Shown piece after piece: positions 1 to 64,000 of a stretch of 64,000 nucleotides of DNA. Source of the stretch: Eucommia ulmoides (Eukaryota; Streptophyta; Magnoliopsida; Garryales; Eucommiaceae); contig CM028328.1 in the NCBI GenBank assembly GCA_016647705.1, forward strand, positions 4,489,311 through 4,553,310. The letters run 5' to 3'. A program made the translations under genes and the position numbers. Within the stretch, counting starts at the first letter, position 1. Each line of letters starts with the position of its first letter. Under the pieces are notes generated by a model that saw only the letters and a list, made by a program, of their open reading frames with translations, ran no database searches and was not told the DNA's origin.

Positions 1-660
1 ATTTGGCGGACATTTTAGAAATCAAGTTGCAGTTTTGAGTTTTTTCAAACAGTTTGCCGAACAGGTACTTATTGCTAGCTCAACCGATTGATGAACCTAA
101 GAGTCATTCAGTAGTGGAGCTATTAAGTGTTCGGGGGATGTAAGCCCCACTTTACTTTTTTTTTTTAAAAAAAAAAATCAATTAAAATTCTTTAAAATCT
201 TACATGAACCTCCATAATTTATAAAAATATTTAAAAACTTTCAAAAAAAAAAAAAATTAGCTCTCCCAACCAATTTTCTGGATCCGTTGCTAGAGCCATT
301 CGAAAGTGTTGAATCTCACGTCGTTTGTGTTACCGAATCCTGGGTTATACATAAAGCCGAGCTCACGACAGTGGAGACGATGGCGGTGGTGGTGATGATG
401 GAAGTTCACTTCTTCAATAGAGAGGGGGGGAGGGAGAAAGAAAAAATATATAGAAAGGTAAGGGTATTATAGTAATTCTATTAATTTTATTTTATTTTAA
501 AATTATTAATAAAAGGTTAAAAAGATAATTAACCAACATTTTCCTTCGGCAAGAGGTCACTGTAGTATTTGTTAAAACACATGGGATTACAATAGTCATC
601 GTCTCAAATACAGGGGGTGTGACTCGTAATTTCCCTAGGATTCTCTGCCATATTTACTAT
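1..660. other. AT-rich intergenic stretch, no gene seen
   Basis: This stretch holds poly-A/poly-T runs near 160-175 and 246-258 and a short GGT/GAT-rich piece near 380-405. One short reading frame crosses 287-472, but its product is low-complexity and matches no family I know. I see no exon structure or mobile element with clear ends. Confidence 0.5.
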
Positions 661-670
661 GTTTCGCCCT

Positions 671-840
671 CAGGATAAATTGTGGATAGGAGGATATGAG
701 ATGGAGATATTTGAAATCTATAAAAGCCTTCTGATTGGTTCATCAATAAACTTGTGGCCATCAACATTTTACCAACCACAAATATTTCTTTCAGGCTGTC
801 TTAACCACACATCTCTCTGATTCTTGTTTGTTCTATAAAT
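671..840 (+). promoter_or_regulatory. Lhcb3 promoter: GATA cluster, CCAAT box, TATA box
   Basis: Four GATA cores lie within 36 bases (674, 685, 693, 706). They are followed by an inverted CCAAT box (ATTGG at 734-738) and a TATAAAT at 834-840, about 118 bases before the ATG. GATA/I-box repeats between a CCAAT box and a TATA box are the known arrangement of light-regulated LHC gene promoters. A second TATAAAAG lies at 719-726, but it would give an unusually long leader. Light regulation is inferred from the motifs and the gene's identity. Confidence 0.6.
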
Positions 841-957
841 AAATACAACTGATTTTCCTGAAGCTCCCAGATTGCAGCTACAAACCCTTTCTAGAACAGT
901 CGTTTAATTTTGTGTGTGGAGGAGGGTAGAAATTGAATTTGTTGGTCTTGAGTGAAA

Positions 958-1086
958 ATGGCGTTTGCAGGTGTTGCCAGCTCCAGCACTGTTGTTCGGG
1001 CAACCCCATTTTTGGGCCAAACCAGGGTGCAGAAGTCCAAGCAACTTAGAGATGTTGTGGCTTTCGGTTCCAAAATCACCATGGTC

Positions 1087-1120
<34 letters not shown>

Positions 1121-3254
1121 GTGTGTGTGTCTATCTATCTATGTGTGTGTTGGTTTTATCCTACGTTAGATGTAGAAGGGGCTGGTGGTCAGGTTGGTTA
1201 TAAGTGTGAAGAAAATCTTCACCTCATGAGATGGTAGATGGTTTTTGGGGTTTAGAGAGACCCGAGACTACCTCAAACTGGTATCAGAGTTTAGATTAAA
1301 ATAACTTTGGTCTAATAGCTAAAAGGGAGAGACTAGTCAAGAGTTAGTCATGCGAAGGCTTGAGAGGGAGATTGTTGAGTTTATCTCACGTAGAAGGAGA
1401 TGATAGTTAGGTTAAAAATGTGAAGGAAAATTTCATTTCATGAGTTAACTTTTAGAATGAGTTAATTTTTGGGATTGAGAAAGGCCAAGACCACCCCACC
1501 CCACAGTGTGTGCGCTTGTGTATTGGTATATTTATGTGGTAGTGTCTGTTATGTGACTAGAAATTTGGGATTTTGCTTCTCTGAGTTGAGTGAGAGGGAT
1601 TTTTGGCGTCCATTTGTGTATAAAATTGCATATGTTAAGTGACTGAAACTCTCTCTCTCTCTCTCTCTCTCTTAGCGTTTGTTTTTTTTTTTTCTTTGGG
1701 GGGGGGAAGAGTTTTACTCTAAGGCGTGTCTGAGTCAACTTATGCGCACTTTGACTAATCACTTCATATGGCGATCTCAAAGGCACACTTCCCCACATCG
1801 ATTTGGTGCATTCGGGATTAAATTCAAAATTTAATTCCTGGAGAGCTCCTAAAGAGTCAAATCCTGAGTTTGTGTGACTGTTCATGTGCTTTTGTGTATA
1901 TGATTTGTATCTGTTAAATGGCTAAAATTTTGGATTCTGCTTCTCTCTCTCTCTCTGTGGTTGAAGTTGTTACTAAAATGGTGGTTTATGCTTGTGACTT
2001 GAAACAGTCGAATGATCTGTGGTATGGACCAGACAGAGTCAAGTACTTGGGACCCTTTTCAGCTCAGACTCCCTCCTACTTGACCGGAGAATTCCCCGGT
2101 GATTACGGTTGGGACACTGCCGGTTTATCCGCTGATCCCGAGGCCTTTGCCAGGAACAGGGCTCTTGAGGTAATTTCAACCTCCTACTTCCGACTCTAAC
2201 CAGTAAATTATTATTTGGTTTGCAATTTGAAAGCAGTTTTTGGGTTAATTCTAATATAGTTCTATGTTTGGAAAGATGTAATTATAGGTTGGCGTCCGTT
2301 TTGTGTTTTTGTTCTAAAAATTTGGGAACAAAACATAAACAATTTTTTCCTTTTTTTCTATATTTTTGTTTCTGTTCTAAGCTTTTTTAGAATAGAAACA
2401 GAAACTTAGGAAAAAAAACACTAAATGTCACCCAATAACCAAAAACGGAAGAATTTTGCAGTTACAAACTAAACAGACCGGTTTGAAACCTAAGCTGATC
2501 AAATTGACGAAATTTTTATCGTTTTGGAAAAATTATTATGTTATCCTTCAAATAAATTCACTTACCATTTTTTATTCATATTTTCTTTCTTTATTTTTTA
2601 ATCCCTCAAATAAGATTTTAGACTTTCAGTCAGGGATTGAACCAATGAAAGACTCGGGGAGCCTACGACCCCCTTATTTTTTTATTTATTTTTTACACTT
2701 ATATCTCCTATACTTACAATAAGAAATTTTTTTTTTGCTAACAGGTTATCCACGGGCGGTGGGCCATGCTCGGAGCTCTGGGCTGCATCACCCCAGAAGT
2801 CCTCGAAAAATGGGTCCGTGTCGACTTCAAAGAGCCAGTCTGGTTCAAAGCTGGAGCCCAAATCTTCTCCGAGGGAGGATTGGACTATTTGGGAAACCCT
2901 AACCTCGTCCATGCCCAAAGCATTCTCGCCGTCCTAGGTTTCCAAGTTGTCCTAATGGGCCTCGTGGAGGGATTTAGAATCAACGGTCTTCCCGGTGTAG
3001 GAGAAGGAAACAACCTCTATCCGGGCGGGCAATATTTTGACCCGTTGGGCTTGGCCGATGATCCGGTGACTTTTGCTGAGCTAAAGGTGAAGGAGATCAA
3101 GAATGGAAGACTAGCCATGTTTTCCATGTTTGGGTTCTTTGTTCAAGCCATTGTGACAGGGAAAGGGCCTTTAGAGAACTTGTTGGACCATTTGGATAAC
3201 CCTGTTGCTAATAACGCTTGGGTCTATGCCACTAAGTTTGTGCCTGGCTCTTAA
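958..3254 (+). CDS. LHCB3: Chlorophyll a/b-binding protein, LHCII type III
   Basis: Three exons (958-1083, 2008-2169, 2745-3254), all joined in phase 0 at GT-AG introns, encode 265 aa, the usual Lhcb3 length. Residues 1 to about 40 are a Ser/Thr-rich plastid transit peptide. The mature protein starts near [15 protein letters not shown], with the WYGPDR trimerisation motif at 47-52. It lacks the basic Thr-containing phosphorylation site of Lhcb1 and Lhcb2, which is diagnostic of type III. Helix B starts at E96-x4-R101, helix C spans about 152-172, and helix A carries the E213/R218 pair of the ExxNGR motif. The product binds chlorophyll in LHCII trimers attached to photosystem II in the thylakoid. 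An upstream in-frame GTG was not used as start because ATG at 958 matches the family. Intron 1 holds CT/TA/TG microsatellites and a repeat fragment; intron 2 holds a MITE. Confidence 0.96.
1087..1152 (+). repeat. Compound microsatellite (CT)n(TA)n(TG)n in Lhcb3 intron 1
   Basis: Directly after the exon 1 donor is a run of CT, then TA, then TG dinucleotides, then CTAT units. Further CT runs lie at 1647-1671 and 1942-1957 in the same intron. Confidence 0.9.
1155..1480 (+). repeat. Dispersed repeat fragment in Lhcb3 intron 1 (TRIM/LTR-like)
   Basis: The text around 1180-1235 (GGTTATAAGTGTGAAGA, then CACCTCATGAGATGG) matches the reverse complement of 13630-13680. A second half-copy follows from about 1372 (TTGAGTTTATCTCACGTAG). 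Similar text starting TTGAGTTTAT...CACATCGG flanks many plant TRIM and LTR remnants. No intact ends were found, so I treat it as a fossil fragment. Confidence 0.5.
2287..2436. mobile_element. MITE copy, GTGTTTxTGTTC family, Lhcb3 intron 2
   Basis: Left end GGTTGGCGTCCGTTTTGTG and the reverse complement of the right end (TTGGGTGACATTTAGTG) are imperfect inverted repeats. The interior carries the TGGGAACAAAA text seen in many other copies in this window. About 150 bp. Confidence 0.6.
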
Positions 3255-5497
3255 AATCAAATTTGATGGTGTATTTTTTTTTGTTTTTTTCATTTCTACC
3301 TATAAGAATCTTTGTGTGAACGTATTTTTAGAAGAATGAAAGGGACATTTTGCATATTTTTTTTTATTTATTTTTAACACGTTATGGATTCCAGAGCTCA
3401 TACAATAATCAAATAAAAGTCATTTCCATCATATTTTTTTTAACGAAAACACCAATTCTCCAATTCCGTGAATACATAATGTTTATGATAAAATTGTTTT
3501 GAATAATTTTTTTCCGCGCTCACTATCACTATAAATAGTTACTATCACTGCCACCATCACTTAACACACTACTATCGCATCAAAAATCACCACGATCATC
3601 GTCTACTAGTATTGTTGCCACTACAAACATTCACCACCACAATACATGATTATCACTACTACAAACATTCACCATAGTTACAACCATTGTCTAACATTAC
3701 AACAAACATTCATTATTACTGTCACCACCATAGCATACATTCATTATCATCATCACCACCACCAAATAAAAATACCATTGCATTAAAATCACCATCACTT
3801 ATCACAACTGCCGTCAACCACAACATTAAACATTCAATATCACCTCCATCGTCACCGCCACATCAAATAATCAAAAATCAACAACAAATAATCAAAACTA
3901 TGTAACTAAAAATACCAAAACAACAAAATAATAATAATAAATTAAGAGAAAATATTATAATAACAAAATCAACAAGTATTCAAATGACATATAAATTGAA
4001 AAGCAATAACAAGAAATTTGTTCAAAACAAAATCAAAATAACTTAGTTATAGTAAAATTTATAATAGTAAAAATTCAGATTTTAAGTAATAAACAACAAA
4101 TATTTAATAAACCGTAAGGAAAAACAAAATGGAAAATAATCTGCAAACCATATATAATTTCTAGATCTTGAAATCAAAAAATAGGGAGAGATTTTATTAG
4201 ATCACTAGATCTAGCCGCACCATATCTGACTGATCTGGTGAGGGTAGTGTTTTTCTATGCTGAGAGAGGGAAATCTGGCCAGATTTGGAACCAGGTCTTA
4301 TTGTTTCGATGCAAGTGATGCAATGGTAGTGGTCAAATGTTTGACGCATGTGACATAGTGGTGGCTATACGGTGATTGAGCGATGCTGCCATAGCCTATT
4401 GGTGGTGGTGGTGATTGTGTGATGTTCGATGGTGGTGACCTAGAGACATTGTGGTGGCAATGAGATGCACGGCGGATGATGCATTGGTGGAGTGATGGTG
4501 GCGCAACCAGGTGGTGGTGGTGGTGATTGTGGTGGAAACACGAGAGAGAGAGAAATGAGGGGTTGTGTATATAATGAAAATTAGTTTTTTAAGGGTAGTT
4601 TTGGAATATCAATTTTAATTAATGGGGTTTTCTTAATTTTTTTTATATAAATATTATTTTCTCCAAGTTTGCGGCATGTGATTTTTTTTTTCGTTTGTTT
4701 TCGTAATTAGTATATAACGCTAGTGTGTCCATTGTTTGAGTGTCTTCCTTCTCACGAAAGGAAAAAAAAGACTGTCTTTTCTCATCTAAAAGGAAATTCC
4801 GATATTTATAAGTTAAAATTCAAAACGAAATTTGTAAAATTCTTCAAAATGTCAAAGCAGTATTGAAGGTCATAAAATGATATTTCCATATCTTTTTTTA
4901 TTTGTTTTTATACATATGTTAGGAGAGAGAGTTGAACTATCGATCTTCCACAAAGAAGATAAGTTAGATATCTATTAGGTTACAAGACTTGGGATACATC
5001 TCCATATCTCTCCTAATTTGTTTTTCGCAAATCCTTCTCAATATGAAATTACATAAATATAATAATTTCAAAAAAAAATTAAAAGGAAAAATTACAATTT
5101 CATCAAAAAAAATAATTCAAAATTTCAATAATCCTATTAATTTCAAATTTGATGAATTTATCAAATTTCTTATCGAAGGCGTTCTTGATTCAAGAGCGTC
5201 TATAAGTTGTAATTTGACAAATTCGAAATCGACAAATTCCGGATCCCCAAACGGGCAACAAATCGACAAAACTGAATTTACAAAATGCTTTTTATATAAA
5301 TCAAATCATACGATACGAGTTTTTCACAAACGGAGAGAACAACGATCCTCTTCCATAATTTCTTCTCACACCACTTCCCTAAACTACTGACACACTCGAA
5401 ATTTGTTCAAAGAACGGCGCATAAACCCTAAAAGACAAAGAATTTCAACAAAACATCGAAAACCCAATTTACCTACCATCGATCGGAGTTTATTTAG
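3255..5497. other. Intergenic: trinucleotide-rich low-complexity block
   Basis: After the Lhcb3 stop there are candidate poly-A signals near 3337 and 3405-3415. From about 3520 to 3910 the + strand is packed with ATC/CAC/ACA/ACT triplets. From about 4320 to 4545 it is packed with the mirror-sense GGT/GTG/GAT triplets. The two blocks could be decayed arms of a foldback element or two separate microsatellites. The open frame at 4989-5390 is AT-rich and matches nothing I know. The stretch next to 5498 should hold the 3' UTR of the minus-strand myosin-tail gene. Confidence 0.45.
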
Positions 5498-8400
5498 CTA
5501 GTGTCTCTTGCTTTTCTTCCCCCACCATCTTCGGAAACTTTTATCCACCTCTAAATGACCAAATTTCTTGAGTTTGGCCTTTGTTTCATGTAACCTAACC
5601 TTGTACTCTTTCTTCCAATCCTCAAACCTTTGTTTCAGCCTTCGAAATTCTTCGCCAGGATTTGAAAATGGCGATCGTCCCGATTTGGCATCGATAATGG
5701 CTTTGGCTTCCTCCTCAAAACTCTGTCTTTTTTGCTCGAATTCCTTAATCAAGTGGCTGAAAGTGGTCCTGCCTTGATTTTGTTGTCTTGTTCCGAGTTC
5801 AGGAACAGAATTAGTGACTTTTAAAGAAGTGTTCCCGTTTGGAGTTTGTGTTCCCATGGAACTGTTCCCGTCGGAATCATAGTATAATGGTGTTGGAGGA
5901 TCGGCTAACCTTTTGTTTTGTCCAGCTCCTCCATTGTTGCCTGCAGCAAGAGCTGCCTTTGCCGCAGCCAGGCTCATCTGCATTGATGATACAAATATAT
6001 ATAGTCTCGGTGTCATTGGTTCGTTAAGGCGGCGTTTGATACTAGTTTTTTAAGTACTTCCTAAAATAAAGAATAATAATAATTTGAAAAAAAAAAAGGT
6101 AATCTTAGAAAAAACAGAAAGTAAAAAAATCAAAATTATGTTGGATAATATAGAGATAATATCTTAGTATCGTCACTACAATTGATCTGATAATCCAAAA
6201 AGAAACATCGAAAAAAACAAAAATAACTCTTTTTTGCTTTTCAGAAAAAAATTACTTAAAATCATTTTTCTTATTAAAGTATTTTTTTTTAAGCGAAAAA
6301 TAAACGCTACTTTTAAAATTTAGTGCTTATTTTGCTTAAAAGCGAAAAAATACTTAAGAAAAGTGTTACCAAACGATGCCTAAATTTAAGATAAATTCGA
6401 ACAAAAACAGACAAAAGGGGAAAAAATGTGCTCTTCTTCTGTTCCCAAATTACTAGATCAAATTTATAGGAATCTAGGCCTCGTTTCTGTTTGATGTTTC
6501 CTTACCCTAGAAAGAAACTTGTTTCTGTTCTGTTCCATTTTTTTTTTTGGAACAAAATTTTGAGAAAATAACAGATTTGTTCCCAGATTTCTGCTTCTAT
6601 TCCAAGTTTTCAGGGAATAGAGAGAGTTATTTGGGAACAAAAACACTAAACAAACGCCACCCGGAGAGTTTTGTTCCAGTTCCTAGAAGAAAACTTGAAA
6701 CAGAAACAGATTTATAATACCAAACAAACACCACCTAAAATTTGGACAACTTGTACTAGATCAATCTGCCTATTTATCTCCAATTTTCTTGATTTTGCAC
6801 CATGATAAAATAAGAAAAATTCAAAAAAAAAAAAACTCACTTGCAAAGAAGTGATCTGGCTTTGCCAAATGTCCTCCATTGATCTGATCTTGGCCTCATG
6901 CTCCAGCCACCGTTCCTCAAATTGTTGGGCTTGCTCGCGCAACTCCCGATTTTCCTCTTCCTTATGCCTGATCGTCTCCTCTGCCTCCACAACACGCCTT
7001 TGAATCTCCTCAAAAGCCGATGATACAAGCTCAACATACTCCTCTGGTATACCCTGCACAATGGAAAAGAATTAAATGGGGTGTGTGTGTGTGTATAGGT
7101 ATATATATTAGAATATGAAAATTGGACAAATGCCAAAGAATCCGCCCCAAGCACTTAGGACCTGTTTGATTGTCCTTCAGATCGCGATTTGTACCATTTT
7201 TTAATCAAGCACCGTTTGGTAATAATGCTTTTATAAGAACTTTTTTGCTTAAAAAGCAAAAAAAATTACTTATTTTTAAAAGTAGCGTTTGTTTCACACT
7301 TAAAAAATTACTTCTGAAAATTTGAAAAAAAAAAAAAAAGTAAAAACATAATTTTTAAGTACCTTTTAAAAAAAAAAAGCAAAAAATAGTTATATATATA
7401 TACACGTGGGATATTGTCTTTCAGTATCTATTCGCTTACCAATAAACCATTGATGGAGATCGATGGATTAAGACATCTTCATCGACTTTTTTTTTTCTTC
7501 CCAATTTTATATGATCTTTTTCTGGTTAAGAGATCATTTACGAGGATAATACTAAATTATAATCTCTACACTATTAAACATACTTGTGAATTTTGTTTTT
7601 GCTTTACAGTAAAAGTACTTTTGTGTTAAATAACGTTTTTGCTTATAAAAACCCTAAACTAAGTTACCAAACAGTAATTTGTGATTTTTTTAATTCCTTA
7701 TAAAAACTAAACACACTCAAATTAGCTAACTAACCATTATGGTTCTAGTTTAACTGCTATGTTTTCTCGTCTACCTGGAATTAAATAGGGCTAAAAGTTT
7801 ACCTAAATTATGCTTAGATCGAGAGATGTGCCAATGAATTCGGCACTAATAAGATAAGTTAGACAAACCAAACAAATCTTTTCAGGCCTTTCCGTTTTGG
7901 GAACTTTGTTGTTCTTAGAATACATATACATACATATATAATATGTATTGGTTTATAACAATAGGACTAATGCTCAAGAATCAGCTCCAAGCACTTAGGA
8001 CCCGTTTGGTTGTCCTTCAAGTAGCGATTTTTACCATTTTTTACTTCAGTCAATTTATGAATCATAATATTTTTTTGTTTTGTTATAAAAAAAATAAAAG
8101 GGCGGTCTGGTACTACAAAACTCTGCTATGCGTAGAGTCCGGAGAAAAATCGAACCACTTGGGTCTATTGTGCGTAGTTATACCTTGCTTTGCAAGAGAC
8201 TATTTCCACAACTCAAACATGTGACCTCGACGTCACATAGCGACAACTTCTACTGTTGCGCCAAGGCTCCCTCATCCAAATTAGCAGACTAACCAAACGA
8301 GTCTTTAAGCTGAGTGAGAGAGAGAGAGAGAGGGGGGGGGGGAGGGATTTAATTCAAGTAATTATACCTTCACTTCTAAAATCGATGTGGTTGGCGTTCG

Positions 8401-10001
8401 CCCAAAATTTGTATCAACACTTAAATTTTTCATACTCTTCATATGACCGAAACGCCTTCGAGCAATCCTTCCACGAATTACTACAAAAATTTCAGACATG
8501 TTAGATTAGAAACCTTAAATCCCATTAACCTTAAATTTTGATTTGTCAAATGATTGACATGAACTTTACCAGATTGAAGATGAATAACTGCCTTTAGTAG
8601 TTTATCATCAGGTGTTCCATAAACACCCCGTTGCTTCGATTTTATCAACAAATCATAATACTCTCTTCTCCTATTTTCACCACGAATAACTGCAATAACA
8701 AGGTAATCTTAATGCGTTAGATCATGGCATTTGTTTAGTGTTTCTGTTCCTAAATTTGCATTTCTATTTCCTACAAAAAACTTGGAAGTTTGGACAAAAA
8801 CAGAAATTTGGGTATAATTCTGTTGGGTACCCTAGATTTGATTTTAAAATCTGGGAACAGAACAGAAAGAGTTTGTCTTTTTTTTTTCTTTCCCATATTT
8901 CTATTTTTGTTCCCATATTTTTGGAAACAAAAAAACAGAAACATCATGAAACCAGTGAAATTGATGAACCTTGAGATAAAAAAGGTAATTCTGAGATTAA
9001 AAGAAAAAAGTAATTTGGAACCGAACATTGTTTTTTTAAGTGTTTCTGTTCCCGGATTTATGTTTCTATAAATAGAAATTTGGCAACAATTCAGATCGGT
9101 TCATGAAAATTTGATCTAAAAATCTGGGAACATAGCATAGACAGACATTTTTTGTTCCCATATTTCTACTTTTGTTCCCAGAATTTTGGAAATAGAAACA
9201 ACAAACAGAAAAAAATTAAATTTTCATGAGATTAAAAAAGGAAATTTTGATTTCATCTTACATGATTGTAGAGTGATCACTCCAATCTTGAGTTCATTGA
9301 AGTATCGTCGATCCTGTTGACCACGGAATCGTTTCTGAATCTCAATTGCAACCTGTTGAATTTCTGTTCCCAAATCCTGAAAAATCATCCAAACAGAACT
9401 TTAAAAACAAAGGAAACAATTCACTTGAAACTGCAAATTGCTTCAAAATCTAAGCATGGTAATTATCAAATCAGACAACAGTTTTCTTCTAAGATCCCTA
9501 AAGCTAGAATTCATAGCAATTTCATATAAACCCTAATTCAATTTGTTCATAATCATCACCAAAATAGCCAATCAATCAAAGAGATGAACGAAAATTTCTT
9601 CTTCGTTTTACCTTTTTGATTAGATTAGGTACATTTGCATCGTCTTCTTCAGCTGATCTCTGATCTTCCATGGACGACAAAACGTACGGCGGTTCAGCAG
9701 ATTTAGCTTTTTTGAAAATTTCAGTTCCGAAACTATTACCTCTCGGATAGATTGATCGTTTAGCCTCTCTCGCTTCGCTGCTACATCTGTCGGAGCTCTC
9801 CGTTGCGTCGTTACCGACCTTGAAGTTCTTAGGCAACGACCGCTGCGCAGAAGGACGGCGAACCTTAGAGGTAGGACGAGGTCTGGACGGTAATGGCGGC
9901 GGCAAGTCCTTTGGCTTGTCGCCGTTGTCCATTCGCCGGAGATTCTCCAGCATTTCCTCCAGCGAGCTACGAATTACCGGAGCAGGCGAAACCGACAGCA
10001 T
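5498..10001 (-). CDS. Headless myosin VIII-like protein (neck and tail, no motor)
   Basis: Six exons on the minus strand (10001-9612, 9376-9262, 8689-8570, 8480-8368, 7053-6841, 5977-5498) splice at GT-AG sites into one uninterrupted frame of 476 aa. Residues 1-130 match the myosin VIII N-terminal extension (SSLEEMLENLRR, then PKDLPPPLPSRP). Residues 143-154, 166-177 and 206-218 are three IQ motifs (IQKRFRGQQDRR, LQSFIRGENRRR, LQSVIRGRIARRR), which bind calmodulin-like light chains. A coiled coil follows (about 255-330, through SMEDIWQSQITSLQ). The basic C-terminal tail ends in WWGKKSKRH, as in ATM1-type myosin VIII. The roughly 700-residue motor is absent, because N-terminal exon and first IQ exon are 235 bp apart. 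Full-length myosin VIII acts at plasmodesmata, endosomes and the cell plate. This form could only bind, dimerise or compete (inference). Start chosen at MLSVSP to match the family. Confidence 0.88.
6025..6382. mobile_element. MITE (GGCATCGTTTGGTAACAC family), myosin-tail intron
   Basis: Left end TAAGGCGGCGTTTGATACTA and right end GTGTTACCAAACGATGCCTA are imperfect inverted repeats, with AAGTACTT text inside both ends. It lies in the intron between the last two exons of the myosin-tail gene. Relatives lie at 21331-21499, 22300-22396 and 23419-23944. Confidence 0.65.
6474..6738. mobile_element. MITE copy with a second nested right end, same intron
   Basis: The left end TAGGCCTCGTTTCTGTTTGA pairs with AACACTAAACAAACGCCACC near 6645-6661. 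A second right-hand end (ACCAAACAAACACCACCTAA, 6720-6738) follows at once, suggesting one copy inserted beside or into another. Confidence 0.55.
8088..8277 (-). mobile_element. Au SINE (tRNA-derived SINE), minus strand
   Basis: Read on the minus strand it starts GGATGAGGGAGCCTTGGCGC, then has a promoter-A-like CGCAACAGTAGAAG and a promoter-B-like GAGGTCACATGTTTGAG. It continues through CTCTTGCA, CAATAGACCC and TCTCCGGAC, and ends in a T/A-rich tail. This is the order of parts of the Au SINE family, which is widespread in angiosperms. It sits in the intron between exons 4 and 5 of the myosin-tail gene, in sense with that gene. Many point differences from my memory of the consensus suggest an old copy. 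Confidence 0.85.
8725..9225. mobile_element. Overlapping MITE copies, GTTCCCATATTTCT family
   Basis: Two or three partial copies lie end to end in the intron between myosin-tail exons 2 and 3. The phrases TTTAGTGTTTCTGTTCC, TGGGAACAGAACAGAAAGAG and TTGTTCCCATATTTCTA recur (about 8738, 8840-8910, 9030-9060, 9150-9180). Exact borders cannot be set by eye. Confidence 0.5.
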
Positions 10002-10369
10002 CTTCAAACTGATAAAAATTTCAGTCACGAATCACAATTTTTGAACCTGAATCATACATAAAAACCAGGCGATCAATTCAAACCTAGCGTGATTTGAAGC
10101 TTGAGTTTAGTGATTGAACGAGAACCGGCGGGATAAGGCTAAATTTCTGAGATAGGAATTTCCCGAATCGTGTTTGATGATGAAAACCAGAAATTCATGG
10201 AAACAAACTTCAGGAGTAAATGGGGAAGTATGAGCTGTCAAAGAAATTCAAATTTGGGAAAACGACAATAATTTTGGGGCGAATTTGTTGCGCAAAACGT
10301 TGAGAGAATTGCTATTTTTCGCTACCGTCGAGGGTTTCTCCCAAATGAAAGCTCAATTCACAATACCGG

Positions 10370-10740
10370 ATTAAGAACAAGCAAGAGAGAGAGAGAGAAT
10401 CAATGGCGGAGATTGAAGAAAAACAAGCTTTCGAAAAAGTAGAGAGAGAAACTCGATTTCCGATATGAGATTAAGAACAAATCAGAGAGACAGACAGAGA
10501 TGGTAGTAATTTAGTGGCGGAAATTGAAGAAAAACAAGCTTCTGAAAAAGGAGAGAGAGATAGAGATGGAATTAATGGCGGAAATCGCAGGAAACCAAGC
10601 TTTTGAAAAAGAAATAGAGAGAGAGATAGAGACAGATATTCAATTAACAATTATGTGATTAAGAGCAAACCAGAGAGAGAGAGAGAGGATTAATGGCGGA
10701 AATTGACGGAAAAACAAGCTTTTGAAAAAGCTGAATTTTG
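10370..10740 (+). repeat. Four-copy degenerate repeat upstream of the myosin-tail gene
   Basis: A unit of about 38 bases, ATGGCGGAAATTGAAGAAAA followed by CAAGCTTTTGAAAAAG, occurs at 10403, 10514, 10575 and 10693. The copies are separated by GA-rich spacers (AGAGAGAGAGA). They lie 400-700 bases upstream of the myosin-tail start codon, so in its leader or promoter. I see no ORF linking the units. Confidence 0.85.
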
Positions 10741-10803
10741 TAGGGCGCTTTATCAGATAAGAATTCCAAGCTCTCGTTTTCGAGATAAACGAGAACGAAA
10801 TCA

Positions 10804-11457
10804 TTTTAAGGGTAAATTGACTTTTACCGCCCTCTATTTTATCTAATTATCACTTTCTTCTCTTCATTTCAAAAAATTATATTTTACCTATTTCTATTTT
10901 TTAACAAAATAAAATATTAACTTTTTTTCATTTATATTAATGAAATATAATTAAAAATTAATGGAATTAAATTTTTCATTCTAAAGTTGGTCTGGCGCTG
11001 TTTCCGAATTAAATATGTTACCATCAAAATATGGAGTCGTCAATGTGGTGAACGCGCATGCTCACACGTGGATCAGACCGCATTGAATGACCTCATCAGG
11101 TCACTCCATCACCCATATATTAGAATATATGGTTCTTACTCAATCTTCTTTCTCAATCCATTTTGACTCTTTTTTCATTTATATTAATGGAATATGCTTA
11201 AAAATAGATGGAATAAAAATTTTTATCAATTTTAAGATGAAATAGACGAAATTACCTTCATTTCATCAATGATAAGAAAAAATAGATAAAAAATTTAATC
11301 TTATCAATTTTTAAGCATATTCTGTTAATTTAAACGGAAATAAGTTAGTTTTTCACTTTGTTCAAAAGTCAAAATAAGTAAAGTGTAATTTTTTTAAGTG
11401 AAAAAGAATAAAGTGATAATTAGATAAAATAGAGGGAGTAGAATGCAATTTATCAAA
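10804..11457. mobile_element. MITE with long inverted ends (about 650 bp)
   Basis: The left end reads GGTAAATTGACTTTTACCGC then CCTCTATTTTATCTAATTATC. The reverse complement of the right end reads GATAAATTGCATTCTACTCC then CTCTATTTTATCTAATTATC. The arms match for about 80 bases with few differences. Relatives: 16205-16440 with 20340-20506, and 34373-34838. Confidence 0.75.
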
Positions 11458-12423
11458 TTTTGTAAAGATATTCGAAACTTGAGGAGAAGGAAAATTTAAG
11501 AATTTGTTGGTTGTGGTTGCTTCAATTCAAGATTTTATTTTATATTTTTTGAATTTATCAGGGAGGTGGTTGGAGTTGGAGTTGGAGTAGGGCAAATATA
11601 GACGTTAACCTTATTAGTCAAAGATTTAGACATGCACATGTGATGGAAAATGGCTCCAAAATATATATTTCAAAATTCAAAATAAATAAATAAAATAAAA
11701 TTTTCAATTTTAAAATTTCAAATCTAATCTACCAAACCCTATAAAAAATTAGGCGTGTTTATTAAATTTTAGATTTTTTGGCGAACAGTACACAAAATTA
11801 AAATTTTAGTGTATACAGAACAAGTGTTACAGTAATTTTTTTAAAAGTTCAAAATTACTGTATAACATTTGAAAGTAATTGTACATCATAAAAATTATTG
11901 TAATATTTTATATGAAAAAATAATTTTTATGTATTATATAATTTTAAATTTTTGAAAAAAATTATTATAGCGCATGGATTTCATAGGATAAAATTTTAAT
12001 TTAGTGAACTATTAACTAAAAACTCATTAAATTTTTAGGAATTATCGGTGAACAATCTATGAACTTAAAGTTTTTGCCTATGCAACCCACAAGCTAAATT
12101 GATTTTTTTAAAAGTTTAAAATTACTGTACTACATTAAGTCACTGTAATTTTTTCAAGTAAAAAATTACAGTACTTTTTATAGTGTTCGACGACTTTTAG
12201 ATTTTTTACAATAATTTTAGATTTTTGAAAAAATTATTGTATCGAGTGAGTTAGATAAATAATAAATTGCAAAATTTGATATAATGGAAAAAAAAACTTA
12301 AATTTTATTAACTCATAATTATATTTTATTTCAATAAATTAAAAAAAAAATAATGTGATGACAAATTTTAGGTCTTTTTTATTGTATTTTTTGAATTTAA
12401 TGTGTAATTTAATATCTTATTTA

Positions 12424-12549
12424 GGTTTATTTCTACCATTTATGAGTATATATGTATTAGGTTTAGGTTTATTTCTATCATTTATGAGTACATATGTATT
12501 AGGTAAAGGTTTATTTCTTTCATTGATGATTGCGTATGTATTAGGTCTC
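12424..12549 (+). repeat. 42-bp tandem repeat, three copies, in frame
   Basis: The unit GGTTTATTTCTACCATTTAT plus GAGTATATATGTATTA and a short linker starts at 12424, 12466 and 12508, exactly 42 bases apart. It lies inside an open frame at 12355-12591 and would encode three hydrophobic 14-residue repeats (LGLFLPFMSIYVLG and variants). No family is known to me, so coding status is unproven. Confidence 0.8.
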
Positions 12550-13479
12550 AATTATTTTTTATTAAAATATATAATACATGATGAAATTTAAAAGATAGAA
12601 AGAAAGGGAAACATCACCTGTATTTATGACAAATGCGACAATAATTTTATATTTTTTTGCCAAATACCACGAAAATTTGTTATCGAAATTTTTTTTTATC
12701 AATTACCTATTGCCCTTATCTTTAGATAAAATAAAATAAAAATACTTACAATTTTGCCCCCTTTTCTTATTTATTATTTTTCCTTTTTTTTTACTCTCCC
12801 TCTGTCTCACACACCCCTAAGCCACCACCGCACTAGCCAAGTTGTCGCCACTGCCAACTCCTACCACCGTCTCCTCCTCCTCTTCTCTCACTATCTCTCT
12901 CCCATGAATCCCTACCAAATAGATGTAGATCTGACAAGAAGATGGGGTGCTTGGGGGCGGGAATCGGGCTAGGAGAGAGAGTAAACAATGTCACCAGCAA
13001 TGGCAAACGAAGGCGCAAGAGAAATGGAAGTAGGAGGATGGAGGGAGAAAAAAAGGAGAAAATGAGAAAAGAGGAAATAAAAGAAATAAAAAAGAGAGAA
13101 AAAATTTAAAAATAAAATAAAATATGAGTGGTCAAAACAAATAAGTAAGTGCAATTCATCAATGAAGTTTTTGTATTACATGGTAAAATTAGATTTTAAA
13201 GAATAAGATTAGTATGCCAACGCAGGTCAATTCCGATTTGCGAGGTTAGATGTTCTAGTTAAAAAAGATAAGTGGTGTCCTTGATATTTGTTAAAAGATA
13301 GATAATTATTATAATCATCTCCTCAAATACATAGGATATCACTGATAATTTCTACATGAAGAAATACATCCATTATATTTAGTAAATCTTTGAATAAAAT
13401 AAATATTGAAATTAAGAACCATATAAATTCTAAAAACATAATAATTGGGGTTTTAATATTTTGTACCCCATAACAATCT

Positions 13480-13830
13480 CCCTCTCATATATCAGGACTT
13501 TGGTCAGCTAACCCTTAATCACTATCTCCCTTTGTGACTATTGGGTCTTAATTGTTATAACTTAGACTGTGATACCATTATAGGAATTAGGATGGTCTTA
13601 GGTCTCTCTCTACCGCAAAAACTAGCTCATGAGGTGAAGTTTATCCTCACACTTATAACATAGCCACCAGTCTTTTTCACATCCGATGTGGAATAAATTC
13701 AACAATCTCTCTCTCACATATTAGGCCTTCGGTCAGCTAATCCTCAGCCAGTCTCCCTCTTTTTGTGGCTATTGAGTCTCCAACCCTTTCCACATCCGAT
13801 ATGGAATAAACTCAACATGATGTAACTGTT
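13480..13830 (-). repeat. Dispersed LTR/TRIM-like repeat fragment, internally duplicated
   Basis: CACATCCGATGTGGAATAAA and CACATCCGATATGGAATAAA occur about 110 bases apart, each next to a TTGTGGCTATTG-like or CTCCCTCT-like phrase. The block is the opposite-strand relative of 1155-1480. It is a fossil remnant without whole ends. Confidence 0.5.
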
Positions 13831-15914
13831 TTTAATGAGATTTATGGACATTTGTAACCTTCTTTTTTTCCTCTTCCCGTTCCATTCTCTATCCAAATAT
13901 TGAGAAGTTAAAAATATAAATATAACGTAACATATATTATTATATGTGTATATATTATAGGTTTTTTTATAGAGAATCTGTAAAGGTCAAAAGGAGATGA
14001 TTGAAATGTCATTAATGTCCTCTTAAAAATAGTTGGGCAGACGATTGGTGACAATTTGTCATCCAAAATTGTAGTCGAATAATTGATTTGGATTGAACTG
14101 TGATCATTTTAAAACTTCATAGTGTCATGGATTCAAATTGAAATTATAGGAACCAAAGTGAAATAATGGTCAAATTTCAAGGTGCAAAATGTCAAAACAC
14201 CATAATATTAGTAAGAAATTATATCATTTTCTAAATTACTTATAAATCATACTCTTTCCACAAATGAGTAGACACCAATTGGCTTTTTCATTTTTCTTTT
14301 TTTTTCTTATGATTTGAACTTTTTAATTTAATCTTTTGAAGGTTATGATTAGTGGAGACTTCTTTTTTTATTTTTTTATTAATATTATTATTTAAAACAA
14401 ATATTATCTTTCTTTTTTGCTAAATTAGTGGGGAGCCTCCATGATAACCACCACTTTGACATACACTAATTAACGGAAAAAAGAAAAAAGAAAAAAACAG
14501 ACACAAAAGGCATGGTTTGGTTGAGTCAATTCAACAACAAGCCAAATTGGCAAATAGAGTTTCTAAGAGTGCCAATATCAATTCCTACCAAAAATAATGA
14601 AATTTTAAATTTAATCCTTTTTATTTCTATTAAAAAATACAATTTCTATATCGGCAAAAACTTTAAGAAGAGAAAAAATAAATGAATTTTCGTGTTTTTT
14701 ATTTTTTTAAAATTTTTCGTGTTCGATTATGGAGCAGGACAAGTCGACCCGTGGAGCATCCATATAGACCCCAAGTTCCATAAATAGTTATCGTGTGAAT
14801 AGATGTGAATTTTGGTCTCAATAATCATGTCTATTCGATAAACATTTATTGGAAATGACACAACTTTTGACATTTTCATCGATATCTCTAAATTTTCTAA
14901 TCTCATCAAATTACAGAAATTTGAGTGGTATTGGTTAGTGAGTGTGTGAATATTAGAGGGAAATAATCTAATAGTATTTTGCTTGGGGACGAGAGAAAAA
15001 ACGAACACGGGTTGTAAATGGGCCTTCTAAATCCGAAAGGTACACTTCTGTTTTAATGTTTCCGCATTAGTTTACATTTTGAAACAAACAAAAATTTAAA
15101 AATAAAAAATGCCTAGTTTGATAGTACGATGGAAGTATGATTAATTTCAAAATTGTAGTCTACGACAATTTTTTTCCTCAAACGACTTTCATTTGTAAAA
15201 GACAGTAAAAAAATGAGGTTGGAAATCAAATCGCATAAAAATATGATTGAGCAAAAGCATCTTTGAAGTGATTTTAGCCAACAATATTTTTCTGCCAATG
15301 ATTTTTTATATATTTTTTGTACATTACATTTTTACTATTTTTTTAATTAAATTATACTCCTATAAATATCACATCAAATAATTAATAATATTAATTAATT
15401 AATACAAATTTCATATAATTGACTCTATAAATTTTAAATTATAAAATTATTTTTTAAAACCAAATAGCATAAACTTAATATACCATATAATATTTTATCT
15501 TTAAGGATATATAACATAAATAATAGGCATGGAAGGATATAATTCACGTTACGTAATTTAAAATCACTTTCATATACATAATCCAAACATTCACATCTAG
15601 ATACATTTTTACGAAGAACAATTTACTATTGAACATCTAAATATCAATTTATGTTTTGACCTGATTTTTACGCCAATACTTTTAAATTGATTTTTAGAGA
15701 CAACATTTATCAAGCCGAGTGCGAAAGTAGCACTTAATATAGTCCGCATTGATGAAGCATACATAGATCAATTTCACTTCCCATTCAAGAGGAGGGGATT
15801 CAATGATTAATAGCATGTGTCAATTGTATCATTCCTTTTTTTACCATTGATTTCTTTTGAGAACAAAAAGGAAATTTCACTTTGTTGTGATGATTTCTAC
15901 AAAAGTTAAAAAGA

Positions 15915-16209
15915 GCTTTAGTTAATGTTTGGTTGTATGGAATTGAGACCTCATTTTGTGTGTGTGTATATATACTTGTATTTATTTTTAATTTCGATTT
16001 CAAGGTTTCAATTTTGCAATTCCAAAAGCGTATATACATTTATAGATATCACATGCTTTCAATTGCTACCTTTGTTCGTGTTTGATTACACAAAATTAGG
16101 AACATAAAATTTGAATCGAATAAAACATACAAGAATTTGAAAAAATTATGCGTTCATTTCTAGATTCCAATTCCAAGAAATCAATTCTATGCCACCAAAC
16201 ACTACCTTA
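15915..16209. mobile_element. MITE (GGTAGTGTTTGGTTGTATGGAATTG family)
   Basis: Left end TAATGTTTGGTTGTATGGAA and the reverse complement of the right end TAAGGTAGTGTTTGGTGGCA are inverted repeats. Similar ends lie at 35031-35178, and a right end alone lies near 26740-26772. Confidence 0.6.
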
Positions 16210-16518
16210 AAAAATGGATAAATTGTCTTTTATCACCCTCTATTTTGCCTAATTATCAATTTACCGCTTTCTACCTCAGAAAGTTATACTTTATCTACTT
16301 CTATTTTTGAACAAAATGAGAAACTAACTTTTTTTCCATTTAAATTAACAGAATATTCTTAAAAATAGATGAAATTAAATTTTTCATCCATTTTTTTAAT
16401 AAAGTAGATGAAACCATCCCTTTATTTTAAGAAAAAATTACCTAATAAGCCTAAATCAATTATTTATTACCAATAAATGTCAATTAGTTTATGATAAACC
16501 GAAAACTCCCATCTTAAT

Positions 16519-18728
16519 TGTTGATCCCAATATTTTAATAGACAATTAAGTGTTGATATTTTTTTGTGAAACTAACAAGTTTATTGAGTGTTTTAGTGTA
16601 AAAGTTTTATTATTGGTGTTTTCATAAAGTAATTACTAAGGATGCAAAGAGATAAACAAAGAAACGGATATTAAGAAATTGAAGATTATGAAGAATTTAG
16701 GTAAAAACAACTCAAGTTATTTTTACTCTTAATGTATCCCGATTAAGATTGCACACAACACAAAATTGACCTAGACAAGATTAGTGTTTAAAATTGATTA
16801 ATAGTGTCAATTTAGTTGACCGAAAAAAGAAATCGGTTAAATGGTTTAAAACGTCGATGATTGGAGTTGAAATGAATTGAGGAGTAATTTTCCAGCAATG
16901 ATAAACCAACCGACCAAGGAGGTTCAGTCAACCGATGGGCAAAGGCTGGAGGAATTGGAAGTCTCTAAATTGATCGGTCAACTGACCATCGATAATCGGT
17001 CAACCGACTAGAACCAAAAAATGGCTTGAGGAGCATCCTGAATCGATCGGTCAACTGACCCATAGCGGATCGGTCAACCGACCGTCATTTGAGAATGGCT
17101 TGGCTATCATCCTTCATCGATCGATCGACCGATAGGCAGAGGCAAGTCAACCGATCGTGTTGTTTCAAATTCTGAGGAATTTCAGGATTTGATCCAAAAC
17201 TAGCAGTTAACTAGTTGTTTTTTGGTTGATCTTTTGGAAATATCTTAGGAATTTGAATATATTATAGATATATTACTTCTATTTGAATATCCTTATAGAT
17301 ATAGTACATGAAATTAAAGTGTTTCTTAAATTGATAAATTTAATACTTCCCATCTAGTTTAATTTGAGATTGAGAAATATTTTGAGGACCTAATTGAATA
17401 TTTTAAAAGCTATATTTGAGTGAATTGAACCAGAATTGAGTAATATTGATATATGGGGTCTATATGAGCATTTAAATGTCATATCTTGTGAGAACTGACC
17501 ATTAGAGGGCTTGTTTCAAATATGTTTAAATAGACCTGCGTTTTTTACATATCAAATTATCTCAATCAATCAAGAATAATTAGTTCCTGAGCATTCTGAG
17601 AGTTATCATTATAATATTATATTGAGCGATCATTGTGATATCATTATGTTATTAAAGTTCTTGAGTTAAAGCGTTAATTGATTTGGCATCATCGATCTAA
17701 GTTGTCTAGCAATATGATTTGCAATCTTTCGGTGTTTTTCTGGTGAGATCATTTCAAGTTTTTATTCTTTATTGTGATTATATATTATTACTGTTTGCTT
17801 GGATATAAGATCTTGTGAAATCGAAAAAAAAAAAAAAAAAAAAAAAAAGGCCTAAAAAAATTCTTTTAAAACGATTTGTGTGATAATCTGACTATGTGCT
17901 CAATTTTGTGTTACCCGCTTATTTTATAATCAGATTTTGATTTCTTCACTTAAAATATTAATTGAGTTTTAATTTATTTGGGGTGGTAGAAATTCCGAGT
18001 GGGAAGAAACTTATCAATTTTTGTAATTGATGAGTTTTGTATAGATTAGATATTGTTGAGAGTATCTAGTCAGGGGTAATTGAGTTTCAATCTCTTCTTG
18101 TAAAGAGATTGAGGTTTAATCTTTACCTAAAGTATAAAAATGTTAGGTTACTATTTTTCGTGAAAAGAGCTAGGCTTGATTTTTCCTTATTAGAATTGAT
18201 TGAGTATGATTTGTAACGGTTCTATCCTTACTAATGAAAATGATACTTGGAGTATTTTTTGTGAGGTTTGATTCTTAACCTAAGGTATAAAAGAATTAAA
18301 TTTGATCCTTAGCATGTGAAATGATTAGGTTAGTCTTTAGCCTGAAAAAAGATAAAATTCTTCATTAGCCTGTGAAAAATGATTGTAAAGGTTGATTCTG
18401 AGTCTGTGAAAAGAATCGTTGTGTAAAGGTTTGGTTCCTATCTGGAAAATGAATTTTGAGTTTAATGGGTGCGAATCTCCGTGGGGTTTAGAAGACTGCA
18501 TTAGTCAAAAGTAACTTGGTGAATTAGAATATATCGTGGTGTTTTGCATTGTTACTTTATTTATTTATTGTTATTTGGGTATGCATTTAGAATTATATAT
18601 TTATTCGCTGCTATATAAAGATAATAATTAATCTAGGATTAAATTAATTATTTGAATATTTAAGTGTTAAAAGATAAGAATTTGGTTTAAATTTTATAAT
18701 CCCTCTTGGGTAGATGACTGGGCCAACA
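16519..18728. mobile_element. Probable solo LTR (about 2.2 kb), fossil
   Basis: The segment starts TGTTGATCCC and ends GGGCCAACA, the short inverted TG...CA ends of an LTR. It is flanked by TTAAT and CTAAT, a one-mismatch 5-bp target duplication. No coding part is present on either side, so it reads as a solo LTR left by recombination, probably of a Copia-type element and moderately old. It contains the GGTCAACCGACC tandem block and a 28-base A run at 17822-17848. Confidence 0.5.
16905..17160 (+). repeat. Tandem repeat of about 75 bp carrying paired GGTCAACCGACC palindromes
   Basis: The unit GATCGGTCAACTGACC, a short gap, ATCGGTCAACCGACC, then TGGCTTG...CATCCT recurs about 3.5 times. At least seven near-palindromic GGTCAACYGACC motifs fall in 250 bases. 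It lies inside the probable solo LTR. Confidence 0.8.
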
Positions 18729-19129
18729 CTAATTATCTCATGAATTGATTAATCTCAAATTTAAAAAACTCCAAATATCAAATTACTGATTTTCCCCTGA
18801 TTCATTTTAACCCTAATTTTTAGTCGTACGCTCTATCTCATTTCAAACCTAATAAACACAACAACAGTTGCTTCCTTTCATTTGCCTCTCATCGCACAGC
18901 TTCGCCGCCCCACAGCAGCCCATCGCCGCCTATCCAATTTTGATCATCATTGTTGTTGCATATCAGCTTGGCGCCGTCGCTGCAAAGTCATCCTCTCTCT
19001 TGTGCCGCTCGCCACTGTCACCGCCCCTTCCGCTTGTTGATGTTGTCGTTGCCGCAACCACAACCGCCTTTACAAGCTAGTAACCGCCTCGTAACCGTTC
19101 AAAAACTGTTCGTACGTAGATCTGGCCAG

Positions 19130-19440
19130 ATTTGAGTATATTGATCTCCTCTGTTTAGTTCAGATCTAGCTTAAATCTGATTGTTTTTTGTCCATTTCAA
19201 CAATTTTTAGTGGATCGTTATTACTTAGATCTAACATTTTTTTGAAAATCGAAGAATCTCTTGCTTTATATCTGATTTTGGTTGATTTCAACTATTTTCT
19301 TGAATACTTGTTTAGACCTTATCTTGAATAGTTCAGATCTAGCTTAGATCTTATCATTTTTGGTCAATTTTAACGATTTTCAATGAATTGTTGTTACATT
19401 TCAAAGATTTTCTTGAATGTTTGCTTAGATTTGATCTTGA
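19130..19440 (+). repeat. Degenerate two-copy tandem repeat, TTCAGATCTAGCTTA
   Basis: GTTCAGATCTAGCTTAAATC (about 19158) and GTTCAGATCTAGCTTAGATC (about 19339) each start a similar stretch through TTTTTGTC-AATTT-AACNATTTT. The period is near 180 bases. Confidence 0.6.
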
Positions 19441-19935
19441 ATGTTACACTCAACATACACGAATTTGCAATGGCTGTAATTATTAGATAATGTTACATTC
19501 AATACGCATATTTATTTAATTATCAGCAGTTAGATGATGTTATATTCAACATACACGATTTTTATAACGACTGCGATTTATTAGATAATGTTACATTCAA
19601 CATGCATGTTTGATAATATTCCAAAACAACTGGATTTAATCAGATTATGTTCAACAAACATTCTAAAAGCTGATTTTAAGAATATTAGATAATGTTACAT
19701 TCAACACGCATATTTTTTTGAATCATGACAAGATTAGACAATGTTACATTCAATACGGACATTGAAATTTGAATTTTGACAATCTTAGACAGTGTTACAT
19801 TTAACACACACATTGAAAGAAATGGCACAAAAGAAATAATCAGATGTATAGCAATATTAGATAAAAAAAAAGGTACAACTAGTTGTTCCCTTGGATGTTT
19901 CATTTAACATTGTCTTTAGATGTTACATATAACAT
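19438..19935 (+). repeat. Degenerate tandem array of TTAGATAATGTTACATTCAA units
   Basis: The core TTAGATAATGTTACATTCAA followed by CACGCAT occurs about eight times at variable spacing of roughly 50-75 bases (for example near 19482, 19530, 19587, 19687, 19735, 19790). The whole block is AT-rich and non-coding. Confidence 0.8.
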
Positions 19936-19984
19936 CCACGCATAATACGACTCATACGTCTAAAAAATAGGATTATCATATCTT

Positions 19985-20185
19985 AAAAAAAAAGAACATT
20001 TTACTGATTAATACAATGTAAAAATATTGATTTTACAACATCAGAAAAAATAGGATATTTTCCTGATTAATATAATGTAAAAAAGAGGACATTTACTGAT
20101 TAATACATCTATTGTTAATCGTAAAAAATATGATATTTTACTGATTAATATAGTGTAAAAATATTAATTTTATAACATTAGGAAT
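19985..20185 (+). repeat. About 62-bp tandem array, TTTTACTGATTAATA
   Basis: Three to four degenerate copies of TTTTACTGATTAATACAATG followed by TAAAAATATTGATTTTA start near 19998, 20050, 20092 and 20138. It directly follows the TTAGATAATG array but has a different unit. Confidence 0.75.
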
Positions 20186-20506
20186 TACGAAAAAATTCAT
20201 GTATTTTGATATTAACATTGAAAGTTACATTCTCATTGAATGAAATGTATTTTACTTAGAAAAACACAAGATGACCTGCTGATGCAAAAAAAAAAAAAAT
20301 GGGATGTATTGGTACTTTGCAAAGCCAAAAGAGACCTCATGGTGCTTGCCCCTTATTTATCTATTTCATCCAAAATTAGATGAAAATTTTAATTTCATCA
20401 ATTTTTAAAAACATTTTATTAACTTAAAGTGTAATTTTTCAAAGTGAGAGGACAAAGTGATAATTAGACAAAATAAAAAGGATAAAAACCAATTTACCCT
20501 AAAATA

Positions 20507-20658
20507 ATTAAATTAAATTCCATGTAACCAAAGCAAAAATGAAGGAAACAATCTCAGCAATACGAATGCATATCTTTTATCACCAAACATCAAAAAACAA
20601 AATGACATAAAAAAATAAAAACAAGGACCAAAAAAATAGCAAAATATTTATAAAAATA

Positions 20659-20689
<31 letters not shown>

Positions 20690-20926
20690 GAAAAAAAGGA
20701 AAAAAAAAAAAAACATTTTGTTTCAACCCAATTTATTACCCCCCCCAACCCAAATACAAGTAGAGAGCTAAATGAAGCAACCATCAAAACAAAGAAAAAA
20801 AAACATGAAAGTGTCTCTACAAATAGTTTACACATTTAAAAAAAAAAAAAAAGACACTACTACTATTCATTTGTAACTTGTTCTTTTTTCTTGGGTGTAG
20901 TATTATGAATAATAGGAGGAGAAGAC
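20507..20926. other. Low-complexity A-rich DNA and 3' UTR of the ARF-GAP gene
   Basis: Long A runs with scattered G and T occupy 20600-20720. The part next to 20927 should be the 3' UTR of the minus-strand ARF-GAP gene. No other feature was seen. Confidence 0.5.
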
Positions 20927-23900
20927 TCATTGCTTTGAGAACATGCCTTGTGTTAAAGAGGAGAAATCATAATCTTTGCCGGTCTGTGTAGAAGAAGCAG
21001 ATCGAACAGGGGGAGCCAACATGGGTCGGTTTGTTCCTCCAGATGGTGGCGGTGCTACGCCGTTGAATGAAGAAACACTTTGGCCCATGGCTTGAATGCT
21101 GCAAACATGGCGTAAAAGTGCTTTGATAATAAGAAAACAGCTTAGAACTTTGCATTCGTAAATGTCTAATTTCAATTCCTAGGCCCCAATTTTGTGCAAC
21201 CAAACACTACCTTATGTGAATAAGGTCAGAAAGGCAAAAAAAAAGAACACCTTTGTATCATCAAATGCAGCCACAGGGGTTGCCTCATGAAGAACATGAA
21301 AAAAATTGAAGAACTGGTTTTTGTTTTGTAAGGCACCGTTTCATAATGTTTTTTTTTTTAATACTTTTTATAATAAAAAAAGAGAATTGAACAAAAATGA
21401 ACTTTTACTTAAAACGCAAAAGATGTGTGTGATTTATCACACTTCTTTTGCGTTTTAAGTAAAAGTTCATTTTATTGCTATCCATTAAACGACCTCTTAA
21501 TTCATAATAATTTTTGTAGTAAGTCGAGAAAAATTAAGTTGAGGTCACAATCCATCAAACAACTAATTTTTGACTTTTGAAAAACAAGAGAGTAGGGCTG
21601 CGTTTGGGTAAGGTAATTCAAGGAGGGATTTTATTTTGAAAAATCGTTTCACAAATTCTTTTTCTAAAATCCCTTCTTTGGATACTACTCAAAAGAATTT
21701 GCAAAATCCATTGAATTTGTAAAATGGATTTTCAAGGGGAGAAAAAGGGATTTCCAAATCACTTATTTCCAAATCCCTCCAAAGATGAATTTTACTTTTC
21801 TGAATATGTATAATTAAAATAGTATTACTGAAATTATATTATTAAAATAGATAAAAAAAAATTAGTATAGTTAAAATAATACACTTAAAACGATATTACC
21901 AAAAATTATATAATTAAAATAGATATAAAATAGTATTGTTAAATTATATAACAAGTATAAAAATAATATAATTAAAATGACATTACTAAAATTATATTAT
22001 TAAAATAGGCATAAAAATGATATTATTAAATCACTAAAATAAAAATTACATTATTAGGTATATTTTTAAATTTTCTATTATTAAAATTTATTGGATTTCA
22101 AAATTCTACATACAAATACTTGCTTAGTCAAACAAGAAATGATGAAATTACACAATCAAATTATTCATCTAAAATAGTTATCTAAACAAGGAATTTGTAA
22201 ATGATTGGATTTCAAAATCCGTCATTTATAAACTCCATGAATTTATCAAATCCCTTATCCAAACACAACCTTACTTTCTTGACTTCTAAAAAATACTTTT
22301 TCAAAAGTTGAGACAAACGTTACTTTTACTTTCAAGTACTCTTTTGCTTAAAAGCAAATAAGTACTTAAAATATGCGTCACCAAACAATGCCAATGTTAA
22401 GTTAAAGCCTTTTCTTTTTTAATTAGGGGAGGACCAAAAGAGTTTGAATGAGGTATTTGAAGAAAGAAGTTGATTTACAACAGGGATTTATAAAAGTTTC
22501 CTTGAGAATGTACTTTGGTGAGGTATTTGATATTTAAAAAAATGGATTTCTAAACTTTCGTTTACAATTTTTTAAGAAAAAATCATGTACCACTTTCTAA
22601 ACCAAATTTGAGGGGATGGCCCATGAATGATTTGTATGGGGCGAATGGATTCATGTAGTCACAAAGGTTTTGTTGCTGTTGCTGTTGTTTCTAAAACAAA
22701 TTCATTCTTCAAATACTATCCAAATACACTCCTATGGTCCATGAAATACCTTCTTCGAATACGTTACCCAAATGCAACCTTAAGTTTTTTTTGACTTTGA
22801 ATGTTATAAATCCCTTTTCTAAATCGAATTCTTTCCTCACACACCCTCACCCAAATGCAAGTTGCTATCAAATCCAAAACAATTTTAATCCATTCGTGCA
22901 TTTGGAAATTTTGTGGACAATGATATTTGGCAATCAAAATCCATTAAAACTAGATTTCAACTCTCAAGAACATCAAACGGGTTTAGGTACCTTGGTGTCT
23001 GAAATGGAATGGAGTTCCCAACTTGATGCATGCCTCCCATGTTCCTCATCTGGTTCTTTAAAAAAAGGAAAAAAAAAAAGTTGGAATGTTTCAGTACATA
23101 AGCAATCTTTATCTGAAGCCAATTGATGATTTGTGTATCATACCTGATACTGATAGCCGACATTCTGCCACATTTGAGGGGATAAGTTCATTCCGTTGGG
23201 CACCAGTTGTGCATTATCGGGCATTTTGGGCAACCCACCACCAGATTTAGCTGCTGCCGCCATAAGAAGGGATTGTTGCTGAGCTAGCACAGCAAGTTGC
23301 TGCTGATGCATTGAGAACGGTGATGTCATATTGGACTGCAAATGCAAACCAAACCATGAATTCAGGGGACCGAGTTTTGGAAGATGGTCTATCCCGATTA
23401 TCAGTGTAAAAGCATATCAAGGCACTGTTTGGCACCCTTTTTTAAGTACTTTTTATAATAAAGAAGAGTCAATTGAACAAAGAAGTATTTTCTAGCAAAA
23501 ATCAAAAGTGTGTTTTTATAATGTAGAGATGATATCTAGGTGGTATCCACATAATCGATCTGTAAATCCAAGAGAATTTCATATAGGGTTAACAAAAATT
23601 GGGCAGAGTGTCGAAATCCAATCGGCCTAACTCAGTCTTAAAAGACACCTTGTAAGATGAGGTAACACTAGCGATGCGGGATTCAATACGCCCCCTCACG
23701 TGCAGGGTGGACTTCGACAAACCACTGTGAACGGATATTGGGAGGCCCAACATGGATTCAATAGAGAGTTCATAAATATCTTAAAATATAGAAATAATTA
23801 AAAAAAACAACTAATTTTTGCTTTTCAAAAAATTACTTTTACTTGATTTTAAAAGTTATATTTTGAAGATCAAATCAAATGCTACTTTTTATTTTATTGC

Positions 23901-26900
23901 TTGAAAGAACAAGGAAAAAAAAAAGTGTTACCAAACAATGCCCAAGTAATTTCATGAACATACCTTCTCAAACAGGCTCATTATATCATTCTTAACATCT
24001 TTTGGGGGCTTATCTGATGCAGTAAGAGACGCAAATGAAGACGAATCTTTGAACAAATCTTCAATGCCGGAAGCTGACTGACTCTTTCTACCCCCAGGTT
24101 TTGTATGACCTGCTTTTTCATCTGTTGACGCAGCTTCTGCAGCTGCATATTATCATGAAGCAAAGTCAAATGACAAAATTTCAAAGTGACAATGAAAAAG
24201 GAAGGATTAAAAGTATCAATACATACATTGGAAACCTTCCCACAAATTATCATCAGTAGATGTCGCGCCTGAGCCATTTTCACTGTGAACATCCACAGAA
24301 AGCATGTTGAAAAGATCAGTAGCATAATCAACTTTTGGGGGAGACACAGCCTCTGCAGCTTGTTTTGAAGATTCAACTGCTGGCTCTGGTTTCTGTATCA
24401 CCTCTTGAGGCTTCGGGGCAGGGATCACCTGTTTGCAAGTCAAATATTAGAAACCCTGCTTGTTTAGTGTTTTTGTTTCCAAAAATCTGGAACAAAGATA
24501 GAAATATGGAACAAGACCAGAACTTTGGGGGAAAAACTGTTCTTCTTCTGCCCCCAGATTTTCAGAACAAATTTCTGGGAACAAAAGAAATTGTTCCCGG
24601 ATTATGTGTTTTTTCCAAGGTATATATGGGAAAGAAACAGAAACACTGATCAAAACAACACCTAAGATGCAGTTTTCAAGTTTTGAACGTATACAAACCA
24701 TTTAATATAGAAATCAAAAGATAGACAACAAGCAGCATCCAGAGAAGTGACGCAAAAAATAGAACTACACATGAGAAATTTTTACTCCTAATCAATTAAA
24801 GGCAATAATCCATGATCCAGGGCAGTAGATGATTACATACAAAAACTAATAAGTTCAATGCAGAAATAAACAGAGGAAACAGCCTTTTTATACAATTCAA
24901 GCATGTTATCACTGGCATTTCTCACATTCTTTCATGCCATATACCAACTTTATCTTACGTGTACCACCTCTACTTGAGAAGGAAAGTTTATATAATAACC
25001 CATGGCCAATTGATGTGAAGGAGAAATTTGCACATATCCACAACTTGATTATACTGATGCAACGAAAAAACTAAAGATTAGCAGAGTTAATTAGCCCAAT
25101 CGTGGAAGTCAATATCTACGGCATTCAATCAGTTATAGAAACAAAATGAACCAGAATACATGATAAGACAAGTACACATATTTTGATCAAAAGAACAATT
25201 TTTTTAGGAAAGAAAAAACAGATGAATGAGCACAAAAGGACAAACCGGTTCAGGTCCTTTTGGAGGCAGAGGAATACTAGCCCTTGCAGCAGGGATACTG
25301 TCCTTCGTATTAGAGGCAGGAAAGTTCTTTCTTTCATCTGATGAACTTCCAGAATTGCTGGCATGTCCATGTCCACTTCTATCACTAGGTCTCTGCCACC
25401 GCAAACTAACATTTTCTTCTTTGCCTCTAGAGGGTGACTTTGACTTGCCATCCCTAGGAGTCCATCTCTTATCTTCATACCTTGATTATAATACAAAAAG
25501 AAACAGCTTTGAAAGAGAACAATAATGTTTTACTCTACACAACAAGAAAAGGGTAATACTAAAAGTGAGTGAAGAGGGAACGTACTTTGCACGAATAAAA
25601 TTCTCAATCCCAACTCTATCATAATTTGGGGGAAGCTCTGCTTCCCAGAAACTGTTTGCCTTCTCGTTTCCCATTGCTGTAAACATATAAGGAGAAAAAA
25701 AATGATATAGACATTTTCCTTTTGTACGGGATCATGATGAAGACGATAGATTTTATCTTCATTGAATCATAGGCAACCTTACATTGAATGAATGCGACCT
25801 GTTCGGGAAGCCAAGTATCAAGCGTGGCAGACCTAACCTGCCAGAGAAATAGACAATCCATTAGCAAATATGTTCCATTACATCAAAGTACAAACAAAAT
25901 TACTAATGCACAAAGCAATAAACGTACTATTTGTCATTTCAATAAAATAAAAAATACAACAATAATCTCAGGTCCTAGCATTTCCCCTTTCCTTCATTCT
26001 AAGGGGCACAGGCGAAGCTAGTGTATTGGCAGAGGGGGACCGTCAGGCCGTGCCCCTCCTGGGAAAAAAATCTTCTTTCTATACTATGTTTCAAGTTTTT
26101 CACTGGTGTCCCTAATAATATTTAATTTTAGTAAATAGTGCCCCCTGCTAATTTAATTGTATTCAATTGTTTACCTGCTCATGTCAATTTGCCACTGCTA
26201 AGGGGTATTTTACCTACACGTTAACTTCCCATAATTTTTCAATCCAGATGAAAGTGAGAAAAAAAACAATGTTACCTTTGATATGTGCACCCCAAGACTT
26301 CTATGGATCCCAGAGCATTGCATGCATATAAAGATCCCTAAGTTCACACTAGCCCATCGAGGACCCCTGCATTGAAAAGGGACTCTTAGAAAATCACAAA
26401 CACGATATAAAACCACGAAACATTATCAACGCACGACTTATTAAGACCAATAACTTCTGAATCCAGTCCTAAAAAAGCCGATTAGTTTCTTCATAAGTTC
26501 GCTGTAAACGTATCAAGCTTTTGCTGTTTCAGGTACGTACTTGCTTTTGCAGTCAGCACATTCCCTATTCTCAGGCAATTTAAGAAGCCCTTCGAGTATC
26601 TGCAAAGGACCATGACATGGGATAGATAAATTAAAATATTAAGGTACCATTGAAACTGGTATTGTAGCATTACAATTAGAATTAAATGCATGCAAAAAGT
26701 TGAAAATTCACAAGCATTCCATTCCATTTCTAATTCCAAAGACCCCAATTCCATAAAACCAAACACTCCCATGGAGGAAAAATGTAAAGAAACAAATGAA
26801 ACAAGTAAATCACTGAGGAAAATATTGAGCAGGCCGCGCCCTAAAACAGAAAGACCACTAGTGTGAAGAGTGTTGAATCCCGCATCGCATGTGTGAGGCT

Positions 26901-27601
26901 TCTCAAACCAGTCTATATATGAGAAGCTACTCCACCTATGACCACGTGGTTTTAGGTTGAAACCTCCTAACAAAGAGGACAATAAGATTTTTCTACAATT
27001 GATTGTCCTGGTGTACAGATATTCGCATTCATAACTAATTGTATAAGACTCCTACATATTGAAAAAATGAACAAATGAGTAAATTAGAATCCAACTTCTC
27101 AACTTACCAAGGTCAAATTGAAATTCAAGAAATTTTTTGGATTGATCCTTTGTCATCAAATAATTGTTCTTTTATAAACTAACATAGAACTTAAGAACAA
27201 ATAAATCCAAATATGTGAAACCAAAATCAAAGTCGAAGCTTAGAAGAATTCATTTTTCAAAAGCAGCTTAAACATTATTATCCACCCTGCAGCTCATTAA
27301 TTCCAGCCACAAATCCCAATTAAATGATCCAGCTATCCATGCAAATTATTAATTCAATACAGACTCCCGAATCCCGATCGAAAATCAAATATCAAATTCC
27401 CGTATTGAATTGACAAACGACGAATCAATCAAGCAACATATAATTCCGAGGTCATAATCCGTAGATCAAATCCATACGAGATCAACGCAACTAGTAAAAT
27501 AATTCGCGACAATTAAATCAAAAGTTCAACGAATTGAGGTGTTTGTATACCTTTCTGTGCTTGGCATTAAGCTCCTTCGAGACGTTGGCCTTCTCGTTCA
27601 T
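20927..27601 (-). CDS. AGD5: ARF GTPase-activating protein, AGD5/NEVERSHED type
   Basis: Eleven minus-strand exons (27601-27551, 26599-26541, 26366-26276, 25837-25783, 25676-25586, 25480-25246, 24428-24227, 24142-23964, 23335-23144, 23055-22991, 21098-20927) give 463 aa in one frame. The start is [17 protein letters not shown]. The ArfGAP zinc finger is C31-x2-C34-x16-C51-x2-C54, with R59 as the arginine finger in [19 protein letters not shown]. Past residue 120 comes a Ser/Pro-rich linker, a [13 protein letters not shown] motif, [23 protein letters not shown], a Gln/Met-rich stretch, and the C-terminal [10 protein letters not shown]-type end (here [17 protein letters not shown]). Arabidopsis AGD5/NEV stimulates GTP hydrolysis on ARF at the trans-Golgi network and is needed for organ shedding. 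The exon at 23055 could instead start at 23049. The last intron (1.9 kb) is packed with MITEs. Confidence 0.95.
21331..21499. mobile_element. Short MITE with near-perfect internal hairpin
   Basis: TAAGGCACCGTTTCATAATG at the left and the reverse complement of the right end TTAAGAGGTCGTTTAATGG are imperfect inverted ends. Inside, 21394-21472 is a hairpin with arms of about 37 bases (AAAATGAACTTTTACTTAAA then ACGCAAAAGA) that differ only near the loop. It lies in the last intron of the ARF-GAP gene. Confidence 0.75.
21594..22272. mobile_element. MITE (AAGGTTGTGTTTGGATAAGG family), about 680 bp
   Basis: Left end AGGGCTGCGTTTGGGTAAGG and the reverse complement of the right end AAGGTTGTGTTTGGATAAGG match at 16 of 20 positions. 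The interior is AT-rich. Shorter relatives: 22440-22880 (partial) and 31971-32114. Confidence 0.7.
22600..22697 (-). other. Cryptic Gln-rich open segment in the last ARF-GAP intron
   Basis: After a good acceptor (TTTTAG at 22692-22697 on the minus strand) there is an open frame. It encodes about six Gln, then [19 protein letters not shown], and reaches possible donors. Gln-rich text suits this part of the protein. However, the reading phase does not fit exon 22991-23055, whose phase joins exon 21098 exactly. Splicing in this segment would bring an early stop. It may be a poison exon or a relic exon, or chance. Confidence 0.3.
23419..23944. mobile_element. MITE of the GTTTGGTAACAC family with an inserted LTR-like fragment
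   Basis: The left end AAGGCACTGTTTGGCACCC and the right end GTGTTACCAAACAATGCCCA are inverted repeats. Between about 23525 and 23790 sits different text (GATGCGGGATTCAATACGCC, CCCCTCACGTGCAGGGTGG) typical of small LTR/TRIM remnants in plants, here a fossil. It lies between ARF-GAP exons 8 and 9. Confidence 0.55.
24455..24664. mobile_element. MITE copy, GTGTTTTTGTTTCC family
   Basis: Left end GCTTGTTTAGTGTTTTTGTT and right end AACAGAAACACTGATCAAAA, then CAACACC, are inverted. The interior alternates TTCTGGGAACAAA and GTTCCCGGATT. It lies in ARF-GAP intron 6, near exon 7. Confidence 0.6.
26650..26905. repeat. MITE end and LTR/TRIM-like fragment in ARF-GAP intron 1
   Basis: CCAATTCCATAAAACCAAAC (near 26747) is the right end of the GGTAGTGTTTGG MITE family. 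It is followed at 26865-26960 by GTGTTGAATCCCGCATCGCA and related text seen in small LTR remnants. Both are partial fossils. Confidence 0.45.
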
Positions 27602-27734
27602 GGCGTCGGATTAGCAAATCTTCCGTTGAGGGAGAGAAGACCGCGAACCGTGGACGTCGATCTTCTATCTCCTTCTCTCCCTTCGCCCTGGTATTCACTG
27701 AGAACCGTCGGATTACGTGACCGACCGTATAATT

Positions 27735-27770
27735 GCAGAGAGAGAGAGAGGAGAGAGAGAGAAGAGAGAA
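27735..27770 (+). repeat. (GA)n microsatellite upstream of the ARF-GAP start
   Basis: Runs of GAGAGA interrupted by single bases lie 135-170 bases upstream of the ARF-GAP ATG. On the gene's strand this is a (CT)n tract, common in plant 5' leaders. Confidence 0.8.
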
Positions 27771-27859
27771 TAGAAATGGCAGCAGGATCCACTTGACTTA
27801 CCGTCTCGGGCTTGTTAAGGTGTCGGGTTTTGTTGAGCTGGAGTTGGTGATGGAATTTC

Positions 27860-28745
27860 ATTCTTTCACACCTGTTGTAGAGGATAATTTCCTCTTTTTT
27901 TTTAACAAATATTATTTTTTTTTTGAAAAAGAAAAAATAAACAAAATAATTTTTTTATTTTTTAACACATCAAATGAAACCAAAATAATTTTTTTTATTT
28001 TTTAACACATCGAATGTAACCTAGCGAAGAAGAAATGAACACGTATTTAACTAGATGAAGCAAATAACGAAACCTTAATACAATACTCTAATTATTTCTT
28101 TCTTATATCGAGTTTTATTTGAATTTCATATCAAAATCGTGATTTTTTTTCTATATCGAGTTTTATTTGAATTGATTCGTCGTTAGCTTACGAATGCAGT
28201 TTTTGATTTGTTTTCTTTATGTTCTTTACATATATATAGAGTTGATTCACCGTTAAATTTGGTTCTTCAATGAAGACAAATAAAAAATTTATTTTTTTCT
28301 TTTTAAAAATTAAATTAAACAAAATTCTTTTTTTAATTTTTTAACAAAACGAATGAAACCTGGCGAAAAAGAAGTGAACATGTATTTAGCTAAATGAAGC
28401 AAGGAATGAAACCTTGACACAATACTCTAATTAGTAAAATGTTCCGTTTCTTACATAACTAAGACAAATCATCGCAGGCTATGCATCAGTGTAATTTTTT
28501 TTATTTAAAAATATAATATATAATTTTGAAAAAGGATTGATTGATGTTCTTTAAATTTTATTTTACAATTTTGAAAAATAATATATATATAATTAACTTC
28601 TAAATCTATTTGTCATAAAATAAATTACAAATTATCCAAAAAAATTGTGTTTTTTTATTATTTTCAATCAACTAATTTTTAAAATTATCCAATTTATTAT
28701 CTAAAATAAATAATTTCTAAAAATGCCATTGCCTTGTAATTATAA
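27860..28745. repeat. Tandem-duplicated AT-rich block related to the 31.5 kb intron
   Basis: The text GCGAAGAAGAAATGAACACG (near 28024) recurs as GCGAAAAAGAAGTGAACATG (near 28363), a period of about 339 bases. Between them, 28115-28290 matches intron 1 of the gene at 31.4 kb: TCGAGTTTTATTTGAATTGA, then TTCGTCGTTAGCTTA, then TTTTGATTTGTTTTC. No coding content. Confidence 0.65.
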
Positions 28746-29205
28746 TTATAGTTATCATAACAATAACAATAACAACTAAGTTTTTATCTCACTTATGTAG
28801 GATCAACTACATGAATCCATTTACGCTATAATGATCGATCAAGGGTTATCCCCTCTGTTAGGTTTAATGTCATCAAATTATTTCTAATAGTCTTGTCTTC
28901 TTAGGTATCTCTCTCTCTAGTAGTCTCTTGCACTTAAATTAAATCACATTTTCTCACTGGTTTTTCTATGGGTCTTCTATGCACATGCCCAAACCATCGT
29001 AAACGGTTTTCTCTATTTTTCTCTTCGACGAGTGTTATTCCTAAATTCTCTTTAATAGTTTCATTCTTAATTTTATCCATTCTCGTCTTCCTATTCATCT
29101 ACCGCAACATCCTCATTTCTGTCGTCCCAACTTTCTGGACATGATTCGTTTTTACCGCCCAACATTCAGAACCATACAGAAGCACTAGTCCTATAGTTGT
29201 CATAA
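28745..29205 (-). mobile_element. LINE 3' fragment (RTE-type reverse transcriptase C-terminus)
   Basis: Read on the minus strand, the text encodes in pieces [23 protein letters not shown] and [14 protein letters not shown]. These are the conserved C-terminal blocks of plant RTE-like LINE reverse transcriptases (RLRWFGHV is the hallmark). It ends in a (TTG/TTA)n-like tail near 28745-28775, as RTE elements do. The piece is 5'-truncated, frameshifted and dead. Confidence 0.8.
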
Positions 29206-30917
29206 AAAAAATAATTCTATATATATATTTTTTTAATTTTTCAATCAATTATTTTAAATCTTATTTATATATAATTTTACACAAGTAAAATAACACATTT
29301 ATAATTTAGGACTAATTGTTCAATAGTCTCTAATTCATAATTTATTTTATTTTAATTTTACTTCATCATGTTTTGACTTATGTTTTTAGTTGCATAGTGA
29401 ATACTCTCTTATATCTCCAATCAGATACTTTCAATTAATGTTTGCATCATCTACTACCAACGTCATCCTCTGACACCACCCGTCGCTACCCGCCGTCGAA
29501 CCCCAAGACTCCGGTCGCCAATATCTAATTATCGACTATCATAATTTTTTAGTTACATGTAAATATTTTTTAATTATAATTTTCAGTTTAAATGTAACTA
29601 TTTTTAATGTATTTTTTTAGTTACATTCAGGTAATGTTTTTGCTACCAATAACTAAAAAAATAGTTGAATGTGATTAAAAAATTATAATTAAAATGTATA
29701 TTAAAAAATGTTACTAAAAATTAGTTGAATGTAACTAAAAATAATTATGATGACTAGTGATCAAAATTTAAATGACTGACAGTTGCTGGAATTCGGCTGC
29801 CAGAGTTTGGCAATCGGTGGCGGTGAGTGATACAACCAAATTAGAGTATTAGTATTTTCATAAACTCAAATAGATGAACTAAAATTAACATAGTTATTTG
29901 CTTTAGGATTTTTTATTACTTTAGTGTCATTATTATAATCTTCTACTAACCGACTCTGTAATTTATTGAAAACATAATATTACTATCGTTTAATTTTATG
30001 TATTAAAAACATACAAATTTTTTTTTTTGTTAAATTTAAAATTATTTTAAAAAATTCAAACCAAACACACCCTAAAACTTTCTAATAGTCTATGGATAAG
30101 AAAGAAAAAAAAAAGAAATTTAGCTTAAAATTTAGAAAAATAAAATAAAAAATAATACAACCTTTTTTTTTATTAATTAATAAAATTAAAAAACAATAAA
30201 AATGGTATCATTTTGAGGTGTAAAGTGGAATGAGACAACTCATTCTTATGATTGGCCAAAATAAGATAAATATAATTGTAGGAAAGATGTAATTCGCTCT
30301 TTTTATGTCAATTAATAAGGAATAATTAATAATCTAGATCATCCAATACTATTTGTTTTTATTTTTATTATTATTAATGAGCTTCATCTACTTAATTTAT
30401 TGGATTTTAGATTTTTATTTTATAAAAAATATTGCGTAGAAATGAAGTATAAATTAAATGTAACTAAAATGTCAATTTTATCACTAATGTTTATTGACCA
30501 ATCAAATAATCATTCTTTAAAACTCGCACCGGCCAAGAGAAATCAGAAGTCCTAAGTATTTATAAAGAAGATAATTAATATAATATTTAAACCGAAACTG
30601 ATTTTTTTTTGAAAAAAAAATAAAAATAAAAATTTTTGCCCAACAGTATACGAAATTAATAATTTTTTTGACCTATTGGATTTTTGACAGCAAGGTTGGA
30701 TATTTAAAAAATTATTATAGTGTGTGAATTGCAAAAGTTAATTTTTTTTTTTGTGGACTGTTCATCCAAAAAATATAAGGTCAATTCTAGAAACTTAAGG
30801 ACACTAGCGACCGCTTTGGTCACCTTGTTTAAATGTCGACCCTATTTAAGAGAAGAAAAATTATATATCAAGTGAATTAAAATAAATTTAATAATATATG
30901 AAAGTGCCTGATTAAAA
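29206..30917. other. AT-rich intergenic stretch; weak foldback at 29440-29840
   Basis: TAGTTACAT and ATGTAACTA phrases alternate around 29550-29760, and GC-rich pieces at both sides (CGTCGCTACCCGCCGTCG and GGCAATCGGTGGCGGTGA) look loosely inverted. This may be an old foldback element. Nothing else was recognised here. Confidence 0.35.
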
Positions 30918-30927
30918 GTTTTCAGCA

Positions 30928-31104
30928 CGGACATAACGTGACTCAAGTGGTAAGGTACGTTTGAATTAAAGTAGTTGAGGGGTCTCTGCAAAATTAGGGG
31001 TTCAAGTCTGCGAAGAATGGAGAGGCAGTCACGGAATCCTGAATAAGATTAGTCTCATACTTTGTGTGGATATAGGGAGACTCTTGGGTATAAAAAAAAA
31101 AATG
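30928..31104 (+). mobile_element. tRNA-derived SINE with target duplication
   Basis: It has an A-box-like GTGACTCAAGTGGTAAGGTA and a B-box-like GGGGTTCAAGTCTG about 50 bases later, then an unrelated body and a 3' tail TATAAAAAAAAAAATG. It is flanked by GTTTTCAGCA (30918-30927) and GTTTTCAACA (31105-31114), a one-mismatch target duplication. The parts and order are those of a plant SINE. It is distinct from the Au SINE at 8.1 kb. Confidence 0.8.
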
Positions 31105-31509
31105 GTTTTCAACAAATTTTTATTTAATTTAATTTGATAGCCCAAGATTTTAAGTTTTTAATACCAAAGGTTGTGAGTTTGTAATTTGAAAATATATGGA
31201 CTAAAATGACACAATCCAAAATTTAAGGGCAAAAAGTGTAATTTCCCCGTCCAAAACTCATCCCAATATTTGATCCCCTCTCCGACCCGAATCTCCAAAC
31301 AACTGGCAAACGGGTTAGCAGTCTCTAGAACATTGGCTATATCCCCATATAAGCTGCTGCAATTCGATTTTCCACTTCCGTTTTGCAGAAAATTCAACCG
31401 CTGAGAAGGAGAACGCTGTTCGTTCGTCTGATTTTCAAGCAAAGGTAACGCCGCTTACCTCTTTCGTGATTCGGAATTTCATAGCAAAATTGCGATTTCT
31501 TTTCTATAT

Positions 31510-31775
31510 CGAGTTTTATTTGAATTGATTCGTCGGTAGCTTATGAGTGTAGCTTTTGATTTGTTTTCTTTGTGGTTTGTGCTTTATATATATAGAGTTG
31601 ATTCAGCGTTATGTTTGATTTTTCAACGAAGACAAGCATTTGAATTTTATTTGAATTGATTCGTCGGTAGCTTATGAATATAGCTTTTGATTTGTTTTCT
31701 TTGTGCTATCTATGTATATATATATAGTCGATTCAGAGATATATTAGATTCTTCAACGAAGACAAGCATGTGCCT
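31510..31775 (+). repeat. Tandem duplication (about 132 bp) in intron 1
   Basis: GAATTGATTCGTCGGTAGCT followed by TTTTGATTTGTTTTCTTTG, a TATATA run, GTTGATTCAG and TTCAACGAAGACAAGCAT appears twice in a row. A third, diverged copy lies at 28115-28290. Confidence 0.8.
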
Positions 31776-31970
31776 GTTGCTAGTTGAATATACAATGATG
31801 GTTTGAGTAATGTTTGCTCTTATGCTGGATTATGAATAGACATGAACAAGAACAAAGCCTTTCTTTCTCCTCTTTAGATTCGGTCACATGAATGCCATTC
31901 GGTCTATTTGTGTGTTTAGGTTTAGCTCTCCCCTTTTAGCGCAAGGTTACAAAGTTCACAACTTAAAATG

Positions 31971-32114
31971 TTAAGGGTGTGTTTGGCTAAGGTATTTTGT
32001 AGAAAGAAAGGGGTTTGTAAATTTTTCTTAACAAAATTTCTTTGAAGACAATTTTTCAAATCCCTCTTCAAATCAAACACCTTCTTGAAATACCTCACTC
32101 AAACGCACCCTTAA
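31971..32114. mobile_element. Compact MITE, 144 bp
   Basis: TTAAGGGTGTGTTTGGCTAA at the left and TTAAGGGTGCGTTTGAGTGA (reverse complement) at the right are inverted repeats, continuing as GGTATTT on both sides. TTAA at both outer edges could be the target site. It lies in intron 1 of the small gene. Confidence 0.75.
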
Positions 32115-32472
32115 TCTTCCCCGGTTTTCACTTGCTTCATTAGCAAACCATGACGGTTTCTATGTATTTTTTTTTAACTTCAAAACCATTTTCAACACAC
32201 GTCGAAGCAGATTATTTAAAATGCAAAATTATATCCAAAAACCTTGTTTTCAAATTATTGTTTTTAGATTATAAACCAACTAGATCCATAATCTCAATCA
32301 CTTCAATTCAAATCGGAAAAAAATGTTAAAAGAGTTGTGTGTTTGGCAAGTGTTATTGCAATTCTAATTTGATGAAACCAAATGCTACCTAAGGCGTTAT
32401 TCTAACTATTTCCCATAGGTTCAATGATGTTATACTTTTTTTTCCCCGGTTTTTGATAAGTCACAATGTCTT

Positions 32473-34328
32473 ATGTTGTTAGAGCTGGATTCAACTGGGC
32501 ATTTGAAGGGCAGCAATGCCCATAATCAGCCAAAAGAGAAAATCTCCAGCAATATGCATAAAGATGAATGGAAGCAAATGGGTTGTGAAGAGAGGAAAGA
32601 AGCAGTTCATGAAGAAATGAACAGAATGAATCGACTTCCTTCAAACAGCACATATGCAAGTCACCGGCTTCGCGTCTTGAACAAAATACTCCAACTTCTC
32701 TCTGTTCAGGTATATAAATGTGTGTCTCATTCCCTTTTTTAAGAGTTGCTCTTCAAGCATACATTCAATTGATTGACACAAACATAGAAAACATTTTGAG
32801 AAATAAGATTACAATTTATGCCTCTCAATACTTGCATATGGTTGTTTGATAACTAAGTGCTGAAATTATAAGTCTTGGATTTAGTGCTAAATATATTAAG
32901 TATTTATTTTTCTAATACTTTGAACTTCAAAAAAGTTATCTTTGTATTCCTTTTCTAAATTATTCTCTCCCAAATCTCTCTCTATTTTTTCTCTATTTAG
33001 TACTTTTTCTGTCTAGAATTATTTCTATATAATTTTATTTGCAAGATTTGAATGTATTGATGTTGATTGGTGGTTTTAGTATGTAGATGTTTGATGATTT
33101 TAAGTGAGAAGTGCTAAAAAAATGAGTCACACATTACTTAAAAATTTGAATAATTTTTCAGTGATACTTATATTTTAAGTGGTTGCTTCATTTTGTTATT
33201 AAACACAATTAATTTGATAAGTACCTAATGCTGAATTCTAAATGGCCCTTTCATGCAGTTTTAAGTGTTGAACTGTAAACAGGCCCTTAGATTGTCATCA
33301 CGAGCACATTTATCCCCGTTGCTTATGTTTTCTTCTCGTTTTGTATATCGAAGGTTCATTCTTTACATCATTCTTGACTTGCAAAACCCAAAAAAGTAAA
33401 TGTAGTTTTTTGAAAAAGTAAGAGCCCGTTTAGTTGTCCTCAATTCATAAATTGTACTAATTTTCAACAAGTCAATTTTTAAATTTGATTCGAAGTATTA
33501 AAAATACTTAAATTAGCCAGCTAATCTTTTTAATTCTAGTTTGCATGCTATTTTCTCATTATATTGGAGTGAAATATTACTTAAAAATTTAACTAAACTA
33601 AAACAATTGTTTGTTTCTTTGTTCAAACAAATAATATTGAAATTTGATTAAATCATAGGTAAATAGAAAAATCTACCAATTACTTCATAAAAAATAAGGT
33701 AATTCATAAAACATGATATGTTAGACACCCAAACGAGCCCTAAAAAATGTTCATTTCTTTGATGGACCCTACCTCTCTATTTTCTTAACTCCCATCGCAA
33801 TTCTTTTAGATGGAGGTATCATTTTTACGGACAACAAAGATGTTTATCTATATATTATCAAACACATTTTTTTGGAGGGTTGGTGAACAACAATCTACGA
33901 AATTAAAATTTTAATCCATACAGTTTATGCGCTACAGTAATTTTTCCAGAACTCTAAAATTAATGTAATTTTTTTATGTAAAAAATTTCATTCACTTTTA
34001 TAGCATATGATGACTTTTGAATTTTTGATAGTAATTTTGAAATTTGGACTCCTAGAAAAATTACTATAGCGTGTGGACTGCAAGGACTAAAATTTTAATT
34101 TCGTGTAGTACACCAAAAAGCCTTATATGTATGTATGTATGTATGTATGTATTTATCTATCTATATATATATATTTTGTCAATTTACTTTTTTTTTTAAT
34201 TATAAAATTACCTTTTGTCCTTTTTTTTTTTTTTTTTTTTTTTAATAACTGTTGTTGTCCTTTTATTACAGAGAACCACATCCCAGGACGAAGAGCTGGA
34301 GTTGCTTTTTGCTGGCCTTTCTATCTGA
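32473..34328 (+). CDS. Small conserved plant protein of unknown function
   Basis: Two coding exons (32473-32709 and 34272-34328, phase 0) encode up to 97 aa. The C-terminal half, WKQMGCEERKEAVHEEMNRM then LPSNSTYASHRLRVLNKILQ, LLSVQ, and after the splice RTTSQDEELELLFAGLSI, is strongly reminiscent of a short plant-specific family I recall without a function. It is mostly helical and charged, with no signal peptide or membrane segment. The start is uncertain. ATG at 32473 gives 97 aa, but an acceptor (GTTAG) just after it would leave ATG at 32554 and 70 aa. The intron (1.56 kb) carries two MITEs. The upstream ATG at 32466 is out of frame and would make a short uORF if transcribed. Confidence 0.75.
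32836..33289. mobile_element. MITE (AAGTGCTGAA, hAT-like) in the small gene's intron
   Basis: Left text GTTTGATAACTAAGTGCTGA and the reverse complement of the right end TAAGGGCCTGTTTACAGTTC are roughly inverted. AAGTGCTGAA/TTCAGCACTT motifs fill the interior. It is related to 53162-53839. Confidence 0.5.
33421..33743. mobile_element. MITE (GAGCCCGTTTAGTTGTCC), about 320 bp
   Basis: Left AGAGCCCGTTTAGTTGTCC and reverse-complement right TTTAGGGCTCGTTTGGGTGT are inverted ends. Similar left ends (CCCGTTTGGTTGTCCTTCA) occur at 7160 and 7998 in the myosin-tail intron. Confidence 0.6.
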
Positions 34329-34372
34329 ACAAAGATCCATGTTTCCTATAGCGGCGGTTAGTGTAATCAAAT

Positions 34373-34838
34373 TTAGGATTAATTGCCTTTTAACCTCTCA
34401 TACTTTGGTCTTGTTTTATTTTAACCCCTCTACTTGAAAAACCTACACATCACCCCCTCATACTCTCGACTAAAATGAGACAAATTAAACTTAGTTTATT
34501 TTATTTAAATTTAATATTTAAAGGTAATAAAAAATAAAAAATAACATTTTTTCTTTCTTTCTAGCTCTCTTTCCTTCTCTACTTCTATTTTTTTTTTTCT
34601 TTTTTTTAACAGAGACAAAATAAAATAAAAGATAGTTTTGTCTATTTCATGTAAAATTTAGATGGAAAATTTAATTTTTCCAATTTCTTGACATATTACA
34701 TTAAGTTAGCCCAAAAAAAAAGCTTTGTTTTCCAATTTAATATAACTAGAAGTGGGTAAAGTGTAAATTTTTAAATTATACTGGACAAAATGAAATAAAG
34801 TCAAAGTAGAAGGGGTGTAAAAGGCAATTAACCCTAAA
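34373..34838. mobile_element. MITE (TTAGGGTTAATTGCCTTTTA family), about 465 bp
   Basis: Left TTAGGATTAATTGCCTTTTA and reverse-complement right TTAGGGTTAATTGCCTTTTA differ at one position in 20. The inner text (AATTT...GACAAAATGAAATAAAG) is shared with the 10804-11457 family. It sits in the candidate 3' UTR intron. Confidence 0.75.
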
Positions 34839-35030
34839 ATTTATCTCCTTCAATTTCTCTGTATAAAATCTCTATGCACCATTAACATTCTTACAGTAAC
34901 TTTCAATTCATTGTCAGATCGAACCGAGATGAAGCTTTTTCCTCCCGATCATGTACAATACGGGGTTAGCCTTTAACAATTATGTAAAATATGAAGTTCA
35001 ATGGAGAGCCGGTGTCGGTTTGTTTTTACT

Positions 35031-35178
35031 TGGGTCGTGTTTGGTTTTATGGAATTAGAGCCACGGAATTGGAATTAGAAGAAAAGAAGGCATGCAAAAA
35101 CGTGAAAAAAAAATCATTTGTTTTGTTTCTTATTCTAATTCCGAAAGATTCAATTCCTTACAACCAAACACTGCCTTA
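35031..35178. mobile_element. MITE, 148 bp (GTGTTTGGTTTTATGGAATT)
   Basis: GTCGTGTTTGGTTTTATGGA at the left and TAAGGCAGTGTTTGGTTGTA (reverse complement) at the right are inverted repeats, continuing into GGAATT on both sides. Confidence 0.7.
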
Positions 35179-35399
35179 GTTTCTGTGAAATGTTGACCAT
35201 CTTACTGATAGTTCTACTGTTTATTTGAGCTCTCATGACTGCTGTCTACTTCTTGTAAGGCTGAAGAATAGGAAATGCTCCTATATTTGTAATATAAACA
35301 CTTTTTTAAACATGCACTTTGCTTTTTATTTTACAAATAGTTTTAGACCTTGAGTTCTCCATTGACATAGTTGAGCTGTTTTTCTAAATGTATATTGGT

Positions 35400-37235
35400 G
35401 AGGGGGTAATTTGGTCTTGGGCTTGGTAATTGGGTTTCGAATGGGCTAAACGCAAGATGGAAGTTGACCCATGGATCAAGGACAGATTAGATCCTCGAAC
35501 ATTCGGGTTCGGAGTTCAGCTCAATTGGAATGTTCGTTAGAGAGTCATAGTTCACGCCTAAGATCTCATGCTGAGAATATGTTCTCCTAACGGATCCATT
35601 ATCATGTGCTCTCTCTCTCTCCATTTATTCTCGCCAAGTGAAGATTTATCAATACCTAGAGCATGGTGGGTGAAGATAAATTCAAATTCCGTATATACAT
35701 TCGAATCAGAAGTCATTCTTGCTTTACATACTTACTCGCACGCTGGAGGTTCTTCGCCGAGATTCAAACATTCGGTGTAAGAATTCTTGCAGGTATATTT
35801 TTCGCAAGGAATTGTGAATCGCGAGGACATTTTATTAATTATTGTGATCTTCGTATCCAGGTATCATCATATATGATTGAAATTGTTTATTTATTAAAAA
35901 AAAATTGTGATACTACAATTAGTGTTAATGTTTAATATGTCATCTAGTTTTTTGGTTGTACATCTTGGGTCAATGTATGAGACGGTGGTTAAAACAATGA
36001 AGTTGTTAGGACTTGGGGCTTAGGAGTAGGTTGTCTTTTGGTTTTCCTATTATGCGTCTAGGTTAGGTGCATTGTTGTTGGAGCAAGTACTCCTTGTCAA
36101 TTAACACGAGCAATGTGAACTGATCCCGAGCATGAGTCGTTCTCAAGCACAGAGAGTGCCTTAGGCCATTCTCAGTTCACCCCGAGGATGATCGTTTCCC
36201 AAGGTATGCTAAATACTTGTCAATTAACACATAAGCAATGTGAATTGATCCTAGGCATGAGCCGTTCTCCAGCACAACGAACACCTTAGGCCATTCTCAG
36301 TTCTCCTCAAGGATGATCATTTCCCAAGGTATGCTAGATTATGGTGCTCGGATGGCCTTAGTTATGGTTGGTAAGTAGACAATGTTTGGTTTCATCCAGA
36401 TAACCTGGGAGAATTATCAGGTTTTAAGGTTGAGCTCGGTTTCACACTCCTAACATGTGAGCCTAACCATTTGGTTCAGGTGCACGTGTTCTCCATGTGA
36501 GTTTTATTCTTTCATGTGGTAATTCCTTAATTCTGATTGAAAAAATCCTCCTTAATCAACTTTAAGTGGAAGGTTAGGTATGCTCTTAGGATGTCCTAAT
36601 ACATATATATTATATGATATGCCCATTTGCCTTATTAATTGTAATTTCAAATTCAAAATATGATTATTTTTCCTTAAATTTGGTTTTATTTAGAGAATAA
36701 TTAAAAAAGTTAGATTAATTTTCTCTCATTTTATACTTAAGTTTTAAGTGGTATCTCATTGATTTTAACAAGTGTTTTTATATCTTAATTTATTTAAATT
36801 ACCAATTGATGAACGGGTTTATTCTAACCAGTTCAAAGGCTTGGCATGCATCGAACATATGGACCTCAATATTGAATACAGGTTACATGTGTCTGGCAAG
36901 TGATCCAAGTCCAACCTACTAGAAACTAGGAATCCTACTCAATGTCAAAGGAACCGTCGAACATGTTGCCTCACCGAGCAATTTGAGCTCCTTGCAATCC
37001 TATCGAGACCGAGCATGACATGCAGCCTTCTACTCGGTCTGTATCTCGTACTCGGGAATGTTACCACTGATGACTACCTATAAGAAATGTACAATTACCA
37101 TACATGGGGTAATGGTCCATTAAACCCATATCCCCCTAGATCTGGGGGATTAAGGGGAGTTGACGACAAATTAGAAAAGATTTGCCCAACAAGTCTTTTT
37201 CCATTTACAAATACTACAAAGTGGGTCTAGCTAGG
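35400..37235. other. Older repeat-derived DNA left of the TR-GAG element
   Basis: This is non-coding and higher in GC than its surroundings. Its text resembles LTR-element non-coding DNA and may continue on the far side of the inserted element (41380-41580, ATTCTCACATTGGAGGTAAA). That would make it the host of a nested insertion. I could not find its ends. It contains the 123-bp duplication at 36091-36340. Confidence 0.35.
36091..36340 (+). repeat. 123-bp tandem duplication
   Basis: CTTGTCAATTAACAC starts at 36093 and 36216. Both copies run through GCAATGTGAA, TGATCC, GGCATGAG, TTAGGCCATTCTCAGTTC and TTTCCCAAGGTATGCTA. They differ at roughly one base in eight to ten by eye. Confidence 0.85.
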
Positions 37236-40200
37236 TATCACGGGCCGAGCCTTTTGAGGTTAGAAAGTGGACCGTGCGGCGCTAACTAGGGGATCGCCTA
37301 GTAGCAAGCCTGAAGATCAGAGGTTCTTAAATAGTGGAAGCGGTTTCAATAGCAACGAGTTTCCCTACAACAACACATGCCAACAATGTAGAGAAGAATA
37401 CAATTACAATAACAACAATTGTATTAATATCAAAGGTTACAAGGTGTGAAACAATGATTTAAAAACCGGACCGGACCGGTTGAACCGTCGACCGGTCGAC
37501 TTTGCGGTCCGGAAATAGTCTAAAAACCGCTCAAGTGGTCAAGCCGTTCAATCGGACGGTTCAACGCGGTTCAACCGAGAACCGGCGAACCGGTCTGGTT
37601 TTTATCGAACCGGTCGTATTTTTTGATTCCTCATTTCTGTAACTACTTCCTCCCAAAAAAAACTTAAAAATAGTTGCCTTCTTCTCGCCAAACTTCACTG
37701 GGCACGATGATCACGATCGACAGCCGGACATCCCTTGTAAGTTGTATCGTCGTCATTAGGTCTTCAGGTTCAGGCTTGAATTAGGGAAAGAGAGTGTACC
37801 TGTGGAGCACGCAGTGGAATTGGGAGCGGCGCTGATACAATGGGGAGGGTTTGGTTGTATATTAGGGCTATTATCTTTGACTTAGATAATGGCCTTTGAA
37901 TCAAAAGTGATCCAACGGTAGACTAATTATATATATTGGGAGGGCATATCCTTATCCCATTCTCAAGCCCGCTGTAGCCTTGGAATTATCACCATCCTTA
38001 TAAATATCTTTTAATTTAGTAGACTAATTATATATATTGGGAGGACATATTAATTATTAGGTTATATAAATATATTATGTATCTTTTAATATTAACTGAA
38101 AGGGATATTAATTTATATATATATATTGTATATTTTAATATTTTTATTTAAATAAATATATATATAAAAATATTAATGGCGTAATTATGACGTCACCGGT
38201 TCAACCGCGGTTCGCCTACCGGTTGAACCAGTGACCCGTGACCCAGTGACTTTTTCGGTTCGACGTCCGGTCCGGTTTTAAAAACATTGGTGTGAAAGGC
38301 TTGAATGACTTCAAGAGCATGTCCTCCCACATAGTACTTTAAGTAAAAAAATACAAGTGACCACAATAGACATCATTATGCTCTAGGAGTCATAATGGTG
38401 TCTTTCTACAAGAAATGAAAGAACTTAACTAAACTAAGCTAATCTAAGCTAAACTAGTCTAGAAAACAAATGAAAAGGGTCATAGACAAGCAGTCATGTG
38501 CGAGAACAAGCACTGAACAAGCTAAGCCGTGACATTCTCTCCCACTTGAGCTGTTGACGTCCTCGTAGACTTCTTCTGATAATGCTTCTGATTTGGTCTG
38601 CGGTTGTAACGTCTTCTGCTGTCTTCCAGATATGTTGATTTTGTAGAGCTTATCCACTGAATGAGGATACAGTGGCTGGTCTGCGACAATCTCACTATAT
38701 CCCAAGTTGACATCAAAGCACTTGTGTAGATTGAAGCACGAATCAATATCTCTCGGAACATTCCACAACTGAGTATCATGCTTGAGAACCTGTGCGGCAG
38801 TGTCCTTGGAATATTGGAATTGAAGTGCTGGATATAAGGTTGTAAAACTCAATACTTTATCCACCACTACAACTATTGTACTTTTGTTCCCCGAATTTTC
38901 GACCCTCGGCACACAAAGTCGGTACTTCCGTCTTTCTGGATGTAGTCCCACTGAAAGCAAGTGGGTCTTTGCACTGTTGGCTAACATCAAAGCGGATTGG
39001 CCCAATGGAAACTTGATATCTGTAGATTTTTCCCTATCCGGATGAGGGGGAAACTTCTCTGGAATTTTTCTTGGAGAATCAATTCGAACATAGTCAAACA
39101 ACCCTTTTGCTGGAATCAAAGGTGGCACTTGTGGGTTAGTTTCTCCCCCACTAAGCACTAGAAGGTCGTCTTGATATTCCTCCATCTCAAGTTGCAGAGC
39201 CGAAACGGATTTGTCTTCAATTGAATATTGCGTTGTAGGAATGACACACGATTGATCTCCCATCATACAAAGCGAATCTGCAAAAGGCATTGAGACCGCC
39301 TTATGTGGCATTGAGACCGCCTTAGTGTCCATAAAGAATTCCATCCCCAATATCACTTGAAAATCATCTACAGGAGCAATGGTGAAGTTGAGGAACCCAT
39401 CCCACGGAGCAATCTTCATGTGTACCGTGTTGGCGACTCCAATCACGGGACACGCTTCAGAATTCACGGCCTTAACTCTGAGTTCTTTTCAACACGTAAG
39501 CCCAACCGATTAGCTTCCTTATCGGACATAAAATTGTGTGTAGCACCAGTGTCAACTAAAGCAGGAGAATTCCGCCCATTAATTCGAAGGTCCATGAACA
39601 TGAGGTTCTTCTTCATGACCTTCTTCTTCGCGACCGGCTGTTGCTTCATGGCATTCAACAAACGAATTGTACCCATTTGATTAGCATTAGACTCGTCTGA
39701 AGTTTCCTCCTTCTGCTCTACAATATATTTTCCCCGACGTTCCTTTTCTTCCTGAATCGATGCTTGCAGCGCGGACAAAGCATGTTTATGTGGACAATAG
39801 GATACATCATGATTCTTGTTGCACAAGACGTAAGAAGTTAGATTTTTATGGGCCTGTCTGCCCTAGTGAGGCTTCTGGTTTGCCGGATCCAGTGATGCCC
39901 CTGAGTTTTTGAACGAATGGCCAGATTTTGAGTGCTGGCCTCGGCACGGACTCCTTGAATTAGAATTTGAGTTGGAGTTGCTCCAACGTCTTGGTGGGCT
40001 TCCTTGAGATGATTGACCTCCACTTCCATCATAATGGGAGACATTCTTGTCTTTCCTCTTGTCATGGTTAGTGGTAGGTTCAGGAGAGTAATCAGTTACT
40101 CTTTCTGCAGCAGCAATGGCAGTAGATAAATTAGCAGGACGTTGTCTTTGTATTTCTTGACGTATCCAATCTTTCAAGCCATCTAGGAACCAAAACAACT

Positions 40201-41374
40201 TATCCTCTTGAGACATTGTACAAATGTCCAGTATGAGAGCCATAAACTTCTTGACATAATCTCGGACGTGTCCAGTCTGTTTTAGCTCTCTCAGTCGTCG
40301 TCGAGCCGTGTACTCGACATTTTCTGGAAGGAATTATACCTTAAGTTCACCTTTAAGGTCTTCCCAGGTATTGATAGTGCAGCTTCCCTCCAGGATGTCT
40401 GCATATTTGGTTCGCCACCATAATTTAGCATCACCACAAAGATACATGGAAGCTGTTGTCACCTTTTCTTCCTCGGAGGTTACTCCGGTGCCCCAAAAGT
40501 ATTGCTCCACATCAAAGAGGAAGTTTTCAAGCTCCTTGGCGTCTCTTGAACCACCATAGGATTGAGGTTCGGGAAGGTGAACCCTCGAAGTAGGTTGCCT
40601 GGAGTCTCTAGCAAGAGCTTGGTACACAATGTTCTTCAAGTCGTCCAACTCACTTCGGAGATCATGGACTGACTGTTCTATCTGAGCATGATGGCCAGCG
40701 GATGTCGCGGCAACTAGGCCCTTCTGTTCGATCAGGTGATCGATTTGGGGATTCTGAGATGTCCCCTCCCCATTAGCATCGGGGCTTTGCAAAAGAGTTA
40801 AAGCAACGTCAATGCGGGAAACGCTTTGTTCAAGCACGTCGAGACGATCTTTCGTCGACATGGTATTTCACCAACGTGGTCAGGCAACGGATCGGTCCGT
40901 TGCTCTGATACCAACTGTCACGGGCCGAGCCTTTTGAGGCTAGAAAGTGGACCGTGCGGCGCTAACTAGGGGATCGCCTAGTAGCAAGCCTGAAGATCAG
41001 AGGATCTTAAATAGTGGAAGCGGTTTCAATAGTAACGAGTTTCCCTACAACAACACATGCCGGCAATGTAGAGAAGAATACAATTACAATAACAAAAACA
41101 ATTGTATTAATATCAAAGGTTACAAGGTGTGAAAGGCTTGAATGACTTCAAGAGCATGTCCTCCCACATAGTACTTTAAATAAAAAAAAATACAAGTGAC
41201 CACAACAGACATCATTATACTCGAGGAGTCATAATGGTGTCTTTCTACAAGAAATGAAAGAAATAAACTAAACTAAGCTAATCTAAGCTAAATTAGTCTA
41301 GAAAACAAATGAAAAGGGTCACGGACAAGCGGTCATGTGCGAGAACAAGCACTAGACAAGTTAAGACCATGACA
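37236..41374 (-). mobile_element. TR-GAG-like non-autonomous LTR element (Gypsy-type gag), fossil
   Basis: The two LTRs are 37236-38534 (about 453 bp after removing a nested MITE) and 40916-41374 (459 bp). Both LTRs start TGTCACGGG (TATCACGGG at the left) and end TGACA on the + strand. A perfect CTAGG duplication flanks the element (37231-37235 and 41375-41379). Next to the right LTR is a primer-binding site for initiator Met tRNA (minus strand TGGTATCAGAGC). Next to the left LTR is a purine tract (AGTGGGAGAGAA). The 2.4 kb interior encodes only a gag-like region (about 39.9-40.9 kb) and an aspartic-protease-like region with a DTGA motif (about 39.5-39.8 kb). No reverse transcriptase or integrase is present. 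The reading frame is broken in about three places. LTRs differ at roughly 4-5% of sites by eye, so it is a fairly recent insertion. Confidence 0.85.
37452..38289. mobile_element. hAT-like MITE (838 bp) nested in the left LTR
   Basis: Termini CAATGATTTAAAAACCGGAC and reverse-complement CAATGTTTTTAAAACCGGAC are inverted repeats. An 8-bp duplication GTGTGAAA flanks it (37444-37451 and 38290-38297), and the right LTR keeps the single empty site. An 8-bp target duplication points to the hAT superfamily. The subterminal regions are rich in GGTTCAACCG/ACCGGTTGAACC. The interior repeats TAGACTAATTATATATATTG twice. No transposase. Confidence 0.85.
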
Positions 41375-41958
41375 CTAGGCATGCATACTTACCTATACTT
41401 TCTCAAAAGCTGTTACTATGCTTGAATCTCTTGAGAATTGACGATTAATTCTCACATTGGAGGTAAAACGTTGGCATGCCCACTCGCGATACATTGTTTT
41501 TCAAGAACACCAGTTAAAGAGAGATTGATATCTGGATCTCGAGAACTATGTCTAAGGATCTAGTTTTTGGTATCATTACTAATTAATTATGATTAATTGT
41601 CATATATAAGGTTAAAATTTAACTACTTAAATTAAAATTTATACAAATTGCAAAAACCAAATTCACAAATTTAACAAATTTAAAGGTTATTATTTATGTT
41701 CCCTGATTCCTATTCTCGCTCCCAAAATTTTGGGATTAATGTATAGAAATGCGTTTGGTAGATACGTTTCTATTCCCAATTTTTTTCAAAATTTTGGGAA
41801 TAATTTGAAATTATTTTCTGAATTCTATCAAAATCTATGAAACAAAAAAATGTTGATTCCTATTCACTCCTAGAAATCTATTCCTACAACCACCCCATCG
41901 GCCACCTCTATCACAATACATTTAAGGAAAAAAAAAAGCAAATATTGTAACAAAACAT

Positions 41959-41997
<39 letters not shown>

Positions 41998-42231
41998 CTT
42001 ATAAATTAAAAGAAACAATTTAGTCAACACCAAACTTTTTTCTATTTTTAAAATAATACAAAATTTTCATCCCATCTCATTTAAATTATTTTAGAACAAA
42101 AAAACAAAAACACTAACCAAACCCCAAGCATTTAATATTGATTTTTTGCACAAACAATACTACTTGGTTATGTATGGAAGATATTTGCATTTAGGAGCTT
42201 CGTTTTCTTTCTGGTGAACGGTCATTTTGAG
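41375..42231. other. Intergenic: repeat remains, 40-base T run, gene leader
   Basis: 41380-41580 may be the far half of the element interrupted by the TR-GAG insertion. 41700-42125 holds GGGAATAATTTGAAATTATT/GTTGATTCCTATT text of the GTTCC MITE family. A T run covers 41961-41999. The last 60 bases should be the leader of the next gene. Confidence 0.4.
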
Positions 42232-43629
42232 ATGGGCATTACGGACGACCTTCGCTCCGCCTTCACGAGGCTATGGAACCCTAAAGCTCCTGATTCACCT
42301 ACCGATGTAAATGTCGACTCCGGTCCGTGCGTCGGCGTCGTAGGTACCGTTACCAAAATCGGCGACTCCATTATGGTCAACGGATCCAAGAAATTGGAAG
42401 AGTACGTTCCCGACCCCGATCGCCGGGAGAAGATCGGCCGAATTATCACCAACCTTGGCAAATTCGCCGTTGCTTCCGCCGTCAACGAGTCTGTTAGAGG
42501 CATCGCCGGTACATATTTATCAATACTTACCTGTGCATATACTCAATTTTCTGGATCTGGTTGAATTTTCTGTTTCTGGTTAATCGGATTCAAAACCCTA
42601 GGTCAAAATTATCATGAAAAATAGTGCCTTCGGGCCTTGTGAATTGCTAATTGGAGCAATTTTGTCATGGAAAACAATCTCCATTTTCACGATCTGAATT
42701 TTTTTGGGGACATTTGGTGGGAGTCGCTTGTTTCACCTTTAATTTTAAAAAAATCCAGATGAGGAAGCAACTTATGTTCTGGTCTCGTCTATTGAAGAAA
42801 GGCGGAAGCCCACTACACGAGCCTGCACATGTGTAGTTACATGTAATAACTTTGTGTGTAAATTTTTGTTAAATATTACAAATATTACTGTATTTTGTAA
42901 CATGTAACTAATTTGTGTGTAAAAATTTATTTGATATAATAAAAATCACACAAAATACATATAATTAATATTAAACTAATTTGTGTGAGTAATATTTGTT
43001 AAATATTACAAATATTACGCAGATATATATAATTGTAACATGTAACAAATACTACATAAATACATGTAACAAAAAATATATAGATATATGTACAAATATA
43101 ACAATTATTAAATTGTATCTAATATTTGTTATATGTAATTAATGTTCATTATAAAACGAATTTATTCACCAAGTTTTCTCTACAATCCCAACAATGCGGA
43201 AAATTCAACTTAAGGGATTAAATCAAAGCTTATATCTTAAGTAAATATTTTTTAAAATTAGGTTTATTTTTTGAGACTCTCGTCTGATTATTTTATTTAT
43301 TTATTTATTTTTATTTTTTTCCAGGTGGAGTGGAAGTGTATAGGATTGTGAAGGAAGGATTAAAGGACCAAGCGATGGCAAATCCTTTGGATGGGAACAA
43401 GAAACAAGATCATACTTCAGTGATGATGGAGGAGATGCTAGCCAAAATGGAGAAAATGCAAGAAGAAATGAAGAACATGAAGCAGCAACAAAATCATAAG
43501 GTATCAATTCAATGTTCAAACCCTACCAACCCTGTGAAGGAGGAGGATCTTTCGGATGATCCTATTAATGGATCATCTCCTGCAAAAGCAGAAGCAAAGA
43601 AGAAGATCTTCATTCGATCCAGGCTATGA
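42232..43629 (+). CDS. Uncharacterised plant protein, 193 aa
   Basis: Two exons (42232-42508 and 43325-43629, phase 1, GT-AG) encode 193 aa starting MGITDDLRSAFTRLWNPKAP. The middle (VGVVGTVTKIGDSIMVNGSK, then LEEYVPDPDRREKIGRIITN) is a pattern I recall from plant proteins of unknown function. After GGVEVYRIVKEGLKDQ comes a Met/Glu/Lys-rich coiled coil (SVMMEEMLAKMEKMQEEMKN) and a basic end (KKKIFIRSRL). There is no signal peptide or clear membrane helix; a Gly/Ala-rich helix lies at about residues 70-95. An in-frame GTG 18 bases upstream was not taken as start. The first exon is CpG-rich compared with its surroundings, as plant first exons often are. Confidence 0.8.
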
Positions 43630-43887
43630 TGTTGTAGATTATCGAAATTGTATCTAAGATTTTTTTTTTTGGATAATGGATAGCCGATGTAATATGTTAT
43701 TAATCCATATTTAAAACATAAGTTTTGATTTAGTCCTTTAAATTATTTTTTGCTTGCGTATTAATTCCGCATATGTAATATTAGTTACATGTATTTGTAT
43801 AATATTAATTACATATTATAAATTATATGTACTTATATAATATATATTACATCTAATAAATTTTTCACACACAAATTTGATACATAT

Positions 43888-44640
43888 TGTTGGTGTCGAA
43901 AAATGGGTTGACCAACAGTATGGTCTAATCAGAGTCCATATGGAGAATTGCTAGTGATTTGAAAATTGTTTTTTGGTGAAGATGGATCCTATAAGCCTTT
44001 TTGTCCTTGACCTTGCACTTGACTGAGCGGGGCTGGTGTTGTCCGGCCTGATCCTTAGATCGGTTACCTGCACATAGAACCTGTCAGGATTGTTTCCGGT
44101 GTGTCCCCTCTGGTGTGAGAGTAAGAGCTCGGGGGGAAAATTTTAAGGATGCTTTAAATATTTTAAAAGCGATTACCTTTTCAACCTCTTGAAAACGCTA
44201 CTCACACTTTCATTTTATAGGCGAGAATCTAATTAGCGTTTCAATGATTAAGACCTTAAGCTCGTTTATATACCTTAACACGAAGAGTGGAGGAGAAAAA
44301 GAAAGGGCGCGTGAAGGGATTAGAGTTATAGGCTTGGGCCTTTAAATGTTGATGAAAAAATCCATGGATCGTGCTGTCAAGACAGCGGATGAACCGGGCT
44401 GGACACCAATATGGACTCCAAGGTGATCATACCGTTCTGAGCCCCGCCGGTTAGATCCTTCATAATTTGTAGAGAATTTTCAATTGGCGATTGTCCATGT
44501 CCTGCGAGATTACCGATCTGATGAGGTGCCGGCCTAATGAGATACCGGATTGATCAGACCATTTGATTATGTGTGGGGTTGATCTACGTGACAGGTTTAG
44601 GTTGAGCCACTTGGAAGTCGATAGATTTTCACTCACATCA
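43888..44640. mobile_element. Solo LTR, 753 bp, with perfect 5-bp duplication, fossil
   Basis: The segment starts TGTTGGTGTCG and ends CACTCACATCA. It is flanked by CATAT on both sides (43883-43887 and 44641-44645). There are no internal coding parts and no second LTR. Its GC content is higher than the flanks. The intact duplication suggests a moderately recent insertion followed by LTR-LTR recombination. Family not assignable by eye (Gypsy or Copia). Confidence 0.75.
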
Positions 44641-44879
44641 CATATAATTGCGAGAGGGCAATTTGTGTATTGGATCTTTCGTGTTTTTTCAATATGTGGG
44701 ACTAAAATATAAGTTACAATAGCGTATGATTTTTTTAAATTTTAGAATAAAATAAAAGGTTTTTTTATTTTTTTAATGAGAAATCGGGGTTGATAAACCC
44801 GGTTTGCGATTCTCTTCGATTATTCCCTTTTTAGTAGCAGGGGTTAGCATCCCCGGCTTTAACCGGCTTTAAGGAAGTA

Positions 44880-45290
44880 GGGTTTCTATCTCCACCTCCG
44901 TTGTTCATTTCCTTCAGCCACCGCCGCCGCCGCCGCTCCCGCTCGTTCCTCTTCATTTCTTCTCCTCCTTCAGTCGCTTGTTCCGATCGCTGCCTGCTCC
45001 AATTTTCCGTCTCCGTCGTCATCGCCGCCATTTGCCGCCGCCAGGTAAATTATTTTTTCTTTTTTCTTCCATTATTCATTTTTCTGTGCTTTTTCCTCCT
45101 CCTCCTTTGCTTCCATTTGCGGTTGCTTCCATTTTCCCTGCCTTCTCCTTCGTTCTTCGGGGATACTTATTTTTCTTCTTCGTTCTTCATTTTTTTAGCT
45201 TGTTGTCACGATCCAGCCGTTGTTCCGCCGTTCCGCAGTTGTCGTTGCCGTTGATCCGCTCCGCCGACGCCATTTTCCGGATCTCAGGTT
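44880..45290 (+). other. GC-rich, leader-like block with splice donors
   Basis: CCGCCGCCGCCGCC-type, pyrimidine-rich text ends in donor-like CCGCCAG/GTAAAT (45043) and ATCTCAG/GTTAAT (45288). It resembles a spliced 5' leader, perhaps of the MULE transcription unit that follows. No credible protein is encoded. Confidence 0.35.
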
Positions 45291-46744
45291 AATTTCTTTC
45301 TTTCCATTTCTGCTGCTGCTTTTTTTTTTTAAAAAAAAATAAAATCTCATTTAGTTTTGTTTAATTAGTTGTCATTTAGTTTTTATTTAATTAGTTGTGA
45401 TTATATATTTTGTGTGTTATTTAGTATTTTGTGTTAATTAGTTATAATTATATAATTACATGATATATATTGTGTTAATTTAATTAGTTATAAATATTTA
45501 GTTATATATGTTTCGTTAATTAATTATATATATTTAGTTATATAATTTAATTAGTTGTAAAATGTTTGTTGAAGTGGGGTGAGGAAAATGTTTCGAGTTT
45601 CCCAAAAAAAAAAAAAATCTCATAACAATCTCCCTTTATTTTTGTCAAAATTAATTTTATTTTTTATATGGATAGCTTTTTGAAGCAATTCTTTAAATGA
45701 ACTTGTATATAGTAATTTTGTATGATATTTGTTAGTTATACAGTAATCGATATAATTCGTTTTTGTTTTCTCTTTCAAGTTTTCATTTATACGTGTGTGC
45801 ATGCGCGTGCGTGCACAAACATCCAAACCCATTAATCCTATTATGTTGAATCTATTCTAAATTCCCCTAGTCTAATGGAAATTGGGAATCAGAAGTTATA
45901 CAGATTATTTCCTATCTTGTTTTATTTTTCAATGTCGTGAATTAATTTGAGATCAAACTATTGTTTTTTACCCTTTGTAGTTTTAACAATTAAGTAATTT
46001 GAGCTTTAATCGACGACATCCTTAATTTGAAGTTTTTAACTTTTCTTAATATAATTGCTAATGATATTTTCTGAATTCATTGTTTTTTTTTAGTTTGTGA
46101 AATAATAGCCGTCAAAAATAGAAGATGTTAGTATGATATTCTATTGGGGCAGTAGAATATTGGAAGGATCAGCGTTTGGGGGCTGTCTTATAGTACCCCT
46201 GCAGTAAAATCGTTGTTTGTCCATAGGGGAACTACATTAAATGAATTGATTAGAATGTTACAACCAAGTGTCCTTGAAGATGGAGTAAATGGAAATTTAA
46301 TGTCAACGTGTAGGATGTCTATGACTCTTATGGTGGGAAATTGTAAATATATGTTGTTTTCTATTAAGGATGATGCAACGTTAGACCAAGTGCTTCGAAA
46401 GGATGCCCTCGCTTCTTTGTGTTAAGGGGTATGTTGAGGTAGAATGGGCATTTGATCACGGTCAAATTTTTTTCCCAACTTGGTCATTTCACCCAGTTAC
46501 GGACTCGAAATGTAAATTCTTATAGTATTGTGGTTGGCGAACAATTTTCCAGATATAATATTTCCATATCGTACCCCCAAGTAGTTCAGTCTAATTACAC
46601 TGTTCAACCCCCTATATTTCAAAACAATATCATTCCTATAGTATATTTGACCATGATCATGACACTAGTTCTGTTGCTCTATATCACCATCATTTGCCAA
46701 CTAGTCTGCCACATGACAACACAAGTAATTATTGCGGTATAGAT

Positions 46745-47054
46745 GATAGAAACTAGGGGTATAAGCAATATTTGAAAACCTGTCTTGCCGACCAGCATCC
46801 GATCGACTCGACATTGGGTCGGTCGGGTAGATTCTGTTTTTTTTTTTTTTTTATACTTGAACTTCATCACCCGCATATGGAGAGACTTCGGATCGATTGC
46901 CCGTCTGCCCATACCCGATCAACCCAAAGCCAACCGATTATATATGTAAATTACTTAAATACCCCCACAAAACCTGTTATATTACAAGCACACCCCTATA
47001 TATATAGAAACTTCCTGAGATCTCTAAACCCTAATTTTTTTTCACCGTCTCGTA

Positions 47055-47092
<38 letters not shown>

Positions 47093-47400
47093 CTTTGGAT
47101 CCATGGACAGGCGATTGATTTCTCTCTCTCTCAGTCCTCTCCTCCTCTCAGATGACATATCTCTTTTGTTCCAAGCTTCGGCGTTGTCCTTCACCCTTCA
47201 CTGTTGTCGTCCTTCGCCGCTGCGTATTCCGTCTTTCTTCCTTACCGAAAGCTTTGCACTCGAAATACTTGAACCTGATCGGGTGTCCGCGTGCCTAGCT
47301 TTGGGTTCAGGCAGGTTTCTCTATTCCAGAAATTTTTGGGTCAAGGGATAAAACAACCCTTCCCCCAACCCGCCCGACCAATTTAAACCCTTAATTTGGG
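46745..47400. mobile_element. Unclassified insertion inside the MULE transposase remnant
   Basis: It interrupts the transposase text. Near its ends are GGGTCGGTCGGGTAGATTCT (46816) and, reverse-complemented, GGTCGGGCGGGTTGGGGGAA (47380), possibly inverted ends. Inside are a (CT)n run (47058-47090) and a short open frame at 47103-47351 without known relatives. Borders are approximate. Confidence 0.4.
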
Positions 47401-47992
47401 GGGGGGGGGGGGGGGGTTGTCACATCCAATTGATAGTTTGCATAATATGTTAGACATAGAATTAGATGTGGATGTTGCATTGGAGCTAGAGGATAATGCT
47501 GGGGATGGAGACGAAGATCGAGTTGCACCGAGTTATTCTATTTTTTAATCAGTTGGAATGGGGTGATGACGATGACGTGGATAAGTATTGAGCCGAAGTT
47601 ACGAAAGAAATTTTGGACACAAAAAATGGACAAATTCCGAATTCCCAATTGGCAATAGTCTTTAAGGACAAGAAACATTGGGGGGGGGGGGGGGAGGGTT
47701 GTCACATCCAATTGATAGTTTGCATAATATGTCAGACATAGAATTAGATGTGGATGTTGCATTGGAGCTAGAGGATAATGCTGGGGATGGAGACGAAGAT
47801 CTAGATGTTGACTGAGCAGGCAAAGAAGGAAGCAATTAGAGTTGCACCGGGTTATTCTATTTTTTAATCAGTTGGAATGGGGTAATGACGATGACGTGGA
47901 TAAGTATTGAGCCGAAGTTACGAAAGAAATTTTGGACACCAAAAATGGACGAATTCCGAATTCCAAATTGGCAGTCTTTAAGGACAAGAAAC
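47401..47992 (+). repeat. 282-bp tandem duplication led by G tracts
   Basis: GGTTGTCACATCCAATTGAT follows an 18-base G tract (47399-47416) and again a G tract at 47680-47698. The two copies run through TGGATGTTGCATTGGAGCTA, TTTTTAATCAGTTGGAATGG and AAGGACAAGAAACATT. The first copy lacks about 38 bases present in the second. The second copy continues into the MuDR domain, so the first is the extra one. Confidence 0.9.
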
Positions 47993-49790
47993 ATTTGCAA
48001 AATACTGTGAAGTATTACCACGTCGTGATAAACAAAGAGTTTTCTTTGAGGGAGATGTACTCGAAGGTTTGGTCGATTAAATGCAAACACGGATGCAGTT
48101 GAAGGTTGCAGGTAGTTCTGAAAAAAAGCCACGGCATAGTTCCAACTACGTCGTACGATGGGCAACACAACTGTTTCTACAATCATACAAATTTGGATCA
48201 TGCAAATTTGGACTTGACTGTCATTTCTAACTGCATACTTGAACAAGTTGTAGTGGATCCAGAATTGAAGATTGGTGTTATTGTTGGTTCCATAAAGGAG
48301 TCTCGGGGATTCACCCTTCTACCGAAAAGGATGGTTGGCTAGATCTAAAGCCATTGAGATCTTATTTGGAGATTGGAACGAATCGTATTAGAAGGTGTCG
48401 AAATTCATGTTGGCGTTGCAGACCTTTAATCCTGGGACGATTATGGAGTGGAGTCACATTCCGACTAGTCAGCTTGCTTATTCGATTTTTGATGGTTGGA
48501 GATATTGTCTGCCTGTCGTCACAATTGACGGCACCCATTTGTACGGAAAATACACCGGCAAAATCTTCATCGCTATTGGAATGACATCGTTGAATAAGTG
48601 TTATCTTTTGGCTTTCGCGGTTGTACCTCAGGAGAACTACCACACTTGGGGGGTGGTTCATTTCGCTGCTTAAGCGTCATATTATTAAAGATCGTCCAGA
48701 GGTTACGTTGATAGTCAAAAGACACCCTACCACTCTTAGTGCGATGCACAATTTATGGCTTCATCAACGGAACGAGCTCGCTTGGTATCACTAATATTGT
48801 CTATGCTACATATGGAACAATTCGACACGAAGTTTAGAATCAACAGTTGAAAGATCTAGTTTGGAAGACAGGTGTTGCGTCACAAATTCGGAAGTACGAT
48901 TTAGTTATGGAAGAGATTGAAAAATTAAATCATCGGGCAAAAAGATGGTTGATGCAACAAATATCGGAGAGATGGACTTAGGGTACACAACAATAGTAAA
49001 GGTTGAGGGGTGATGACGACTAATTATGTCGCAATTTCAATAACTGTTTAAAGGGTGTAAGCAATGTCCCGATTACAGCATCCGTCTCGATGACTTTCTG
49101 TAGGTTCGTGAAATATTTTGATATTAGTCAATAAGAAACTCTAAAGAACTCAACCAACAATTATCAATAAGCTAGACATGTTGAAAAAATTCATAATTCT
49201 CAAGCCAAGTCCAAATCATATGAGATTCGACAATTCAGTTAGTAAAGTTCTTTATGTAGTCATTTATTATTTGTTTTTCTTTTATATAAATATAAGTGTT
49301 GCAGCACATCATTTACTATATACATATATATAGAGAGAGAGAAACTAGAGTTTTTTAGGTGACAACTTCAAAGACTTTGACAGGGGGCTTGTCCAACAGG
49401 TCGTTACTTTAGGAGATAATCGTGATTGCACTTGTGAGAATTATAAGATTGTCAGATATACATGCTCCTATATGCTTGCGGTGACTGAGTATTGTGTTCC
49501 ACTACATTGTTGGGTTCACAATGGACAACCAGTTGAAAACTTGGGAGTTATCGTTTCAACCAATCATTCACGAGGATTACTGGTCGGAGCCTAATTTTTC
49601 AATCCTTATTCCTGACCCGAGTAGACTTTGAGTTATGACGCCTGGTCAGCAAAAATCAACCCGCATTCAAAACGAAATGGATGCTTCGTAGAAAACAATG
49701 ACAAATTGGTGTGATTTGTGTTCTCAGACCTGCCATGATTGGCGGAGGTGTCCGTCGCAATCCCGACATATATCTAATTGATTTGTTAGT

Positions 49791-50428
49791 TTGCTCGTAA
49801 TTAATATAACAATTTTATTTTTATTTTTATAGAAGTAACAAAATTTATGTTGTCTTAGTTGAAGGCTTTAATCTTTAGTTGCTATGGTAGTATTTGATGA
49901 ATGCATTTAGTGATTTAATTTAAAGGAAAATTTTCATTTTAGACCCTGAAAGTAACGCAAGTCTCGGCGGGATTCGTTGAAAATGTAAAAAAAAGTCGAA
50001 ATGATTTTTCCTTTGAATAATTAATTAAAAAACATGGGTATGATCTTACTAAATGGTAGGATGTTAGATTGTTGAATATAATCTTGATAAAACTTGGTCT
50101 ATTGTCGAAAATCATGGAATCACCATCATCGGCAGCCATGGCGGTAGAGAGAGAGAGAGAGAGTTAAGAGATCGAGTATGTTGAATTAAAAAGAGTATAT
50201 TTCAAAATCAAATTGGATTCTATTTTAATCATTCTTGAATAACTCTTAGTGGACAAAATATCTAATTTTTATTTTGAATGAAAATCTAATTAGATTAGAA
50301 TAATTTTTATGAGATAACGTCCTTTTCATATAGTTTTTATAAAAATATGTCATGAATGTGGGTAGTAGTTTATGTTATATAGAAATAATAGTTTCTCTAA
50401 ACACTAATGTTTATGATGTTTTTCAGTT
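49791..50428. other. AT-rich spacer between transposase remnant and mobile-domain gene
   Basis: It holds a (GA)n run at 50143-50162 and no recognisable exon. It ends in the acceptor-like TTTTTCAG just before the ATG at 50429, so the mobile-domain gene may have an upstream non-coding exon. Confidence 0.4.
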
Positions 50429-52462
50429 ATGGCTGAGCCTGGACCTAGTGATCCGTCATTGTTATATTTGCAGAGTCAGCATAGGTCTTCATTAATATGG
50501 ACTACACCGGTAATATTTAGTCCTATTATATATATATTTTTTTAGTTTCTATTTTTTAAAATTTTATATTATTTATCGTGTCCGAATTTATATTTCAGGA
50601 TATTCGCTCACTTGATTGTGTCCGAGGGGATCCAGGGGACTGGAGGTCAAATGTACCCGGCCGAGTTGTACAGTTGATACAATCGGCCGGTTTGTATGGT
50701 GTTTTTAGGTTACATATGAAGCGGTTAGATCACGCTCTAATCACAGCGTTAGTGGAGAGATGGCGACAGGAGACCCATACATTCCATCTACCAACTGGGG
50801 AGATGACAGTGACGCTGCAGGATGTCGCTGTGCTATTCGGGCTGCCCGTGAACGGGCGAGCGGTTATCGGCCTTGAGGACACGCGATCAATATTTAGTTG
50901 GCAAGCATTGTGCCATGAGCTCCTAGGCCAGACACCGCCAGAGTCGGCAATCAAGTCCGCCGGGCTGAAGCTCACTTGGTTACGCACGACCTTCGCTGTA
51001 GTTCCTAACAACGCTGATGAGCAGGTTATGCAGTATTATGCACGCGCGTATTGTCTGTTGTTAATTGGCACAATGTTGCTAGTGGACAAATCGCAGAACG
51101 CCGTGAAGCTAGTGTACCTACCACTACTTCGCGACCTAACAGGTTCCGATCCATATAGTTGGGGTAGTGCCACACTGGCAATCCTTTATCGGGAGCTCTG
51201 CAAGGCTTCACAGAGAGAGACACGGGATATAGCCGGTCCGTTGTTTCTACTGCAGTTTTGGGCCTGGGAGCGACTCCCAAGTCTTCGTCGAATGTGCGTC
51301 CCTACCACTGACGATGTTTTCGGCACACTGCAGATCGGGGACTTCAGGTTTCCAGGTGCCCCTAGGGGGTGCAGGTAAATTATTAGTTGTATTTTATTTT
51401 ATTTTATTTTATTTTTTTTCATGTTTGAGATATACAAATATCTATTTTCACTTGTTTATACTTTCGGTGTATAGATGGAACGTTAAATTTATTATGGATA
51501 GTGTGCCCACGCACGTTTTGGTTGTTTATCGAGATCAGTTAGATCGTTTGCGGGATGATGAGGTCAGTTAGTTATTTATGCCAAAAATTTTGTATATTTA
51601 TTTATTTAATTATTTATTTTTTTGACAGGTCATTTGGATGCCCTATCCAGCTAATGTTCTGGCGGATTTGCCTGAGTACTGTAGAGATGGGCAGGACATA
51701 TGGATGGCATTGGTGCCTCTCATTTGCTATGAAATCGTAGAATATCACTATCCTGAGCGCGTGCTACGACAGTTTGGGTATAGACAAGGGATTCCACAAC
51801 ATTGTGACACGGGTAGAGCGTTGCATAAGATCACTCGGAGGGGAAAATTCGGTGCAGATTGGACTGAGGAGCACGCGTTGCATATCCAAATGTGGAATAG
51901 ACGACGACCAGCGGATTTGAGCGACGTCCAGGTTGGACTAGGGGTGGACGACCAGTATATGCCCTGGTATCGACAAGTCACTCGAAGGTTTGTAGTGAAC
52001 CCATCTTATCGACCTCAGTTCGGCTACCTTGCTACAGGACAAAGACCGACGTTGCAGGTACGTAATTTTCATTAAATGTATGCTACTTTGTAATACTATT
52101 AATGTTTATTTATTTACTTAACAATCTCGTGTGTTTTGAAGGACGATGATATATCGCATATGTTACGCCAAGTTGAGTACGCTTTGCGGTCGAAAGACCA
52201 TGCTGTTCGGGATGAGGTTTTGCGTGAGGTTCGGGACACATGTTCGCGGGCGTTGTACCTTCATTCACAGTTCGAGATGCCAACTCATGTTTCTCCATCT
52301 CCTCAGCGCATTCCAGATCCAATTGTCGAGGCAGATCCACCTCAGTTCGACCCAGAGCCAGGGGTTGCCCTACATGAGGACACTGATAGGTTAATCAAAA
52401 ACCCCAAAATCAAAACCATTACAAAAATCGATTCAAATAGCAAGCGGGTTAAGAAAGAATAA
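50429..52462 (+). CDS. Plant mobile domain (PMD) protein, MULE-associated
   Basis: Five exons (50429-50509, 50599-51374, 51475-51562, 51629-52057, 52142-52462) join at GT-AG sites into 564 aa without a stop. The start is MAEPGPSDPSLLYLQSQHRS. The PMD covers most of the chain. It has RVVQLIQSAGLYGVFRL, then ALVERWRQETHTFHLPTGEM, TVTLQDVAVLFGLPVNGR, then YARAYCLLLIGTMLLVDKS, LFLLQFWAWERLP, and later VIWMPYPANVLADLPEYC. This pattern is that of MAIN/MAIL1-like proteins and of copies carried by MULEs and other plant elements. Host members act in the nucleus in gene expression and silencing of transposons. The role of transposon-borne copies is unknown. A donor-like GATAG/GTTAAT at 52390 could splice to a different C-terminus. 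The gene is intact, although the adjacent transposase is wrecked. Confidence 0.85.
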
Positions 52463-53161
52463 GGGTAAGAAATCAATGAAGATCCACTGCATTGGTGAAG
52501 GTATTGGGACAAGGAACCAAACTAAGTATCAAAATGAGATAGGTACATTGTACATAATTCAGATATTTCGGTCACAAGTTGTGTATTGGAGCGAAGAGGA
52601 ATCACGATACCCACTAGTATGGTATAACGCGTGAGATAAGTTGTGTTACCCCATTATTATCACTATGTTTGTCACAACCTAGTATGAAATTGTACTTTAG
52701 CAATTTACATAGAAGACATTATACTCACCTCGATATTTGCACTGTTATTACGCTATTGTCGTAATATCGACGTAGTCAGCGTCACTTATGAACCTAACAA
52801 CGATAAGATTTAAATGAAGAATTTATTTAAATATATCTAAAATGACATGCAATGCAATTTTTTTCATTCTCAAATTTTTTTAATTATATAAGATTTATTA
52901 AAATTAAACATACTATTTTCCCACCTCAATATTAATTTTGCTAAAAGAAAATTATTTATCCAATTTCACTAAATTATATTTTTACAAAATTTATAATTTA
53001 ATTATTTAATAGTAGTATTTACAAATTTATAATAGTGATGAAAATTTGAAGAAAATCATATAAACCTAATATAAACTCATTAAAATTATATATATTAGCT
53101 ACCAATATATATGTATATATATTACATAACAGGGACAAGATAGACATGGTGAGAGGGAGAT
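52463..53161. other. AT-rich spacer after the mobile-domain gene
   Basis: Presumably 3' UTR then AT-rich DNA. No feature recognised. Confidence 0.4.
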
Positions 53162-53839
53162 TTAGGGCTTATTTGATAACGACTTAATTTTTAAGTGCTG
53201 AAAATTTAAGTGCTGAAAATTTAAGAAGGTTGTTTGATAAAATTGTTCTGAAAATTTAAGTGCTGAATTTTTTTTATTTGTTTAATAAGTACAAAATTTG
53301 TATGCTAAAAATTGATATATAACTACCTTTGAATCAAGATAATGTGAAAAAGTAAAAAAATAAAAAATTGAGAACAAAACAATAAAATCAGGGTGTCATT
53401 TAAAAAAAAAAAATTATATTAAAATTAAAAGTAGAAATTAACCCAAAAATATGTAAATATTATGTATTTTTTTATGTAGTTTGATTGCTTAAATTAAATT
53501 ATAACAATAATTTAAATATAAAATAAAATTAAAACAATAAAATAATCCAAAATTAATCCAATTTTCATTAATTCAAACTCTAATTAAATCTTCATAGGGG
53601 ATCAAGGGTAAAATGGTCAAAATATAATTTTTTTTAAGTGAGAAATAATGGAGTCCATTAAGCAAAATGAAATAAGTGAAGGGGACTTCACTTAATTTTT
53701 TACTCATATTTTGACTTAATTTTTAAGTTAACTTAATTAATTAAATGATACTAATTATATTTATCAAACAAACTTAATTAATTAAATATTTAATATAATC
53801 AGTTTTAAACACTTAATTTTTTTATCAAATATACCCTTA
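53162..53839. mobile_element. hAT-like MITE (AAGTGCTGAAAATTTAAG family), about 680 bp
   Basis: Left TTAGGGCTTATTTGATAACG and reverse-complement right TAAGGGTATATTTGATAAAA are inverted. CTTAATTTTTAAGT and TTTAAGTGCTGAAAA motifs are repeated at the ends. It lies inside the candidate MULE span, so it would be a later insertion. Confidence 0.65.
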
Positions 53840-53917
53840 CCGAGAGACGAGAGAGGTATGAGAGACTGAGGTTGGATGTTTAAAATGAAGAGGAGTTAAA
53901 GAGGATGACACACACAC

Positions 53918-53929
<12 letters not shown>

Positions 53930-53954
<25 letters not shown>

Positions 53955-54900
53955 AAACTAATCTCAATACCAATTCCACTGCCTTTGTCAACAATCAAAA
54001 CCTTTTCATTTAACTTCTTTTTTTTTTTTTTTTTTTTTTCCCTATGCCTTATTCTTCGGGAAGTGCAATCTTTTGTTATGAGGAATTACATAAATCTCCC
54101 TGCTTAAATATCTAAAATATCATTTAGATCCAAAAGTTAAAATTAACATTTTAAAATAATAATTAACCCCCAAATTTATAAAATCAAATCAAAATTAACA
54201 TATTAATTCCCAAAGTCTTTAAAAAATAAAGTTTTAAATGCCACAATCTCAAAAAAATTTAAAGTGAAATTTTTAAAAAATATACTAAACCCAAATACTT
54301 CCTAAATGTTACGAAATGCAATTAAAAATATGCATATGCAGAATTGGGTCTTATAGCCGAGACGCGGTCGATTTTTAAGAAATCAACCACACCCCAGTCG
54401 ATTTCCTCTAAAATGGTAATAAGATGGAAATGACACTATAAGTCTTTTTTTTTTTTTTTCTTTTTCTTTTTTTTTTTTTTTTTCATGTAAACAAGTAAAT
54501 AACAAAAAAAAAAAAAAAAGGTAGTGTAATGGGCCAGAGTTGTTAACTCGGGCCCATTAACTGTAAAGCCAGAGATGTTACCTCTAGCTTTACAATTGGG
54601 TTGTTGGTAACACCTTTGGCCCAATAAATTTTTATTGGGTTGTGTTTAAATATGAAGGTAGGACATCTGACTTTTCAATGTAAAAGCCAGAGATACTACC
54701 TTCGACTATTTAAAAAATACGTGAGGACCGTATAACTGGGTTTATCAATCCCATTTTTTTTTTTTTTTTTAAACATGGGAAAGTTGGGTTGAACAATCCT
54801 GACTTTAATAAGTCGAGATTGCTAATATCAACTTATAATTATTTGGTAAATAAGATAAAAACCTTATTTTTCAGTAAAAAAAAAAATCTAATTAATGTGT
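53930..54900. repeat. Homopolymer-rich DNA with short repeats of AAAGCCAGAGATGTTACC
   Basis: A runs (53924-53950) and T runs (54018-54040, 54448-54483, 54750-54770) dominate. Between them TAAAGCCAGAGATGTTACCT, its inverted partner GTAACACC...GGCCCAATAA, and AAAGCCAGAGATACTACCTT form short direct and inverted repeats. These may belong to the right end of the candidate MULE. Confidence 0.4.
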
Positions 54901-54939
54901 AAACAACTCTTTGAGTAATTATGTTGACATATTACTCTA

Positions 54940-55140
54940 GGTGGTGTTTGTCGTAGCATTTCTGCTTCCAAATTCTTGTTCCTGTTTTTAGAATTTTGAA
55001 ATTTAAGAACAAAAATATATTTGGGTAACATGTCTTTGTTCCCAAATGTTTCCGAAATTTTGAGATTAATCTCAAAGTTCTTGGAATTTTTGGAAAGAAA
55101 GAAAAAAATATTTCAATTCCTATCCAATTTATTCTCATTT
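54940..55140. mobile_element. MITE copy, GTTTCTGTTCC family
   Basis: GGTGGTGTTTGTCGTAGCAT at the left, with inner text CTTGTTCCTG, TTTGTTCCCAAAT and AATTTTGAGATTAATCTCAAA. The right end is unclear. Confidence 0.45.
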
Positions 55141-55229
55141 AAAGGGATAAGGTTGTATTTGTGGAATTCTTAATGACGTTCTCCTTCAATCATTATTAGC
55201 CTTGAATATAGAGAAGTGCAAGTCTCTTT

Positions 55230-55725
55230 GGCCCCGTTTGTTTAGTGTTTTTGCTCTCTAATTTTTGTTCTCGCTTGTAAAATTTTAAAATTAATGTACA
55301 GAAATGTGTTCGGCAAATATGTTTCTATTTTTATATATTCTCAAATTTTTAGAAGTACTTCTAGAATTCCTTAGAATTTGAGGAAAAAAATGTGTTTTCA
55401 TTTCACTCCTACAAAATCATTCTCAAACTATACCTTAAGGGTAAATGCTGGCCACCACAATGTCGGCCACCACCACCACCATCACCATCACCATGCTCAT
55501 CCACAATCACTCCTGCACATCTTATATCCTTTCCTCTCTCTTTATATCCCTCACACACATACATATGAACAGTTTGAGAAATTATAAAAAAAATAAAGAA
55601 TAATTATCGTCACCAAATGAGATTATGTTCCTAGAATATTTCAGAACGGAAACAGAATTCTCATCCCATTTAATTGGAAGTGGAAATAAAAAAGTAGGAA
55701 CGTTAATTAAATGCCACCTAAGAAA
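55230..55725. mobile_element. MITE copy, about 495 bp, same family
   Basis: The left end GCCCCGTTTGTTTAGTGTTT and right end GTTAATTAAATGCCACC are roughly inverted. A (CAC/CAT)n run at 55465-55495 lies inside. Confidence 0.5.
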
Positions 55726-56247
55726 CGGGGTTATTGGTGTTCATGTTTTCGAATCTCTATTTCCACATAATGCGAAAAGTTGAACAAAAAATTGTGAACA
55801 AGTTTTGTGGTGTTCTTTGAAATTTAGTCAAAAAAAATTGTGAATCGAAACTCTAATGCATATAATAAAACAAGACGTACATAAACTCTGTAGACAAATC
55901 TCAGTCGTTCTTTATCTTTAGAGATAAAGAACGGAAGAACGGTCCAGATTGATAAAAAAATTAACATAAATGTAAAATGTGTATTTATAAACCTCATATA
56001 TCTTATACCCAATCGAGAAGATAGAATTGTTTTGGTAGAACTATTTTAAGAAATTCTAATTAAAATTATTAATAATAGAAATAATTTTTATTCCTTTAAC
56101 AATTTATTAATTAAAATTGATTATATATTAATATGGAAACCATATTTTTGTCTATGTAGTTTGCCTCAGTATTTTGAGAAACCATTTAAAAAAATAGTTA
56201 ATATATATATATATATACATATTTTACATTTATGTTATATATATATA
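55726..56247. other. AT-rich spacer before the Helitron pair
   Basis: It contains the palindrome AGTCGTTCTTTATCTTTAGAG/GATAAAGAACG near 55907-55933. No gene or element with clear ends. Confidence 0.4.
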
Positions 56248-56934
56248 CTAGCGTATAGGCACGGGTGTAGAATAATCAAACAAAAAAAAATGATATAATT
56301 TTATCTATTATACAATATTCTACATCTATTACATTTGAATATCAATAATAATCAACAATAGAACATCAATTGTAATTAAAAATCGAGACTAAAACTTGTA
56401 CTGATATAAAAAATTTCAACAATATAAAAAATCCAATGATATTCTACGGGTTTATATATAATTTAATTTTCAAAGTAAGTTACAAACCAATTGAAATAAA
56501 AATAATGACAATCATGAAATTATCCAATCAAAATAATAGTACCGAACAATTAGTGCATAACGCGTGCCTAAAAGTACTATTATGCTTCATTAAGAAAGCC
56601 CAAAAGCACTATTATGTTTCATTACGAAACAATCTTATTACAAATACAAACACTTAAAAAACATTTTTAAGAAAAATCCTAGCCAAATAAAAAAAAGCAT
56701 AAAACGTATTCAAAAATCAATTTCTTACGACAATAATTAATTTTATAAAATGAATCTCAAATGAACATACACATTGCAAGGGAAATCAATAATAATATGA
56801 CCTTACCTCCTATTCGGATAGAATCAATGTATAACTTAAAAAAATAAAGAATAATGTGTAAACTTGACAAATTATTTACGCTGGAATTAAAATAAAATAA
56901 GCTCACAAAAAAAAATCACATTTTCCTGAAACCT

Positions 56935-57005
56935 CAATATATATTATCTTATATATGTGTGTGTGGATGTGTGCGCACTTGCGCGCATGCATGTATGTGT
57001 GTGTA
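56935..57005 (+). repeat. TG/CA-rich microsatellite
   Basis: TATATATGTGTGTGTGGATG, then CGCGCATGCATG and TGTGTGTG, form a compound alternating purine-pyrimidine tract. Confidence 0.8.
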
Positions 57006-57724
57006 ATGCACGGACCTCCAAGTAATGACAAAAAATGATGACAAAACAATGCATTTAAAGAGATTTTCTTTATTCTTTGTGCCAAAAATGATAAATAATT
57101 CGATGAACATGCGATTATGATTTTTAAATATGATAAGTTTAATTAATATTTTAAAATATGATTTTAAAAGTTAACTGACAATCACATGAAATGAATATTT
57201 CAGGTCTGATGAACACATAACGAACTAAAATTTAGCAAAATAAAGAGGTAGAGACAAAAGATTTCAAAGTCAGCATAAATTACAAAATATGAACATTTTT
57301 AACAGTAAATAGTTGATCACGTGCTCACAAATGGGATGTGTTATTTAATTACTTGAAGGGTGAGTAACTGCAAAAAAGAGAGAAAAGCGCACTGCAATTG
57401 GAGAGAGAGAAAGAGAGCTGAAAGAGTGATTAATTAAATTGAATCCTAATTAGTAGTTTAATTAAGAAAAATTGGATGAATCGTTACCTAAAATAATATT
57501 AATGGCTAAACTTTTGGCTCTAAACTTAATATGTTAATTTTGACCCTAAAATTAATTAATTGGAAAATTTAATGTGATTAGGACAAAATTTCGGCATTAA
57601 TGTTATTTTAGACATTATCTTTACTAATTAATGTTAATTTAAGGCCATATATGTATCCTAATATTTTTTGCCCCAAATTAAATTTCAATTTTCTTTTATG
57701 GCCCTAAACTTATATCTCGAAAAT

Positions 57725-57965
57725 ATCCTAGTCAGCAAATTTGTTTGTCCTAGTCAGCATTTGTCTAATTAATTAATCAATACTATATTAATTTGATTTC
57801 TATTTACATTAATCCAATTTTCTATTTGACAAATCTAGTTTCCTTGCAAGTCCTCAATTTATGTCTTAAAATATCCTAGTCAGCATTTAGTTTGTCCTAG
57901 TCAGCAACTTTATTTGTCCTAGTCATATTTTTTTTTGTCCTAATCATAAGTTTATCCTAGTCAGC
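57725..57965 (-). repeat. Cluster of TGACTAGGACAAA motifs near the Helitron 5' end
   Basis: At least seven copies of TCCTAGTCA or TCCTAATCA (minus strand TGACTAGGA) fall within 240 bases. A shorter cluster of five to six lies at 60620-60720 in copy X. Both are subterminal at the 5' ends of the two Helitrons. Confidence 0.8.
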
Positions 57966-57992
57966 CAAAAAATCGTCATATTTTATATAATA

Positions 57993-60745
57993 CTAGCGTA
58001 TAACTCGTGCCTGAAGGCACAGATGTTAAAAAAAATACATTTTTTTTTGTTTCATTTAAACGTTAATAACAATTAACAATTGAACGTCAATATTAACTCA
58101 CAATCAAGCTACAACTTGTATTGATACAAAATAAGAAGAATTATACGTTAACAATAAATCTATTATAAATCAAATCAATTTCACCTATATTTCACGTGAC
58201 ATTAATTCCTTACTGGAAAACCACTCATTAAATCACAACTTTCTTAACCGAACACTCAACTTTTCACATATATCCAAGTTCATTTATTTTGCACACTAAT
58301 ACATCTATAATGTTGGATAAAATCATCATCCATAAAAAAGAATAATAAACAAAACACTTAAAGTCATTGAGAGATCATCCGGAACACAAATTCTCATAAA
58401 AGACATACATAACTAACATGACAGTAACAAATAGATCTATTTTTTTGGAGAGGAAGATACAAAAAAAAAAAAATACTCGCATTTAGGTGAAAATAAATCT
58501 CATATACTAACTAAAAATTAAATTCCATCAAAATTTCAACAAAAGTTGCCAAAAACGTTAAACTACTTCACAAACCATACAAAAGTTACCCAACAAATTA
58601 AAATTAACAGAAAATACAGATTGCCAATTGTTAACATTCTATCAATATTACCTTGGATATAGTTGAATCTAGACATTACAACTGAACTATGAGAGAAGAA
58701 TAAAAATAAACAAACTCAATATCAAAATTCTCACAAATCAATCATTAAACCAAACTCAAACAAACTATATTCCAAAATATCGGTTCCGTTTAAATGATCC
58801 TCACACGGTTCTTCAAAAATAATAAAAAAACACATAATCATTAATGTAGTTATGTATGCGAGGAACCTTTGAGAATGGATTAAGAGTTTGTGTTCGGGTG
58901 CAACGGGCCTGAAGGCTGCCATTCGTGAGGCACATATCGCAGAGTAGTCCTGAATCACAATTTCTACTTGCCGTACAGGTTTGTCATTACTGTTACACAG
59001 CAAACCAAATCTGATTCAATTGAAAGAGTAAAGAAACAAATTGAAAATATTGCCATTAATTTTCACTACGAATGAAATATCGAAAAAGAAAATGAAGATT
59101 GGTCTTAAGAGCTGCAGTGTATTCAAAAAAGAAAATTGTGATGAACATCGTTGACAACACTGGAATTCAATATCTATTAAAAATAATTTTGAAGGCCTAC
59201 AATATCTATCAACAACGCTTCTCCTAAAATCGCTTGGAAACAACACATTAAACAAACACCACCTATGTTTGAGGTTAAAAAATTCAAGTTCTTTCTCATT
59301 GACAAATCAGAACCAACCATGATAACGAACAAAATCAATATCAGGTAATTTGGAATCAATCAACAAAAATATAGCTATGCGGTAGTACCAACAAAATGAG
59401 CGAAGATGTTTGGGCTTACTAAATCAACCAACGTCAGATTTGTTTAGCGATGAGGGTGTTGCGTGAGCAACGAAGATGGTGTTCAATCTAGGTCCAATTA
59501 AACAGAAAATATATTTAAGTAAATGAAAAAACTAACTGTAAATTGCAAAAGAAGAAAATCAAATCAATCAAAAGAAGAAAATTAGATCAATAAAGATTAT
59601 CTAGCTAATGCTTGAATACATACCGCAATTGGAGTGTTAAGAACCTCAAGTTCCTTCTCATTGTCAAAATTAGTACCAACGATGATGATAATAAACAAAA
59701 TCAGTAATATTCAATCAACAACAATACAACTATACAACATTACCAACAGAATCAACCAAAAAACACAATGAATCTGAACAAAAAAATAGAGCTTGAAAAA
59801 AATCCAGAATTATCAACTATATTGTACCCGAGTTCTTTCGGACACCGATGGTGATGGAGGATGGGGTGCCTGTCTGTGTTGTAGATCTGTCATCAATAGA
59901 GACAATGAAGCGAGATCTGGTGGTAGTAGGTAGGCCGCAGCGGTGGCGGTTGTAACGGCCGACGGCGTGGATTCCGAGATCTGGATAAAACACATCAATA
60001 GCAGTGGAAATGCGGTGCTTGGCGAGAGTGAATATGGCTTGAAGCATAATGTTTCGTTAGGGAGGCGACGGTGGTGATTCGCAGTAATGGTAGGATTTAG
60101 ACGACGCGGCGATGGAGCTGTGATTGCGAGGGCGCAGTGAAGACGATGAGTCGGCAATGGCAGAGGGAGAGAGGAAGAGAATAGGGAGTTGAGATAAAGT
60201 CATGTATTGGTGGTTTGGTTGGGTGGGCGGCAGTTTAATGAAAATTAACCCCACAAATAGTTAACTAAGATAAATAGTTAATTAAGAAATGGTTAATTAA
60301 TCAAATTAGTTTTTAAATTAGAGAAAAATGAATATAAATTAATGCCTAAAATAAAATTGATGCCTTAATCAGTGAATGACAATTAGGGATTAAGAATTGA
60401 TTAGTCCTTTGTTTCCATAAAATGGATAGAGGATTAGGTAATATATGGAAACAATTCACATAGCCAATATTAGTTTAAGCCAAATTATTGAAGTAATAAT
60501 TTATTAATTAACCAAAAATTGGGAATATATGGAAACAATTCAATGGTTAATTAATTAAATTAATTTTTTAATTAAGGAAAATTGAGTTAATCTTTTACCC
60601 AAAATTAAGTTAATTTTTTTATATTTGTCCTAATCAGCAAATTTATTTGTCCTCGTTAACAACTTTATTTGTCCTAATCATATTTTTTTTGTCCTAGTCA
60701 TAAGTTTATCCTAGTCAGCCAAAAAGCCGTCCTGTTTTATATAAT
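57993..60745 (-). mobile_element. Non-autonomous Helitron (copy X), minus strand
   Basis: The minus-strand 3' end is a clear Helitron terminus: hairpin GTGCCTTCAGGCAC, then GAGTTATACG, then CTAG (57993-57996) followed by T. The 5' end near 60745 reads TATTATATAAAACAGGACGG, matching the start of copy Y. About 2.75 kb, with a GC-richer block at 59810-60200 (open on the minus strand but without a known domain) and another open stretch at 58731-59003. These may be captured host fragments. No helicase or Rep motif was seen. Confidence 0.65.
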
Positions 60746-62254
60746 ATATATATACATACATATTTTGCAGCCATATTTTGATAAAGTATTTTTAAAAAAT
60801 CAATTAAATTAATAATAATAGAAATAATTTTTATTCTTTAACTATTTAAATTAAATTTAATTATATGTAAATATGTAAAGTATATTTTTGTCTACATATT
60901 TTGTATCCATATTTTGAGAAACCATTTTAAGAAAATTTCAATTAAATTAATAATAACAAAAATAATTTTTATTGTATAATAATTATTGATTAAAATTAAT
61001 TATATGTAAATATGAAAACTATATTTTTGCCTACATATTTTGAGAAGTTATTCTAGAAAATAAGATGTTCTCTCTCTGTCCCTTCCATTCCTCAACCTTC
61101 CATTTTGTCGCTCTATTTATCTCTTATTTATTTTTTAAATTCCTAATATATCTTATACCAAAGTCTCTATTTGCACTAATATATCTCATAATTACGGAGA
61201 ACCTATTTTAATAAAAAAATCTTAAAAATATAACATTATATTTATTAAAATCAAGGGGGATTCGTATAAAATTTTAAGCATTTAATTGATTTTTTATTAA
61301 AATATGTGGATAAAACATTTTATTTATCATAACTTAATACGAGATTCAGAAAAATTAAAAGGGATTTTTATAAAATTTTAAGAATTTTAAATTTGATTTA
61401 ATTAAAAAGCAAAAGGAGTTTATAAAAATCAAAAGGCCTTAATACAACATTTATAAAGATAAAAGGAGTTTATATAAATATATAAGAATTTTAATTGAAT
61501 TTTCATTGAAATATAGGATAAAAAAATTATTCTCAGTAATTATGATGCATATGAATACATGAAAAAGGTTTGGGAGAAAATAACTGAAAAAAGAGAGAGG
61601 AAAACGATAAATAACAAAAATATCTCCAAAGTAATTTATGTTGTCCAATTTCTTGACAAAATATTTAGTTGTACTAAATTGAAGCCAAATTAGAATAGAG
61701 TTAGTAATAAATTATTTGTTGGTTTGAATAGACTTAGTGATAGATTATTTTAATTTTGATTCTGAGAGACCGAGCAAGAGATTTACCCAAGAGTGAAAAA
61801 TTGTATTGCTCTCAGGTAATTTGTATAAAAAAAATATGGGTACTTTACGGGTACTTTGTGTTTTTTTTTTTTTTTTTTGCAATTGATCAATGAAGAAGTA
61901 ACTCTTTTTGGTATTTGTATTGACATTGACAACAAAAAAGACATGTACTTCTCTTCTTTTTTTTTTTTCTTTTTCAATTAGACTACTTTTTTTGGATTTT
62001 TATTTTTAATTCTTGAATAAACGTGCACGAATTATGTTTCTCTATTCTTTTTTATTTTTTTTACTTACACATAACCACAACGAGAAATCAAAATTTAAAA
62101 TAATAATAATAATATTATTATTATTTAATATTAGGGTTATTTTCTATAATCATACCTTCAGGTACGGGTTATATGATAGTATATATGAATATATTTTCTA
62201 TATTGTGGTATCCGACGGGATGACGGCGAGAATAGTTTTTTTTTTTTCTGAGAG
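60746..62254. other. AT-rich DNA with a third Helitron-like 3' end
   Basis: Near 62140-62176 the + strand reads CATACCTTCAGGTACGGG, TTATATGATAG, T. This is a variant of the hairpin-CTAG ends at 56.2 and 58.0 kb, in the opposite orientation, with the CTAG worn to ATAG. A 5' end was not found. The rest is AT-rich, with a T run at 61859-61879 and ATTATT alternations at 62100-62125. Confidence 0.45.
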
Positions 62255-63180
62255 TGAATGGGAATTAACATTTTTTTCTTCAGGAAATACTCCCAAAATT
62301 TTGAGAAAATAAATGTATTTGCCAAACATAATTCGGTACGTTAATCCAAAGATTTTGAGAATGGAAACAAAAATAAAATATAAAAATAGTAACCAAACAG
62401 GGCTTAAAAAGCCAAATGTGTGAGTGTACACAATCAAAAACGTTGTTAATGATTTTGGACAAAAAATAGGTTATGTTCAGCACGTTGTCTTCTAAGAGGA
62501 TATTTTTTCATTCATTATTCCATTAAAGGTAAGATGTTTTTCTGAATTTTTCCTTCATAATGATTTGTGCGTCTATCTCTTACTTTTCAGATCGATCGTT
62601 TTTACACTTTTCATATCTGAATAGTGAAGCAATCATCATTCCCTACCACGTGTTGAGTACAACTCGTTTTTTTGTCCCAAATCATCAACTATATTTTTGA
62701 TTTTACGAGATTCAAACAATTGCGAAACAAGACAGACCAAATATGAAAACCAAACAGATAGACACTCACCTCATCCTTTAGCTACAAAAAAATGTAAGGT
62801 GGCATTTGGTTAGTGTTTCTGTTTTTCTATTTTTGATTCCAATAAATTAGGATGAGATGTTGATTTTGTTCCATTTTGAAGTATTCTAGAAATAGAAACA
62901 TGTTTGGTAACGACCATTATTCTGAAATTGTGTCTTTTAATTTATAAGAACAGAAACAAAAAACACGTTTGCTTGCAATATGTGTTTTTTTTTCTTTAAA
63001 TGTATGATGGCCAACGTGTGGTGGTGATCGGCAGAATAGTAGTGAAAATAATTTTGTGGCAATAAATAAGAATCAATATTTTTATTTTTATTTTTAAATT
63101 TTTTAAAAATTCAAAAAATAATTTTAAATTATTTCTAAAATTTTGGGAACACAAAAGTGTTACCTAAAATAGTAACCGAA
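62255..63180. mobile_element. Two or three MITE copies, GGCATTTGGTTAGTGTTTCT family
   Basis: TTTTGAGAATGGAAACAAAA then GTAACCAAACAGGGC (to about 62402) is a right end. A second copy starts at 62801 (GGTGGCATTTGGTTAGTGTT) and runs through TTGATTCCAATAAATTAGGA to about 63170 (TTGGGAACACAAAAGTGTTA). Borders between copies are approximate. Confidence 0.5.
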
Positions 63181-63351
63181 AAAGTGATTTGCTATTTTGT
63201 ATTTATTAGGGTTATATCGGTCATTTCAAGTCTTTCCCTCACTCTCTCTCTACTTTCTGGAATTTCCATAGCCGTTCTCTTCTCTCTTCCCCATTCTATT
63301 ATTTCACTTCCTGCTACCTCCAAGCACCGAACAAGAGCTCCAAACTCGGCA

Positions 63352-63478
63352 ATGGCTGCGTGGACAGCTACGGCTCGTCAAGCTGCTAATCTCTTTCGAA
63401 TTTCCACTCCCAAATCTAGGGCTACGACCGGCCAAGCCGCCAATCTAATCCAGCGGCGCGGCCTCGCCGGTAGCGCTG
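63352..63478 (+). CDS. First exon of a mitochondrially targeted protein (partial)
   Basis: ATG at 63352 opens MAAWTATARQAANLFRISTP and continues to LIQRRGLAGSA at a phase-1 donor (GCTG/GTACTT, 63478). The N-terminus is Ala/Arg/Ser-rich, without acidic residues, and ends in the RRGLAG motif, a classic mitochondrial presequence. It resembles, from memory, a short plant mitochondrial protein whose next exon starts near DHHGPPKVN, possibly a complex I accessory subunit; this is not certain. The remaining exons lie beyond 64000 or after a long intron. The leader is pyrimidine-rich (CTCTCTCT near 63240). Confidence 0.7.
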
Positions 63479-63927
63479 GTACTTTTTCCTCTTTGATTGG
63501 TGTCATTTGATTCAATAGGTTTTATTCACTGTAAATTGGTCTCGTCGCGTATTGCGTACGATCTAGGGTTTATTTGATTATCTATCATCTGTACAGACCG
63601 AAAAATCTCTACGTAATTACTACGAGGATTTGTTTTTGCGAGCTTCGTTTGTACGATTTCTTTTGCATTAGCAAGTCATTTTCGCCGCCTTCTCTGAGTA
63701 TGCATCTCTGTCATAAACCATTTTTACAAGTCGAAATTCCAATCTATTAGGTCAATCTCCACATGACATAATTCATCAGGTAAAATAGTTATTCCCAGTG
63801 AAGTGGTTCTAATCGTTACCTTTGAGTTGTGGAAATATAGGGGGAGGAATCAAGGGTATTGCATATATAATGTAATTCGAATTTGAATGGTGAAATTTTC
63901 GGAACAATCGTAAATTAGGCCCCTAGG

Positions 63928-64000
63928 TGGCGTTTGGTTAGTGTTTCTGTTTTTATGTTTCTATTTTCAATAAGTTGAGATGAGATGGGATGGGAATTTT
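63928..64000. mobile_element. MITE copy cut by the window end
   Basis: AGGTGGCGTTTGGTTAGTGT then TTCTGTTTTTATGTTTCTATTTTC is the left end of the same family as 62801. It lies in intron 1 of the mitochondrial-protein gene. Confidence 0.6.

Follow-up and report, generated by a model that had tools for sequence, protein, structure and literature searches.

A headless gene of the myosin VIII subtype-B lineage in Eucommia ulmoides and evidence for repeated motor loss among its relatives

Introduction

Available texts of the open-access literature agree that the headless plant myosins described there belong to class XI, not class VIII. Arabidopsis Myo11E2, a headless derivative of XI-K, and Myo11E4 of Poales resemble the gene reported here as motor-free plant myosins, and differ from it in their class XI tails. 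The available parts of a 2013 survey describe loss of the motor after duplication, with transcript support, for both; Myo11E2 is without the IQ neck as well, and Myo11E4 keeps three IQ motifs and carries its own 40-aa N-terminal extension (PMC3850447). Maize O1, also of class XI, has a short transcript that amounts to a conceptual headless plant myosin. In the accessible portion of that report, this transcript comes from a full-length class XI locus, its protein was not detected and there is no separate gene (PMC3935558).

Within class VIII, an artificial ATM1 IQ-tail resembles the present gene in having neck and tail with the motor absent. It differs in being a laboratory construct from which, in the texts as available, the head and apparently the N-terminal extension were omitted (PMC2275265, PMC8750215), and ATM1 itself is grouped with VIIIA, apart from ATM2/VIIIB, in the same partial source (PMC2275265). 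The initial annotation of the DNA studied here knew of no described headless myosin VIII, and within the available open-access texts we likewise found none. Full-length subtype B (ATM2-like, 'myosin-2') shares with our gene an extension with RSSLEEML and PPxLPxRP, an IQ neck, a coiled coil, a basic tail ending in W(W) and its tail tree placement; the difference is that our gene is without a motor. The tails differ too: ours is split by an intron (6840-5978), whereas the remainder of the subtype B tail is one exon in the part of the 2013 survey available (PMC3850447). We therefore file the gene as a B-lineage derivative rather than as a standard B member.

Results and discussion

The window, meaning the whole 64,000-nt stretch of DNA that was analysed, contains the headless gene with the following features.

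10349..10729, minus strand: candidate leader/promoter region with imperfect direct repeats (67 nt, four copies; 50 nt, three copies)
10001-9612, minus strand: exon 1, 390 nt, class VIII subtype-B-like N-terminal extension, aa 1-130
9879..9899, minus strand: PPLPSRP motif, aa 35-41 in exon 1 (coordinates by hand from the exon map)
9377..9611, minus strand: intron 1, 235 bp, phase 0, GT-AG, at the expected site of the motor exons
9376-9262, minus strand: exon 2, 115 nt, IQ motif 1 (IQKRFRGQQDR) and start of IQ motif 2
8689-8570, minus strand: exon 3, 120 nt, remainder of IQ motif 2 (LQSFIRGENRR) and start of IQ motif 3
8480-8368, minus strand: exon 4, 113 nt, remainder of IQ motif 3 (LQSVIRGRIAR)
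7053-6841, minus strand: exon 5, 213 nt, coiled coil
5977-5498, minus strand: exon 6, 480 nt, tail with basic C-terminus, then stop

Joined, the six exons give 1431 nt, which encode 476 aa and a stop with no internal stops; all five introns start with GT and end with AG, and the end of exon 1 and the start of exon 2 are both in phase 0. The exon map bore out the proposed headless class VIII structure, a six-exon 476-aa frame with N-terminal exon, three IQ motifs, coiled coil and tail, as well as its phase-0/phase-0 join and open frame. The exon borders are backed by a 499-aa protein from Ilex (P0001; 51% identity to the window protein over 100% of the query), pieces of which stop near them in tblastn. 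The exon 6 tail matched this protein with 56% identity (tblastn, E=1.3e-44), and aa 1-106 of the window protein aligned by BLAST to residues 1-121 of full-length Macadamia P0043. A search of the window against Rfam gave no match.

When the motor-bearing proteins P0005 and P0014 were searched against the window by tblastn, they matched the IQ, coiled-coil and tail exons, and their motor parts reached E=0.53 at best. This rules out a concealed motor anywhere in the window, intron 1 included, and agrees with the earlier claim that none lies within the 235-bp intron. Myosin_head (PF00063) was not found in the window protein by Pfam. With no motor in the protein or in the window, the gene product is a myosin by descent and not a motor. 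The locus has the marks of a headless plant myosin: a gene of its own, motor exons gone and reading frame kept.

The predicted product has a mass of 54.7 kDa, a pI of 9.7 and a net charge of +11 over its last 45 residues. By pattern search, the three IQ motifs lie at aa 143, 166 and 206, and IQ (E=1.8e-9) was the sole Pfam family in the window protein to pass the cut-off. The DIL domain of class XI tails was not found in the window protein by Pfam, which sets it apart from class XI. PxLPxRP of exon 1 is a motif that we take to be class II SH3-ligand-like. We also considered whether the N-terminal helix is WH2-like: WH2 was not found in the Pfam scan of the window protein, nor among the families listed (25 of 76) for the headless relatives, the first member being listed in full (18). 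Among solved structures, the window protein matched coiled coils weakly and a single myosin Va chain at E=0.27. The AlphaFold2 model, made for the Ilex relative in place of the window's spliced product, shows elongated helices at low overall confidence (mean pLDDT 60.2, pTM 0.21); the stretch matching exon 5 is a long helix with pLDDT of about 79-94.

Database proteins of like shape were found in Ilex, Apium, Camellia, Salvia, other Ericales, Musa, Dioscorea, Typha and others, so that the headless state extends beyond this genome. Twenty-nine could enter the tree alongside the window protein; eight that were headless-like and short or incomplete were left out beforehand (P0011, P0018, P0019, P0033, P0034, P0035, P0036, P0071). 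In BLAST, nearly all complete headless rows matched full-length P0043 within residues 1-168 and resumed near 854-890, skipping the motor. Among 19 scanned headless relatives, IQ was present in all 19 and Myosin_head was absent from the families listed (25 of 76). In P0020 and P0021, IQ regions 1 and 3 were not clear. These relatives come from gene models or contigs, one of them (Apium P0003) named isoform X2, and may in part reflect alternative splicing or faulty annotation. For eight headless rows (P0002, P0008, P0013, P0020, P0021, P0026, P0029, P0030) the contig measures only about 1.4-2.1 kb; such short contigs, which contain the complete frame, look like spliced transcripts. Musa acuminata, M. 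troglodytarum and Typha angustifolia each have headless and full-length proteins on differently sized contigs, so these look like separate genes.

For the tree, we chose 46 motor-bearing rows by hand so as to cover a broad range, in part from a set of 120 of 1023 matches; three of the rows are without the N-terminus. Among the matches listed, the motor-bearing relatives from the tail search have class VIII names or domains and align with the window tail. Subtype labels A and B are our own assignment, based on the N-termini and on ATM1 and ATM2. In the unrooted tree, the window protein sits in a 17-row set with eight motor-bearing B rows (support 100/100), and the 12 rows of subtype A group apart from it (100/100), with no headless row among them. 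Judged by its sequence, the window gene is of the myosin VIII subtype-B lineage.

We lean towards a real protein-coding gene of the B lineage whose product would serve as a cortical scaffold without a motor and would also compete or pair with full-length myosin VIII. From its sequence, the product is predicted to dimerise via the coiled coil and to bind calmodulin or light chains through its three IQ motifs; the tail would place it at plasma-membrane, endosome or plasmodesmal sites, and the N-terminal PxLPxRP may recruit an SH3-domain protein. In the available portions of the source reports, the artificial headless ATM1 IQ-tail localises to spots on the plasma membrane, to endosomes and to pit fields (PMC2275265); it also colocalises with remorin 6.6 and alters microtubule behaviour (PMC8750215). 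Plants transgenic for it showed no significant phenotype, with detectable expression in one seedling only (PMC2275265, as available), which we count against the scaffold explanation.

The same construct brings in the strongest rival. Headless ATM1 was expected to be dominant negative and inhibited the motility of ARA6-labelled organelles, according to the available text (PMC2275265), and the window product retains IQ motifs, coiled coil and tail. It might then be a pure competitive inhibitor, dampening full-length myosin VIII by taking up cargo, membrane sites or light chains, with no scaffold function of its own. We regard this as unlikely: a pure tail inhibitor has no evident use for the N-terminal exon, whose first 50 encoded residues retain 17 of 19 highly conserved columns in the window protein. 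PxLPxRP is likewise retained in 27/30 headless rows, compared with 31/31 full-length subtype B and 0/12 subtype A rows; in Camellia P0004 the R of the motif is lost. As a mark of subtype B, the motif comes from this comparison and not from the literature. That it is kept hints at a scaffold function in addition to competition.

We infer that the motor exons were deleted between two phase-0 introns. Such a deletion could recur across plant lineages because it leaves a usable adaptor. Like proteins in Ilex, Apium, Camellia and Salvia indicate that the loss is probably old in the window's lineage. In the free tree, motor-bearing Escallonia falls inside the asterid headless rows (support 90/79), and a clade of the nine headless rows of the window's asterid group without Escallonia gave AU p=0.060, so that single and multiple losses are both possible within this group.

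Across the tree as a whole, nearly all rows are joined at about the same site, which one event would explain simply. That event could be a single ancient headless paralogue that predates the monocot-eudicot split and whose sequence was later replaced, through gene conversion, by that of full-length copies, a question of history independent of the other rivals. We find this quite improbable. All headless rows as one clade were rejected (AU p=4.8e-12), and the tree indicates recurrence elsewhere. The tree has seven label changes, six of them forced by starred branches, and four remain after removal of eight long or unsure rows. Camellia sinensis has two headless types on different branches (P0004 and P0023). 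For each of the 30 headless rows, the top match among motor-bearing proteins surpassed the top headless match from a different group. Support is good for three motor losses, and six or more are possible on the best tree, which suggests that plants have repeatedly made one myosin kind into a motor-free protein. A broader proposal, to which we give an even chance, is that VIIIB contains an autonomous motor-free module of conserved N-terminal SH3-ligand-like peptide, IQ motifs, coiled coil and basic tail, freed from the motor many times in flowering plants to yield convergent calcium-regulated cortical scaffolds.

The end branch of the window protein is long (0.77 changes per column, against a median of 0.22), and constraint on the gene is accordingly relaxed or changed. 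A decaying pseudogene left open by chance would also have a long branch; we rejected this reading as very unlikely. In simulations of selection-free drift (point changes only, starting from the window's own frame), stop-free runs numbered 0/300 at 65%, 59% or 53% identity, with means of 10.1, 11.9 and 13.2 stops respectively, whereas the window frame has neither stops nor frameshifts. Every splice site is intact, and substitutions avoid conserved sites: the window keeps the residue in 82/96 broadly conserved, 45/78 intermediate and 32/62 variable columns (broadly conserved vs variable, p=8e-6). The locus is known here from one assembly, but loss of the motor exons through assembly collapse or misassembly is extremely unlikely, given a window with zero N, an ordinary 235-bp GT-AG intron 1 and similar architecture in records from other species.

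Conclusions

One myosin survey, in its available text, demands a Myosin_head domain (PMC7397272), and headless genes therefore cannot appear in such a survey. The myosin VIII N-terminal extension was termed not characterised in detail in the available part of the 2013 survey (PMC3850447). If the headless form is recurrent in distant lineages, it would be a natural counterpart of the tail constructs used as dominant negatives, and the N-terminal extension would work without a motor. Through the headless gene, the roles that this extension and the tail play in myosin VIII become directly testable.

Structure of the headless gene

The headless class VIII myosin gene occupies six exons with GT-AG borders.

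10001-9612, minus strand, exon 1
9376-9262, minus strand, exon 2
8689-8570, minus strand, exon 3
8480-8368, minus strand, exon 4
7053-6841, minus strand, exon 5
5977-5498, minus strand, exon 6

Joined, the exons give 1431 nt (476 codons plus a stop), and the introns measure, in order, 235, 572, 89, 1314 and 863 bp. GC content was 27-32% in the introns and 35-51% in the exons. The exon coordinates, 235-bp intron and 476-aa frame of the initial annotation were all confirmed by the exon map. IQ motifs 2 and 3 are each interrupted by an intron at the identical motif position, as judged from the exon map and motif pattern.

When the motor-bearing proteins P0005 (Glycine) and P0014 (Persea) were compared with the window by tblastn, matches were found in the IQ, coiled-coil and tail exons; the best match of their motor parts in the window reached only E=0.53. 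IQ was the sole Pfam family above cut-off in the window protein. In the alignment, the join of exons 1 and 2, which is phase 0 at both borders, follows the lysines with which exon 1 closes in full-length proteins, close to where the post-motor region begins. The window protein is about five residues shorter at the beginning of exon 2 than its Ilex paraguariensis headless relative, P0001.

Intron 4 contains, at about 8085-8270 (minus strand), a stretch resembling a SINE, its ends judged by eye and not tool-matched. Presumably it resembles the Au-type family; a 30-base piece of it occurs only once in the window.

The tail is divided by the 863-bp intron, at 5978-6840. In the 2013 survey PMC3850447, by comparison, subtype B, the ATM2-like class VIII lineage, carries the remainder of the tail on a single exon; this difference weighs against calling the window gene plainly subtype B.

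Other features were found upstream of the gene and elsewhere in the window.

10349-10729, imperfect direct repeats with CT-rich stretches (four copies of 67 nt, three of 50 nt), lying about 0.35-0.73 kb upstream of the headless-gene start codon
2766-3254, plus strand, chlorophyll a/b-binding protein gene exon (PF00504), next to the headless gene
39464-39826, minus strand, retrotransposon-type aspartyl protease ORF (PF13975)
50578-52075, plus strand, two nearby ORFs with a plant mobile domain (PF10536), covering profile positions 1-192 and 243-347

Pfam gave no match for the ORFs at 38454-39467 and 40334-40861, beside the aspartyl protease ORF.

Headless relatives in other plants

A first search with the window protein returned 22 proteins, led by P0001 (499 aa, 51% identity, 100% coverage), and a profile search for relatives returned 35. 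A tail search gave 1023 matches, of which 120 were listed. Headless proteins came from sources including Ilex, Apium, Camellia (two types), Salvia, Paulownia, Bertholletia, Actinidia, Rhododendron, Diospyros, Musa, Ensete, Dioscorea and Typha. In BLAST against the full-length Macadamia protein P0043, nearly all complete headless proteins matched somewhere within residues 1-168, in many cases over no more than the first 50 to 126, and picked up again near 854-890. P0001 is an exception, its second piece starting at 798 and crossing a gapped stretch; P0020 and P0021 also depart from the pattern, with a shorter IQ region.

For Musa acuminata, M. troglodytarum and Typha angustifolia, the contigs that carry the headless protein differ in length from those with the full-length one, so alternative splicing of a single gene is improbable there. 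Elsewhere, annotation errors or splice forms may account for some of the headless models, and Apium P0003 carries the name isoform X2. Among the 29 relatives in the tree, eight sit on short contigs (about 1.4-2.1 kb) that we infer to be spliced transcripts. Camellia sinensis appears to have two headless types, P0004 and P0023, on separate tree branches.

Number of motor losses

An unrooted tree was built from the shared parts, covering 30 headless rows and 46 with a motor over 518 columns; the subtype A (ATM1) and B labels were assigned here from N-termini and general background on ATM1 and ATM2. The 12 subtype-A rows formed their own set (100/100), with no headless row inside. The window row grouped with Ilex, Apium, Escallonia and Salvia in a set of nine rows (98/89), which makes the source plant a probable asterid.

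A single headless clade was rejected, at a cost of 501 log units (AU p=4.8e-12). The headless label changed seven times on the tree, and starred branches force six of these changes (bootstrap range 6-7); four changes were left after removal of eight long or unsure rows. In a rough check, 30/30 headless rows had a motor-bearing match closer than any headless match outside their own group; in many cases that best match was Tetracentron P0044, a partial row without an N-terminus. Because regain of a lost motor is unlikely, three losses are well supported: in the window's asterid group, in an Ericales group with Paulownia, and in Musaceae. Dioscorea, Typha and P0008 may represent additional losses. 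In the free tree the motor-bearing Escallonia row falls among the headless rows of the window's group; a headless clade excluding it was not rejected (AU p=0.060).

Constraint on the coding sequence

When the window coding sequence was left to drift freely in a simulation with point changes only, it acquired on average 10.1 stops at 65% identity, 11.9 at 59% and 13.2 at 53%, and 0/300 runs stayed open at each level. Identity between the window and Ilex proteins is 51-55%, depending on method, and the window accounts for the larger share of the path between them (end branches 0.77 and 0.28). We also examined columns at which three near full-length relatives share the same residue, grading conservation in other subtype-B proteins. 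The window kept 82/96 conserved, 45/78 intermediate and 32/62 variable residues; conserved columns were kept in the first 50 residues (17/19), linker (4/6), IQ region (16/19), coiled coil (22/27) and tail (23/25). The long window end branch (0.77, against a median of 0.22) counts against constraint.

Known headless myosins and possible function

The survey PMC3850447, covering 67 plant genomes, describes two headless types, both class XI, and the headless maize product is likewise class XI (PMC3935558). Among open-access literature, mostly titles and abstract openings, no natural headless class VIII myosin was found. The cotton survey PMC7397272 counts only proteins with Myosin_head and IQ domains; this requirement shows how headless genes can escape surveys.

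The N-terminal exon retains a short SLExxL stretch and a PxLPxRP motif, the latter present in 27/30 headless rows, 31/31 full-length subtype-B rows with an N-terminus and 0/12 subtype-A rows. We take PxLPxRP to fit the class II SH3-ligand pattern. The SH3 protein SH3P2 is reportedly involved in cell-plate assembly, and has been studied in clathrin-mediated endocytosis. AlphaFold2 predicted for the Ilex relative (mean pLDDT 60.2) a short, weakly supported N-terminal helix (13-23) followed by disorder, a long IQ helix (143-255), a coiled-coil helix (273-355) and two C-terminal helices.

ATM2 has been linked to endocytosis (PMC3807578), and artificial motor-less ATM1 neck-tail constructs reach plasma-membrane spots, endosomes and pit fields, with no significant phenotype in transgenic plants (PMC2275265). 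Remorin 6.6 colocalises with such constructs, and microtubules are affected (PMC8750215). By analogy, we propose that the headless product may act as a scaffold or a competitor.
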